From positions 55,524,118 through 55,588,117 of the forward strand of contig CM049317.1 of assembly GCA_026874595.1 (NCBI GenBank): a stretch of 64,000 bases of DNA. Reading direction: 5' to 3'. Shown in pieces: positions 1 through 64,000 of the stretch; within the stretch, counting starts at the first letter, position 1; each line of letters begins with the position of its first letter. Source of the stretch: Sipunculus nudus (lineage: Eukaryota; Annelida; Sipuncula; Golfingiida; Sipunculidae). The position numbers and the translations under genes were made by a program. The notes under the pieces are model-generated. The model saw only the letters and a program-made list of their open reading frames with translations. It made no database searches and was not told the DNA's origin.

Positions 1-363
1 ATTCTATGCCCTGTTGTATACCACGTTCAGGTATGAAACTCAAGTATAAACAAAAAAAAGGAGTTGTACTGTTAACACCGCCGAAACCGGGCCCAGCCAG
101 CTCCGTTGACACAGTTCGATAATCATTATTATTTTATTTATTTGGGTCTATTTTAAATAGAGAATTTATAAAAGATAGACATGAGATTGACTTTGCTATA
201 ATTGTGTATGGAATGCCATCCCAATCCAAGCGCAAAAGTATCAAAGACGCACGGTCCAGCGCAGCTCCAGCAATGTCCCCCTATGACCAACAGGGTGCAG
301 GCGCCACAATAGCGCCATTTCGACCCTCTGACATTAGAGAGTCTACGACCAGAGCTCTGGCTG
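1..363. other. unassigned leading stretch
   Basis: No gene is recognised. A moderately GC-rich stretch at about 204-404 is open for 66 codons on the plus strand. It runs straight into the dispersed repeat that starts near 364, has no splice-site framing I trust, and its product resembles nothing I know. Confidence 0.3.
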
Positions 364-836
364 TCAGAATGCCGTTACAATCTTCAGCGTTGAACGTACT
401 TTAAGGCTCTTTGAGATATATATTTTCGTCATTTCTGACAATGCTACATTGCGTAAAATTACGCGTTCACTTAACATAAACCAGACCAATCGTGATTTTT
501 TAGTATACTTTCTAACAACACCTAACATGAGCGAAAAAAATTCCGTTTTTACTCAGCATTTTGGTAACATCCTTCACATGTTTGTTGAACATCATGAATA
601 TAAGCATGGCTGGCACGGGTTACTGGACGTAGCTAACTTGTATGCGGTACAGAAAATGTCTCGTTACCATTAAAACGGAGTTTCAATTTTAACATGTTTA
701 TTCATCATTCCTAACCTAATGTTAAGATTATGGGCAGTTTACCACGATATGAATGCAATTTGATGGAAGACCACTGAGATGTATTCCTATATATGGCTTT
801 TGTCACTACTCAAGTTAAGCTTACCAACCCAATATT
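364..836 (+). repeat. dispersed repeat, copy 1 (paired with 47402-47825)
   Basis: This ~470-bp block matches 47402-47825 in the same orientation, about 47 kb away. Shared landmarks in order include 'atattttcgtca', 'ccaatcgt', 'attccgttttta', 'catgtttgttga', 'ataagcatggct' and 'gttaagattat', with small indels between them. The copies are clearly diverged. No open frame is conserved between them, so I call it a non-coding interspersed repeat of unknown class. Confidence 0.7.
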
Positions 837-2143
837 AATGCCTACTGAGTCTTGTTGTCACGGCTAGCGCCACAGCGGACTACGGTGAGAGTTTACCTTC
901 CGGCTCGTTGGACGGAACTGTTCAAACATGTTCCCTGTGTAGCATGAAGTCACTGAAGAACGACAAGCATTTAACTCCGCAAGCATAAAGTATAAAAACA
1001 CATTAACAGACGCGTATTAAGCTGATATATTGACGCATTTTGCTACTAAGTAAGTTCTTTTTCTAAATACCATTATCAGCATGGATTTCTATCACACAAC
1101 AAGTCCTAGTTATATATATATATATATAATTAAATATTATTATTCGAACTATTTTTCAAATGAGAATAATTATCAAGACATTATCTGATAATTAAATAAT
1201 ACAATGTAACATCCAATATATGAATCTTTATTCTCTTTTATTCTTCTTCTTTACTTTAGCTGCCCATTCACCTACCTTTTGAAAAGGAATTTATGTGAAT
1301 TATGGCCTTCTCTGTGTATATATTAATGATGCAAGGGTAATTTTGCCTGTGCAAAGTTCTTATTAACGCCTTCAAGAAGGATGTATGAATTGGTTTTTCA
1401 ACAAAATGTATGTAAACATGTGGTCAGTTGTTGCAAAACGCCATTTTCAAATAGTTTATCTGACTTGCTGCCAGTTGCCCTTGTTGAATTCGTTTTGATT
1501 ATTTTAGTGGGGCTCAAAATATTTTAACACGTTGATATGAACAAAACAAACAACCTGTGATATCCACGTTTTATGGTATTTTTTTTTATAAAAGCTCCAA
1601 GAGATTATCTTTAGTTTATAAAAAGTCAGCTTGGTAATTTGGCCCCTTAAAGGGGATCAGACACGGCATCCTTGAAGCCCTTGGCAGTGGAAGCCTTCCA
1701 CAATAGCTCGATTAAATATTTACCTCTCCAATACTACTGGGAAGGCGTTTTGAGGGCGGATGCCTCGTGTCTGTATAATTAACAACTGTGTTGTAAAGGA
1801 AAAACAGTTACTGCGAGCAGTTTTTAACGTTACCCACTCCCGACATTTGACAGTAACGTTCATTGATTAATCCGTAATTGTTTGCTGATGCAGACAAAGA
1901 ATGTGTATGACTGATTATAGATGAACATTCACTGATAATCCTAGAATCTAAGATGTGGTTCGAAATATCACCATCCTTGGGAAGATGACTATGAACAAAT
2001 TATCGTGACACTGCCAACCGAATTTTATCTCTAAATAAACGCTACCGACACACCGCTCGTTTGAATATTGTATTGTAGAAGTCTTATTGAATCGACAAAT
2101 CAACCGAGCGTGATCGAAGTAATCGTAAGACCGTAAAATGAAT
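837..2143. other. AT-rich stretch, nothing recognised
   Basis: I see no coding frame, RNA gene or inverted-repeat structure here. A short (TA)n run lies near 1111-1128. Confidence 0.5.
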
Positions 2144-2144
2144 T

Positions 2145-2815
2145 TATAAAAATTTCCTGTTTTTATATTTGCGTAAAGTAATTAAGGATCCGTTTGTGTC
2201 CATCAGCCTGTTATTATCCCTTCGCAACTTCGTTGTGAAAATGATATATTTACGCCTCCTTTCGTGCGTCCGTCGTGCCGTCCGTCGGGCCGTCTTTCCG
2301 TCCGGAATTGGCTTGTGGATCGAATGAAAGCCAACCTGTTTGGCCAAAACCTTTCATCTAGCAAATATGGCTCACCCATCTATGGATGAAAAAAATTATT
2401 CATCTTGAGGTCACAGGGTCAAAGGTCACGGTCACAAGGCGCACTATTTTAAAAAGCTTGTGGTCCGATTTGAACCAAATGGTTCGGTCCAAAACCCATT
2501 ATCTTGCACCTTTTATCACCCACCCATGGATGGAGAACCCTATTGACTTTGATGTCACAGGGTCAAAGGTCACGGCCAGTACATCGCCCACTTCTTGAAA
2601 ATGCGTGTGGACCCATTTTAGGATAAACGTTTGACCAACACCTGTCAGTGCCATCTTGCTCATATGAATCACCCATGAAGAACCCTACTTAGTTTGAGGT
2701 CACAGGAGCAAAGGTCAAGGCCAGAGAGCTGCCCTCCTCATTTTCACACTGTGTAATACACCCGTTCTAATTATGCCCCGTACAAAGGATTGCTCCGCTT
2801 TTCGGAGCCCTTGTT
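2145..2815. repeat. dispersed repeat with three ~145-bp internal units
   Basis: A CCGTC-rich segment (about 2262-2305) is followed by three units spaced about 145 bp, each marked by a variant of 'ggtcacagggtcaaaggtca' (near 2408, 2552 and 2697). The third unit is the most diverged. The block ends with 'gctccgcttttcggagc' (2790-2806), a perfect short hairpin. Blocks of this type are, from memory, common in bivalve genomes; I cannot confirm the family by search. No protein is encoded. Confidence 0.6.
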
Positions 2816-2849
2816 GAAGTTTATATTTTGAGTAGAATTTACCCACGTT

Positions 2850-3181
2850 GGCAGGGGTCATACAGGAGGGGGGAGGGGGGCATACATCACCCTCTTTTTA
2901 GCAAGGGGTGAGTGGGTCATTGTAATAATCTCCCTGTTATTCAGGAAATAATATTCATATATTGAAAATAAAATGTATTAAAAATAAGAATAAGAGACTT
3001 TTGTTCAATTTCTGAGTTAACTATGAAATATTAAAAATCTAAACCTGGTTTAGAATTAACCTAAACTGGTAACATAATACCTTGTGTATTTAAAACCTAA
3101 TGCTTAATTTTGGTATTTTTTGATAAGCTGTCACAAACAATAAATATATTTATATATACATCTATATAAACATATTTACAA

Positions 3182-3247
<66 letters not shown>

Positions 3248-3262
3248 ATAGATAGACAGATA
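2850..3262. repeat. G-tract / (TA)n-(GATA)n microsatellite-bearing repeat, copy 1
   Basis: The block begins with a G-rich tract (about 2867-2880). It continues through a segment containing 'tatgaaatatt' and 'ctaaacctggtttagaatta', and ends in (TA)n (3188-3208) joined to (GATA)n (3214-3245). The same order recurs at 6640-6835 and 42240-42560, so the microsatellite seems to be part of an interspersed element and not an independent slippage site. Confidence 0.6.
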
Positions 3263-4240
3263 TATTCACCCACCCCTTCCCCCGCCCGTTAAGATAATTT
3301 GACGCCACAACTCAAAGATCCGTGATTTAGACATAAGGGCTCTTAACGCACAAAACATGCATTATTGGCTATCTATAAAACAATTCATGGATCTTGAGCC
3401 CGTGATACAAGACTCATACGTCAGTACAGTGCTTAGATTCTGTAGCTGTTTTTAAAAAATGTACTGTATCCAGACCTTTGTGTACTAGCTCCATCGACAA
3501 ATTATCTGCAGGGCGGCCTTGGCCTATGGTCGCTGAACATCCCACGCAGTAGATGATACATACCATCAAACGGAAACGTGGGTTGGTTGAAACGTTGGAA
3601 GTTACTCGTCTTCAGAGCGTATAATCCATAATTTACGGCTACAATTTCATGACTTGTCGTTATGATTTTATATCCCTCCCTAGTTACAGTGAAAATTACC
3701 CTAACAAACATTTGACATTCAGGTCAAGCAAACGTATTCCAAATCTCATTATATTATCATAATTATTAACATAATTGCCTTGTTAAAAAAAATATTTATA
3801 TAGATTTAAAATAAAATGAGCCCGATTCTTGAAAGAAAAATTTTTTTTCTTCTTTATATTTTTCCCACTAAAACATGAGTTTTGTGTGATTTGTTCAAAA
3901 AATATTGGCACATTTATGAGCCCGGCAGTGACGTCACACACTGAGAAATCCCCTGTGACTAAAAATTCTAGATCTCAATAAAAGCACAGTATTTCTGCCA
4001 CTGTCAGTCCCAAATTCTTAGCAGAGAATAAAAATAACATGCATTACTGGATCTGAATTGTTTATAAATTTCAGTTCATGATGTCACAGGTTTACCAGCC
4101 AATCAAATCAGGGTAAAGTCTGGGATCTCTATGAAATCCTCCCATCACACAACAAACGCACGTGGAATAGGTTTACTTAACCTTCAAGACACTGTCTTCA
4201 GGTCCATTTTCGGGATAAACCAACAGCTGAAAGAGAGGGC
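3263..4240. other. stretch without recognised features
   Basis: AT-rich, with no coding frame of convincing quality. The minus-strand open frame near 3502-3711 has no supporting features. Confidence 0.5.
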
Positions 4241-4243
4241 TTA

Positions 4244-4900
4244 GTGTCGCCCTTCCGCCAGAGGTCGTGTCTTCTCAGCACAAACCTCTTCCATACTTCA
4301 GAATGGGGGGGGGGGGGGGGGGGGGGGGGGGTGGCCCCCACTAATTGTCTCAACTGTCCAACTTTAAAATCAAAATTTCTTACGTTTCAAGGAAACACCT
4401 TCAGTTTACCTGTCATATGCACATGCTTACAAAATGTTACTTTTTTAAGAGAAGTTCTTGTTGCAAAAACACCCATGTCTATGTTATTTGTTAATTTTTT
4501 TTCTATCGTATCTGAAGGGGCTGGATTAGGCCTATCCTCTTTACTAATTTATACCTACGCCGCTGGTGAATTTGGAATCCCCAGTGCATTATGGGCATAT
4601 AATTTCTATACTTACAATCCATAACCATTAGAGTCAAACACTTGTGAGTTTTACGCATTATCGGGTGAGAGCCAACGTACACATGGGTACATCGTGAACA
4701 GAACAGGCAGATCAGTACGTATACGTACACGAAAAACTTCGAAATTACCAACGGGACCTCGAAAAAGAGTTTGCATTTTCGAGGTGGTCGTCTAAGCAAG
4801 GTCTTATATACAGCGCAAAAACGAGTCGGGCCCTTGAACAAGTGGTCGTTATTTTTAGGTGGTTGCTAAAACGAGGTGGTCGTAAGACGAGCTTTCATTG
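4244..4900. repeat. poly-G tract and probable repeat-derived DNA
   Basis: A 27-nt G homopolymer lies at 4305-4331. The 18-bp string 'cttccgccagaggtcgtg' just before it (near 4251) recurs near 20004. At 4740-4885 the phrase 'aggtggtcgt' occurs three times in short succession, the pattern of a degenerate internally repeated transposon end. Overlapping open frames on both strands here are low-complexity and not credible as genes. Confidence 0.4.
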
Positions 4901-6639
4901 TTTATACAGATAAATTTTATCTTTGAATATTTATTTTCTTCAATATCAAATAGAAAGGCTTTATAAAAGTACTATACCTTAACATTTCGCGTACATTTTA
5001 GATATGCAAGTAAAATAATTTCTAATGTATTACATATAGTCATGGAAATAACTATGGTCTCTATATATATTATAATACATGATCACCTTATAAGGAGATT
5101 GGGTTGCATATAAATCAGACCAACCCTTTGCCTTATTTAGTGTGTTTGGTTGGAGTAATATATAGTATAAGCGCTGAGCCAAATAAGCTTATAATCGGAA
5201 TTGTTTGGCTTTATAAAATTATCTTTTAGCAGTTATAAATCTAAAAACAACTTTATAACAAACATTGTCATTATGTTGCTGCTCATAAATTAAGCATTAT
5301 ATTGCATTCTTGGTTTTAATAGACTCAATATTGCAGAAATAGGCAATTACTTCTTTTTCAACTACAAAAACAAATTTAGTTTTAACACTCATGTCAAATA
5401 TACCCTTTAAATTAGGCATTTTGCAATCACGGTTCAACCCATAAGTATTTAGCTTAATTAAGTAATTCAGTAAATCACATAACAGACAGTATACCAATCA
5501 GGTCCGTGCTGCTTTTAAAACAGAGGACACAGTAAAGTAATAGGGGTCTCCCTATAACCGGAACACAAAATTTATAACCTGTTGAACCTTATTTGCCATC
5601 GGTTAATCATTAGATAACTACACTTAACCCTGTGTTATACTATGTAATGAAAGCTGTTACATATTAGAAATGAACAAGGTCCCCCCCCCCGCAATAAAAT
5701 AATAGGAATTATATTACTTAAGTATTTTGTTCATATTAATATCTGTTTACATTAAAGTCCCGATTAAAAAATATATTAATAAAAATAAAATCTGTCATTC
5801 AATAATATAAAAAAAGAATAAGGTTTTTTATATTAAATTTTCGTCATCAGTTTGATGTTACTCATATAAATATCACAGCGAGATTATTATATTAAGGACC
5901 GGAAGATTTATTTAGGAAAGAGGTAATATAAATCGATAGTGTCTCCCCATCCCAAAAAAATAGAGTAAATATTAACCAATATTCTGTAACTAATTTCTAG
6001 CTCTATAGGAAAGAACTCTTTAAGAAGCTACCTGTGGGTATTTGTAGTTTCTGCCCTGACTTTGTCAGTTCTGTTCACATGGAGAATTACAAAAAATACG
6101 GTGCATCCCCATTTTGTCGCTTCCAACGTTCAAGACCAGCTTATACTTATAATGTATTGGTATATATTATGAATTAATCTGTCCTTATTCCTGCACTGTT
6201 ACATAACGTATTGAAGAATTCAATCAATATAACTAGGTTTATTATTTAACCTGCTAGATTTTAAAGATTTCATTTTTGGAAATGTCATAAAGGAGTTCTC
6301 ATCCTATACAAGATTTATACCGATATTTTCTTCTTTCATAGATTACTATATGAGTATACTTTATCACCATGGGCCTTGCTTGCTGATAAAGCGTGAGGGG
6401 GGCCAGCTATGACAACACGACACTCTGCCGTTTTAAAAAACATTGAAAGGGGCCTGGGAATGTACTCAGTTGATTAATAATGGATGTTAGGGTGGCAGGC
6501 TGCCGCTAGAGGGAGAGAGTCCAAAGGGGTACTGGTAGAAGACTCCCGACCTCCGAGAAATATGAACAAAGGCATAGAGTCTGTCCCCGACATCTCACCC
6601 TCCAAATAACAAACAAAGCAAAATCCCTCCCAAAAATAT
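4901..6639. other. stretch without recognised features
   Basis: AT-rich. It holds a C10 tract at 5681-5690 and no convincing exon. Confidence 0.5.
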
Positions 6640-6992
6640 GGTTTTTTTTTTCCAGTCACGTCACATATAATTAATACTGCAAAAATCATAACCTGTTATA
6701 TTTTAATAAATAGAATTATTGGCTTTGGTTCCAGTTATGAGTTTACTATGTAATATTAAATCTAAACCTGGTTTAGAATAAACTTATACTGGTAAAATGA
6801 CTATATATATGTGTGTATGTGTGTGTATATATCATCAATTAAAATCACCAAAAAAGCATCCTAATGCTTAGCACGGAACTTTAATCCGAACAGTGTGTGT
6901 GGGACATGAAAGGGGGAGGGTGGGTGGGGGATAAAGTAATCTGATATTAAGTTACTTGCCATCCATTTCAGGTTACCCGGGGGGGGGGGGGG
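6640..6992. repeat. microsatellite-bearing repeat, copy 2
   Basis: Matches the 2850-3262 repeat through the 'ctaaacctggtttagaat' segment (near 6761). It ends in a short (TA)n/(TG)n run (about 6803-6833). A G-tract at 6979-6992 lies just beyond. Copy 3 is at 42240-42560. Confidence 0.5.
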
Positions 6993-7144
6993 TAAATGAA
7001 AATGGGAAACTTCCGGGTCTTTACGCCGGTCTAAGTGTGAACCTTTGTTACATTAGCCTCGGGCTTTCCTTGAACCAGTGACCTTTAGTTTCGCACGTGA
7101 ACTTCAGTTTCGTAGTTCAATGCCTGCGTATGTTGTTGGCTCAC

Positions 7145-7298
7145 CTGTGCACTGAAAATGTCAAGAACGTCTTGTGGAAAAAGCAGATCATGGACAGACG
7201 GAGCCCTTTCACAAACGATCTCCCGAATACCCTGAGACTGGAGTCGGATAAGATGAAGATACGATGGAACCAGTTCACAGCATGGGCCAGTAGTTCGG
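7145..7298 (-). CDS. candidate internal coding exon, product unknown
   Basis: On the minus strand, 154 nt lie between an acceptor-like 'gttcattgcatctaag' and a strong donor, CAG followed by GTGAGC (rc of 7139-7144). One frame is open throughout and would give 51 codons plus one leading base. The peptide has ordinary globular composition and includes GIREIVCERAP and LLFPQDVLDIF. GC content is well above the surrounding DNA. I do not recognise the family and found no neighbouring exon on this strand. The opposite strand is also open (7097-7303), which weakens the case. A repeat-derived or chance open frame remains possible. Confidence 0.4.
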
Positions 7299-7309
7299 CT
7301 TAGATGCAA

Positions 7310-8323
7310 TGAACAGAAATGCTAAGGTTGCTATGAAACTGAAAGCTAACTACTTATTAGACTGGCCTAGTCGATGCAATGGTTAAGATTTACTTCCTCT
7401 CACTAACAGAGCAATCAAACCTGCTCTTGCTGTGTCGCAACGATTAGTACACGTACTGCCACTCCGTGATTAATTATATAACTGCATCTCTCTGGTCGTC
7501 CATTCTGTAGTGATTGGGGATGGCACTGAGTCACGTCTTTCGGCACACGGAATCACGTTTTATTTTACGCAATTAAGTAGCAAACGTTAATACTAAAGCC
7601 GAGGCAGGGCTTACTAACTGTTTAATTAAAAAAAAAACAAACAGATACACATTTTGATCAATTATATATTATTTGCTATTGATTATCCAGACAAGAGTGT
7701 TTCACTAGGGGATGGATCAAGAGACTTTCTATATGACGACACAGACAATATAAACCTGAAAATAAGGGCAAGGGATCCGTGGATCTATCCAACACTGTTG
7801 ACATTATTGGGTCTACAAAGATGTATGAGTGCTAACAAATGCATTGTTGAAAACTTTGCTTAATATCTTTACAAGGAAGAAAGAATTCGTCATTCTTTAC
7901 TAGCACCGCCACTTACAGATATCTTTACACTAAGGACAACCTAGACCAACCGTTAGAATGTCTGCTGCATGTTGTTATTTTGTATTTTTTCTTCAGTCAT
8001 AGTATAATGTTTAGACTACTGAATATATATAGTGACACATTTTGACAGCATTGACAGCATAACATAGTATTTTTGACATGAACAGGATATTTATTTCAAA
8101 CACCAGTTTATTTAAAACTTTAAAAAAATACATCGTTTAGATTGAAGTATTCAATAGCTGGAATACTTGACTAAGTAATCATAATTGTCGCGGGGGTATA
8201 TCTCACAAGGAAAACTCACTTTCTTTCTATAGTTGAACCCACATGATTTAGCAGCTATTTGGTAGGGTTTCCCCTGAATGTCGCCGGAGCAAAGTAGAAA
8301 GAATAGATATACTGGTGCTCTGT
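7310..8323. other. stretch without recognised features
   Basis: No convincing exon, RNA or repeat is seen. Confidence 0.5.
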
Positions 8324-8472
8324 GAGATACGAAAATACTTGATCTTATAAGGGGAGTGCATAGATACGGAAATACTTGGTTTTATACGGGAAGAAGCAAG
8401 ATACGGAAGTACTTGACATTATACGGGAAGTGCGAAGATAGGGAGATACTTGGTATTAAAAGGAAAAGCAGC
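8324..8472 (+). repeat. minisatellite, four ~37-bp units
   Basis: Four diverged units start at about 8324, 8362, 8399 and 8436. Each opens with 'agatacggaaatactt' or a close variant and continues with 'ttatacgggaag'. Spacing is 37-38 bp. Confidence 0.8.
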
Positions 8473-9711
8473 GAATGAGGAGTGCATAAAATGAGTGATT
8501 CATAATTCATATAACATAACACAACATATATCATTAATATATACATGCAGGTCAGTCCCGGTCACTTAGCTAATTAATGTTTTAAGATACCACGGTAATC
8601 CAGATCGTTGCGTTTCTTGGTACATTAACAAGGGCGATGTTTGCGATCACATGCCATACATAATGAACTCCTGGCCTTTGCAAGGCCGTGGTTTACACCT
8701 CGGTGAAGTTTTGCCGAGATGATATGAAGCAGGAGATCTAAACGTTGCTTGCGACTGGAAATCCCCTTTAAGGGTTCACGGAAAGCTGGAGGTTTTTTGA
8801 GCACTGGAGGAGATACTCGGTCTAAACCTCAATCGCGGCGAAACTTCAGAAAGTTGACTATGGCATGACGATGCCCGCTCCCCTAACAGTCCTATCATAA
8901 AGACGTTCATGGAAGTTTCAGTCATTAATAAGATACCCGAAAATAAGGCACAATAGTCGGGGGAAATAATTATATAGTAAAATTGTTTGCCTATGCATAA
9001 AGTTATAACCTTGCCGCATATTTCCAGACATTTGACCTCATGACCCAGACGCTACGTGTCTTTCTGTTAGACACGCATGCGGCACAAAACTCTCAGGAAA
9101 TAAATTGTCAGGTGCGCATATACGTAATTTGAAATGCCGTTGTGCAATAAAAATATTCATAAACATATCTGTTTCCTTTTTGTTGATGATTTATTTAATA
9201 TCATTTGAGACATAACGCTTCTTCTATGACTCAAAAGGACATCGATGTTGAAGCCCGCACATCCCGGTTATTATCATTATTTATACATGCACCACCGACA
9301 TGACAATAAGCGGGCTTGACTGTTCTTGATTCTTTGGTGTTTTCTTCAGTTTTACTATCACCTTAACTCCTCCTAAACTTACTATACTTGCCATTACATA
9401 TTAAAGAGTAGCAGCTGGAGCTTGAGACCAGCAGTTTTGGACCTCCAGACATAAAGATTTAAATGGCACGCGTATGTTATCAGACTCTCTATCGCTGGAA
9501 AGCAAAATTGCCGTCGCAAGATCCCTGGCGTATGGGCTCCCACGCTGGTGCGCTTTTAACTGCTTTCTGTTTGTCGTGTGTAAAAGACTTCAGGGTACCA
9601 GCGACTCTGATATCGGGTGAGATAATTGGCGCTCCCGCTGGGCGGGAGCTTGGCTCCAGTTCTGCGGGAACTCTAAAAGCCTAGCGTAAATCACGTTTCG
9701 CTTTCTTACAG
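8473..9711. other. upstream region of candidate exon; nothing definite
   Basis: Mostly AT-rich. At 9463-9684 a GC-richer stretch is open for 73 codons on the plus strand. It includes the short inverted repeat 'tcccgctgggcggga' (9630-9644) and ends just before the splice acceptor at 9711. The open frame may be chance in a repeat or an untranslated leader. I do not call it a gene. Confidence 0.35.
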
Positions 9712-9811
9712 AAAATGTCATCAGATGCCCCTAACAGGCCTTTGCTGTGGGCCACCTGTATATTCTTGGTGATTTTCTCATTTATGAAAGGTATTTGGGC
9801 TAAAACAACGG
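9712..9811 (+). CDS. candidate first coding exon encoding a signal peptide or signal anchor
   Basis: An acceptor-like 'cgctttcttacag' (ends 9711) is followed by ATG at 9715, an open frame of 32 codons plus one base, and a donor GTATGT at 9812. The peptide begins MSSDAPNRP and then has a hydrophobic core of about 20 residues (LLWATCIFLVIFSF) followed by MKGIWAKTT. This is the layout of a cleavable secretory signal or an N-terminal membrane anchor. The exon would end in phase 1, which is usual for secreted or receptor genes whose next exon encodes an extracellular module. No downstream partner is proven; the phase 1-1 open segment at 32686-32943 on the same strand is compatible. The protein is not identified. 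Confidence 0.45.
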
Positions 9812-10122
9812 GTATGTACCTGTTAATGCTTCACTAGCTGCTATGCAGCTTCAGCGCACTTCGCAGCACACGCAGACCAACTTATGTTGTAAATTAATAG
9901 AAAGGCAAGATGAAAAGATGTGCACCCCATTATATCATCAAAGTGGTGTTAGTAATGTACGAGACGAGAACACAGCTTGACTTCGTAATAACATAAAAGA
10001 TGACATTCTTTTCATGTTTTCTCAGCTATGATAGTGTGTTTTATATAAAGCAGCATTTGCGAAGCCCTTGCTGCGACAAAATGTATTTAATGCCTGTGCC
10101 ACCCTATATAGGGTTTTCATTT

Positions 10123-10535
10123 AAAGCTGTCCTCCCACTTACCGATATATTATGTCAACCGATTTTTTTCAAGCGGCTGAGAAAAGTCGACAAGCTTCAC
10201 CGAGCGCAGGTAGTGCCCGCAGAACAAACGGTTTTCTGAAATGATCGACAGATTTTTATTTTTCTGTTCATTTTGGACACTTCACTTCTGATTGCGTCTC
10301 CAGGATTGTTATATTGCCGTCAAGAATGATGAACAGAAAAGTAGTTTGTAATTCAGCCGATTCAGTGGATAACAATCGGCCGGAAAATCTTTGACATTGT
10401 CAAGGATTTAGCAGCCGATTTTTCCTGCCGGTTTAAAAAAAAACTACCGGCAGCACCCTAACATATACTGATCATACCGATGTTTCCTCCCGGAAACCCT
10501 CGACCGGAAAAAATGGTAAATGGAGGGCCAGCTTT
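10123..10535. mobile_element. MITE-like inverted-repeat element
   Basis: The 21-bp arms at 10123-10143 ('aaagctgtcctccca...') and 10515-10535 ('ggtaaatggagggcc...') are inverted and match at 17 of 21 positions. The 413-bp interior contains several short 'ccgatt'/'aatcgg' and 'ccggcag' inverted motifs and no open frame. I did not find a convincing target duplication, so the boundaries are approximate. Confidence 0.45.
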
Positions 10536-10539
10536 CAGT

Positions 10540-12088
10540 ATGCCTTATTCAAGTAAAGATTATTGTTTGGTTTATAGTCTGATATAGCCAACGGTGTGTG
10601 TGTCAAAGAAACCATGGCAAAGACACAATACATCCTGTTGAAGGCAAAATGGAAGTGCTTTCTTTACTTCGGGAAATAACCAAATGGTAAGGAAATGCAG
10701 CTTTAATTGAACGATGGAAGGGTCTGATGTCGCCCCTGGGGAACGTCTGGGCTATCCATTGCTGGTATGAAGAAGCCATGCACTATCCCAGCTTGTCGGA
10801 TTGTTCTAGTTAAGTGTTAATATGGTCATCATTGTTATGTCAGTTTTTGAAAAATCTCGCAAATCAGCTGGGGACAGATTTCACTTACGGATCATACCAT
10901 CATCTGATTCCGGTCACTAATTCTGTCCTGGTGGGATAAAAGCAATTAAATGCACCAGTGTATCGTAAATTCATGTCCGTTAAACAGAGGCAAGGTTGTT
11001 CTGACTTATATAGGAGCGGTATTAGCCATGTACTTCACAATTATGATATCTGGCACCTTCATGGTTATTAATTGCTTCCGCTAGGTGGGTGTGCTTTCAA
11101 TTGCTTTCGTGTGCTTGTGTATGTGTGTGTATGTGATTAGGTGCATTTGTATGACTGTGCGTGTGTGTTTCAATGTGGGCGTGTGATTGTGTGATTGTTC
11201 ACAACATAACTCATTCAATCATGAGAGGAATCTTATGAAATTTTCCAAGTATTTCGGCAATGGGCTAATAAAGGATGGATTAGATTTTGATGTGTTTCGG
11301 GTACATAATCAAGGTTTATTCTAAAACCTATGTAGTCACTAATGCGCCAATGTACCACGGAGTGCAGATTTCTAGCTTTACATTTGTTTTATATGTGATG
11401 TTTAGCAGTGTATATGCTCCCCCCTCGGGTGGGGGGGGGGGTGAGATGGCAGACTGTATTTAAAGCAGGATCGGTCTCTCTAGGTAGAACCGCGGGCATA
11501 AGTACCAGTGGGTATTAAACCAGTGTTGGCTGGCCTAGGGTGACCCCTTGGACACCTGAATATGCAAAATCTGAAGGAAGGCGCCAGACAGGCCCATCCA
11601 ACAAGGGGTCTGGCGCCATCCCACACGGGTGCCCGCAAATAAACATTGTAGGTAAGCATAAATTAGAGACATTTGAAAAAAAACATTAGGCAGTTACCTC
11701 CATAATTAATATTTAATAAGGATAAACCTTAACCAGAATGGGAAAATAAACACAGTCATGGTTCTAATCTTTGCTGTCAACAAACTGCCATGATGAAGAC
11801 ATAGGACAATGTAAGAACGATTGGAACAAACTCTTAAGAATCAACGAATTAAAGAATGTATTACTTGCAAGTTGTTATATGGAACCTGTACTTGCATAAC
11901 AACCGAGAGTTCCGAAAGTACGGATGAAATAAAAACAACAATTATCTTTCATCATGCAGAATGGAGGACTTCTCAATTGATGAAATTATTCATTTTCGTA
12001 TATATAACATAAAATGGCTTTGGGCTGCTTGTTGGAACGACGATAAAACTACATTGTAAGAGTTATGAAGACAAATTGCTCGGAGGGT
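10540..12088. other. stretch with TG-rich segment and a strong hairpin
   Basis: A TG-rich segment lies at about 11096-11200 and a G-tract at 11431-11441. At 11580-11617 the arms 'ggcgccagac' and 'gtctggcgcc' form a perfect 10-bp stem with an 18-nt loop. No coding exon is recognised. Confidence 0.5.
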
Positions 12089-12101
12089 GGGGGGGGGGGG
12101 G

Positions 12102-14179
12102 CAGTGGCGTACCTAAGTGGGCGGGAGGGGATGTCCGCCCCGGGCGGCACATATTGGGGGCGGCATTTCGTGGAATTAGTAAAATGAGTAGCATAAGGAA
12201 TTCCTAAAATATACAATTTTGGCTTTTTTGTCCCTTTCAAGAATTTAGAGATTATCAAGTGGGCAGTGGAACCTACAAAATGATTGGCGAACGATTTGCA
12301 CAATTGGGCGGGGGAGGGAGCATTTCTGTGAATTAGTATAATCAGTGGCATAAAGAGTTCATCATAAATGCAAATTTGGCCTTTATGTCCCATGTTCAAG
12401 TATTCCAGGAATTATAAACTGGACAGTGGAACCTACCAAATGATTAGCGAACGATTTGTAAAAATTTTTTTCATTTCGTGGAATTAGTAAAATGAGTAGC
12501 ATAAGGAATTCCTAAAATATACAATTTTGGCTTTTTTGTCCCTTTCAAGAATTTAGAGATTATCAAGTGGGCAGTGGAACCTACAAAATGATTAGCGAAC
12601 GATTTGCACAATTGGGCGGGGGGGGGAGCATTTCTGTGAATTACTTTAATCAGTGGCATAAGGAGTTCCACAAAAATTACAAATTTGGCCTTTTGTCCCA
12701 TGTTCAAGTATTCCATGCAAGGGTTATAAACTGGACAAACCTACAAAATGATCAGCGAACGATTTGCACATTTTCGGGGGCGGTATTTCTGGGATTTAGT
12801 ATAATCAGTGGCATAAGGAGTTCCACAAAAATTACAAATTTGGCCTTTTTGTCCCATGTTCAAGTATTCGAGGGGTTATAAACTGGACAGTGGAACCTAC
12901 AGAATGATTAGCGAACGAATTGTACATTTGTGGGGGCGACATTATTGGGATTTGGTATAATCAGTGGCATAAGGAGTTCCTCAAAAAGTTCAAATTTGGC
13001 CTTTTTGTCCATTTCAAAAAATTTCAGGGATTAAAAACTGGGCAGTGGAACCTACAGAATGATTAGCGAACGAATTGTACATTTGTTGGGGCGGCATTAT
13101 TGGGATTTGGTATAATCAGTGGCATAAGGAGTTCCTCAAAAAGTTCAAATTTGGCCTTTTTGTCCATTTCAAAGAATTTCAGGGATTAAAAACTGGGCAG
13201 TGGAACCAACCAAATTATTTGCAGACGATCTCTATAGAGCTATAAGCAAAAAAAAAAAATACATATCTGTAGTTATTCTTTGTTAGATCTGTGGTCTTGC
13301 AATGTACAATTGTTGTATATTGTGACAAATCATTTGAAATTAAATTATAATATATATTTAAATTATATCATTACTTGAAATTTATTTAAATGCTTTATTG
13401 AATAACAAATAGTCAGAGGTTCATAAATAAATCTCGCAAAGTGCAAAATCACTATAATTCTAAAATGATTTTGATGTAGCCTTGAATTAAAGTATGCTTT
13501 TAACTTTGAGGATATTTTAATTGAACAAAGTCAGTTTTTCCAAACATTGGATATTTTATATGAAAATATATTAAACATACCCTGCCTACGTATGTAGGCT
13601 TAAATCATGAATTACGCTTTTATAGTAAAGACCAAAGTACCTTGCATGCAGCAGTACCTTGCATATCTCAATAGCTCTTTTAGGTGTACCTGCTGTCATA
13701 TGCGATAACAAGAGGTGGAATTATAGATGTGACAAGGTATTTATATGCGTTGAGAATGGAATAACACTCACCAAATAAAGTTTTTCCCCAAGTTAAGTAT
13801 AAAGTAATTATGAATTGTGTTTACATGAATGATAAAAGATCAATTCCCACATTATATGTGTATCCTGCAGTGTAATATGTTTATAGTTACAATTTATTCG
13901 TTTTATTCCTTTCTGTTCACTTCATAATGAAATATACTTGTTTGAACTTCGAATGATCTTTTGATTTAAATTAGCAAAGAGACGTCTGCTCTTTAATATG
14001 TGGCGGAAGAATTCCCTGCCAGTGAATCCATATAAGTGCGTTGTTGTCAAATACAAGCCTATAACAAGGACATTTGCCACGATATTTTTCAATATGTTAT
14101 CCAGTTTTGTAATCTTTTGTTAGAGGGGCGGCAATTTCTAAGACCGCCCCGGGCGGCAATGAGGCGAGGTACGCCGCTG
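12102..14179. mobile_element. hAT-like non-autonomous DNA transposon carrying a satellite
   Basis: The left end reads CAGTGGCGTACCTAAG. The right end in reverse complement reads CAGCGGCGTACCTCG, and both continue into 'ccgccccgggcggc'-type sequence (12137-12150 left, 14144-14157 right). The element sits inside a G-tract: the 8 bases before it are all G and those after it are A then seven G, compatible with an 8-bp duplication typical of hAT elements. No transposase is present. The interior is a ~155-bp satellite (12150-13230) followed by about 870 bp of AT-rich DNA. The hAT assignment is inferred from end sequence and duplication length only. Confidence 0.6.
12150..13230 (+). repeat. satellite, about seven ~155-bp units inside the hAT-like element
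   Basis: Units start near 12161, 12315, 12468, 12625, 12782, 12939 and 13094. Recurring strings are 'agtggcataaggagttcc', 'ttggcctttttgtcc', 'gcagtggaacctac' and 'gattagcgaacga'. The first and third units share an AT-rich variant not seen in the others, suggesting two-unit duplication steps. Open frames in this array (for example near 12049-12399 minus) are a product of the periodicity, not genes. Confidence 0.85.
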
Positions 14180-14205
14180 AGGGGGGGGGGGGGGGGGGGG
14201 GGGGG

Positions 14206-14285
14206 CTCGTCCGGGATTCGAACACTTGTGGATGGCGCACATGTCCAGCGTTCCAACCGCTTTGCTAGAAGAGCAAGCTTCACTA
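14206..14285 (-). repeat. tRNA-like (Pol III box) fragment
   Basis: On the minus strand 'tagcaaagcgg' resembles a Pol III A box and 'gtgttcgaatccc' a B box at tRNA-like spacing. The D, anticodon and T stems do not pair properly, so this is a decayed tRNA or a SINE head and not a functional tRNA gene. It directly abuts the G-tract that flanks the hAT-like element. Confidence 0.4.
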
Positions 14286-14289
14286 GCGA

Positions 14290-14678
14290 GACATTTCGGT
14301 CCGCTTTTATGTCACCCCGTAACATAAGTAAAAACCGACCAAAGGCAAATGTAATAGGAGTTGTTCTGCCTCTACGGGACATTCTGAATATTGCTGCTGC
14401 AGCAGCTATGAGCTATGAAAGGTTCACAATGCCACTTCAGCAAAGCAAGTTAGAGTCAAGAACATCGAACCCACCGTCAACTTGACCAGATAGTAGCAAC
14501 ATTGACAACAACAATGAATTGCCGGGACTTATTCCTTCATAATTACGAAGGACTCGTTTTTATTTTTTTATAAAAACTCGTTTTATAAAATTCGTTTTTC
14601 CGAAATTTAAAATAAGGAACGAAATTTACCTCGATTAACTGTTTCGCTGCTTTTGAAAGGAAAATAGGATTAAGGATG

Positions 14679-14736
<58 letters not shown>

Positions 14737-15028
14737 TACGTTGATAATGATACGCCTAATGTCCTGGCAGTATCCCCCATTCGGATATTCGAGGTTCCAC
14801 TGTATAATATAAATATAGAAAATAATGTATATGTAGTTTACTGCAGTATTGATACAATCGATATTGAGCAAAAATGGTTACTGGGTTTTAGCCAGCAATG
14901 GTTTGTCGGTTTTGCCTGTCCTTTTAGCCAGCAATGTTTTGTCGGTTTTGCCTGTAAAATGTTTAGAAATGTTTCACATAGTTTTAAAGATTAAATTAAT
15001 TAATGAAATTGCCTTACGAAAGCGGATG
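14290..15028. other. AT-rich stretch with (TA)n(TG)n microsatellite
   Basis: A (TA)n run of about 44 bp followed by (TG)n lies at 14681-14736. No coding exon is recognised. Confidence 0.6.
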
Positions 15029-15216
15029 CAGGGGAGGGGTCCAGGGGCACTAGACCCCACCCCTTTTTCAGCCATGGCAACCTTTTTCAATGGTAAGAGG
15101 CCAATTTTTTTCGGCCTGGACCCCGCCCCCTTTCCGCACCTGGCGACTTTATTTTAGGTTTTACCATTAGTCCAGGGTTGGACACCTCCTTATTCTAAAT
15201 CCTGGATCCGCCCCTG
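15029..15216. mobile_element. MITE-like element with CAGGGG ends
   Basis: The left end is CAGGGGAGGGGTCCAGGGG. The right end in reverse complement is CAGGGGCGGATCCAGG. These inverted ends, and the short interior that alternates C-rich and G-rich blocks, fit a small hAT-type MITE. Flanks show no clear 8-bp duplication. Confidence 0.4.
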
Positions 15217-15219
15217 CTT

Positions 15220-16263
15220 ACTATAAATATATGATATAGACTCTTTGAAATAGTCCCAATGATTAAGGGCAAACTATTTCATTGCAATGTCTACAGTCAT
15301 TATATATACAGAGCTTTGTGTTTAATCAGCAATAGTAGTTTTGTCTTTACACAGTATTTACACAATATTTCATCTTTTTTATCATGAATTATTTAAAAAA
15401 ACATATTTGACACATGGCCTAGTACCAATGTCCGCACAGATTCAAATATCACCAAGCTATACAGAAATTTATCAACATGATCGGAGAGACAAAAATAATC
15501 TTATCGGGGTTTTACAATGTCGGATGACTTTTTCTAAATGTTTTTATATATATAACTGACTTTGATTTATTAGGGGTTACTGTGGGGTTGTACTGCATAT
15601 GGGATAATGACCAATTTGAATACCAGGCCGGATAGTGTGCTATCCCTTACGTATCTAAAATCCTGTTACAGAGTAGGACATGTGCTGTCTTGTAATACAT
15701 GATTAATGGCCAGGAACACTAAGCAATCCTGAAGGCTTAAAATGCTTAAAGCCAAGCCCTCACGATAGGCCTCAATGTCTCTAAACAACTTCACTTTTTC
15801 AGCTTGGTCGGTATCTGTGGCTTGTCTACAAACAGTCAGATTGCATTAATACACACAGATTGTTGCGATGTCCAAATGAGCAACCTGTTGTGTCAAGAAT
15901 ATTATGAGGCTCTTATGGAGCATTTATCAGTCAAGTTGCAGTCCTCAGTTGAAACGTTTCAAATCCCTTATGTGACCTGCTAAAAACTTTACTGCATTGA
16001 ATGAATTTTTCCTTGCCAAAAAGGGATGACCTTTGCTGGTACGCTGGCAATTTGTCCTGAATTGAGGATAAGGTATAATCCTCTTGGTCGTCGTCATCAA
16101 TTTCAATATAACATTATCGGAGCAGCCCTTGCATGCAAAAGGAGACCGCAACGGCACCGAACGGGTATTGAAAAACGAAAGTGAAACTGACATTTGGCAC
16201 AGATACATTAAGGCCATTAGTTTACTGGTATCCAGAGGCAAAGTAATTCCTATAAGACAGGTT
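15220..16263. other. stretch without recognised features
   Basis: Contains overlapping open frames on both strands at 15945-16275, neither framed by splice sites nor recognisable. Confidence 0.5.
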
Positions 16264-16420
16264 AATTATAAATAGGGGCGGGTTTAGAGGGGGCCCGGGG
16301 TGCAAACACTCTTTTTCCCTTTTTTTAAATAAGTTTATTCAGGAAAATATACATAAAAACAAAACGAGCAGTAGGAAGATTTTCCCCTCTTCCCAAAGAG
16401 TAATGGATATACAATTATCA
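16264..16420. mobile_element. probable transposon end plus LINE-like 3' tail
   Basis: 'aggggcgggtttagaggg' (from 16275) resembles the outer end of the CAGGGGCGGAT-type elements at 15029-15216 and 21065-21129. Immediately after it, 16317-16345 in reverse complement reads 'cctgaataaacttattt' then a run of A, close to the 3' end of the LINE at 39928. Both are fragments. Confidence 0.3.
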
Positions 16421-17805
16421 TTGAAAAAATGAAGGAAAAAAATTAATTATAATAAAAAATATAAAAATGTCAAATAGGATAATACAGGATTTACAGCGGC
16501 GCCGGATTATCCGTGCAGCATGCTGAACTCTGCAACTCTGCATGTACTCTTTGTTGCAGGGGCGAAGGCACCCCCACCCCGGTCTAAGGCCGACTTTGCA
16601 TGTCAATTGATGATAAACTTTCCAGACAATAGATATCTTACCGTTACTATAGGACAGTGAACACATGAAACTGTTGGTCATGTTTACATCTTGATAAATC
16701 ACTATGATTGTTCATATTATCGATCCTGGGGCCGTTATTTCTAATTTTTTTTTCATGAAATAAGGGATAATGAATCATGCATCTAAATTAAATGATTTCA
16801 AAGTTAACCTGATTGTAAAAATTTGACACATTTTCACCAATTATCAATTTTTATTTATGCTATATCAACTTTTTTCTCTTTTATTTATATTAAAACTGCT
16901 TCATGAATATTGAAGTTCAGGGCAGATTCTCCTCAGAGTCTAAATTATCTTAATTAGATTTTAATCTCGACAGTTTGGAACTAACATGAAATTTTACATA
17001 TTAGTATAGCGGTTGAGCCCCGGATAAAGAAATGGTTAAATGGGGAGGAATATAGAACGAATGCAGCGTGTAACCATTGCAGAATAATTGCCGTATCATT
17101 GCAAAATATAATGTAAAAGCACTTAATACTGATTTTAAATGGGAGTATTGGTAGAAATAATATCAAGACAGCTGCATTGAACTCACAGAGTTATCGTCAG
17201 TTTCTTCTAAAGCGGGCGCGTGTCACATATGTAAAGTATATATCGGGGCGTCACTACAATTTGCATGTAACGGGTTTAGATCGAACTGTGGCAAGTCAAT
17301 TAAGGGGTCACAATACGGGGTTTTTTTTACGAATAATAAACAGAGTCTTCTCTCATCTTTATTCCAATTTTCCCGATATTTCGGACGACATTTTTTAAAT
17401 GTAGTAGGATTTCGAGACCAAATCTATCTCAACATTAATAATCTTTAGTTCCAGAGTACACGAAATTCGATTTTTCGCCTATAAAGAAATTTATGTAGTC
17501 AGCCCATGTCCATCCTTCACGTGCTATAAAAGTCTTTATTTTCCTCCTGGAAAATGAAAAACTGCAGTCGTTTCCATAAGCTAACACACATATATTTTGT
17601 TGAATAAAGGTGTAAGTACCTTCAAAAAGTTTACCCAACGCATATGTTTCGGACCAGGGAAGAACTCATTTATTGCTTCGCTAGTAGGTGTCGCCGGTTC
17701 GGTATGAAAGGTCAATTACCATTTGTGCATAAGGAGTCCCTACTTTATCCAAAACCTGCACCACTAAGCTTATTCCGATTCAAACAGCAAAATACTATTT
17801 CTTTC
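16421..17805. other. stretch without recognised features
   Basis: AT-rich. Open frames are short and unsupported. Confidence 0.5.
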
Positions 17806-17920
17806 TTTGTGGAGGTAACCGCCTGAATTTTGAATGGAAACGTAACACTAGCTTACCACGTCTGCAGAATTCTATTTCGCTTTGGGACTGCTTGACAGGG
17901 CGGAAGCACTAGCTTTCCCT
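17806..17920 (-). repeat. SINE-A fragment, 3' part
   Basis: In reverse complement it ends with 'caggcggttacctccac', the tail shared with copies at 32150, 39762 and 62520. It also contains 'agaattct' preceded by an 'agtcccaaag' segment that aligns with those copies. The tRNA-like head is missing. Confidence 0.5.
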
Positions 17921-20900
17921 GATTAATACCCTGATGTCACGCTAGACCGGTGTCTACCGTAACAGCGGCTCCTGGTTTTGTAATGTACCCAATCACCGGG
18001 CCAGGGCCTTTCGTAAATGGGTTAGTTAAGAATCGATTGAAGTTACTTATACACGAATTAACCCAGGAATACGGGCCGAGAAAAAAATATTCCGGGAAAA
18101 AAATGAAAACAAAAATGTTGCAGCATACCACGGCTGACTACGTCTTTCGCTCCTCCGGACGGAACAAAATAAATATCAGATTTTTTAGAAAATTCTTCAA
18201 AATTTGTGAATTTTATGCGTAAGAATCTTTCGGGGTGGTGGTCAACGACCATCCCATTCAAACATCCCAAGCGTGTATGCTTGATGGGCAAAAACTAGAT
18301 CATCTCATGTCATGGAATATGGGCTGAATAAGTGAAAGCATACACGGGTTGGAAAGCATCCAACGATTGGACCCCTTTATGAAGGAGGCATTTCTTAGTT
18401 CAAAATAAACTATAAAGAAAAACTAACAATGGAGGAGGGTAAGATTAAGGATTCCTCCTCGTGCTTTTCCTGACTGAATTGTTCCCTCCCAGTTCAATTA
18501 CGTTATCCTCAGTCCAATTGTAGTCATATTAAACTAAAAGAGGTAACATTAATTCAGGATCTGTCCAGCATTTGGGCTTAAATTATATATACTACAAAAT
18601 CCAGATATCCAGCTGGGATTAGAAATCGAAGCCATTTTAGAATAAAAGAAAGATATGTCAATTACGGCGCTGTATGGCGGCTATGGCTATTCAAGGCATA
18701 ACCTTTAAAGGGAACAGCTTGCAGTTTCAAATGTGTCTGGTGTCAAGCTACGTTTCTCAACAGACCTCTTAGGTCATATAATAGACTTGAAAACCTTTGA
18801 AAAGATACACCAGCATTACAAGTATCTGAATGTTGTCAGTAAATGGCCAGGTCACATAAACTGTTTTTTTTACATAAGAAAGCCAAAATAATTGCTGTTA
18901 GATAAAACATTTAGAAAATTTACAGTCAGGTTTTAGCATATCAGAATCTCATTTTGCACAAATGTATCTTTTATTTCCGAAATGTTAGAAATGTTAGCTT
19001 AGGGACAGGCGCTCGAATACTTATTACTAGTTAAAGAATGTAAATGAAACAGCAAAAAGTTAGAATCTTATTTGCAACTGCTCTGCTTCCAATAAGAACA
19101 GACCCGCACTGAATTTTTGCAGCCTTGTGATAAGGCTGTCACAACTCTGCTGAGCACCAGTTTATATATGTCTTATTTTCAGCCAATGACAAAAAGTTGA
19201 CAAAAAATGTGTGCGGTACGTTCTACTCTTAATGGATACAGGGCAGCTGCAAAAGAAGATTCAGCATTGTGGAATTTATTACGCTTCCGAGGCAGCAGAA
19301 ATATGGCTTTTCTAAAGAAACTAATGAATTTACCACTGCCTGAAATGACTGGTTATGTTGGACTTCGACACTAGGTGGCTGGTCGGTGTCTGTTGAAAAA
19401 CATCGTGCGTATGATGTGACTAGCAGACAACCAAATGTCAGTTAACAACCACTAGAGAGGCAACATGGCTGCGCTCCAAGCGCCGCTTTATTAAGGTATG
19501 TTTCAAAACTTTGCAACCGTTTTTGGCATTATTAGCTATTATTAATTAGCAAACATAGTAGGTTATCTGGACCACTGATGAACACGCTCTGATAACAATG
19601 TAAATACCTTATCGCATCAGTTTTGTGTAGCGTTATTTTCTCGAGATAAATGGGGAACAGCCATATTTGCCATAAATCATGTGAACATTTCAGCCAGTCA
19701 TGGAGGATGTTACTTCCAGCAGCTGGTCTCATCTTATTGGTCCAACATACACGTCATCCATTGGAGTAATGTGAAATCGATTTCAAAATACCCACCGGGG
19801 GGGGGGGGTTACCTGAATTGGGAAAACCTGAAGCTTTTAAACCGGTATCGTGAATTTAGTTACAGCCTCACAGACCAAGGACTTAGACAGGAATCTCGCC
19901 ATTATAAAGTGTATGAATTTCATTGCTTGTAATTTGAAATTTGACTAAAATTGATACGGCTTGATACGACATCTATCAACTTCTTCAAAGTAAAATTTCA
20001 CACTTCCGCCAGAGGTCGTGCCCCATAAGTAATTTAAGGTAGCTCCCAATATTGTATATTGTTCCGTCGGGCACAAACCTTTTTTTTCTAAAAATCATTA
20101 ATTCCTATTCGGAAAAGCAGTAGGGGATCCCAAACTACCTCGAGGTCAAACTTTTTACTCGATCAGTGTTTCGTTCTATCTCAAATGCATTTCATATGTG
20201 AACCTCAGATGTCGTCAGAGCATCCATGTGAGCATCATAGTTATAGTGTATACACGTATTTTACTTTTATGCGTGTATTTCTTTATATTTTATATTTATA
20301 TTATACCTTAATTTCCATATTGTTTATATAATTAGTATTTATAATATCAAATGTTATTTATTTATATATCGACGGTTTAAACGGTTAAGTAGATCCTCGA
20401 AAATTCCTTCAGATAATTCTGTTTTCAGCTTAAATTATGGGAAAATTGGAAACTGTTTTCTTGGTTCGGGTCCATGGGGTTCGTGCATTACACACTGCCG
20501 GGTATCGCTGGTCAACTAGTAAAATTACTGTCCGCAAGAGTGATCAAGCGTAATCGAGCTTAGTGTTTATCTTTAAATGTTAATTTTAGTGAATGAGGGT
20601 ACAAGTGCCCAGAAGAAGGGATATAGAGAAAGACGACAAAAGACTTCTAAAGAAAATCACTTCAAAGACCAAACACTGTTTTTTTTTTCAATTTTTGCGG
20701 ATACAGATACTTTTTTATTAAACTTATTGATCGAAATCATTTAATTATTTAATGCTGATCAAAATACGCAAGTTGCCTCCGTTAGATCTTCAGCGAAAAT
20801 GTATTATATTCTGAGGCTGGCCTTACCTCTAAATAAATAATTAGTCTGCACGTCACCACTCTCAGAGAATATCAACGATACGTCATTTTTATTGAATTTG

Positions 20901-21064
20901 TAAATTTGCGGAATTTTAATTATTTGAGCATGCCCTGTAATGCTGTAATAATAAATATGTCAACATCATAATCATCTTACGTATTACTACATAATGTGGA
21001 CGAATGCCCATACAATAACATTTCTGTCGAAGAGAATTTCTTGTTAACCTTTACACACGTTATC
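17921..21064. other. long stretch without recognised features
   Basis: The 90-codon plus-strand frame at 17950-18222 overlaps a 77-codon minus-strand frame and neither is recognisable. At 19452-19494 an ATG-containing GC-rich patch ends in a good donor (AAG then GTATGT), but the frame stops before the donor, so at best it is an untranslated exon. A G-tract lies at 19797-19808. Confidence 0.4.
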
Positions 21065-21129
21065 CATTTCATGAAATGGCCCCTGCTTTACTAAAGCCAG
21101 GGGCCCTATGCATCCTTAATCCGCCCCTG
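21065..21129. mobile_element. transposon end of CAGGGGCGGAT type
   Basis: In reverse complement the sequence reads CAGGGGCGGATTAAGGATGC and continues through a small hairpin-like 'ccaggggcc...ggcccctgc' region. It matches the end type of 15029-15216. The other end was not located. Confidence 0.35.
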
Positions 21130-21649
21130 CAAATATGTATAGTTGTTCGAGGATATATGAACTGGTGGAAGCCCATTAGAAAACAAGAGTATCTTACCAT
21201 TGGGTACATAAAGCTGCAGTAACTTACAAGCGCGTCTCTTAACGAGTACTGGAAGCTAGGGCAGCAACGGACCTTTTGTAAAAAGTTATTACGTAATAGG
21301 CAATGTTTTGCAAAATCTCCGCGATTGAACTAATTCAAACTTGGAGACCTTACATTCGTGAAATAAAGACGTAAAAAGAAAAACCAATGCTTCTTTAAAA
21401 AAGAACTCCAAGCACTGTCTGTCAGTAAATGGCCAGGTAATGTTATCATTTTTTCAAGATTTCCAATCATGCCAAGAATATTACAGTGTTATAGAGTTTT
21501 TATCGGACCGTTTGCATTGTCAAGTTTAGTTACATAAAACAACCTCAGTGATCAGATTAAAAGAATGAGCAGCTTAATTACTTTGTTCTGAGCTTCTCAT
21601 AAATAGATTTTTTATGAAATGTCAGAAATTCCTCGTGTTATCTTCTCGG

Positions 21650-21895
21650 AACCCGCCCATGTCAATATGGAATTATCGTAGCAACTCATTGCTATCATTT
21701 TATGATAGGTTTCCGTTGGTAATTAATATGACAAGGGGACGACATGATAATAACAGGATTATTTTTGCTTAAAAGTTAAAAACAATTGAATAAAAGTGAA
21801 TTTTAATGAAAATTTTATTTTATTTTTCTGAAATATTCGATCGGCCAATTTCAAATGAAAATAAATATTTTTAAGACGATGGGTCAAAACTGACG
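21650..21895. repeat. diverged partial copy of the 37135-37415 MITE
   Basis: Shares 'catgataataacag' and the end segment 'gggt(c/t)aaaactgacgcg' with the element at 37135-37415, in the same order and orientation. Terminal arms are not preserved. Confidence 0.4.
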
Positions 21896-21899
21896 CGCG

Positions 21900-22980
21900 C
21901 GAAATGTAAGCAACCAACTACGGCCACTCGTACGACAACCAAATAGTAACTCCGATTTCTCTAAAACGACTGCCGGTTAGGTACGTAAGCGAAACTGCAC
22001 AACCGATCCCGACTACTGGTACGACGATCTGTCGTGATCACGTGACTGGTACATAGAGAGATACATACACAGGGCTAGGTAAATTTGGATTTGGATTATC
22101 CATGGCAGAAAAAAAATCTACATAGTGGATATAGTGGAGATTTGAATGAAGAACACTCTCAATAGAGCATTGTTCGATACTTTTGCTACATATGTCGTAG
22201 GTGATCGTAGGCAATCGGAGTCATGTGTCACTGGGTCTTTAAGCAACAAACAACCTACGATTTTGACTGCCTTGCGATTTCAGCATGGCTACGACAGATG
22301 GAACCGCCGTAGGTTTCGCAGTTTTTTTTCATCAATTTGTGGAAAAGTTCGAATATAAAATATATGTTGTATGACAGTCAATGGAAAATTGGTCAGAGCT
22401 GTCTCAGTCTTTTTAAAGCCCAGCATACACTTTACGAAATTTGGATACGATGGGATAGGAAGCAGGATACGACACGAAATCGTGGCTTCTTGGGTTCTTC
22501 TCGCAACGTCTATGTTGAGATCCGATACGACGTCCTACGATATTGGCTTCGTATCGCGTCGTATCGTACAATTGTCGTAAACTATCGCAAACCAGTCGTA
22601 TAGAGATATGTGACTGGGCCCTTAGTGACCACCGACCAATCGTACGGCTGGTCTCTGTGACCTGCGTCCAATCGATTAAATAGTCATTAACGATTAACTG
22701 GATGTAAGGTCCAGTCATACAGAGATGTAGACTAGTAACGACCAGCGTTATTGGTAAGTCAAGGACAATCGTGAGACGATCGTACGACAAGTCCTTGCAT
22801 GTCGTTCACTGGTGCTCGCGAACATTTGGTTGTAAGGAGGTCTTTGATCAGGTGCAATAACCTCTATACGACTGTGGTCGTGGGAATTTGTTGTCTTTAA
22901 ACGTTGGCATATTATCGTTCGACCGTCTTACGATTGTCTTACCAAGTCGCAAACAACAATATCCCTCTACAACAAATGCT
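21900..22980. repeat. CGTACGA-rich repeat region, probable nested MITE remains
   Basis: Motifs such as 'tcgtacgac', 'atcgtacgg' and 'cagtcgtat' recur many times. Two end-like strings in the same orientation, 'gtcactgggtcttta' (near 22228) and 'gtgactgggccctta' (near 22610), lie about 380 bp apart, suggesting two element ends. The several overlapping open frames (22146-22790) are by-products of the repeats. PIF/Harbinger-type MITE is possible (end adjacent to TAA/TTA) but unproven. Confidence 0.4.
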
Positions 22981-23055
22981 CCGACAGAAAGGTGTTTGAG
23001 AGTGATTCATGTTATACAGATTAAAGTCTTATACTAATATGACCGCAACTGTTTT

Positions 23056-23060
<5 letters not shown>

Positions 23061-23122
<62 letters not shown>
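23061..23122. repeat. (TA)n microsatellite
   Basis: About 31 TA units. It lies immediately beyond the 3' side of the Penelope-like element; another (TA)n lies at its 5' side (31912-31932). Confidence 0.95.
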
Positions 23123-23124
<2 letters not shown>

Positions 23125-23142
23125 CTCTGAAGAAAAACAACA

Positions 23143-23190
23143 CTGTTAATTCACAACAGACTGTTTCACGGGATGCGACCCGATCATCAG
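23143..23190 (-). ncRNA. possible relic hammerhead-ribozyme motif of the Penelope-like element
   Basis: On the minus strand CTGATGA (rc of 23184-23190) is followed by a short 'cggg...cccg' stem and GAAA (rc of 23164-23167), the order of a hammerhead core. A 5-bp hairpin (CTGTT/AACAG, 23143-23159) follows where stem III would be. Penelope-like elements are known to carry hammerhead motifs. Here stem II has a mismatched base pair next to the core and I do not see a clean stem I or cleavage triplet, so it is probably decayed. Confidence 0.35.
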
Positions 23191-23797
23191 GTGAATGTGG
23201 TTAGAATGAAGCTAACGTCGTGGTTTGAAAAGCCGAGACTTTACGAGATTACGAGATTATGCTTTGTGCGATTCGGGTGGGGGGGGGGGGCATGTGAAAG
23301 ACTGACACTGATCCTATTGTTCTCGGGTGCACAATAGGATTGGTCGGGGTACACGTGCGATACTGGAACATAACAGGGCAGGGCAAAGAGGTTATATAAT
23401 GTAGTAAATAGTAAATATAATACAAAGATATAACCAGGATGCTCAAACAGCATATTGAAATGATTTCTAATAGGGCCTTGGAAGCAGTGAACATATCAGT
23501 AGTATACATATGACATGATAAAAATACACATATACTGTGAAAATACACAATATACAAGGCAAATATACAATATAAAAGGCAAATATACTATACCCATACC
23601 AAGTGGTGCAAGTCTCCTAGCTGAAGGTCGTAAAGCCCATTAGACCAGGATAAAGTAGAACTTTCCTGTCATCCAATGGACTCCACGAGCCAGCAGTGAG
23701 AGAACAACTACCTGAACAAATGAGTCTGCCCAGCGGATCCTCGTTGGGGGGGGGGGGGGGTTGGGTTAAGGGGGCACGCTGAATATTAGTACGAATG

Positions 23798-24146
23798 CTA
23801 GGTTTTAAAATATTTCAGGGTGAATTTGTTTTGATGGCGGCACTTGGAGAGAATTTCAGCTCTTGAGTTCAACAATGATCCAGGGGGGGCCGTAGCTATA
23901 AGTAGCTTTTCAGACAAGCAGAGATCACACTTCCTAGTCCCACAGAAGTAAGGTGCTGCCTTGGCAGATATTTCCCAGGAGAGCTTGTAATTGATATTGT
24001 TGTCTTTTAGTGACCAAATGTGTTTAGACAGTTCAGTGTTTTTAGCGTGGGATCTGTTCCGAAAGGATTGCTTGTGGTTATTATATCTTGTCTTGAAATC
24101 ACCTTCAGTACACCCTATGTAGTGTTTCACGTCATTGTCTGTTTTA
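23798..24146 (-). pseudogene. GIY-YIG endonuclease domain of a Penelope-like element (3' half of a split ORF)
   Basis: About 115 codons are open to a stop at 23798. Near the start lies KHYIGCTEGDFKTRYNNHK, the YIG motif followed by the conserved R and H positions of the GIY-YIG nuclease of Penelope-like elements. LSKHIWSLKD follows about 15 residues later, and a Cys-rich segment (CGTRKCDLCLSEK) lies in the C-terminal third. The nuclease nicks target DNA for integration of the element. The first in-frame ATG (24130) is not the real start; the frame enters from the other half of the gene at 31394. Homologous residues continue right up to the target duplication at 24141-24146. No internal stop is seen, so the disruption is recent relative to decay of the domain. 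Confidence 0.85.
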
Positions 24147-24193
24147 TACGGAAGCGTATTGCTGCCACCTGGTAAAAGAAAAATAAATTATTT

Positions 24194-24466
24194 ATCTCGT
24201 ACGTACGACATAGTATCTCGTACGTACGACATAGTATCTCGTACGTACGACATAGTATCCCGTACGTACGACATAGTATCTCGTACGTACGACATAGTAT
24301 CTCGTACGTACGACATAGTATCTCGTACGTACGACATAATATCTCGTACGTACGACATAGTATCTCGTACGTACGACATAGTATCTCGTACGTACGACAT
24401 ATTATCTCGTACGTACGACATACTATCTCGTACGTACGACATATTATCTCGTACGTACGACATAAT
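24194..24466. repeat. palindromic 21-bp array, left arm (13 copies)
   Basis: The perfect 12-bp palindrome TCGTACGTACGA occurs 13 times from 24197 at an exact 21-bp period. Spacers are mostly 'catagtatc' with 'catattatc', 'catactatc' and 'cataatatc' variants. The array is open in several frames on both strands because 21 is a multiple of three; the SRTYDIV and MSYVRD repeat peptides are artefacts. Confidence 0.97.
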
Positions 24467-25450
24467 TAATCTTCCGCATCTGAATCATAGAATACACAAC
24501 AGGCCAACTGATATATGTATAAGCATTATATATATGTTAAATAATGCGTGTTCGTACCCTAACTACACAACATCTTCACCTTGCAAACCGTCGGAACACC
24601 GTTGAAAAGAAAAAAAAATACATATGTTTATTAATGCATTTATCTTTTTATTTATTTTTACTATAAATTAAAATGCTATTGATTTATTGTTGTTTCTTTG
24701 TGTTAACGTTTCGGAAATATTGCAAGGAAAAGAAATTTATCAAATCGTTGTCTGCCAGTCATATACAGAACTTTCATTTTTAAATAGGTAATTAATTCTG
24801 TTAGCAGTGTAATATTAATAAGAACAAATTATTGCCTTTGTCAAATTGAAACTACCTTTTGGAGAAGGAAGGGTTCGGACAAGAGGTACAGCTAACAAAT
24901 AGCCTGATTGTAAGTAATTGAGAATTGATATATGTAGGGTAGGTTTCTTATATTCCTTAATTGATCTGTATAAGAACTAGATTTATGACATAACGCACAG
25001 TGTCACTCGTTCTACCGTAAACACTAAGTTCAACTGATGGGATCAAGCACTTCGTTTCATAATATATGAATCAGGAACCTCTCCTTACGGGCATCTCTGT
25101 ATTACAGACACCTCTATTAGTCAGGTGGCTTAGCGTCAGATTTTGGCCATATCGTTACAGACCGGATAAAAGCACTAAAATTTGTATATGGATAGAGTAC
25201 ACCAAAACAGATGATTTCAGATGGGGTGCCCTCATGGAGTACCTACGAGATAAGTTTTAGATCCTGAAAACCATCTGCGCCTTGCGTATCACAGTACCCT
25301 CTTTTCGCATGAAAATGAAGAGGGATAGGGAAGGAAAAATAACCTTAGATCCACTGCGGTTTAATGAAATATAGTAAATTATATACCAAAAGAAAGCCAA
25401 AGAAGTGTTCTTTCTATCATTACCATTTACATTGTTATAATATACATTTG
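24467..25450. repeat. left inverted arm of the 7.2-kb element, inner part
   Basis: Pairs in inverted orientation with 31159 down to about 30183, and past the inner insertion with about 29060-28917. The segment 25117-25440 is also repeated directly at 26103-26420 ('ggcttagcgtcagatttt' against 'ggcttggcgtcaaatttg', and 'agggaaaggaaaa' type strings), a spacing of about 985 bp. No coding frame. Confidence 0.7.
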
Positions 25451-26102
25451 TAGCCCAAAAAGTGTAGAATGGTCACGTGACAATACAGTTTCTCAAATTC
25501 GGGACTGGGAAAGCTACATGCAAACATTAAACGAAGATATTAAGTGTATAAACGAAAAAATGTGCAAATATTTTTCTTGTTTACTATTGTTGAGTTTGTG
25601 ATTCAGTTTTTGGGAAAGTATTAAATGTTTATCACAAAGGATAGTTCCCTTAGCAGCTTCTTGTGTTTGAACTTATAATATGACCGATTACCCATATTTC
25701 TGATAAAAATCAACCTTACATTAATATTTTTGTTTTTTCTTGTTATTCATTGCAACGGATCTCTGTAAATCGTACCCAATTCAAAATGTAAACTTCTGGG
25801 CCAGCAAAATGGATTTATATTAGAATTATATTATTAACTATCATAACCGCCTTGTTACAAGATTGCGACCACATTCCGAATAATATGTTGAGAAATTACC
25901 ACTGATACATCACCTGTTTCCAAATTAAATACAAATTAAAATAATATAGAAATTAAATCGTTCAGACTGCATTATCAAATAAGCCGACAATATTATTTAA
26001 GCCAAAAGGTTAAAATGCGATATATTAGTCGTACTGGCACATTCTGGAACACAACTTGGGTAGTTACATTTGGAAAAGGGTGTACAATCAAGATTTTCTT
26101 TT

Positions 26103-26420
26103 AGTCATGTGGCTTGGCGTCAAATTTGGACCATATAGTTTAAAATCGGATATAAGCACCAAACTGTGAAAGTGGATAGACTACATCCAGGGGGTTGATT
26201 TTAGAGGAGGTCCCCAGGTGAAGTACATAATAGTTTCGTTTTTAGCGCCAAAACCTATTTGGCCCTTGCTCACCGAAATAACAATATTTAGCCTGAAAAT
26301 ATGAAAGGTCAGGGAAAGGAAAATCACTTTAGATCCGCTTTATTTGGATAGAATATTGCAAATGATACACTAAATTAAAGACAAAGAAAAATATGTTCCA
26401 GTCCAATATATTTATTATTT
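26103..26420 (+). repeat. internal direct repeat of the 7.2-kb element
   Basis: Diverged second copy of 25117-25440. A third, inverted partial copy lies at 28917-29060 ('cggataaaagcaccaaa' in reverse complement). Thus one subterminal module occurs at least three times. Confidence 0.65.
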
Positions 26421-28916
26421 TTTTTATGTGCACAAGAAGCCAACATAACAGCAAAAGTCAGGTGTTTATGACAGATCTCAAAAAGGCGGTCATCAGCCAT
26501 GATGAAAATGTGACACAAATGTTTTAGTGAAGAGGTACAATTATTAACATAGTTTTTGTTTAATAATTCCTTATATATTTTGCCTGAGTTGGAGAGTATT
26601 GTCCATTAGGAATTATTGATAATTTTCTTTGCGGTCATTGTAGCTGACTTCAATTTGTGATCAAGACTTCGCATATAGTCATGTTAAACGCTTAAATGCC
26701 ATCGCAAAATATCAACGTTTTCATTCTACACTTATCCTGTCCTGTTCTTTATTAGCCGGAAATTATGCGTTCTAACTTTCAATTATTTAATTGCAGATGA
26801 ACAAATATATCCCGTCTTTTAGTCTTCTTGGTATATTGTAGTACTTTTACAATAAATCTTGCATTTTTGTTATGTAGCAAACTGTCTTGTTTATATATAG
26901 TTTTCTACAATGGCTAAATTTATATGGTGTTACTTAGTTGTTCATTATTTCATCTAGAGACCATGTCCTGTAGAATATTAACCTAAATTTCTTATTCCTT
27001 TCTTATTCCTGCATCCCATAACTATTTAACTTCATACCTGTTTTCTTTTTTATTTTGGGAATATAAAAATAAATACCATAGATACATGATTCATTTTTTA
27101 TACTATATGCAAGCATGCGGTTTAACAAATTTCATAGGCCTTTCTATTTTCCGTATGATGCAACAAATACCTTTATAAAATGATTTAATCGCAAACAAGA
27201 TGTCTAGTTTGAACTTGACAACAAGTTTGAAAGTATATGTCTGAATAACAAAAACAACCAATTTTATTCCAAATCATGTGTTATCTGTATCTCCAAACTC
27301 CCTCTTAAATTCACTCTAAAGGTTCTTAGGTTTAGGAATCCATCAATAACAAACACGTTTTAACAACAAAATGTATAGGTAAACTTAAGACAAAGCCCCC
27401 TTTTCCTGATAGATATAATGTGTTTGCTTTTAGACAGAACTTTAGACTTGCACTAAAATGGCGGTCTCAGCATTATAATACAACTTAAGCATATTCATAT
27501 TTTATACTTTATTTATATTCAATATTTTATAATCATAAACAATTAAAGTTAACTCAGTCGGACATTTCCATGTCTAAACGATTTAGAATGTAAAACTTGG
27601 TCTAAACAACGTTAATCATTAATATTCTGACTTTTTTTTATAGAGACGCTTTATTCTAAACGAATTAAACACCCAGCTAATCTTCATAAGTCCTCATTGA
27701 CTTGTACTCTAAAGGTATCGTCAGTCTCACATTGCATAGATCTGAACAAAGCCACAAACCAAATTTTTCTTTTTCAGTTAAATATTATTTAGGATAAGTG
27801 TAAAGAATTGCTGCTTAATGATTCAATTCTGAGAATTGTCTCATTTGCCTGTATAACATTTATCGTAATTGAGATGCGTTAATGCGCAGTGCAAAAATAT
27901 TAGTCCAATTCATGTAGACTGCCAATGTAAACACCAATCATGCACTGAGCTGCCCAGATCGCACCCATACTAGTATGATCTTTATCACCCAAACAATTAT
28001 GCATTATTTATTTATAATTTATTTATATTCATATATATATATATATATATCTTAAAAGCTGAGCTCCAATATTTTAACTACACTCTCAACCCATAATTAT
28101 TACAACAGCAGGCTGCGTCGTATTGAACCTTGATCTAAATTGCTACTATCAATAATTATTCTGCAATTTATTAATTTCTTTGAAATGTTATTATTCCAAA
28201 TAGATATAAAACTCAATGGGTGTTCAAGAACCACCTATTAGCGTATTATGTAAGTCCATATATAAGACTGGCTAAGTCAATGGATTTGCTTGTAGCCCTT
28301 TTCTCTCCAGACAGATATTATTTTGGATAAGTGTAACTTATATTGCTTTATGGCACATTTTCATTAAAGCATTTACCATATTTTATAATCAATATGTATT
28401 TGTGTCTTGATTATTAATGATCAAAGGTGTGGACAAATTAAATAAATTGTTTCAATCACCTGGGTTTTTCGTTTCTTACTTAGATACAGATTTCAAAATG
28501 GTTGGTTTCACTGGAAAAAAGTGTATATATATTAGTATATTTCCTATATATTTCAATTATATGGGTGTGAATCTTTATAATTTTAATATTTATGCAATAT
28601 TAATTTGTACTGAATTGCTTATATCTTAACTTTTTCAATATTTTCTTCAGAACATGAGGGCATTTTAACACACTCACAGAATACAATTTCACATCAATGG
28701 ATGACGTGACCTTTCGACCTCTTGCGACTTACAATTATACTTAAATATGATTTTCGTCACAATTTCAACGACAACTGTTCATGATATTTCTTAATGGTGT
28801 TCTTATTATGCTTATTGATTAATTTAAAATGAGTTTTAGAGTCAACTAAGTATACAACATTCCGTTAATTGTTGTAAACTTGTGAAATTTTACGTAAAAT
28901 CCTGTTATTTTGGACT
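26421..28916. other. interior of the 7.2-kb element
   Basis: Very AT-rich with no protein frame above about 70 codons and none recognisable. Two stretches about 545 bp apart (27620-27900 and 28205-28385) share 'ataagtgtaa', 'taagtcc' and 'atttacc'-type landmarks, hinting at an old internal duplication. A short (TA)n lies at 28033-28050. Confidence 0.5.
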
Positions 28917-29062
28917 CGGGCCTGCTGAAAGAACCAGAAACTGAGTTCCGGTGGGCATCCCCTCCAGAATGATCAGGATCGATCTGTAGATACTTCATAT
29001 CAAATTTGGTGCTTTTATCCGGCGTGTAACGATAATTCCGTTAAGCCACCTGACTATATATT

Positions 29063-29659
29063 GACACTCAAGGTTCATATTCTTTTGTACTAATATGTTT
29101 TGTCTCACGTTATTAACTCATTTTGGCTGAATACGAAAAATGTTTAGCAAATCCATGCCGATAAACGGGATTAATATCTCCTGTTTACCGCATTTGTATC
29201 CGTTATAACGGTTCTGTGTGTGAGTAAACACAGTGCACCTTTGTCTGTTTATAATAACAAGACCGCGTGACCAGAAGCAAGATCTTAGTCTACCATACGC
29301 GACAATTATAAAAAATAGAGAAGAAACATGAAAGAAAATCACCCAGAAAAGCTTGAAAAACCTTGATTTTTGTGGAGTTTATTTTTACGGCCAACAGGTG
29401 GCGTGAGCGCTGTTTTTCATTGATCGCGCCCAGGGCAAGTTTTTTTTTCCACCTGTAAACAGGAGAAAGTAAACGAAGAACGAAATATTGAGAGATCCCG
29501 TAATAGTTTAAGGAGACTAAATTGTACTTTATTTATACTCAAAGTACCTGGTTTGTAAAATGTGAATAGGTCCTTTTTTTCATTTAAACTTTCTACTATT
29601 CAATCGGCTCTCTCTCTCTCTCGCTCTTTCCCTCTCTCTCTCTCTCTCTCTTTCTCTCT

Positions 29660-29712
<53 letters not shown>

Positions 29713-30183
29713 AATATATATATATACGTTAATATGTGTGTGTGTGTGTGTGTATGAAAAGACTGAAAGCCTTGGGATATAATACCAGCGCTGTGTTAGA
29801 ATGGCTAAGCCGGTGGATAGTATTAATGTCATTAGTAATACATGTAATGTCTATCAGATCTTCTTGTTTGACCAGATAAAATATCCCGACATGTGCAAGG
29901 GGCATAATTAGTTATTGTTACTTGCGGGGGATTCCTTTGCTTATATGGCAAATTTGAAATGGAAATAAAATTTAGAAACGAGACCAATCGTTTAGAAACG
30001 AGACAAACACAGCGCTCACGCCACCTGGTGGTGGTACAGCATAAATTCACAATTCAAGGGTTTTCAAGCTTTTCTAGGTGTTTCTTCTTTTATGTTTCTT
30101 TTCTTTTTTATAATTGTCGCAAGTGCGCGACCAAGATCTTTCCTCTGGTCACCCGGCCCTCTTATGTAAACACCTAACAGACA
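29063..30183. mobile_element. inner inverted-repeat element nested in the right arm
   Basis: The right arm of the 7.2-kb element is uninterrupted in the left copy ('acctctattagtcaggtggc', 25103-25122), but in the right copy it is broken between about 30183 and 29063. The inserted DNA has inverted arms of roughly 180 bp: 29240-29425 against 30003-30170, with 'acaattataaaaaa', 'agaaaagcttgaaaa' and 'caggtggcgtgagcgctg' on both. The centre holds (CT)n, (TA)n and (TG)n. No target duplication was resolved and no coding frame is present. Confidence 0.6.
29606..29755. repeat. (CT)n-(TA)n-(TG)n compound microsatellite
   Basis: CT-rich run 29607-29696, TA run 29697-29726, TG run 29735-29753. The arginine/glutamate-rich minus-strand frame across it is an artefact. 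Confidence 0.95.
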
Positions 30184-31159
30184 CTTATAGAGGTTCTATA
30201 ATACAGAGATGCCCATTAGGAGAGGTTCATGATTCATATTTAATGAAACGAAGTGCTTGATCCCATAAGTTGAACTTCATGCCGTTTACAAAAGGGCGAG
30301 TTACACGTACATGTACCACATACAAGATTTTATACCAATTCGCAAATGAGACAAATCTGAGGTGTAGATTTTACCACCACTTCAGCTTGACATATGAGGT
30401 TAAGACCTATTTTTGAATTTCGTATTCTTCGGTCACAGATTAATCACACGCCCATGAGTGATAGTTTTTAATATAAATTTTTTTTTATAATTTAGTTCAA
30501 AATAAAAATTATACGTACCCCCATTAAATGGATCGTTTTCTATTCAGCTACCCAACAATCATATCAATCGCTGTATATGCATTCAATAGTTTAAAAGGTC
30601 AAACTACACGATGTGTTATGTATAAATCTAGTTCTTAGAAAGATCAGTTTAGAATATTAGAAACCTGCCCCAAAGATAATCATTCTCAGTTACTTAAAAT
30701 CAGGCTATTCGGGAGCTGTACCTCTTGTCCGAACCCTTCTTTCTAAAATAAGTAGTTTCAGTTTGGCAAAGGCAAGATTTTTTCTTATTAACATTATGAC
30801 AGGCTAACTATTATAACATCATATACTGCTAAAATTATTTATTCACCTGTCGTAAAATGAGTTCTTTATATGATTGTCAGACAACGATTTGATGTATGTT
30901 TCGCTTGCTTGAAATATAACAGAAACCTGGACACACACAAAAAATGTGAATCGAATAGCATTTAAATATATACAATAAATAAATAGATATATGTGATTGT
31001 GTGTGTTGTTTTCAATGGTGGTCCAGCGGTTTGCAAGGAAGTGGAGATGTTGTATATATAGTTAATGTGAAAACATACATTATCTAACATATACATATTG
31101 CTTATACATATATCTGTTGGCATGTTATCTAGTCTATGAATCAAATCCGTGAGATTTAT
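30184..31159. repeat. right inverted arm of the 7.2-kb element, inner part
   Basis: Inverted match of 24467-25105, diverged by indels. Landmarks: 'acgaagtgcttgatcccat' (30248), 'aatcaggctatt' (30699), 'ctcttgtccgaaccctt' (30723) and the segment next to the array. Confidence 0.7.
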
Positions 31160-31346
31160 TATGTCGTACGTACGAGATAATATGTCGTACGTACGAGATA
31201 GTATGTCGTACGTACGAGATAATATGTCGTACGTACGAGATAGTATGTCGTACGTACGAGATAATATGTCGTACGTACGAGATACTATGTCGTACGTACG
31301 AGATACTATGTCGTACGTACGAGATACTATGTCGTACGTACGAGAT
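31160..31346. repeat. palindromic 21-bp array, right arm (9 copies)
   Basis: TCGTACGTACGA recurs nine times from 31164 at an exact 21-bp period, with the spacers of the left array in inverted order. The copy-number difference from the left arm (9 against 13) shows that the arms evolve independently by unit gain or loss. Confidence 0.97.
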
Positions 31347-31393
31347 AAATAATTTATTTTTCTTTTACCAGGTGGCAGCAATACGCTTCCGTA

Positions 31394-31911
31394 GTTTTAA
31401 CTGTTGCTTTATAGACAATGCATTTCAGCTGACATTGACCATTCATAGGACATTCGTCTTTTTTACGGCAGTTACATTGTTTTTGGGGTGCATTCACAGC
31501 ATTGTCAGAATTTAGAACCTTCATATTATGTTTGCTGATCAGGTTAGACATGTTGGGTAGACAGCTGTAGCTAATTTTCAAATTGTTCCTGTTGAATAAC
31601 CTGTGGTACCTGTGATGTTGAGGGAAGTGTTTTTCAACTAGTTCCATGAATTTTCTGCCAATGTTGGTTTTTACATGACGGCTGTAGGGTGGATTAAACC
31701 ATATTATTTTCCTTTTCCTGTTTCTCTTGCTTTTCACTGTAGGTTCAACATATTTTAAGCTTTCTGAGAACCCGCTTTTCGCTAAAGCTTCATCATACAT
31801 GGGTTTGGCTTTCATAAATAGCTCTTTATTGCAGGAGTTGTCAGAAACACGTTTACTGATCATCATAGGTATCTGCCTAATGATAGCTGGGGGGTGATTG
31901 GATTGTGCGTG
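31394..31911 (-). pseudogene. Penelope-like element ORF, 5' half (RT thumb and zinc-linker)
   Basis: About 172 codons of a Penelope-like polyprotein are open on the minus strand. SNHPPAIIRQIPMMISKRVS lies at the start and KIIWFNPPYSRHVKTNIGRK in the middle, both typical of the region following the reverse-transcriptase core. A Cys-rich linker (CNCRKKDECPMNGQC) and CIVYKATVKT follow just before the insertion point. The RT catalytic core is absent: homology starts abruptly at a (TA)n tract (31912-31932), so the copy is 5'-truncated. The frame runs 12 codons into the inserted element before stopping. The GIY-YIG half continues at 24146. Confidence 0.85.
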
Positions 31912-31932
31912 GATATATATATATATATATAT
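31912..31932. repeat. (TA)n at the truncated 5' end of the Penelope-like element
   Basis: About ten TA units directly abut the 5' limit of Penelope homology. The 3' side also ends at a (TA)n tract (23061-23122), so the element is bounded by TA repeats on both sides. Confidence 0.85.
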
Positions 31933-32149
31933 ATTTGCGGAGCAAGTTGCAAAGACCACCTATCTAATAAGACTATAATGTCTATTAAGATCATCTTTGG
32001 GTGATCCGAAATCATTAACCTATGTGTTGTAACTATCCTGTGTAATAAGGACACGTGGTAATAAAATTTCTCTTTTGGCCACTCCCGCGGATGGTCTCGT
32101 TTCACAGGTTTCACTCTACCTGGCAATAGCTACACTGGAGCCAAATATT

Positions 32150-32550
32150 TTGTTAAAGGTAACCGCCGGCATTCTTAAAATGGAAGCTCAACTAAGTATC
32201 TATAGCTCCAGAATTACATTCCAGTTTCGTACTACATGTGAGGTCAGCATCACACGCGTCCCCTCATGTTATATCATGGTGAAAACCAGGCCGTGGGAAC
32301 AACTGCTCCCGGGGGCCTTGGGTGTGTAATCGTCCTCATTACTGGGTTATACCACCGAGGAACCCCCGAAAGGCGCACTCGTTTGTGAGTGAAACACGGC
32401 TGCTGGGGACGGCCTTCTTTTTAAGACTGCAGCGCACTCACCCTTGGTGGGAGCTATCCTTAAAAAAACATATCCGCCTCAGCAGAGATTCTAACTCACG
32501 ATCTCCCGGCTATAAGTCCTTAGCTCTGCCCCCGAGCCACAGGAGAATGT
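32150..32550 (-). repeat. SINE-A, nearly complete copy
   Basis: On the minus strand a tRNA-like head (32545-32480, B box 'gagttagaatctc') is followed by 'caccaagggtgagtgcgc', 'cgcctttcgggggttcctcg' and a 3' end 'ggcggttacctttaacaaaa' at about 32150. The central 'tttcgggggttcctcg' block is shared with five other copies in the window. This is the most complete copy seen and defines the family as a tRNA-derived SINE of roughly 400 bp. Confidence 0.65.
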
Positions 32551-32685
32551 GCACACGTCACATCTTATGCAGGATCCCATCGGCTGATATTAGGCTAATA
32601 AGTAGATGCACCCATGCCAGTTCCAATTCTGTCGTCATATTACAAGGACTTACGAAAATCATCCAGCTCTTAATCATATTTCCAG

Positions 32686-32943
32686 TTCCAGCCTGTATGT
32701 CCATCTTCGCATTACGATTGCGTGACACAAAATATCCCGAAATCCAGGATTTGTGCTGGTGCTGCCAAAGTGCTCAAAATCCGACTCCTCTAGCATTACG
32801 GAACCATGTGTTTGATATGCCAGACTCTAAGAATATCTTACCCAGAAAGGGTTTACGCCATTGGAACAAAATGATAAGTAGTAACTTGGTAAAAATACTC
32901 ACTGACTTTGGTTTCCACTACCATCGCCGGAGAAAGCCCACAG
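32686..32943 (+). CDS. candidate internal exon, phase 1-1, product unknown
   Basis: An acceptor-like 'taatcatatttccag' (ends 32685) is followed by 258 nt open in one frame and a donor CACAG then GTATGC. Both boundaries would be phase 1. The peptide includes RDTKYPEIQDLCWCCQ and LRHWNKMISSNLVKILTDFG and has no stop; the frame is open further upstream into the neighbouring SINE, so openness is not limited to the exon. Family not recognised. It is phase-compatible with the signal-peptide exon at 9712-9811 on the same strand, 23 kb upstream, but that link is only a hypothesis. Confidence 0.3.
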
Positions 32944-35900
32944 GTATGCACTTTTACTGCTTAACCCGTGAACCTAACCATTGCATTTAGACTTGATTCA
33001 AACTGAATATCACATAGCCTGTTAACCTCTTAGATAAACGAGCCTGTTACAATAACTACTTAAAGCGGGAAGTTCAATAGATAAAACAGAAAGTAACCAC
33101 ACGATCGATACTTTTACATTAATTTCTCCGATTGTATTTTTTCGTATTTAGCTCTCTCCCCCTCTCTAGAGTTCCATTACCATTATCCTCGGGCCGTTTG
33201 TAGTCATTATTGACCAAACAGAACCACATTTCTGATGGATTAGTAATGCAGAAAACGATCAAGTATAGTTTTCGAAGTAGCGGGCACGGGTGAGCTAAAG
33301 ATTAATGGAATTCTTTAGACCTCTCTTTTTTCAAGTTAGTTCTTCCTTACACTGTATTGCTTTCTAAGAAAACAAGCTGCTGTTTGAAACTTGTCCGATA
33401 TTTTGCATCTTTTCTTGATTGAACCAGTATGCGTTACTCTAAAACACTGAAAATCTGCTTTATCTTGCCACTATATTTTGACCTTCCCTTCAGGGGGTAC
33501 GTTTTTTTATCAGTAATCATACTGGGTAATGCATATGCTGGGTACTGAGAAATGTCTGAAACGTCATCATAGGGAAACAGAAAGTTGTGTCGGTGTTTGG
33601 GATGAAAACATGAAGATCATAATCTGATTTCTCTGTGGCATCGGACTTTTAAAATATGTTATATACGAAGGCCAGGGTTTTAATTTCGGTTCCATCATAT
33701 AACATTGGAGTTTTAAGCAACGATGACGGCTATTGACGGGAACTAATAAGATAGCTGACCTTCGGATCAAGAATTTTGTCACAGGTCAACGCGACAAACC
33801 TGGTTTATTGGAATATTTTGATGCGGCGAGACAGCGTTATTTAACACATTGACTACTTGATAGGTCTCTGTGCATTTGTCTTATCTTTTTTGCCCTGGAC
33901 TCTGGCAGCCTTTTGCTAATATAAGAAACATGAAGTCAACTGTATGTAATAGTGTACTTCATTTTATCAAAATGAAAGCAACCCTATATTCACCTGCATA
34001 TACTAATACAACTTCTACTACAACCACCACTACTACTGTTAAGAGTAAATAATATATTTGTTGTTTATCAATTTGCCTATTCATGTTATGTGGTCTCAGA
34101 GATCTTTGAGGCCATACAACCATATACCTCCGCTACCAGGCACTATTTTTTTCGTTCTACGCTTGATGAATTCAAACTTCACTCAAGAAGTTATAAAGTG
34201 ATTTTTTAGAAATTTTTGGCGGGTTTAGGTTACACCCGGTGAACAACCATTCATTTATTCACTATTATTGAGGGGAATCCAATAACTTTCCGAAGTATTC
34301 CTTGGGGGCATTGACACTTCCCGTGTGACTTATTAGGGGCTGCGAGTAACCCCGACTTCTGATGCAGTCATCATGATGTTAAACAGGGACACATATTTCT
34401 CCTGGCTGTGATCAGGATAATGGTTGAGGTGTGAAGTCTTTGAGTGCATTTAAGTTAATTGATATTTACTCAGTGGTTGGCTAATCATGATACCTATTGT
34501 CGGCAGGGTTTACAGACCCCTGGCAAGGTGGGGGGGGGGGGGGGGGGGTATGGGTCGTAGCCCTAACCAAGGAATAATAAACACAATCTATTTTTTCTTG
34601 ATAGGGTACTTTTCCTCTAAATTAAAAAAAAATAGATTGTAGAATTGTGGCAGATGATATGGGGATCTTTACAAACCGTATGTCTCATTAAATTCATTTT
34701 TTACTGTATGCAAATAGGTGCTAAATTTACCATATTCTGTTATGAGTGTCGGTATTTGTAAATGCCCCACCCTAGCAGTAAAGTAGCCGATCTAATCTGT
34801 GTATTGTATCAACATTTCTTTTTATATTTTAAGACATGTAGAGCAATAAAAATTGGATAAACCTCAGTTGTTTGTACCATTCTCAATACTGTTTTGTAAC
34901 TTTTCTTTTATCTTATACACTGCGAGCACAGAGGCAGAAAGACAAATCTCTGGGGTCCCCCGAGGGCTGTTGTCAACTCCTCAGAATACATCACATGATA
35001 GAACTAGCCCCTGGGGTTTCCTTTGAAATACCGTTGCCTAACTGATGTTCTGTTGCGTAGTTGACCTTAAGATTACCGTAAAACTTTTTTTTTCTGGTCT
35101 GGTTATATTTGGGCTTTGGATTTATTGCAGAAAAATGAAAGCGAGATAGGGCTACAAGGAAGATAATAATAAATGTCTTCTTTTTTTCAAACTGTATATC
35201 ATACTTATATAATGAAAAACCAACATATAAACCTAATTATACACAACATTTTCGATCATACATAAAATAATTATTATAACATTATTTACTTTATACAATT
35301 GATTATGCATTTAGCTCTAAATATATGAATAGCTCATGTCAATCGATCTCAGGGAAAGATTTGGTCAACATATGCCTTATTTCAAACTAGCTGAAGTAAA
35401 TAAAAGAATCCCTCCTTGTGAATTATTGTAATATTGCATTTCACATACGACATTCCTTATAAGTGCTTATAAGTGCTTTCCCCAAGAAATATGTTGTTTA
35501 ACTATAAAAGATGTTTCTTCCTCAATAGCACCACCACGTTGATATTGACTGTTACCGATTGTCTGGGTCCGTTATATCGACAAAAAAGATTGATTTTATT
35601 ATATCACGATTGATAACCGCAATAAAACCTCTCTTTACTACAAAGAATAGTTTCTTGTCGAAGTCTCTGGCGTGTGTCCGGTTTCAATCTATATTTTAAT
35701 TGAAGGTGGTCACTCGGGACCCTTTTTTATACGGAACTTCTTCTTAGCCACGCCTCGGATATGAGTTTTTTGGTCTGTCGGGAATAATACTAACTATGTT
35801 CTAAGAGGGGAGGGTCATTTCCAATATTTTCACCGTGATACTAAGATATTCCAGATTATTTTCCCCCCAAGGGGCTTTGGCAGCGCAATCTGTCGGCAAC

Positions 35901-36720
35901 AGCAATTGATGGTGTTGCAAGAAAGAAAGCATTTTTTTAAAATTATGATTCAAGGCCACATATTTTTACATTTAATGGGACTCATGAATTAAACATTAAA
36001 ATGTTTTAATTGTTCCTTGAGCATCAACACACACATTTTGACTGTGTCAATGAAATATATGGAAAGTAGGGATTGAATTGAACTTCTAATTGACAAGTTT
36101 TCTTTAGGCATGAAGGTTGTTCCTATGACCGGTTCAACAAAATGTTCATCTGTTGTGTTATCTGTTAATATTAAAATACTTCAGCAAGTCTTCTTTATAT
36201 ATTTATACTTGGTAATAAACTAAACTGGTCTTTAAGTGTAAAATAATGAACGGATAGGATAGGCTAGTATATACAAAAGCAGCAATGCTGGATCACTGGA
36301 CCCGAACACGGCAGTTCACATTTACGTGCGATGCGCATGCGCAGGAATAATTTTCTTTTGCTTTCCTTTTGCTATAAATCAATTGGTGAGATGGGTACTG
36401 GTGGGTTGCCCTAGCCAGTGGTCAATAAATGGTACAATAATGTCAGTAATCTCAATATATAACGTCCCGGACAGACACTCTTAATACAGCTCTTTTTTAA
36501 ATGACGAGTCTATGCAGAGGAGAGGGAATTGAGATAAATGGCGGTTGCTGTAATTATCTCCATTACTGTCTGAGACAGAAAATGGTTGGCAGAGTGTTCT
36601 TCCAGACATCCTATAGAATTACAGGCTGATAATATAAGGTCTGCTTGTCGAATTCATTTTATATTTTGAAATAATTACAGTAGTGGCAACTGGCACAACC
36701 TGTATAATATAAAGATATGG
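32944..36720. other. long stretch without recognised features
   Basis: No convincing exon. A short ACT/CAC-rich triplet run lies near 34009-34035, a G-tract at 34530-34548. At 36505-36600 a stretch with 'gagataaatggcggttgctgtaattatctc'-type dyad symmetry (arms 'gagataa'/'ttatctc') stands out slightly, as a conserved non-coding element might, but this cannot be judged from one genome. Confidence 0.4.
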
Positions 36721-36727
36721 ATATGGA

Positions 36728-36729
<2 letters not shown>

Positions 36730-36783
<54 letters not shown>
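36730..36783. repeat. (TA)n microsatellite
   Basis: About 27 TA units. Some 75 bp beyond it (36855-36905) lies 'aatactgctgcaataa...gaattttatttattttgttt', which also follows the (TA)n at 42551. Confidence 0.95.
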
Positions 36784-36788
<5 letters not shown>

Positions 36789-37134
36789 TGGATTGATCAC
36801 GTAACCTGTCAAATATTTTATAATCAGCATGAATAGATTAAACAATAAAAAGGTAATACTGCTGCAATAAAAGAGAATTTTATTTATTTTGTTTGCATTT
36901 CGATGTACAATCCATATTTCATTTCAAGATTTTATAACTGCAGGATTAAGATGGAGGATGGAGAGACAGAAGTGCCTTTGATGCAGTGATTTACTAAACG
37001 CCTTTGATTATCCTGTTATTGGCATTTACCCGTTAGGCCACATTACCAAGACAAAAGAGAGTGCATGACATTTTCAAATCAGAACACAAATTGTTATATA
37101 TAAAAACCGACTTAAAAAAAAACATTTAGGCCAA

Positions 37135-37415
37135 AAAAAAGGTATGGTTCTCAGGCACTTTTTTTAAATCAGTGCGGGCGGACATTTTTTTGTTAACCTT
37201 TTTTTTGTATCTTTCGATAAAAATGTCATATGATTAGGAAAAAGCATGATAATAACAGATTTTTGTTTGCTATCAGGTAAAAGCACTGCATCACAATGGA
37301 AAACTTATCCAAATTGTGTTATTTTATCTTCTTGAAAGATGAAAATCAAAATAAAATTGTTTTATGCGGCGGGTTAAAACTGACGCGGGCAGTTCCTGAG
37401 AACCTTACCTTTTTT
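37135..37415. mobile_element. MITE with AAAAAAGGTAnGGTTCTCAGG ends
   Basis: The left end (37135-37155) and the right end (37395-37415) are inverted and match at 20 of 21 positions. Next to them are inverted 'cgggcgg'-type blocks. The interior is 281 bp, non-coding and AT-rich. A diverged interior copy lies at 21650-21895. Confidence 0.65.
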
Positions 37416-37608
37416 ACCTCAGGTCATACTGATTTTTGTAGACACAGATAATAAAAATGTGAGAAAAGGGTAAACGTTCGGTTATATATTGTAATACATT
37501 TCTTTATACTAAATCACTAAAGGTTTCGTACTGAAATCATACGATATCACCTTTGCTTTACATTGAAGTGATCCTTTAAAATTGTCACATTGACTACACC
37601 ACTGTATG

Positions 37609-37614
<6 letters not shown>

Positions 37615-37686
<72 letters not shown>
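37615..37686. repeat. (TA)n(TG)n microsatellite
   Basis: TA run 37615-37666 followed by TG run to 37686. Confidence 0.95.
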
Positions 37687-38110
37687 CTTTGTGTCTGTTT
37701 GCCGTTTGAGTTTATATGAGTGTGGAACTATAAGGATTAACGGTATTAAAAACTCAAATATTACAAAGTTATAATGTATGGGTCCGGTGAAGTCATATTT
37801 GAGTATAAAGTTCATTATTTATCCTCCGCAAAGAATCCTGTTTTGAACCGAAGCCATTTTCATGGAATAAGTGTGAAGTGGACGGCATTTGGTCAAATGA
37901 AAATGATTGTTATAGTATTCGCCATCAAGCATAAATGTCTTATTATCCACAAGGATCCATATACGAATTGTCTAGTTAAAACAAACACTCCTCAGAGGTA
38001 GTCTATACCTTCATCAATTAGAAAAAAATCAGATGATAAATACGCTAGCAGTATGTATATATCATTTCGACATGCGAGCTGTGACATCCGACTTTTAGTG
38101 TGTACGTGGA

Positions 38111-38218
38111 ATGGCAGCCCCAGTGAGCGATTTCGAGAAACTGAGAGATATAAACCTGTCAGGGTTCTTAAAGCGCGGGGGTGCGGTATACGAAAACACT
38201 CCAACGACAGAGCCTTGA
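38111..38218 (+). CDS. small open frame beginning MAAPVS, inside a dispersed repeat
   Basis: ATG at 38111 opens a 35-codon frame (MAAPVSDFEKLRDINLSGFL then KRGGAVYENTPTTEP) with balanced composition. A diverged copy lies at 63198, where the same start region (MAAPVSGFVKR) stops after 11 codons; the upstream 'ttttagtgtgtacg' is conserved in both. This could be the first exon of a multi-copy gene or transposon, with GTATAC at 38186-38191 a possible donor. No family is recognised. Confidence 0.3.
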   Translation: MAAPVSDFEKLRDINLSGFLKRGGAVYENTPTTEP

Positions 38219-38868
38219 ATCTATCTACAGAAAGTGCTGCATGGACGCACCGGTAAAGCTAAACACGGAATACCGCTTTCCTTCAACCACGCTAAAATCA
38301 TCAACTTATAGTAAAATATCACTTTAATTTGATGCATGCTGGAGAGTCTGTTCCCGTATCGGAAGTAAATCTATACGATTGTATGACCAAACAGATATCC
38401 ACAATCAAATGTTATTGAGGGTGTTACAAATCTTCCTGCAAACAAAGCTCTCGGAAAGTTAAGGTCCGTCGCGAAAGAGCTCGCGCTCGACGCCGCCGTG
38501 CCAGCTTTTTCATGAATTACAATCATAAAAAATGGGCTTGTCTCATTTAATGCGAAAACAATCAAGCTGTGTTCTTTTCAAGGACAATAACACCCGTGAG
38601 TGTCTCACGTCTATGCATTATTAACACGAATGTAACTAGATTAATAAATCACAGAAACCTATGAATTATAGGCAGTTATAACTGAAGGTGACAGGACATA
38701 TAAATTATATTTCAACTAAAACTGCAATTAACCTTTAATCTTATGTACGTTAACGCATCATTAAAGATAGTGCAGCTATACACAGCATCTTTATTTTTTA
38801 ATTATTTTAACTGTTTGAGACTATGAGAACTTTTTTATGGACTAAACCCAGAACAATTTGACAAACCT
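38219..38868. other. stretch without recognised features
   Basis: A GC-rich patch (38455-38515) carries no credible coding frame. Confidence 0.45.
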
Positions 38869-39150
38869 AAACAAGAGCATCGCAAACGTGCATAATACGC
38901 CCGTCGTGTATCTGGTTACCTCTGATCTCATTAAATATTAAACCACAAATTAGCCTAATTACCCGTAACCTTATTAAATATGCGTTGATGTTGCCATAAT
39001 CGAACTCGGGTTGAGATAATATGTTGGTAAGTAGTTATAGTGAGTTTCGTGAAAATCAATTAAAGCCCAGGTACGTTATCGCGGCGAAACTAAAAGTTAA
39101 TGGACGGACAGATTTGGGTATACGATAATACTCCGGTCATATGACCTGCA
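38869..39150. repeat. dispersed repeat of a type common in bivalves
   Basis: The segment from 'acaagagcatcgcaaacgtg' (38871) through 'agtttcgtgaaaatcaatt' (39043) to 'atggacggacagattt' (39100) follows the layout of a repeat I associate with bivalve genomes. The identification is from memory only. Confidence 0.4.
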
Positions 39151-39761
39151 TATAAAATCATACTGAATCGTAACCTGAGGTGTGAGGAAAACATCGTGGG
39201 TGTATTTGCTTTATTTGAATCAGGGTGGAGAAACTCTTTAAAACGGAGAATTTTTTCCTCTGCATTAATAAATAAATATGGTTATGAAATTATAAAATCC
39301 CTGTAGTGGTTTGCCCTCTCCAGGTAACAAGATACATGAACACGGATTTGTAATATCAAGCTTAAACTAGTATTCAAACAAAAACTCATTTATAAATCAA
39401 CGTTGTCCTTCCAAAATAAATCAGATTATGCAACCAATTGGTTTTTGATTGAAAATCCTGCCTTACTTAAACCTACATGAACTATCAACTGAAAAAAAAT
39501 AAATAAGCCACCAAAACTAAACATTTTTACTACAACTCGGGATATACAAAAAACATCAAATAATTCATACACGCGTGAAAATGAAACTTAGAAAATCCAA
39601 AATATCATAAAACAAAACATTTTAAAAAATTTATAAAAATAAAATTAAATATGTTCATCCGTCAGAAATACTGTACCACGACCTACAGGAGTGCCACTCC
39701 TGTGACTCTGATAAGAAAAGAAAAAAAATCTGTAACATATTCCCATCTTTTTATTCTTGTT
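39151..39761. other. AT-rich stretch, nothing recognised
   Basis: No exon, RNA or repeat structure is evident. Confidence 0.5.
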
Positions 39762-39927
39762 GGAGGTAACAGCCTCCGTTTTTTAACGTTAGCTTAACAG
39801 AGTAAACATGTACAAGTCAAATCTGGTTTCGGACTATAAGGCGCTTTGACTCCTGCACACGCTGGCCCAGGGCATGATATCGTCGCCACTGCTGGGCCAT
39901 ATACCATCGAGGAACACACGGAAGGCG
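39762..39927 (-). repeat. SINE-A fragment cut by a LINE
   Basis: In reverse complement it runs from 'cgccttccgtgtgttcctcg' to the tail 'ggctgttacctccaac'. Its upstream half is missing: at 39928 the poly(A) end of the LINE begins directly, so the LINE probably inserted into the SINE. Confidence 0.6.
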
Positions 39928-40620
39928 TTTTTTTATTTATTACAATATGTTTTATCAGGAAAGCCCATTCAGCTTAATGCTGTTTTTCAGTGGGGTCCTG
40001 TTCCAATTGCACATACATTATTACAACAGAAGTAGATCATAGAATACATGAATAGGCAATGAATACTACAATGTGTATACTAAGACATAAATGAAATACT
40101 AAAATCGTACGTCATACAATAACGAATTTCGGCGAAACATGATAAAAAAAAACAATCATATGTGATACATATACTCAGTCCACAATGTTAAAATATCGGA
40201 TAAATATCCATAAGGAAAAAATATAAATTTAAACCACAAGAGTTAATGTGATTCAAGGAAGTAGGAATGCAGATAATTTAGTACATGTATTAAGATTTGG
40301 AGGGAAAATGCTTTAACTCTCTCTTAAATACAGGAAGTGACGTAAGAATTCGGATATGAGCTGGCAGTTTGTTCCACTGGAAAGGTCGAGTAAAGGCAAA
40401 TGAGTTATAGTATTATTCAGACTTTGGTTGGGTAAAGGCAGTTATTATTAGAAATCGCCCTCGTTGGGTTTACATGGGTTCGCGCTAAATTAAATATATA
40501 TATTTAAAAAGACACTCGGCTTAGATTCGAGTCCTAAACTCATCCTTGAAGTATCCTTGGACCTTAATGGCACGTAATATAATGTCGCATCTTTTTACCA
40601 TATCAGCTGAGCGAATGTTA
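39928..40620 (-). mobile_element. LINE retrotransposon 3' fragment
   Basis: On the minus strand, codons around 40376-40304 read WNKLPAHIRILTSLPVFKRE, the WNxLP...F+..L motif found at the C-terminus of many LINE reverse-transcriptase ORFs. NSFAFTRPFQ precedes it. Upstream, THVNPTRAIS is in a shifted frame with a stop before the motif, so the ORF is broken. Downstream are about 370 bp of 3' UTR ending in an AATAAA-like A-rich tail at 39934-39928. The RT catalytic part is missing. Clade not assigned. Confidence 0.65.
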
Positions 40621-42239
40621 AATGTTAACCCTTTAAAGTAAGATTTAATGCCTCCACAAAGAATGCAAAGGTTGATGTGAACGTTTAAATAAGAAGATAT
40701 TTCGCTTTTAACCTTGCCTTATCACGGCTTCTGGGAATTTGTCACGCGACGTTTGTTTGCAATACACTATTTATAGCTCAGTTGCCGAGTCCAATAACCT
40801 TGCAAAGGAAGACAGAATATTTCTATATGGGCTCTTGAATCTGCCACCGGCTATGCTACCAAGTTGGCACCATACATAAATTCAATATGGCCGCCACCGC
40901 CACTTTTCATTATATCACTTCCAATTGAATTACTGTTTGACGTAAGCATAATTAATTAATGTCTACTTTAAAATATTTTCAAGCGATAACCTAGACAGAA
41001 GTATTTTATTGCTGTGCTAGAAACAATATAGCCATAAATATTTTTTAAAGTGCTACAAAATGGCTGGGAATCCTTGAAATCACCATTTGACTTTGCCTAA
41101 ACCCAGGTAAAATTTGTTGGCCTCTTGTTGTTAGTAGATGCCGAAACATCTCATTGGTGAGGTCATATTAGAGCCCGGGGCCGAGTTAGCCAGACAAATG
41201 CGACTGGCTTGGACTAAAAACGGCTGAGTTTTGTATAAAGCCGAGTTTAGTGGCTTCACTTTGCTTGCAAAATGTTGGTTGGCTTATACTGACCTGAAAC
41301 CATATTCTTTGACGATGCTGCAACGTATTCATTTTATCTAAACAAATTGTCTATGGTACGTGTGACATATTGCATCCATTTTTTATTTAACTAGTTTGTG
41401 ATTAAATAGCGAGTATAGTTTTTCCTGGTGGTTTCATGAACCAACATTTCATACTTCAACAATCACGCCGTTTTCTTTTAGCGAACAAAACAGAAATCTG
41501 AACATTTGTTTTGGACATTTTAATTGTAAAAGATTTATCTTTTTGTGTTAATATATTCTCATTTGACTTTGACTTAATGATATATCGGCGGCGCCTCCTG
41601 ATAAACTCGGCTGGCATGGCTTTATGTTAACTCGGCTTGCGACGGCGCATATTTCTTAGGATTAACAAACCATGCTTCTGAATGGCTGGAAGGAAAGGGG
41701 TTCATGGCTCCATTCCTCCCAATCTAAATATATCTAAATATAGATATAAATAAATGGTAATAACGTCAGTTAATTCTGTGCTTATAAAACCGCTACAGTC
41801 AAATGTATCTCATCCAACAGCTTGGTTCGTGCCGTTTCGATCAAAGTTCGGAAATGAATATATTTCCTTGAACACCACTGAAGACCCCCGAGCTTCGTTT
41901 CACATCATTAATTATTCATACATAACAAATGACCATGGGGTTTTAAACAAGTTTTAATGATGGCTCAAAGGGCTATGTGTCTACATATCGGAGGCATTTC
42001 TTCTCTTTTCGTGATAGTAATACCGAGCTGAACGTCTTTTTTAGACCTAAAACCTTTCAGCTTTTAAGGTTCTACCACTTCAAGAAAGACCGTAGGAAAT
42101 GCTAAAAATGTGAATTATTTGGTGACCATATAAGAGCTTTTCCTTCAATTGTGTTATGGTTTTAGTAAATGACACTTTTTACCACCAATCAGTTCTTTCT
42201 AAATATGATAGGTAGATTTAAAAGACACAAGGGCGTCAA
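40621..42239. other. stretch with possible foldback repeat
   Basis: At 41180-41645 'gccgagtt' and 'aactcggc' motifs occur several times in inverted arrangement (near 41182, 41240, 41605, 41630), suggesting an old inverted-repeat element. No exon is recognised. Confidence 0.35.
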
Positions 42240-42511
42240 TATAGGGAGATTTTTTTTTGTGGGGGGGGGGGGAGTTATATTTCACCCCATTATTTGGCAA
42301 GGGGAGGAAGGTCAAGATAATCACCCCCCCCCCCCCCGCTATTGCAAATGAAATATATTGATAATTAGAATTATAGATTTTGGTTCTTTTTATGTATTTA
42401 CCATGAAATATTATGTCTCAACCGGGTTTAGAATTAACTTATATTAAACTCATATTATATTATACTCATTCATATATATATATATATATAGTTATATATA
42501 TATATATAGAG

Positions 42512-42553
<42 letters not shown>

Positions 42554-42560
42554 AATATCT
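42240..42560. repeat. microsatellite-bearing repeat, copy 3
   Basis: G-tract (42261-42272), C-tract (42324-42337), a 'catgaaatattatgtctcaaccgggtttagaatt'-type segment (shared with 2850-3262 and 6640-6992), then (TA)n from 42474 to 42550 with 'gagtt'/'agtt' interruptions. Confidence 0.6.
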
Positions 42561-44048
42561 AATTAATACTGCTGCAATAATAAAGAATTTTATTTATTTT
42601 GTTTCCATTTATTTATATATATATTGACAAAGGTGTGCATATGTGTGGTGCGCGAGGGACTCATCCCCCTCCCCCTTCCCCCCCCCCCCCCACACCACCC
42701 TGCAAGATAAATTGATGGCACTGCAAAGACACGTAAATTTATATAATTTGCATATTATTATCATCCATTTTGGACGCCATCTTGGATTGTCAAGTCACTT
42801 AACAACTCAGTGGTATATCAGTTTATTTCATTAGAACTCTTAAAATCCAGTATAAGATAACAAACAACACTACTCTCAAATAACTCAATGATACTTTGGT
42901 CGGGTCTTGATGATACTAACAGTTTCATCTGAGATGATGTATATTAATTGTGATTTCGTGTAATTCGTCTATAATTTTCGCGTTGCGTGACTACTCAATT
43001 ATAAATAATGCTGTCCTCGGTTTCAATGGATTTCGCAACCCCTAAATCCCGGTATTAGATACCAAACTTTTAATTATAGGATAAAAAAAAAATAAATCAT
43101 TCATGGCCATATTCTAGAATGTACATTTTGTGTTAAATGCAACAAATACCGTCACAAAAACGTTTATAGCATTTCTTTCGAGTTAAGCTGTAAATTTATC
43201 CATTTATTAAAGCAAAAACTGACAAAAACGTACTGTAATCACAATTTTTTCATCAACAGTTATAAACTATTACCCAAATATATTCTGTATCCTGTAGTGC
43301 CAATTTTTAAATTGTTTCTAAAAAACTGGTTCAAACAAACCAGCACACCAGCATACAGGTATGAAAACATAACCGCCCTTCAGAAGCGAATTATAGAAGC
43401 TTACATATTTAGAAAGAGGGCTGTAATCCACTAGTATCAATATAATAAGAACAAATGAATGCGGTAGAAGCGTAACAGATGTAAGGACATTTTCAAAGGA
43501 ACTTTTTGTGTAAGCGAGCCTAACAAAAAAAAAAAAAAAAAAAAACTACCCTGGTCGTTGCCCCTCTAATTTAAATTCTGCAAGTTTTCTTTTTAAAAAG
43601 CACAAGTCTACGCTGAGATGATACGTATTACAGCAGTTCCTCTAAGATGTGGATCAGCCTTCCTTCTCGGGACTCAGGTTGATTCAGAGATGACAGTGTG
43701 AATTAAAACTTGGCAGCCAGAGGCAATAGAATTTGGAGTTGGAGCAGGGATAATTAGATTGAGTTTTACGAACCATGAAACCGTAAGGGCTGCGTCCGAT
43801 ACGATCAGTATTTGAGGACAGATCCCCGTTGATTGCGGGCGCCAGGATCATACTGCAGGATTTCCAACATAAATTCAGACGTTGTAACCTTACTCATTGA
43901 CATTGATTCCTTGCATCAAAATAAGTGTCATGTTAAAGGAGACTATTCATGTATCTGACATCTATTAATTAAAGTAAATCCCTAGAACCTTTTATTATAA
44001 TATACGCTTGAATATTCCGATCAGCAAGCGTGTTTGTTTTGTTTATAT
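42561..44048. other. stretch without recognised features
   Basis: C-tract at 42678-42691 and an A-tract of about 22 nt at 43525-43546. The region 43620-43900 is less AT-rich but has no open frame of note. Confidence 0.45.
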
Positions 44049-44052
44049 CCAC

Positions 44053-44932
44053 TGTTACAGATGTCTCTTTTATTGTATGCAGCAGTCTAACATGTGTATG
44101 TGCAGCGCTAGCACTGGCCGTTGCTATGGCGGCATAGCCCCGCCCACGCGTGAGGTCTGACGTGTAAACAGCGGTCATGCTAGTCTGGGGCTTTCTCGCC
44201 TGGCCGAGCCGGGCCGGCCCACGTATGAACCCTGATATGTAGAAACCCAGCGTTAATTGTATTAGATGTTTCCTGTAACCTGTGCCTTGGGTTCTTTAGA
44301 ATGATCGGAAAATGGAAAGTTCTCGGCTTGAGGTGAAAAGTTATAAATAAGGGTCTGTATTTAGAGCCGGGAGGGAGAGGAGAGATATATTCCAACTGAT
44401 ACAGAAGAGTGTAAGTTAGTTTGTGGACCTTTTCCTATAATTGCGGCAGTTATAGCTTTTCTTCGAATTTGTGACGAATTTTAATTAGTCTGCAGTTTGC
44501 CTTTGGGATCACTATCAGAACTTCACTTTTGGATTACAACAAAGTGATTTTGTGATTGAACTGGACTGTTATTCTCTGAGAAAATTTATGTTAACTGTCC
44601 ATCTGGATTATATGGACTTTAAAGGACTTTTTGTCGCTGTGAGAGTGGTGGTAACCAGGTACTGTACACTTTATTTATATTCTTGTATTTTTTGATAGAC
44701 TGTTGTACTGTTGTTATACTGTGTAATTGTATTGATTTAGTGTATTGTAATGTTAGGTTTGTTTAAAGAATAAATTATAATTATTTGTTTACAAAAAAAA
44801 TTACTGACTTCTTTATTCATTCCCCTAGACATTTCACGTTGCCTAGTGTTACAGAATCTGATTTTTTTATCTCCCTTACAAAATTTATGTTAGTCACGCA
44901 TACGTGATCTGTTGATATTAGGTTCCGTAACA
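44053..44932 (+). mobile_element. solo LTR, plus strand
   Basis: An 880-bp unit beginning TGTTACAG and ending CCGTAACA is flanked on both sides by CCAC (44049-44052 and 44933-44936). Inside are a TATA-like 'ttataaataagg' at 44341 and AATAAA at 44769, in the order expected for an LTR. No internal retroelement sequence adjoins either end. A diverged copy in opposite orientation lies at 53604-54438. A solo LTR forms by recombination between the two LTRs of a full element. A 4-bp duplication is common in Ty3/gypsy elements; the clade is otherwise unassigned. Confidence 0.8.
44341..44350 (+). promoter_or_regulatory. TATA box of the plus-strand LTR
   Basis: 'ttataaataa' sits about 290 bp into the LTR; the copy on the other strand keeps TATAAATAGG at the matching place (rc of 54157-54166). 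Confidence 0.55.
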
Positions 44933-44936
44933 CCAC

Positions 44937-45352
44937 GTTTTATAAGATGTAAGCTATTTAAACATGTTGGATTAAAAATATTTTGAAAAATTTTTGAAAA
45001 ATTATTACATGCCAATTTATGTTTGTTTAAATTGCAGGCTTATAGGTGACATCTTTTGTGTGAGAGTTTACATTCATTTTTTTATTTGAGAATAGTAGTT
45101 TTTAACTTTAAAGTGAATTTATATCACAGGCCTAGGTTAACCAGACAAGGGGTTTACTATCATTGGTCGCATCGGAAAAAAAATAATTTGATAATATGCT
45201 GATTGGCTGCTGAAACGTATATAAGGTCTAAATGTGTCCGGCCAATGAAATACGTTATTAGTCTTTCCATTCATAAAAAATTATGATTCCAAATTAAGGT
45301 TTCTAGCCATTTCTTTCCAATCGATATCAGGTGGCCGCGAATTCAGCAAAAT
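44937..45352. other. AT-rich stretch, nothing recognised
   Basis: No exon or repeat end is evident. Confidence 0.5.
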
Positions 45353-46700
45353 TAAAATAACATCCCAACAAGTGACCTAGGGGTCATCACGCTCAGCTGA
45401 TATATGACACTGAGAAATTCTATCAATTTCGTTATCTGACATTTTAGCATTTTTGATACCTATCCATAGGTTGATACATTTATCTTTAATGTTATTCTTT
45501 TATTAATATTATTCTGCCAGTTTTTATTTTTTTTCACTTATTTATTTCAAATTCACGTCCCTAAACAGCGCGATTTTATAAATTGTTAATGTTGATTATC
45601 TCCAGATCTATTAAAATGGTAAAATATGATATATTTTAACACAGTAAAATGGATGAAAACGCCATGATGCCATCAATACCAAAGATTTAAATTCACTCAT
45701 TTGGAAAGTTATGAGATAGGTGGCGCACCACTTTTCTGTGAACTCTGGTTTTCACCTTAAATATTTGACCTAGAAAGTTGAAAAATACAAAGACATGAGT
45801 CATGTTTTGAAAAGTATGCAAATTACGAAAATGTGACGTCACCATGTTCACTCTTCTGTGAAAACCCTTGGAGATAATGATCAGATTTCCCTTCTATTAA
45901 GCAGAACTCTAGTTCTTACCTAAATCCTGTACCATACGAACAATTGGTTTAACACTTCCAAATGTATGCAACCATGCAACCATTACTGCGATATATTATT
46001 TAAAGTATAAATATCAGGTATAAATGAGATGCAACGTCTGTTTTGCATCTGCCCTCAGCAGCATGAAGGAATATTTTTGACAGATTTATTCAAAAGTTCC
46101 ATGGTGATAGAGACTTTGTAGGTGATGCACATTCTTTTAATATGTATATTAAACATAATAGATTTGTTTGCTAGAATCTATCATCAACCTTTTCTCTAAG
46201 TCTTAAAAATGTAATAAATAATGCGTACAAATAAAGGAAATTTAGACGACATCACCAGTTCTTCACAGCTGAAAGGGCTATCCATGATCATTCCGCTTAC
46301 CAAATTTAAGAAACATACATGCAATCATCACAAACTTATCTAAACTTTGGATTTCATACATCATGCGCCGTAAATGTTAAAATTTCGGAAGAACTTGCTG
46401 GGCCTATTTTCTTCCTGTTTTGTACAGGGTAATGGTTTTATTTATTCAAAGGATGAACAATGATTTTTTTTTTTAAATTGGTTGCACAATTTATTGCACC
46501 AAGAAAAATCGGATTTTCCTCAAACATGTCACAGTGACCTGTTCTGTGTATGCAACGAGATACCAATGACCTACTTGGATTTAAGTTAGGACAAACGGTT
46601 ACGATTTATGCCCTGCTAACGGCCAGACGGCCAACGGACAAAGGGTAATCGCTATAGCTCAGATGATCTATGGTCAGCTGATAAAAAAATTGGTCAGCTG
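45353..46700. repeat. dispersed repeat, single-unit relative of 49735-51420
   Basis: It begins with 'gtgacctaggggtcatca' and 'gctcagctga' (45372) and ends with 'aatcgctatagctcagatga' (46647) and 'ggtcagctgagctaaa' (46692). The same start and end phrases bound 49738-51415. The end phrase is, from memory, widespread in bivalve genomes. Non-coding. Confidence 0.6.
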
Positions 46701-47401
46701 AGCTAAAGATAGGTTGGGTATATACATGCATGCAGATAAATAGCCAAATGGAAAATTATAACATACAAATAAACATGTATCTGAATATGAAATATATTCC
46801 GTGATGTCAAATGTACCCCGGGATAGCTAGAGCATTAAGCTTAGATGTATTGAGCGTGAAGGCTGTCACCGAAAAAAATCCATTTCCGTTATGTTGTCAT
46901 AGACATCAGATGCAGGCGAGCTTGTATGTTTCACAAAGCCCAGACTGCAGCCCATCACGTGATCCGCTTTGGGGCCTCCTGTAGGTTTATTGAATCAGGC
47001 TTAGCTGAAAGAGGACCATTTATACTGTGTCCCCTTTTTACTGCGTTAACAATACTAAGAAAACACTTCCAAGAAGTATCCAAGCCGCCGTGTAAATGAT
47101 ATTATATTATGCACTTTAATCCAGTAATAGCGACCAGTGCTACTAGGTCACCTGTGTTAATCCGCCAGACTTGATAACTATGAAGGAAGCTGCGTGTCAC
47201 CCCTCGCCGTTATTGATTGTATCATGAAATGCTCATGTATCTTCCCTACTGGTGCGTGCGGGCAATATGGATGTGTGTTTTGTTGTATGGTCCTTCTTGC
47301 AAATTATTCTCCCTTCTCCTTGACTTACGTTCTGCGTACCGCTCTAAGTATAGAAAATATCGTGAAGACGCCATTTTAGCCCACTGACAACGATCAGCGT
47401 A
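46701..47401. other. stretch without recognised features
   Basis: The 61-codon Cys-rich plus-strand frame at 47194-47379 is unsupported by splice sites and unrecognised. Confidence 0.45.
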
Positions 47402-47825
47402 CTGGTGTCAGAGTGCCTTAACATCCTATAACGATCACTTTAAAGCTCTGTGAGGATGTTTATATTTTCGTCATATTTGACAACGGATCATCGCCTTTAA
47501 GTACGCTGTCATTTGACATGAACCATGCCAATCGTTGACTTTTTTTAGTAAACTTTCTATCAACACCCAACATGGGCGATAATTCCGTTTTTAGTTAGCA
47601 TATCGGTAAATCTCTCTGCATGTTTGTTGAGTAACTGACAGCATAATTATAAGCATGGCTCGCATGGATTCCTGCACGAGAGTCAATGTGTTGATTTGTT
47701 ATTCGTAGCCTAAAGTTAAGATTATCGACTGTTTACCTCGATAGCAATGGATAGATAACCTTGTTTTAAATCCCCCAGTATGGCTTGTATCACGACTCGA
47801 GTTAGGCTTACCGGCCAAATGTAAA
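47402..47825 (+). repeat. dispersed repeat, copy 2 (paired with 364-836)
   Basis: Direct match of 364-836 at about 47 kb distance, diverged and slightly shorter. Confidence 0.7.
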
Positions 47826-49734
47826 TGCAAAATGATTCGTGAATTCACGGCTTACATCGTTACAACACACTGACCTTTAAAAATATTTCTATCCGGAACA
47901 TATAATTTGCCTCAAATATTTTGCCATCTAACAGTATTTTCTGGAAGTCTTTTTGATAATGAAGTTTATAACACATAGAAAATTTTAATCATAAAACTGA
48001 AAATCTGTAACATTTTTTTAACGTTCATTCTGTTCAGAAATGAGAAAAATGATAAAATGATATTTTATTTGCAAAAATACATAAAATTATCATTTATCAA
48101 GGTTTTATTCTTGGCCTTGAAACCAATAACTTCCATAAATTGGTATGAAATATATTTTTTGTGCATTTCCTATCAAAACGGGTTGATACAACCATGCATC
48201 ACTAGTAACCTTTAATCACATAATTTCTTAAAATATGAAATACAAAGAAAAATTAATTTTTCGATGTTTTGGCAGAAAAAGGGTTATAGCCGTGCAATGT
48301 GCACATTTGCGACAACAACATCGAATTAAAAACAAAAATAGACACCCTGACGGTTAAAATGATATCACATTCAGCTTGTTATACCTGCGGTAGGGGTGGA
48401 CCAAATTTTGCGGCCAGAACCGCTATCTTATAATAGCCTCATTGGCAGTTTATGTATGTCATCAACGCGACCACGCCTGTAGGTTTAAAAGTCGGAAGTC
48501 CAAATATAGTTATTATGAATAATAACATATATTTTTGTTACCTGTAAATAAAAATTGTCATTATAAATAACATCAGATATTTCATATTATCTGCTAACAG
48601 AGGACAATCAATTCTACTTGTTGTCCTCAACAAATTGCCAAGATTTAGCGCACACTAAAAAGTCCGAGGGATAATGGGTTTACTCTGCATAAATTATTGC
48701 CGGGTAAGATCGCGAAAAAAGAACCATAGCGAAAAAATGAATAGTTAAAACCGCGAAACATTTGCTTCGCAAATATATGGTGACCCGCAGTCTTGTGACT
48801 TTTACCTGTCCCTTTTTTTTAATAAAACATAATATGAGTTACAACTTTTGAAAAAAAACCTGTCATTTAAGCAAAAATCAGCTTTAACAAGGGGGGCGAT
48901 AATGTGGGCCGTCCAGGGGCAACATGAAACGGGGTCAAGAGTATACCCTCAGGTGACATGAAACCGATTTCAGACTACAAGGGTACTGTAAGCTGAAATG
49001 GGAGGCAGTCTTTTCATCGGCCTGTCAGACGGTTCTCAAGGCGTGCATTAGAAGTCCATATTGTAAGTCCTTGAACATCTAGTGAGTGAATTTGAAAACT
49101 GATCCCTGTCCTTATAGATGCCGGGTTGGACGGAATAAGCTGCCATATCTCCGACATGAAAACAGCCAAAATTAATTAAACAGAGGCCGTGATACGGGTG
49201 TTGTGATACCCTCCTTTCAAAGCGACGCTCGGCAAAAAAAGATGCCCGGTGAAGCTGGGACGGTATCCGAATCACATACTCAGCCTGGGAGCTATTGTTG
49301 TCGTGTCAGACTGTGATTGAACGATTAATCATTTATTTCGGTAAAAATTAATAAATATAATTAACTTTCCGCTTGATTCTGTTGTCAAACCTGTTTAAAA
49401 GGGCCCATACTTCATTATTATACGATTTCCATAATCCACACGATGCACTGATCTGCATTCATATATTTATAGCCGGATATAGTGAAGAAAGCCGTACATT
49501 TTACGGGCAAGTTCCTTATTCTGTTTCTGATTTTAACAGACACGTTTCTTGCACCCATTACCTCTTCAAAACAATTACATTTGATAACATGCAAATAAAG
49601 GGAATTTAAAGGAAGAAATATGAAATATTGCAATAAACCTTTTTTGAAATTTGAAATGCATGACAAAACAGACAAACTTAGCCCAGCAAATTACCCTTTT
49701 CATTTAATTACAATCATTTAATTACATGATAAAT
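47826..49734. other. long AT-rich stretch, nothing definite
   Basis: The minus-strand frame at 49048-49275 shares 'gatgccgg' and flanking bases with 55077-55084, hinting at another dispersed repeat. No exon is recognised. Confidence 0.4.
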
Positions 49735-51420
49735 ACATGTGACCCAGGGGTCATGATGCTCAGCTGACTAGGAAAACATTCACGAAGGGAATTTTATCAA
49801 TGCCAAATTTTGTAGGTGGTATCTCCATTCAACTTAAGCATAGCTCAGAGGATATGGGTAACAGAGACCTTATTTCAGGTTTCAAGCAGATCTTTATTGG
49901 ACCTCCCTGAATGTCAAGTAAGAAGATTCTAGGTCAAATGGTTACATTTTATGCCCTGTTAACAGATGACCACATCTTTGAAGGTATATAAAATAGAGAA
50001 AAAATGGGTAAAATTAAAAAAAAAATCCAGGTGGCGCCACCAGTCTGCAGAAACTAATGAAAGACTCCATGAGCAATACACATGCAAAGAATCGTGGTGA
50101 TAAATGAATTAGTTGTTCAGATAATGAAGGTTTTTATCACATTTTCAATTATTCCGGGGGGGGGAGGATATTTCTGAGCCACATAGCTTAGAATGTCAGA
50201 TGTCCACGCGGACTTTTCATGGGCCTCCATGTTCATGGACAGTTCATGGATCTCCCAGGATGTCAGCTTAGAACTTTCTAGATTAAGTGATAAGGATTTG
50301 TGCCATGTTAACAGATGACCGCATCTTAAGAGGTCTCAATAATAGAAAAAATCGTAAATATCGAAAAAATCCAGGTGGCGCCACCAGACTGCATAAATTG
50401 TTGAAACATTCCATGATCAATATCCGTGCAAAGAATCATGGATATCAGTGCATTTGTTGTTCAGATACTTGAGCTTTTGTATCAAATTTTCTGTTATTCT
50501 GGGGGGGGGGGGGTACTTCAGAACCCCATAGCTCAGAGTTTATGGGTAACAGAGACCGAATGTCAGATGTCCACGCAGACTTTTAATGGGCCTCCCTGCA
50601 TGTCAAGAGGAAATATGCTAGGTCCAGCCTTTACAATTTGTGCCATGTTAGCAGATGACCGCATTTTAAGAGCTCTCAAAAATAGTGAACAAAAATCGTA
50701 AAAATCGAAACTGCAGACTGCAGAAACTGATGAAATATTCCATGATCAATATCCGTGGAAAGAAACATGGTGATCAATGCATTAGTTGTTCAGACACTTA
50801 ACTTTTGTATCAATTTTTCCATTATTCTGGCGAGGGGTACGTCGGAGCCCCATAGCTCAAAGAATATAGCTAACAGAGACCTAATTTTAGGTTTCCAAGG
50901 AGACTTTTCATAGACGTCCCAGATTATAACAATAAAAGATTCTAGGTCTGGTCGTTACGATTTGTGTCCTGTTAACAGATGACCGCAGCTTTAAGGTATC
51001 AAAAATGAAGAAAAAAAAAAATCGTAAAAAATCGAAAAAATACAGGTAGCGCCACCAGTCTGCAGAAACTGATGAAACACACCATTATCAATATATATGC
51101 AAAGATTCATGGTGATCAATGCATTAGTTGTTCAGATATTTGAGCTTTTGTATCGAATTTTCCATTTTTCTGGGGGGTACTTCGGAGCCCATAGCTCAAA
51201 GAATATAAGCAACAGAAACCTAATTTTAGGTTTCCAAGGACCCTATTCATGTTTAGTTAGAAGGTTCTAGCACCAGTTGTTACGATTAATGCCCTGTTAA
51301 AAGATGACCGCATATTAAGAGGTTTCAAAAATAGAGCGGTTACGAATTGTGCCCGGTCGACGCACAAAGAGTGATCGCTATAGCTCAGATGACTGACAGT
51401 CAGCTGAGCTAATAACCGGA
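49735..51420 (+). repeat. tandem ~340-bp repeat, four to five units
   Basis: Units are marked by the perfect palindrome GGTGGCGCCACC at about 50030 and 50374, a deleted equivalent near 50710 and a variant near 51045. Recurrent strings are 'tctgcagaaactgatgaaa', 'tgcattagttgttcagata', 'acagatgaccgcat' and a G-tract (50156-50164, 50501-50513). The third unit has lost the palindrome. The outer ends match 45353-46700. Confidence 0.75.
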
Positions 51421-52678
51421 TTTATTTTTATTTTAAATTCCGGCGGACATCTTGGCCGCCATTTTGAATTTTGACCAATATAGGACGAATTTGGCTTGGC
51501 CCCATATCTGAAAACATTCAGTTTGGTCTGGACAACCATAATGCCAAGTTTCATGCTTCTTTCATTTGTTATACAATTCTTCTCATAACAGCTGGACTAT
51601 AAAGAAGAAAAGCCGTTTGGTTAAGAAATATCAATTTATTTTAAAGGCTATTAATAAAATGATCAAAATTTACACAGGCCATTTAAAAGAGACACTACCA
51701 AAAAAGACGGCATACGCGGTTGCTAAAATGTTATGCGTGTTCTGATCAGCTGTGGTTGGTAGAAACGATTCGCCAGAAACCGATCTGCTTGCTTAACCCT
51801 GCCATGATTGCCACAGAAGTGGTGAAATCACGCAATTCTTGCAATGCCTGATTGCAATATCTGATTTGTGAAGGTCGTGCGCTAGAAATCGTCAGTTGCA
51901 GGTTCCATTATATAGCCCCGCATCATTTGCTTTGTATACTCACAGAGCCGCCCTGACCTATGCTGAAAAAAATTATGCATAACCCCTTTCGGCGACGCGA
52001 TGTAAGTAAACAGTTTACCGCTAATATAGTCATGAATGAAGTCACATGGGATGAAATTTTACTACCTCTTATTGGCTATCTATCCTTGACTCGTCAACGC
52101 TCCGCCAATTACAAGAACGTTTGCGTGAACAAGACAAATTAACTGTCAAATGGTTTAAATGCAAACATCAGCCGTTTAACAGTGTGAATGTCTCGAGAAC
52201 TTCCATTTAATGCGACAGCGATGAACTGCCGCTTTATTTGTTATCAAATAAGAACCATTTCTAACTGTTAAATATTTTTCCGTGACCCCCCAAGTTTTTC
52301 ATAATTATTAGCGCATATAAATATATGAGATTTCATTGATCTTGGGCTCATGTGCGCAGGCTGTTCCGCCCGAGTAACGAAATTTGGTAGCGGTTTCCCG
52401 GCAGTTTTTCTCCTCTCACGTACGAGGGTGTACCGATCGCTCCTAGATTATAGGTACAATCAGACTAATTTTAAAATGTTCAAATTGAACGAATGGCAAT
52501 TATTATCGGAATTAACAACATCTTATACCTGGAGACCGTTGAAGATAAAGATTGTGATAGGACGTCTTTTTTTTTTAGCACATGAAGGTACATTTTTACG
52601 GATTTGCATCTTCACATTATTCGGAGCCGAGCCTAAAAAATACGGGCAATTGTCACGGGCCCCTAACAAAAATTTCGA
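51421..52678. other. repeat-like start, then nothing recognised
   Basis: 'catcttggccgccattttga' (51450) is a phrase I associate with dispersed mollusc repeats. The 111-codon plus-strand frame at 52350-52685 has no recognisable domain and ends inside the SINE head. Confidence 0.4.
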
Positions 52679-52985
52679 ACCCTAGACGACTGTAGTGTAT
52701 AACGGGTCTAGGGTAGAGCAGAGGACACAAAGCAGGGTTCGAATCTCGGCCGAGGCTGTAACATTTTTTACAGACTCACCAAGGGAAGAGTGCGACCAAC
52801 AGTCGTGTTTAATTCACCAATGAGTGCACCTTTCAGGGGTTCCTCGATGTCATGACCCAACAACACACCCCGGACGCGCAGTCGCAGTACACATTTAGCC
52901 TGGTTAATCGTCAGAATAATCGCGTGCTAATGCCTTATCGTGTAGCCCGAAACCGAAGCAGAATTCTGCAGATGTACGTACATAT
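52679..52985 (+). repeat. SINE-A copy, plus strand
   Basis: The tRNA-like head has an A-box-like 'tagtgtataacgg' (52697) and B box 'gggttcgaatctc' (52736). The body contains 'caccaagggaagagtgcg', 'cctttcaggggttcctcg' and, near the 3' end, 'gcccgaaaccga'. The typical tail is not seen. Confidence 0.6.
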
Positions 52986-53248
52986 ATAGTTATGGTTATA
53001 GTTAACCCCAAAATATCAAATAAAGGCTTCAGAGGGAGATGATATTTCAACAGACCCAATCGGATTCACGCTCCTGTTTTATCTACAGGCCAAGACTTTT
53101 AGATTACTGCAGAGCTATTACATAGAAAACTGTAAATCAAGAAGACTCAACAATACAATACCGTTTTTACCCTTTAGTTACCTTCGTACTGTTTCAAAAG
53201 ACTCGTCTGGGCTTTAGGAACAGGCAGAAAAACCATAAGAAGACGATG

Positions 53249-53569
53249 TTACCTCATAACCTCATTGTCATCTATCACTAGAATTTTTTGTCTTTTCTGG
53301 AATCGGGAAGTTCTTGCAGACAAACACACGATATAGTGGAGATTATCACCTTTGATTCTGTGGATTCCATCGTATTTCTTCGCAAAGAATTGTTGTCTTA
53401 ACGGCACTTTCAACATTGTCTGTTTTAAATAACATTTAGGCTTTTTCAGGATAGATGTGGCACGTTGGCGCTCAGAATAGATAAAATACCTAATTAAAAA
53501 TGACGGGTCAAATCCGGAGCTCATTGAATCGGATAATGTTTTAACGTGATGTGTTCCTTGAACTTCCAT
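53249..53569 (-). CDS. candidate first coding exon or small ORF just downstream of a solo LTR
   Basis: ATG at 53569 opens 106 codons of well-mixed composition, including FDPSFLIRYFIYSERQR, VPLRQQFFAKKYDGIHRIK and KRQKILVIDD. The stop (TAA) overlaps a good donor, ATGAG then GTAACA (rc of 53254-53249), so it may be a spliced exon. The family is not recognised. The start is 35 bp downstream of the 3' end of a same-strand solo LTR, outside its target duplication, so this is host DNA next to the LTR and not retroelement gag. Whether the LTR drives it is unknown. A chance frame is possible, but length and composition exceed the local background. Confidence 0.45.
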   Translation of the reverse strand: MEVQGTHHVKTLSDSMSSGFDPSFLIRYFIYSERQRATSILKKPKCYLKQTMLKVPLRQQFFAKKYDGIHRIKGDNLHYIVCLSARTSRFQKRQKILVIDDNEVMR

Positions 53570-53603
53570 TTAGTTGCAAGAGTATAGATCAATCTTTGGC
53601 TAA

Positions 53604-54438
53604 TGTTACGGGACCTTATATCAACAGATCACGTATGTGTGATTGACATAAATTTTGTCAAGGAGATATAAAAAATCAGATTCTGTAACACAAGGCAGCG
53701 TGAAATTTCTAGGAGAATGAATAAAGAAGTCAGTGGTATTTTGTTAACAAATAACTATAATTTATTCTTAAAACAACCCTAACATTACAATACACTAAAT
53801 CAATACAATTACACGGTATAACAGCGGTATAACAACAAATCAATAAAATCACACAGTAAAATAAACAAAGTGCACAGTACTTGGATACCACCACTGTCAC
53901 AACGATAAGTCCTTTAAAATGTATATGCCGGATGAAAAGTCCACACAAATCCTCTCGGAGAATAACAGTCCAATGTAAAGCTCTTGTTACAATCCAGAAA
54001 GTAAACTCAAGGCAGGCCTCATTAAATTGTATAGAGTTAGTAATAGTAGAATCCCTGAAATTACTGGATAATCGGACAGGTCCCACAAACTGACATAAAC
54101 ACGTCTGTGTCCGCTGGAATATACTCTCACCTCTCTCTGCTTTAGAACACAAACCCCTATTTATAACTTATTGCCCCAAGCATAGAATTTTCCACTTCTC
54201 GAACAGTCTAAAGGATCTAAAATAATACACAGTAAACACGCGTTACAGGGATCATCTAGAAGAAGATCGCTGTGTCTCTACATACCAGGGTCCACACGTG
54301 AGCCCCACCCGGCTCGGCCAGGCGAGAAAGCCCCAAGCTAGCATGACAACGAGAGCCCAACCAGTACGTACTAAACTGAGAGTGCAACTATAACACGAGT
54401 TACGCCCGTGTCACACAATAAAAAGAGCACCTGTAACA
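53604..54438 (-). mobile_element. solo LTR, minus strand
   Basis: On the minus strand it begins TGTTACAG and ends CCGTAACA, 835 bp, flanked by CTAA on both sides (53600-53603 and 54439-54442). TATAAATAGG is at rc 54166-54157 and AATAAA at rc 53766-53761. It is the diverged opposite-orientation copy of 44053-44932. The 140-codon open frame inside it is not a gene. It also contains a well-conserved 'gggctttctcgcctggccga' segment (near 54316-54335 in reverse complement). Confidence 0.8.
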
Positions 54439-54461
54439 CTAAGGAAAATATTAAGCTGCTT

Positions 54462-55654
54462 TAAGCTGCGATTACCGGGCGCGCGGTATGCTATATGCGG
54501 AGTGCGGCAGCAGAATGCGATGTAAAACCGGTTAGGGAATTTATTTACACTCCTTTCACAGTGCTTTACCTGTAGGCCTTCTACCTATATCGTTAGCGCT
54601 GTTTGTTCGACCTCGTATCCAGAATCGCTACATTAGAGGGGATCACTGTATATTGGTTCAATCAGATTAGACACTGTGCTGGAAGACACAACCTCTATGG
54701 TTGGCTGATATTGCCACATGATTAAATAGCAAATATAAATGCTGCTGGCAACATTTTTAGGGGTTGAAGAGGCCATTGTGTATAAGCTAGACCACAATCT
54801 TTTCCCATAAAGAGTTGTGGTCTTCTTGATTGCGTGTAAACAATGCCCGATATGCGACACACAACTGGAGCGACAAGGAATCTACATAATTATTAGGCCG
54901 TGTTGCCAGCAAGAGGTTTACCAGCCAAGCGAGGAATACACGGAACAACTGCTGTTACATTTGTTTTGAGTGACAGCTCATCGCCCCGGAAAACGTTTGA
55001 ATAGGCCACAATCTGTGGCACAGACTCAGAGAGAATGGCCCGGCACGTAGTTTGAACTGGTCCTTGTGTACATAGGATGCCGGCCGGTGAGCTGTAATGG
55101 AAACGAAATGTATAAAAACATTGGCTCTGTGTACATTTCGCTGTCTGGTTTCCGTTTTGCTAGAAAATTCGTCGATGATGCCAGAACGTAGAGGGAGCAA
55201 TTAAAATTCGACTATTTTTTACTAAGAGAAATCATTCGAGTGCACTTGAAGCGCACTTGAAGCGCAGCTATGGGCGGAGCAATGATGCCTGTCGAGTGTT
55301 TGTTAACTCGCATTTGGTTGGCTGCCTGACAACGCCCAACACCTGGTGTCTAAATGTATCATAAACAGTCAAACCAGACAGCGGGAAAATCAGTAGCTTC
55401 TTTAGAAGCGCAAGATTTCCGCTGCTTCGGGAGCGTAGAATTTACTTGGCGGGCGGTAAAATATAGCCCGGATGATGTCAAATCCCGCTAGGTCGCACTG
55501 CATCTGTAGTTCATGCATATGGTAACTAGAGCCCATGGACCCTATACCGCGCGCAAATTCCATTTTACCGCGGGCCTGGTAAACGCTTTATGATACAAAA
55601 AACTAGGGTGATAAAAACGTTTTCGCATACCGCGCGCCCGGTAAACGCAGCTTA
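54462..55654. mobile_element. GC-ended inverted-repeat element
   Basis: Arms at 54462-54490 ('taagctgcgattaccggg...') and 55625-55654 are inverted and almost identical, both with CCGGGCGCGCGGTATG. 'taccgcgcgc' recurs at 55543 and a direct 'ggtatgctatatgc' is found at 54485 and 55665, so the outer structure is more complex than simple arms. The interior has an unsupported 81-codon minus frame (55200-54955). No target duplication found. Confidence 0.45.
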
Positions 55655-56900
55655 CTGGTCGCACGGTATGCTATATGCAAAAATTGTGTTTTCGCTCCAG
55701 TTATTTTATCATAAACCGTTTGGAGCAGGGTTAAGAAATTACATAAACCGCGGGGAAACAGTTTTTTTCACAATTTCTTGCCAGAAAGTCCGCTGCACAC
55801 TACCTCCTATTTGTACAGGAAACAACAATCGGTCTCACAAATAACCACGTAAATGTATCCTTGAACCTGTCATTCAGCGGGCTTCGGTTGGTAAATCAGA
55901 CAAAAATTGTCCTTGAGGCAACTATGCAGCCAGGCGAATTGGGTGGAAGTTATTGCCCACCGCCGGGTAACTGTGGCTTCTGCGACCATTGAGTAATTGA
56001 GTACCGCGTTTATACGGATTCATTAGACAACAGACAGTGTATTTTAGGATACCTTCGTTAAGAAATTTTATGTTTTTATCGCCGCCGGTGGTTGGTGGAC
56101 TGGTTGTTTGTCTGTTAGTTAGCGCTTTACTCAAAACGTTATGAACGAATATTTTTTTTGAACGGTTGGGATAACACCCATGGAAAAATCCTAATTTTTG
56201 TTTTAATTTAACTCTAGGTCACTATATTTTTTTAAGATCCTCTTATAAACAAGAGACTTGTTGACCTTGACCGAATTCGAAATCTAATCATTCACTGATA
56301 TTACTATTAGGGGACGTCTTGGCTCTGGCCGGCAGAGATGACCTATGATGCAACTATCAAGTTGGTAAATGTGTTTCAATCATATATTCCGTGCGCTTAG
56401 GCAGCAAACGGGGGAGTTTGATAAGGGCCCTGGTGGATGTATATAAAGCGGTCTCCGACTGCTTTCGAGTAATGACTCATTTAACATATAATAACCAACA
56501 ATACTAATTTTACGTACACTTTAGTTATGGTGATGTATTTTGATATTCAACTTGGAGAGAAACGTTAGTGTCAGCGTGGACGGGATACATGAGTGATTAT
56601 CCACCAGAAAAGTTAATCTGCAATACCTACATGCTATCTGAGTAGAACGGCGTGAAGCATACAAATTGTCTGAAAACGTCTAATTTGTCGTTATTCACTT
56701 AATTTACACCGAATTTTTAAACACCAGTTAATTACTTAGACATAAACCTTTTCCCACTCTGAAATATTAATTTGCAAATCTTTCTTCCTTCCTGTCACTA
56801 ATTTACTTAATTTATTCACCATTGAAAACTATTACTTTAATCTAGTATCATGCGTTATTTATCATTTGAATTAACGGTAATTTTCTGCGCCATCTTTCAG
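55655..56900. other. stretch with promoter-like motif
   Basis: TATATAAAG at 56440-56448, preceded by GC-rich DNA, resembles a Pol II TATA box on the plus strand. No transcript start or following coding exon within a few hundred bases is established, except the candidate exon at 56901. Confidence 0.3.
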
Positions 56901-56953
56901 TGTAAAAAGACAACAAAGAGACCAGTATATGCCGACATCGAGCGAGGACTCTC
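56901..56953 (+). CDS. candidate small internal exon
   Basis: A good acceptor, 'ttttctgcgccatctttcag' (ends 56900), is followed by 53 nt and a strong donor GTAAGA at 56954. Two of three frames are open; one reads CKKTTKRPVYADIERGL. The exon is short, so chance is a real alternative. It begins about 450 bp downstream of the TATA-like site at 56440. Confidence 0.3.
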
Positions 56954-57039
56954 GTAAGATTCTTAGGTTTATATGTTTTCCGAATATCATCTTAGCTCAA
57001 ACCGGGCAGTCAAATCTCAGCCCGAGGAATGTTGCAACT

Positions 57040-57145
57040 TTTCCGGGTCGGTGCCCGCCTTGGTTGAGCGCTCTGTCCACTCATGGGAAAACTGTGCCTT
57101 ACAGTCGTGTTTTACTGTGCGCATTTCGGAGGTTCCTCTGTGTCA
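57040..57145 (+). repeat. SINE-A fragment, plus strand
   Basis: 'acagtcgtgtttta' (57102) and 'gcatttcggaggttcctc' (57120) align with 52807-52856 of the plus-strand copy. Confidence 0.5.
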
Positions 57146-57199
57146 TACCCCGCCAAAGGGGTTGTCTTCGCAAAAAGAACCCGAAAGGTGCAGGGCACA

Positions 57200-57955
57200 A
57201 AGCCTGGTTTACGCCGGTATATTCTAGTGTTACCGCCCTGTTACGTATTCTGCAGAACCTACTTAATTAAGCTAGTATTTAAAAAGTATATAAAACAATA
57301 TCATATATAATGGACACTACCGAATTAATGCCGTGGCATTTATCTTTAAACATTCAAAATACTTATTTCATTTAATTATGTAATACATTTTTATATTGAC
57401 CTTTTTTATTAGATAAACGTTCAGTAACAGGGTTGCAATGTAAATGTTAATTGCCATTTGCATGACGTGCACATGCGCAGCCATGCTATTCTTTAGTATT
57501 ACGTAAAAAAGTCATCATTAGCATTCACTTCCAAGAAAATCATCAAAGGTTTGTACATGAGGAGTTCAATGCAGGCTGAAGAAAAATTATCAAAGTTTTA
57601 CTGACGTACCTGAAAAGGGGGATGCTGGCTTAAGGAAAACCTTTTTCTTTGGTGATGGTCCGTTTTTTTTTAATCCTTGAGGAAAATAATACAATGTATA
57701 CATTGACTTTGGGATGTGCCCTTGCCGGGCTTTGCTGGGGAAGATTGATCGACGACGGTTCGCTCACAAAGGACAGGCACGGAGGAACAGCTCAGGTTTG
57801 AAATAAATATAACACAAGGTATGTCCGGGCACATATTGAGTTCAGGGACCTCCCTCGTGAGGCCTTTGATGATTTATTTCAAGAAATTTCAGTAATTTTC
57901 CTATTATTTTTTTTCTAAATTAAAACCACTATTTGGTCATCTTTTACCATTAATT

Positions 57956-58026
<71 letters not shown>

Positions 58027-59320
58027 TCAGAATATATTTCGATAATGGTCAGTAATATATTCTGTGGATCCGCTCTTAGCATCAGGGTTATAGATCACGG
58101 TTGGATTCGTTTATCACTCTTAAACTACTACCAGAAGATAACCCCTTTGCATACGTTTATTGCCCTTATCACTCTTTTCCGTGTCTGGTATAGCAAGGCA
58201 TTAATGTGATTTTAAGAAGAAATTGGAAGAATTATGTAATATCATATCTTAGCAAGTGTAAAATAAAAATGATAATTTATCTAGAGCGAAGCCTATACAT
58301 TGTTAAATAATAAATGTGTTTTTATCCAATAGAAAACAATATAGTTTATAATTAATTCACTTTCGACCAAAACCATTTTGACTATACAAAATGTACTTCT
58401 GGTTAAAACAACACATTACGAGAAGACTTGTATGATTTGTTTGAAATTACGAACGGTTTTCCTTATAACTGGTGACAAACTAGGAGAAAGAAACATCAAT
58501 TTGCTTCCAAAGAATGTATCTTATACGAGTAATGGGTCAAACCCTGGTGTAATTAAGATATTTTTTTTAACTCAAAATATACAAAACATAAGCAATAATG
58601 ACAGCAGAACTACATTTTTTTCAGGAAGATTAGACGTTTCAGACTGATGGAACATGCTAAGTTTTTGTTGGTTTCCAACAAATAAATTTTTCAGCATTCC
58701 ATTATTCAAGTGCCACTTCGCAGACAGAACGGTAAGTAAAAACATAAAGTATATCCGTTTTCATCAGTTTTCCCATCAGGGTGGCTGGCTACGGACACAT
58801 TTGTGGGTGATCTGAAGCATTATCGTGTAACCTATCCGTCATGGGCAGCCTTCGACTTGCCACCCTGTCTTCCAAATTGGCGAGAAGTCCTACGTCTCAT
58901 TTTCGATTAATCCTGGCGACTCCCCTTGAATCAACGCTAATCTTCTGTCGTTGACACCAAGCGCAGACTTATCAAAGCAAACCCGCACAGTGGGTGACAG
59001 TACACTGTATAACAAATCAACTCGCCTTCCTGTACGGAACTAGTGGTCCGCAGGCAGGTCATTAGGTTCAGTATAAAAAGAACATTGTACATACATTGTC
59101 GCCACCTTACAGTTTACTTCCGGGCTACCATTGCATGTGTGTTTTGTAGAATCTGTTTACTTTCTGATATATAATGTGTTTCTCCTCACATATATTTTCT
59201 CCATCATTCGTCATATGTGTTCTTTGTTACATATGTCTATGTCTATATTTGATTTATGTTTCTAGTGATCTTATATGTCTATGTTTGTATGTAATCTTTT
59301 TTTAACCCTTTTTCAGTAAA
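57200..59320. other. AT-rich stretch with (TA)n
   Basis: A (TA)n of about 63 bp lies at 57962-58024. The 89-codon plus frame at 58378-58647 is AT-rich and unsupported. Short 'tatgtctatgtcta' repeats occur near 59233 and 59325. Confidence 0.5.
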
Positions 59321-59339
59321 CGTTTATGTCTATGTCTAT

Positions 59340-59605
59340 ATTTGCTATTTATTTACTTGATTTTGGAGTATTTTTTCCCTTCCCTTCCGTGTTTAGGTTT
59401 TTTTCCTACGACATCTGAAAGAATCCGTTCTCTTCGCTCCTGTGCCTCCTTTTGATAGCAGCGTCGGGTGGTCGGTAGGGGAAGAGTCAAGTGGAACCGG
59501 TGAAAACAACCGACCTGCGACAGGCTACTACAAAATACTCTCGCAGCCACGTAGGGGATCGAAATCGGGTCGCCTTTACCACCCGACAGTCGGGCCCTTT
59601 GCGCT
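59340..59605 (-). repeat. possible second SINE type
   Basis: In reverse complement 'ggtggtaaaggcgacccgatttcgatcccc' lies at about 59588-59555 (given in parts: A-box-like 'gggtggtaaaggcg', B-box-like 'gatttcgatcccc'). A body with 'ggttgttttcaccggttcc' follows. It does not match SINE-A. The 65-codon minus frame across it is not taken as a gene. Confidence 0.3.
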
Positions 59606-61785
59606 CTTATTTTTCCTTCGATTAAAAAATATGTTTCCTATTTTCACTTGAAGCCTGTCTAATCTTTCTTCTCTCTTTTTTTCTTTTTAATACTCTCACG
59701 TTCCTGCCAATGGGGCCTCTTTTTATTCTCCTTTTTATTAGTGCCTTATTCTCATTACCTTTTTTTACCTTCTTCATTCATGTCCGTCCGTTCTCTCTTC
59801 CTAGGCACTCCCAATTTCATCATCGAGCTGTTGCCTGTCTCCCCTCCCTGTTACATACCCCTTTCCTGTTTCTATCTTTTACCTCCTTGAACGGTAATAT
59901 TGCGTTCCCTTTGCCTACTAAATGCACCTTTTCATCACACAGACGACCTCTGTCGGTGACCATTGGTACTGAGTGTTCGGGTCCGGTGTGTGCACAAAGA
60001 AAGACATTTTGATATACGTGATTCGATCCTATTTTAACTTCCATGACCTGTCTAACAATGTGAGCCTCTGGGTTCTACCTAACCTCAGTTGACCTCCCCC
60101 CCCCCCCCCCCCCCCCCCCCCAAGCAGACGATCGTTACAGGAAGTGCGCATGCTCGAGGAATAGGTCAAATCTAACATTTGCATTTAAATAGTCCTCCCA
60201 CTCATTTTTATGCCTTTTTCTTTCTGTTTTCTCTCGGCATATTCCCCTTTTTGTTTTACCTCCTTTTTTCCGGTGTAAATACTTCAGGTTAAATCCCATT
60301 ACAGCCCCCCCCCCCCCCCGGTAATGTGAATTCGTTTCCAGATTACCACGAACGGTTGTCTCAACGTAATATTAGGATACCCTCTTACTGTTCAGATTAC
60401 CCCCGCACTGTTCAGGTTACCCCTTCGTGCACTGTTTAAAATAAATGAAAAATTCTCAGGTTTTAAACACCTGATAAATTATTCAAATAAACCTCAAGAT
60501 TTTAAAGCTGGAATCGGTCTATTAACATAAAATGTCGCAAAATGTTAATTATATTGTCAACTATTGTTTTTTTTTCATTAACTCAAACATTTTGACACAT
60601 GACACATTACATAGAAACATAAAATATACAAAGATCAAACTGATCTGAGAAATCCAGGAGAAATAAAGCACAAAAACTGTAAGGAAATAAACATGTAGAC
60701 ACGATTATTTTTAATGGTAATCATGTACAGTAGGGGAGGTGGGTGGGTTGGTAGATAATATGAAATTTATTTCAAGTTACCCCCTGGGTAATCTGGAGCA
60801 GGAGTAATCTGAAATCGCTACACCGTTTTTTTTAGTTTTGTGTTTATTTAGAAAACAATGATATAATTACTATCCAGAAATTTAATACAATGACATTACA
60901 ATTGTATCTGAGACTTAAAATGGAAATAATGCCCACTCTTTAACTAATACCCCAGTTGCAAATGCAGGTTTCAGAACTGGAAGTTAGGACTAGAAAAAGC
61001 TAGAGATATCCGACTACCTTGCATAACCAAAGGTTTGAATGGACATCCCATTTACCTTGCTTTCTTTTAGGAATTTTTCCAAGTAAGCTAACTGCATTTT
61101 TTAATGGAACGTTTTCACGCGAGCTTGCTTCTGGTACCAGGAAAGTAAAACATACTACATAAACTCAGCCCAATCTATTCACAAACTGTCACAATCAGCG
61201 TTTCAGTTTCAGTGCTGGATAAATACCATTAGAATTAGAGTGACAGGCGGTTTTATTACTGATAGTTTGAGAACACAATGGCAAAATACCATCCATGCAT
61301 GCAATACATAGGCAGGACACGTGCAGCTGACTTCACAACATTACTTACAGTCATACGTCGATATGACTCTAAAATTAGCTTGACAGCCTTTGCTTTAATA
61401 ATACGGGAGAGAAGTTTCCATTACTGTAGCAAGACATTTTTTTAATGAACCGTCATATGCTGTGTATGATTCAATGAAAGAATGACAATCTGAACACGAA
61501 TGTATATCGGACCTGCCAAATGAAATAAGCAAAATACGTAAATACTAAATGAGCAAGTAAAAAGAAAATAAAGGAGCGCAGCTCAAGGCGTGTCTTGTAT
61601 TTAAAATTGCTTTCTCTGGAAATGGGAAAGTGTATTGTGTACTGAGCCGAAGGTCTTGTCAATTCTGTCCCAAAAAATCGTTTTGTATTGTATACTTCTG
61701 AGAATACTTAATTTAACTCACTCTCTTTAAATCCATGATCTGGTAAACGTAAATGTTTCGCGGAGACAAGTAATTTACGTCTATG
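59606..61785. other. CT-rich then AT-rich stretch
   Basis: 59640-60300 is CT-rich and holds C-tracts at 60096-60121 (26 nt) and 60305-60319. The 100-codon plus frame at 59710-60012 is a biased F/L/P/S-rich translation of this CT-rich DNA. Nothing definite follows. Confidence 0.5.
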
Positions 61786-61789
61786 GACT

Positions 61790-62198
61790 GATACTATGAG
61801 CAAGACAACGGATCCGCTGGTGTTAACTTAAGACCATTTTCCCTCGGTTTTCAAGGACCTGTTTTTAACTCCAGTCCGCCCCAAAACTGATCGCACAGAT
61901 CACAGACAACTTGATTTCGTCAGACAACTTTGTCAGCGTCCAAGGGAGAATCTAACTGTCCAACGATTTTAGTGGCAAGGGAGCGTGTATCGGCAATTTT
62001 TAGAGCGGGGCAATGCTTTTTTAAACCTCGCCGAAAACCTTTTATTATGTTATGATGATAGTATCCTCAGACGTTCTTTGCTTGCTCATCTACCATGCTT
62101 CCTGGTCATTTAAAATTTAATTTATAATAAATATTATAATATAACCTTAAAATTCATTGAGACAGAAGCCCGTTAGATGATCAAGGCCCTGTTTTTAA
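61790..62198 (+). repeat. local duplication, copy 1
   Basis: Matches 63270-63660 in the same orientation at about 1.48 kb distance. Shared strings include 'ggactgatacta', 'aaggacctgttttt', 'actccagtccgccc', 'caacgattttagtg', 'atgatgatagta' and 'catctaccatgcttcctg'. A partial third copy of the early part lies at 62184-62245. Confidence 0.8.
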
Positions 62199-62245
62199 CT
62201 CCAGTCCGCCCCAAAACTGACCACACAGATCACAGACATCTTGAT
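62184..62245 (+). repeat. local duplication, partial third copy
   Basis: 'gttttta(a)ctccagtccgc' through 'cacagatcacagaca' repeats 61855-61910; it stops before the rest of the unit. Confidence 0.75.
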
Positions 62246-62311
62246 TTCTATATTAAGATTATAATGATGTTCATTCTTTCTGTCGTTGGCTCAGACCACT
62301 GCTTTTAAGAC

Positions 62312-62500
62312 ATGAACAATGTGTTGGCTGTGGTTCAACCAGATGAAAGGGCAGGTGCTTTTATTGCTGAAATCACCTTTATACTTTCAGACGGGTCTGA
62401 CGTAAAGCCAGACAGGGGATGTACAAAACACTTGGCAGCTAAACAGACGGAAAACTATAAGGTGGACGGTAGCATTATCGAATTTTATGCGGAGATGTGA
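62312..62500 (+). CDS. small open frame of uncertain status
   Basis: ATG at 62312 opens 62 codons of balanced composition (for example ERAGAFIAEITFILSDGSDV and YKVDGSIIEFYAEM). 'tttatactttcag' (ends 62390) inside it could also be a splice acceptor, making only the 3' part a terminal exon. No family is recognised, and it sits between copies of the local duplication. Confidence 0.2.
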   Translation: MNNVLAVVQPDERAGAFIAEITFILSDGSDVKPDRGCTKHLAAKQTENYKVDGSIIEFYAEM

Positions 62501-62514
62501 CATTACTTTTCTTT

Positions 62515-62705
62515 TATTATTTATTTTGATGGAGGTAACCGTCTCATGATTACTTAACTAAGTACTTTGTGTGTTGGTAGAATTTCATATCGGTTTCGGA
62601 CTACGTGAACAGGGCGGCATTACGATTAAAGTGGTTTCAACCAGGCTGTGTGTACCGCACCTGCGGGTTCTGGGCGTGAGGAACCCCCGAAAGGAGCAGT
62701 GGAAT
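62515..62705 (-). repeat. SINE-A copy, 3' part
   Basis: In reverse complement it runs from 'cctttcgggggttcctca' (62693) through 'agtccgaaaccgatatga' to 'gacggttacctccatcaaaa'. The tRNA head is missing. Confidence 0.6.
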
Positions 62706-63169
62706 TGAGTTAAATACGATTGTGGGGTACGATCTAGCATTTAAGCTTGCAGAACGCTCTCTGTGGGTATGGGTTGACCGTGAATATTTAACCACCCCGT
62801 TTGAGCCCTTTACCCTACTATTAGACAACAAACATCGATATGACATTATGACCCCATATTCCACCTACATGATTAACCTTATTTTTTGTCAAAGTGTAAT
62901 TGTTAATTTAGGTAGCATAGAAAGCAGGGCCCCTCATTAAAATTCCATTCTATAGCTTTTTTGTCTTGATGCTTGGACGCATAGAGTATATAATTTTACC
63001 TATAGAATGGTGTATAATCTGATGGTATATGTATCCATTTTTTTTGTATCTTTTAGTTTCAATTATATTTGACAATCAGTTAATACATTAAAAAGGCTGA
63101 GATATTCTAAGCACCCTGTATAAGTGAGCAACCTCTCAACACGCCGTATACATATTATTTCCGCATTAT

Positions 63170-63235
63170 GACGGCAAAATTTTAGTGTGTACGCAAAATG
63201 GCAGCCCCCGTGAGCGGTTTCGTGAAACGATAAGG
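63170..63235 (+). repeat. copy of the MAAPVS repeat (see 38111)
   Basis: 'ttttagtgtgtacg' and 'atggcagcccc' with 'gtgagcg(g/a)tttcg' match 38093-38136. The frame stops early here. Confidence 0.55.
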
Positions 63236-63269
63236 AATTATCCTGTAGGGAATCGGGGATGCGACAAGA

Positions 63270-63660
63270 AAGTACGTCTGTGGACTGATACTATAAAGAA
63301 AGACAACGGGTCCACTTTCACTTAATTTTTAAGGACCTGTTTTTCACTCCAGTCCGCCCAAAACACTGATCACACATATCACAGACAAGTATTGTCAGCG
63401 GACAGGGGAGAATTTAGATGCCCAACGATTTTAGTGCAAGGGGACGTGTATCGGCAAAGTCAAGAGCGGAATAACGCTTTCTTGGGCCACGCCCAAATCT
63501 TTCAATTATATTATGATGATAGTATTTTCAGATGTCCTATGCTCGGTCATCTACCATGCTTCCTGATCGTATAAAATTTAATTTATAGTACATATTATAA
63601 TACAATCTTTAAATTCATGGAGACGGAGCCTATTAGATGACTTTACCAAAGAATTCTGTT
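63270..63660 (+). repeat. local duplication, copy 2
   Basis: Second copy of 61790-62198, diverged by substitutions and small deletions. Confidence 0.8.
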
Positions 63661-64000
63661 TAATTTAGCTTAGAATGCAACCTTTATTCCTTAATAAATA
63701 CATCATAGGAGAATATACATTTTTAAGTCAAGTGGGACTAGATTGTTGTTTTTAAGCAAAAGATAGATTTTAATCTACGCGCTAATTATCATATCGCTAT
63801 ATTGGATACCAATGACATGTCAACCATATGCTATATCTACTTCCTGTAGAATATTTGTAGAAATGTTATCAGTTCATAAAATACCTTTATTATCACATCT
63901 GAAAAGAACAGAACTTTGTACAATAGTATTATAACTAAACATTACAGCGTTGTAAAAAGCGCCTACCTTTTTATGGAAGTTTCAGTCAACTCCAAAGAGT
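63661..64000. other. AT-rich end of window
   Basis: Nothing recognised. Confidence 0.5.

Follow-up and report, generated by a model that had tools for sequence, protein, structure and literature searches.

A mobile element family with subterminal palindrome arrays, probably of the IS3EU/GingerRoot type, in the genome of Sipunculus nudus

The element and the interrupted reading frame

The window, a stretch of 64,000 nt from contig CM049317.1 of Sipunculus nudus, contains a non-coding element that splits a minus-strand open reading frame (ORF) and is bordered on either side by the 6-mer GTTTTA (Table 1). The ends of the element, TACGGAAGCG (from 24147) and CGCTTCCGTA (to 31393), occur only once each in the window, and the target site duplication (TSD) is not lengthened by the adjoining base on either flank. 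Additionally, among 1540 pairs of TAYGG/CCRTA motifs situated 60–15000 bp apart in the window, a 6-bp duplication was found solely at this element. The boundaries and the 6-bp duplication proposed by the first-pass annotation, which was made from the letters of the window, were thus both correct.

Table 1. Coordinates of the element, its parts and the interrupted ORF in the window.
Feature	Position	Strand	Remarks
Whole element	24147..31393	.	7247 bp, non-coding; defined by its ends and TSD together with empty sites and additional copies
TSD GTTTTA, left copy	24141..24146	+	Paralogues have one 6-mer there, GTTCTA or GTTCTG
TSD GTTTTA, right copy	31394..31399	+	
Terminal segment, left	24147..24192	+	46 bp, TACGGAAGCGTATTGCTGCCACCTGG...
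Terminal segment, right	31348..31393	-	46 bp
Subterminal array, left	24193..24464	+	13 units of 21 bp around TCGTACGTACGA
Subterminal array, right	31160..31348	-	9 units of 21 bp, inverted orientation
Inner left arm	24465..25231	+	69–79% to right arm in three pieces (blastn)
Inner right arm	30183..31159	-	Insert of ca. 270–300 bp at about 30307–30605
Further weak right-arm piece	28953..29056	-	
Interior	25232..30182	.	Non-coding; contains the weak right-arm piece
Upstream portion of split ORF, presumably Penelope-like	31400..31959	-	Paralogue alignments stop near 31918
Downstream portion of split ORF, presumably GIY-YIG-like	23798..24146	-	Domain label from motif

Judging from motifs, we take the split ORF to be Penelope-like and its downstream portion to be GIY-YIG-like; a Pfam search with the split ORF gave nothing above the cut-off. 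Removal of the element plus one 6-mer joins both halves in frame, as had been annotated, with the deduced product reading ...YKATVKT up to the junction and DNDVKHYIGCTEG... after it. We then cut out 14 paralogues of the Penelope-like unit, from 39 other scored matches, as a sample of empty sites. All 14 were uninterrupted at the insertion site and contained a single 6-mer, GTTCTA in 12 of them and GTTCTG in the other two, with 5–13 mismatches and 2–5 gaps over 1546–1605 aligned columns across the junction. Since no paralogue contained an exact GTTTTA, the T of this 6-mer was presumably present in the target before the element arrived. The annotation considered a pre-integration allele in a related genome to be decisive; the uninterrupted sites found here are paralogous and not allelic. 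The window copy probably inserted recently into a young Penelope-like unit, breaking its reading frame.

The left and right ends of the element are identical over 113 bp, which include the first array units. The arms of the window copy share 97% identity in their outermost 237 bp and 73% in ca. 540 bp further in; past the insert in the right arm the identity is 79% over ca. 150 bp, and a 69% piece lies beyond a second break. The arms of ca. 1.1 kb originally described are thus present, although they are imperfect.

Copies in the genome and coding capacity

A search with the 20-base end, allowing one mismatch at most, produced 608 matches in the same 1.43-Gb genome, whereas the reversed 20-base end, used as a control, produced none. 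Pairing by hand among 100 listed of the 608 ends yielded at least 28 end pairs within 10 kb, with lengths of 1954–8408 bp, and two longer pairs were read by eye (C4:67500951–67510845 and C6:80965269–80974105); for two single-ended copies (L012 and L025), the second end was absent in 4 kb further on. The 6-bp duplication was perfect in 20 of the 21 copies read at both ends, as anticipated in the annotation, and matched in 5 of 6 letters in the remaining one. The target letters varied among copies, and one further base matched on the left in two and on the right in three of 19 copies, which is the chance level. A tested interior stretch of 4801 bases was covered entirely, or in all but one base, by three other copies (L009, L010 and L020), and in part by L023 (4459/4801) and L024 (3411/4801). 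The extra length of copy L046 is due to an unrelated block (2406–7795) that, judging from its protein, is probably a nested LINE. The excess of end matches over the control, the nearly invariable perfect TSDs and the empty sites in all sampled paralogues indicate that the element is a mobile DNA transposon with many relatives in this genome.

The only frame of at least 150 aa in the window copy runs through an array, and its six frames gave only low-scoring Pfam matches below the cut-off, in agreement with the lack of coding capacity first described. Longer copies encoding a transposase or integrase, suggested as a further check, were not found among the copies scanned: Pfam revealed no transposase in the window copy or L019, each scanned in six frames, or in L012 and L028, for which a portion of the frames was scanned, and the middle 2.4 kb of the 9.9-kb end pair on C4 contained no ORF larger than 121 aa. 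A search with the IS481 profile produced 65 scored integrase-like hits from 5100 candidates. More than half of them were in frames of at least 600 aa, which we guess to be LTR polyproteins. No hit could be tied to an end of the element; a comparison by eye with a complete list of ends covered the 13 hits on C1–C3, and none of these was within 10 kb of an end.

Relationship to IS3EU/GingerRoot elements

The signature described for IS3EU/GingerRoot elements consists of TA..TA termini and, usually, 6-bp TSDs (PMC10045372), and members from rust fungi have TAYGG..CCRTA ends (PMC12730594). All of these features were found here: besides the 6-bp TSD, the element has TACGG..CCGTA ends, with TACGG varying 0–3% per position in 38 arms from 19 copies (3% for the terminal T and 0% for the A). 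The end letters and the TSD length, compared with the published signatures, suggest that the element is probably a DNA transposon of the IS3EU/GingerRoot type that is non-autonomous and belongs to a large family. The first-pass annotation had assigned the ends to no superfamily, but they fit one that it had itself listed for the 6-bp duplication. For comparisons of ends, the Repbase rule asks for an equal TSD length and for agreement at positions 1–11 with one mismatch allowed (PMC4455052). The family, as distinct from the superfamily, may still be undescribed; a full-text literature search with three array or end sequence strings returned no transposon paper, as judged by title. Fungal IS3EU elements are described as having TIRs longer than 30 bp and a transposase with further genes (PMC12730594), whereas the copies scanned here have imperfect arms of ca. 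1 kb, with palindrome units in each, and no transposase. Likewise, the IS3EU-like Styx of Zymoseptoria shares with our element the 6-bp duplications, a length of several kb and recent movement, but it has a 36-bp TIR, an encoded integrase and a fungal host (PMC10853768).

It is unlikely, albeit conceivable, that the element belongs to a DNA transposon superfamily of its own, or to a hAT-like lineage with 6-bp duplications, with a transposase unrelated to that of IS3EU and with convergent TA..TA termini and TSD length. No transposase copy could be linked to the element, and the IS3EU descriptions consulted do not mention palindrome arrays or arms of ca. 1 kb; however, the five end letters TAYGG and the TSD length both fit IS3EU. 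Similar long arms with subterminal repeats occur in Mutator- and P/Galileo-type foldback elements. Muta1 and other Aedes MULEs have long TIRs with subterminal tandem repeats (of 9–15 bp in 10 of 12 long-TIR families) and many non-autonomous derivatives of variable repeat number (PMC5225508), and Galileo, of the P superfamily, has long variable arms, which in one copy contain tandem repeats (PMC4168063). Moreover, IS256 and MuDR are together given TSDs of 4–10 bp (PMC10045372), so that a length of 6 bp is not by itself an obstacle. Nevertheless, such an origin is very improbable: MULE duplications are given as 8–10 bp, being 8–9 bp in the Aedes MULEs, which also differ in their shorter units and transposase superfamily (PMC5225508), and Galileo has 7–8-bp duplications with a palindromic target motif (PMC4168063), whereas the TSD here is 6 bp and extends no further than expected by chance.

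Even less credible is a non-autonomous derivative of a Polinton/Maverick, in spite of the 6-bp duplications of these elements and of the TIRs of 46–1447 bp reported for intact vertebrate Mavericks. The vertebrate Maverick ends are AG or AGT repeats, as opposed to the TACGG found in the 38 arms, and Pfam revealed no polB, integrase or capsid genes in the six frames of the window copy, although a derivative could lack them. Dada elements, which insert in snRNA or tRNA genes and are described as lacking terminal inverted repeats (PMC3706591), were rejected given the perfect TIR, the varied target letters and the absence of Rfam matches across the window.

Subterminal palindrome arrays and transposition

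In 38 arms from 19 copies, the 46-bp terminal segment varied 0–5% per position, except for one position with 53%. These arms contained 456 units of 21 bp, at 2 to 22 units per arm, with a spacing of 21 in 416 of 418 steps. The N of the motif ATA-N-TAT was variant in 64% of the units (G122/A46/T164/C124) and the remaining 20 positions in 0.2–4.0%, values that are biased toward apparent constraint because the unit finder accepted up to five mismatches. The 22 units of the window copy showed a single change outside N. One strand of the array showed strong fold-back (z -10.5). Exact scans of IMG/VR with the 18-mer array core and the 20-mer end, and of prokaryote contigs with the 18-mer core, gave no match. 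We know of no comparable end architecture in IS3EU or other eukaryotic transposons.

Comparison of arm pairs, which are not independent and whose alignment omits units with several mismatches, likewise favoring apparent constraint, showed that, in the closest arms, the other 20 positions differed in 0.67% versus 0.70% for the inner flank (16 pairs; N, 8.3%); in two sets of more distant arms, the values were 1.1% versus 2.2% (40 pairs; N, 16%) and 1.5% versus 4.2% (75 pairs; N, 20%). In 12 pairs chosen earlier, the summed differences were 24/163 for N, 63/3260 for the other positions and 268/4728 for the flank, the latter inflated by three poorly matching pairs. By the first of these comparisons, N turns over 5–12 times faster than the flanking arm, which rejects that it is merely an unread letter and indicates that it is either shuffled or a hotspot. 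Conversely, the slower change of the other 20 positions with respect to the flank between distant arms suggests that they are under constraint in older lineages.

The arrays could be ordinary satellites homogenised by unequal exchange, with no role in transposition and with N either being prone to mutation, as it might be at the tip of a hairpin, or shuffled by exchange; we consider this a possible reading, although one of somewhat limited likelihood. The variable number of units per arm implies that exchange occurs, and the fast turnover of N, the flank-like rate of the other positions between the closest arms and the fold-back are all in agreement. However, the spacing is almost perfectly kept, the remaining 20 positions evolve roughly two to three times more slowly than the flank between more distant arms, and exchange alone should eliminate the diversity of N. 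More speculatively, the arrays might be a purpose-built scaffold of palindromic sites phased at two helical turns, with 20 of 21 letters held and one rewritten at many times the neutral rate. The transposase or a partner protein, binding these sites co-operatively, would then put together the transpososome or protect the ends; each palindrome would be opened or exchanged at its fast letter, and the family might deserve a lineage of its own.

For an element of the IS3EU/GingerRoot type, a transposase putatively supplied by another locus would bind the 46-bp ends and, probably, the adjoining array. The array unit equals two helical turns, which places the palindromes on the same face of the helix, and we infer that they form a row of putative sites at which the transposase, or a protein acting with it, would bind. 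By analogy with IS3EU and its integrase relatives, the enzyme would pair both ends, excise the element and join it to the target at a 6-bp stagger, with gap repair yielding the duplication. Inserted copies would then decay freely, whereas lineages keeping the unit and its spacing would continue to be moved; N, the central letter of the second dyad, would not be read and would change faster than neutral through unit exchange or as a hotspot.

The element represents a multi-copy, recently moving family, probably of the IS3EU type, which has been little studied; its boundaries are clean and its empty site has been shown. Its hundreds of array units are a record of which letters of a transposon end are kept and which change, with the turnover at one base in every 21 far exceeding that of the bases around it.

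Boundaries of the element and its uninterrupted site

The first-pass annotation claimed matching inverted ends and a 6-bp duplication, and both were borne out: the element is bordered on both sides by GTTTTA, a duplication not extended by the adjoining base on either side, and its two ends are identical over 113 bp. The end sequences, TACGGAAGCG and CGCTTCCGTA, are both unique in the window; of its 1540 TAYGG/CCRTA pairs, only the one from the element has a 6-bp duplication. Removal of the element plus one 6-mer restores the minus-strand ORF in frame, in agreement with the earlier claim that the element splits it. We take the interrupted unit, by its motifs, to be Penelope-like with a GIY-YIG end; a Pfam search with it returned nothing above the cut-off.

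A search of the genome (1.43 Gb, 153 contigs) with flank 31400-31860 gave 40 scored matches, including the window, of 601 candidates, each listed at 100% identity. Among these scored matches, several near-identical copies of the Penelope-like unit lie in head-to-tail rows with a spacing of ca. 2.92 kb; this unit is a young retroelement in tandem arrangement. The first-pass annotation named a pre-integration allele in a related genome as the decisive check; here the uninterrupted sites are paralogous, and one was found in all 14 paralogues (L032-L045) examined at the insertion point from the 39 non-window scored matches. In all 14 the alignment spans the junction; it is 1546-1605 columns long and contains 5-13 mismatches and 2-5 gaps. 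Because these paralogues are near-identical and uninterrupted, the host unit is young and the insertion younger. Their empty sites carry a single copy of the 6-mer, GTTCTA in 12 and GTTCTG in two; since exact GTTTTA appears in both window copies and in none of the 14 paralogues, the target presumably had the T before insertion.

Coordinates of the element and of associated features
Feature	Location	Observation
Window in the searched genome	G000:C12:55524118-55588117	
Element	window 24147-31393	7247 bp
Inner inverted repeat of the element	window 29246-29417, 30005-30172	79% identity; adjoins break in right arm
Diverged repeat within the element	window 25113-25404, 26097-26388, 28996-29056	69-77% identity; two direct, one inverted
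Minisatellite-like array	window 12147-13219	period ca. 155/308 bp
Minisatellite-like array	window 50296-51240	period ca. 324 bp
Penelope-like unit rows (among others)	G000:C11:14440731-14452871; C9:65453262-65464997; C9:9605976-9615214	flank matches
Copy L047	L047 86-5914	additional internal right end at 2944
Block nested in a transposon copy	L046 2406-7795	minus-strand ORFs of 290, 864 and 418 aa

Copies in the genome and coding capacity

The left end plus array identified 119 genome matches, many overlapping inside arrays (40 scored of 880 candidates), and a 20-base end with at most one mismatch occurs 307 and 301 times in the genome, the reversed control giving none. Both ends lay less than 10 kb apart in 18 of 20 fetched regions, counting L020, whose right end has 6 mismatches in 26; the second end was not found in the other two, L012 and L025. 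Together with the window, L046 and L047, the 18 regions make up 21 two-ended copies, 20 of which show a perfect 6-bp duplication (5/6 in L019), as anticipated when further copies with such duplications were suggested as a check. This count includes L022, perfect by direct sequence reading (automated end placement was 2 bp short), and L047, perfect by its outer ends. The right end of L022 carries the element's final 16 bp twice, directly inside the duplication; the internal right end of L047 is followed by GTATCC, as in its outer duplication, and L047 is a rearranged or internally duplicated copy. The 21 copies have 20 different target 6-mers, GTATCC being common to L027 and L047, and no strong target motif was seen among their duplications.

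A long class (window, L009, L010, L020, L023 and L024) shows pairwise identities of 94-97% over 5.5-7.2 kb, and a short class of 3.3-4.6 kb matches it at the ends and in part of the interior. The 5-kb interior, shared in this way, is thus a component of the family and not a later insertion. The nested block in L046 is, from its look, probably a LINE.

No stop-to-stop frame of at least 230 aa exists in the window copy and 20 fetched copies as cut; L012 with its flank has one 242-aa frame, whose start lies in the flank. The 21-bp period at the element ends keeps frames open, and most of those reaching the listing threshold of at least 150 aa begin there. Pfam found no transposase in six frames of the window copy and L019, three forward frames of L012 or three frames of L028; for the window copy, the absence of visible coding capacity noted earlier holds. 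This is a genuine family of non-autonomous DNA transposons that has moved recently.

Anatomy and evolution of the subterminal arrays

The outermost segment of each arm is 46 bp long, with a per-position variation of 0-5% except for one position at 53% (38 arms, 19 copies). The array of 21-bp units starts at offset 47 in 35 of the 38 arms, the three exceptions starting at 45, 46 and 62, and the inner arm, internal to the array, is 69-79% alike between left and right. Among the 456 units counted in these arms, spaced by 21 in 416 of 418 steps, unit position 20 (N) is G in 122, A in 46, T in 164 and C in 124, and the remaining 20 positions are 0.2-4.0% variant each; the window has 13 units on the left and 9 on the right, and outside N a single letter deviates among the 22. 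Each unit contains two near-dyads, matching at 9/10 positions each, one around the centre of TCGTACGTACGA and the other around the N of ATA-N-TAT. One strand of the left end plus array folds far more strongly than 100 shuffles (z -10.5). The inner inverted repeat, also matched in other long copies, is perhaps an old nested element.

The same nine N letters run along the window right and L020 left arrays, and the same sixteen along the L021 and L026 right arrays; read along an array, the N letters are inherited like a barcode. We aligned arms unit by unit, permitting gain and loss of units, with the inner flank as reference. N differs in 13/157 cases (8.3%) in the 16 closest arm pairs, 54/340 (16%) in 40 pairs and 145/715 (20%) in 75 pairs, against 0.67, 1.1 and 1.5% for the other 20 positions and 0.70, 2.2 and 4.2% for the inner flank; the pairs overlap in arms and are hence non-independent, the alignment discards units with several mismatches, and the mismatch limit of the unit finder biases towards sameness. 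Twelve pairs chosen earlier gave 24/163 for N, 63/3260 for the other positions and 268/4728 for the flank, a flank sum inflated by three poorly matching pairs; the nine left after their exclusion gave 16/123, 37/2460 and 78/3895. In the closest arms the other 20 positions change at the flank rate, as in decaying copies; in more distant arms they change at one half and then one third of it, as expected if constraint acts on lineages that are still moving. N outpaces the flank in all three groups of pairs; hence it is either shuffled by exchange of units or more mutable, at a dyad centre.

Relationship to known transposons

According to section 3.3 of PMC10045372, TA..TA termini are invariable in IS3EU families, whose duplications are usually 6 bp long, and GingerRoot has 6-bp duplications with TA..TA in most. 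Rust-fungus IS3EU elements have 6-bp duplications, TIRs of more than 30 bp and TAYGG..CCRTA ends (PMC12730594). In the IS3EU-like Styx the duplications are also 6 bp long, the TIR measures 36 bp and movement is likely to be non-replicative (PMC10853768). Published descriptions give AG/AGT-repeat ends for vertebrate Mavericks (PMC8097293), RNA-gene targets and no TIR for Dada (PMC3706591), 8-9-bp duplications and subterminal repeats for Aedes MULEs (PMC5225508) and 7-8 bp duplications for Galileo (PMC4168063). The Crassostrea gigas satellites CgiSat35 and CgiSat47 are annotated as IS3EU-related in PMC8268682.

The duplications of our family share their 6 bp with those described for IS3EU/GingerRoot. 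Duplication length and end sequence class the element as IS3EU-type, and the earlier idea that its ends match no known superfamily is not supported; the family as a whole most likely belongs to the IS3EU/GingerRoot type. Its ends pose no puzzle, but its arrays, phased palindromes with 20 steady letters and one restless one, are a striking variant.
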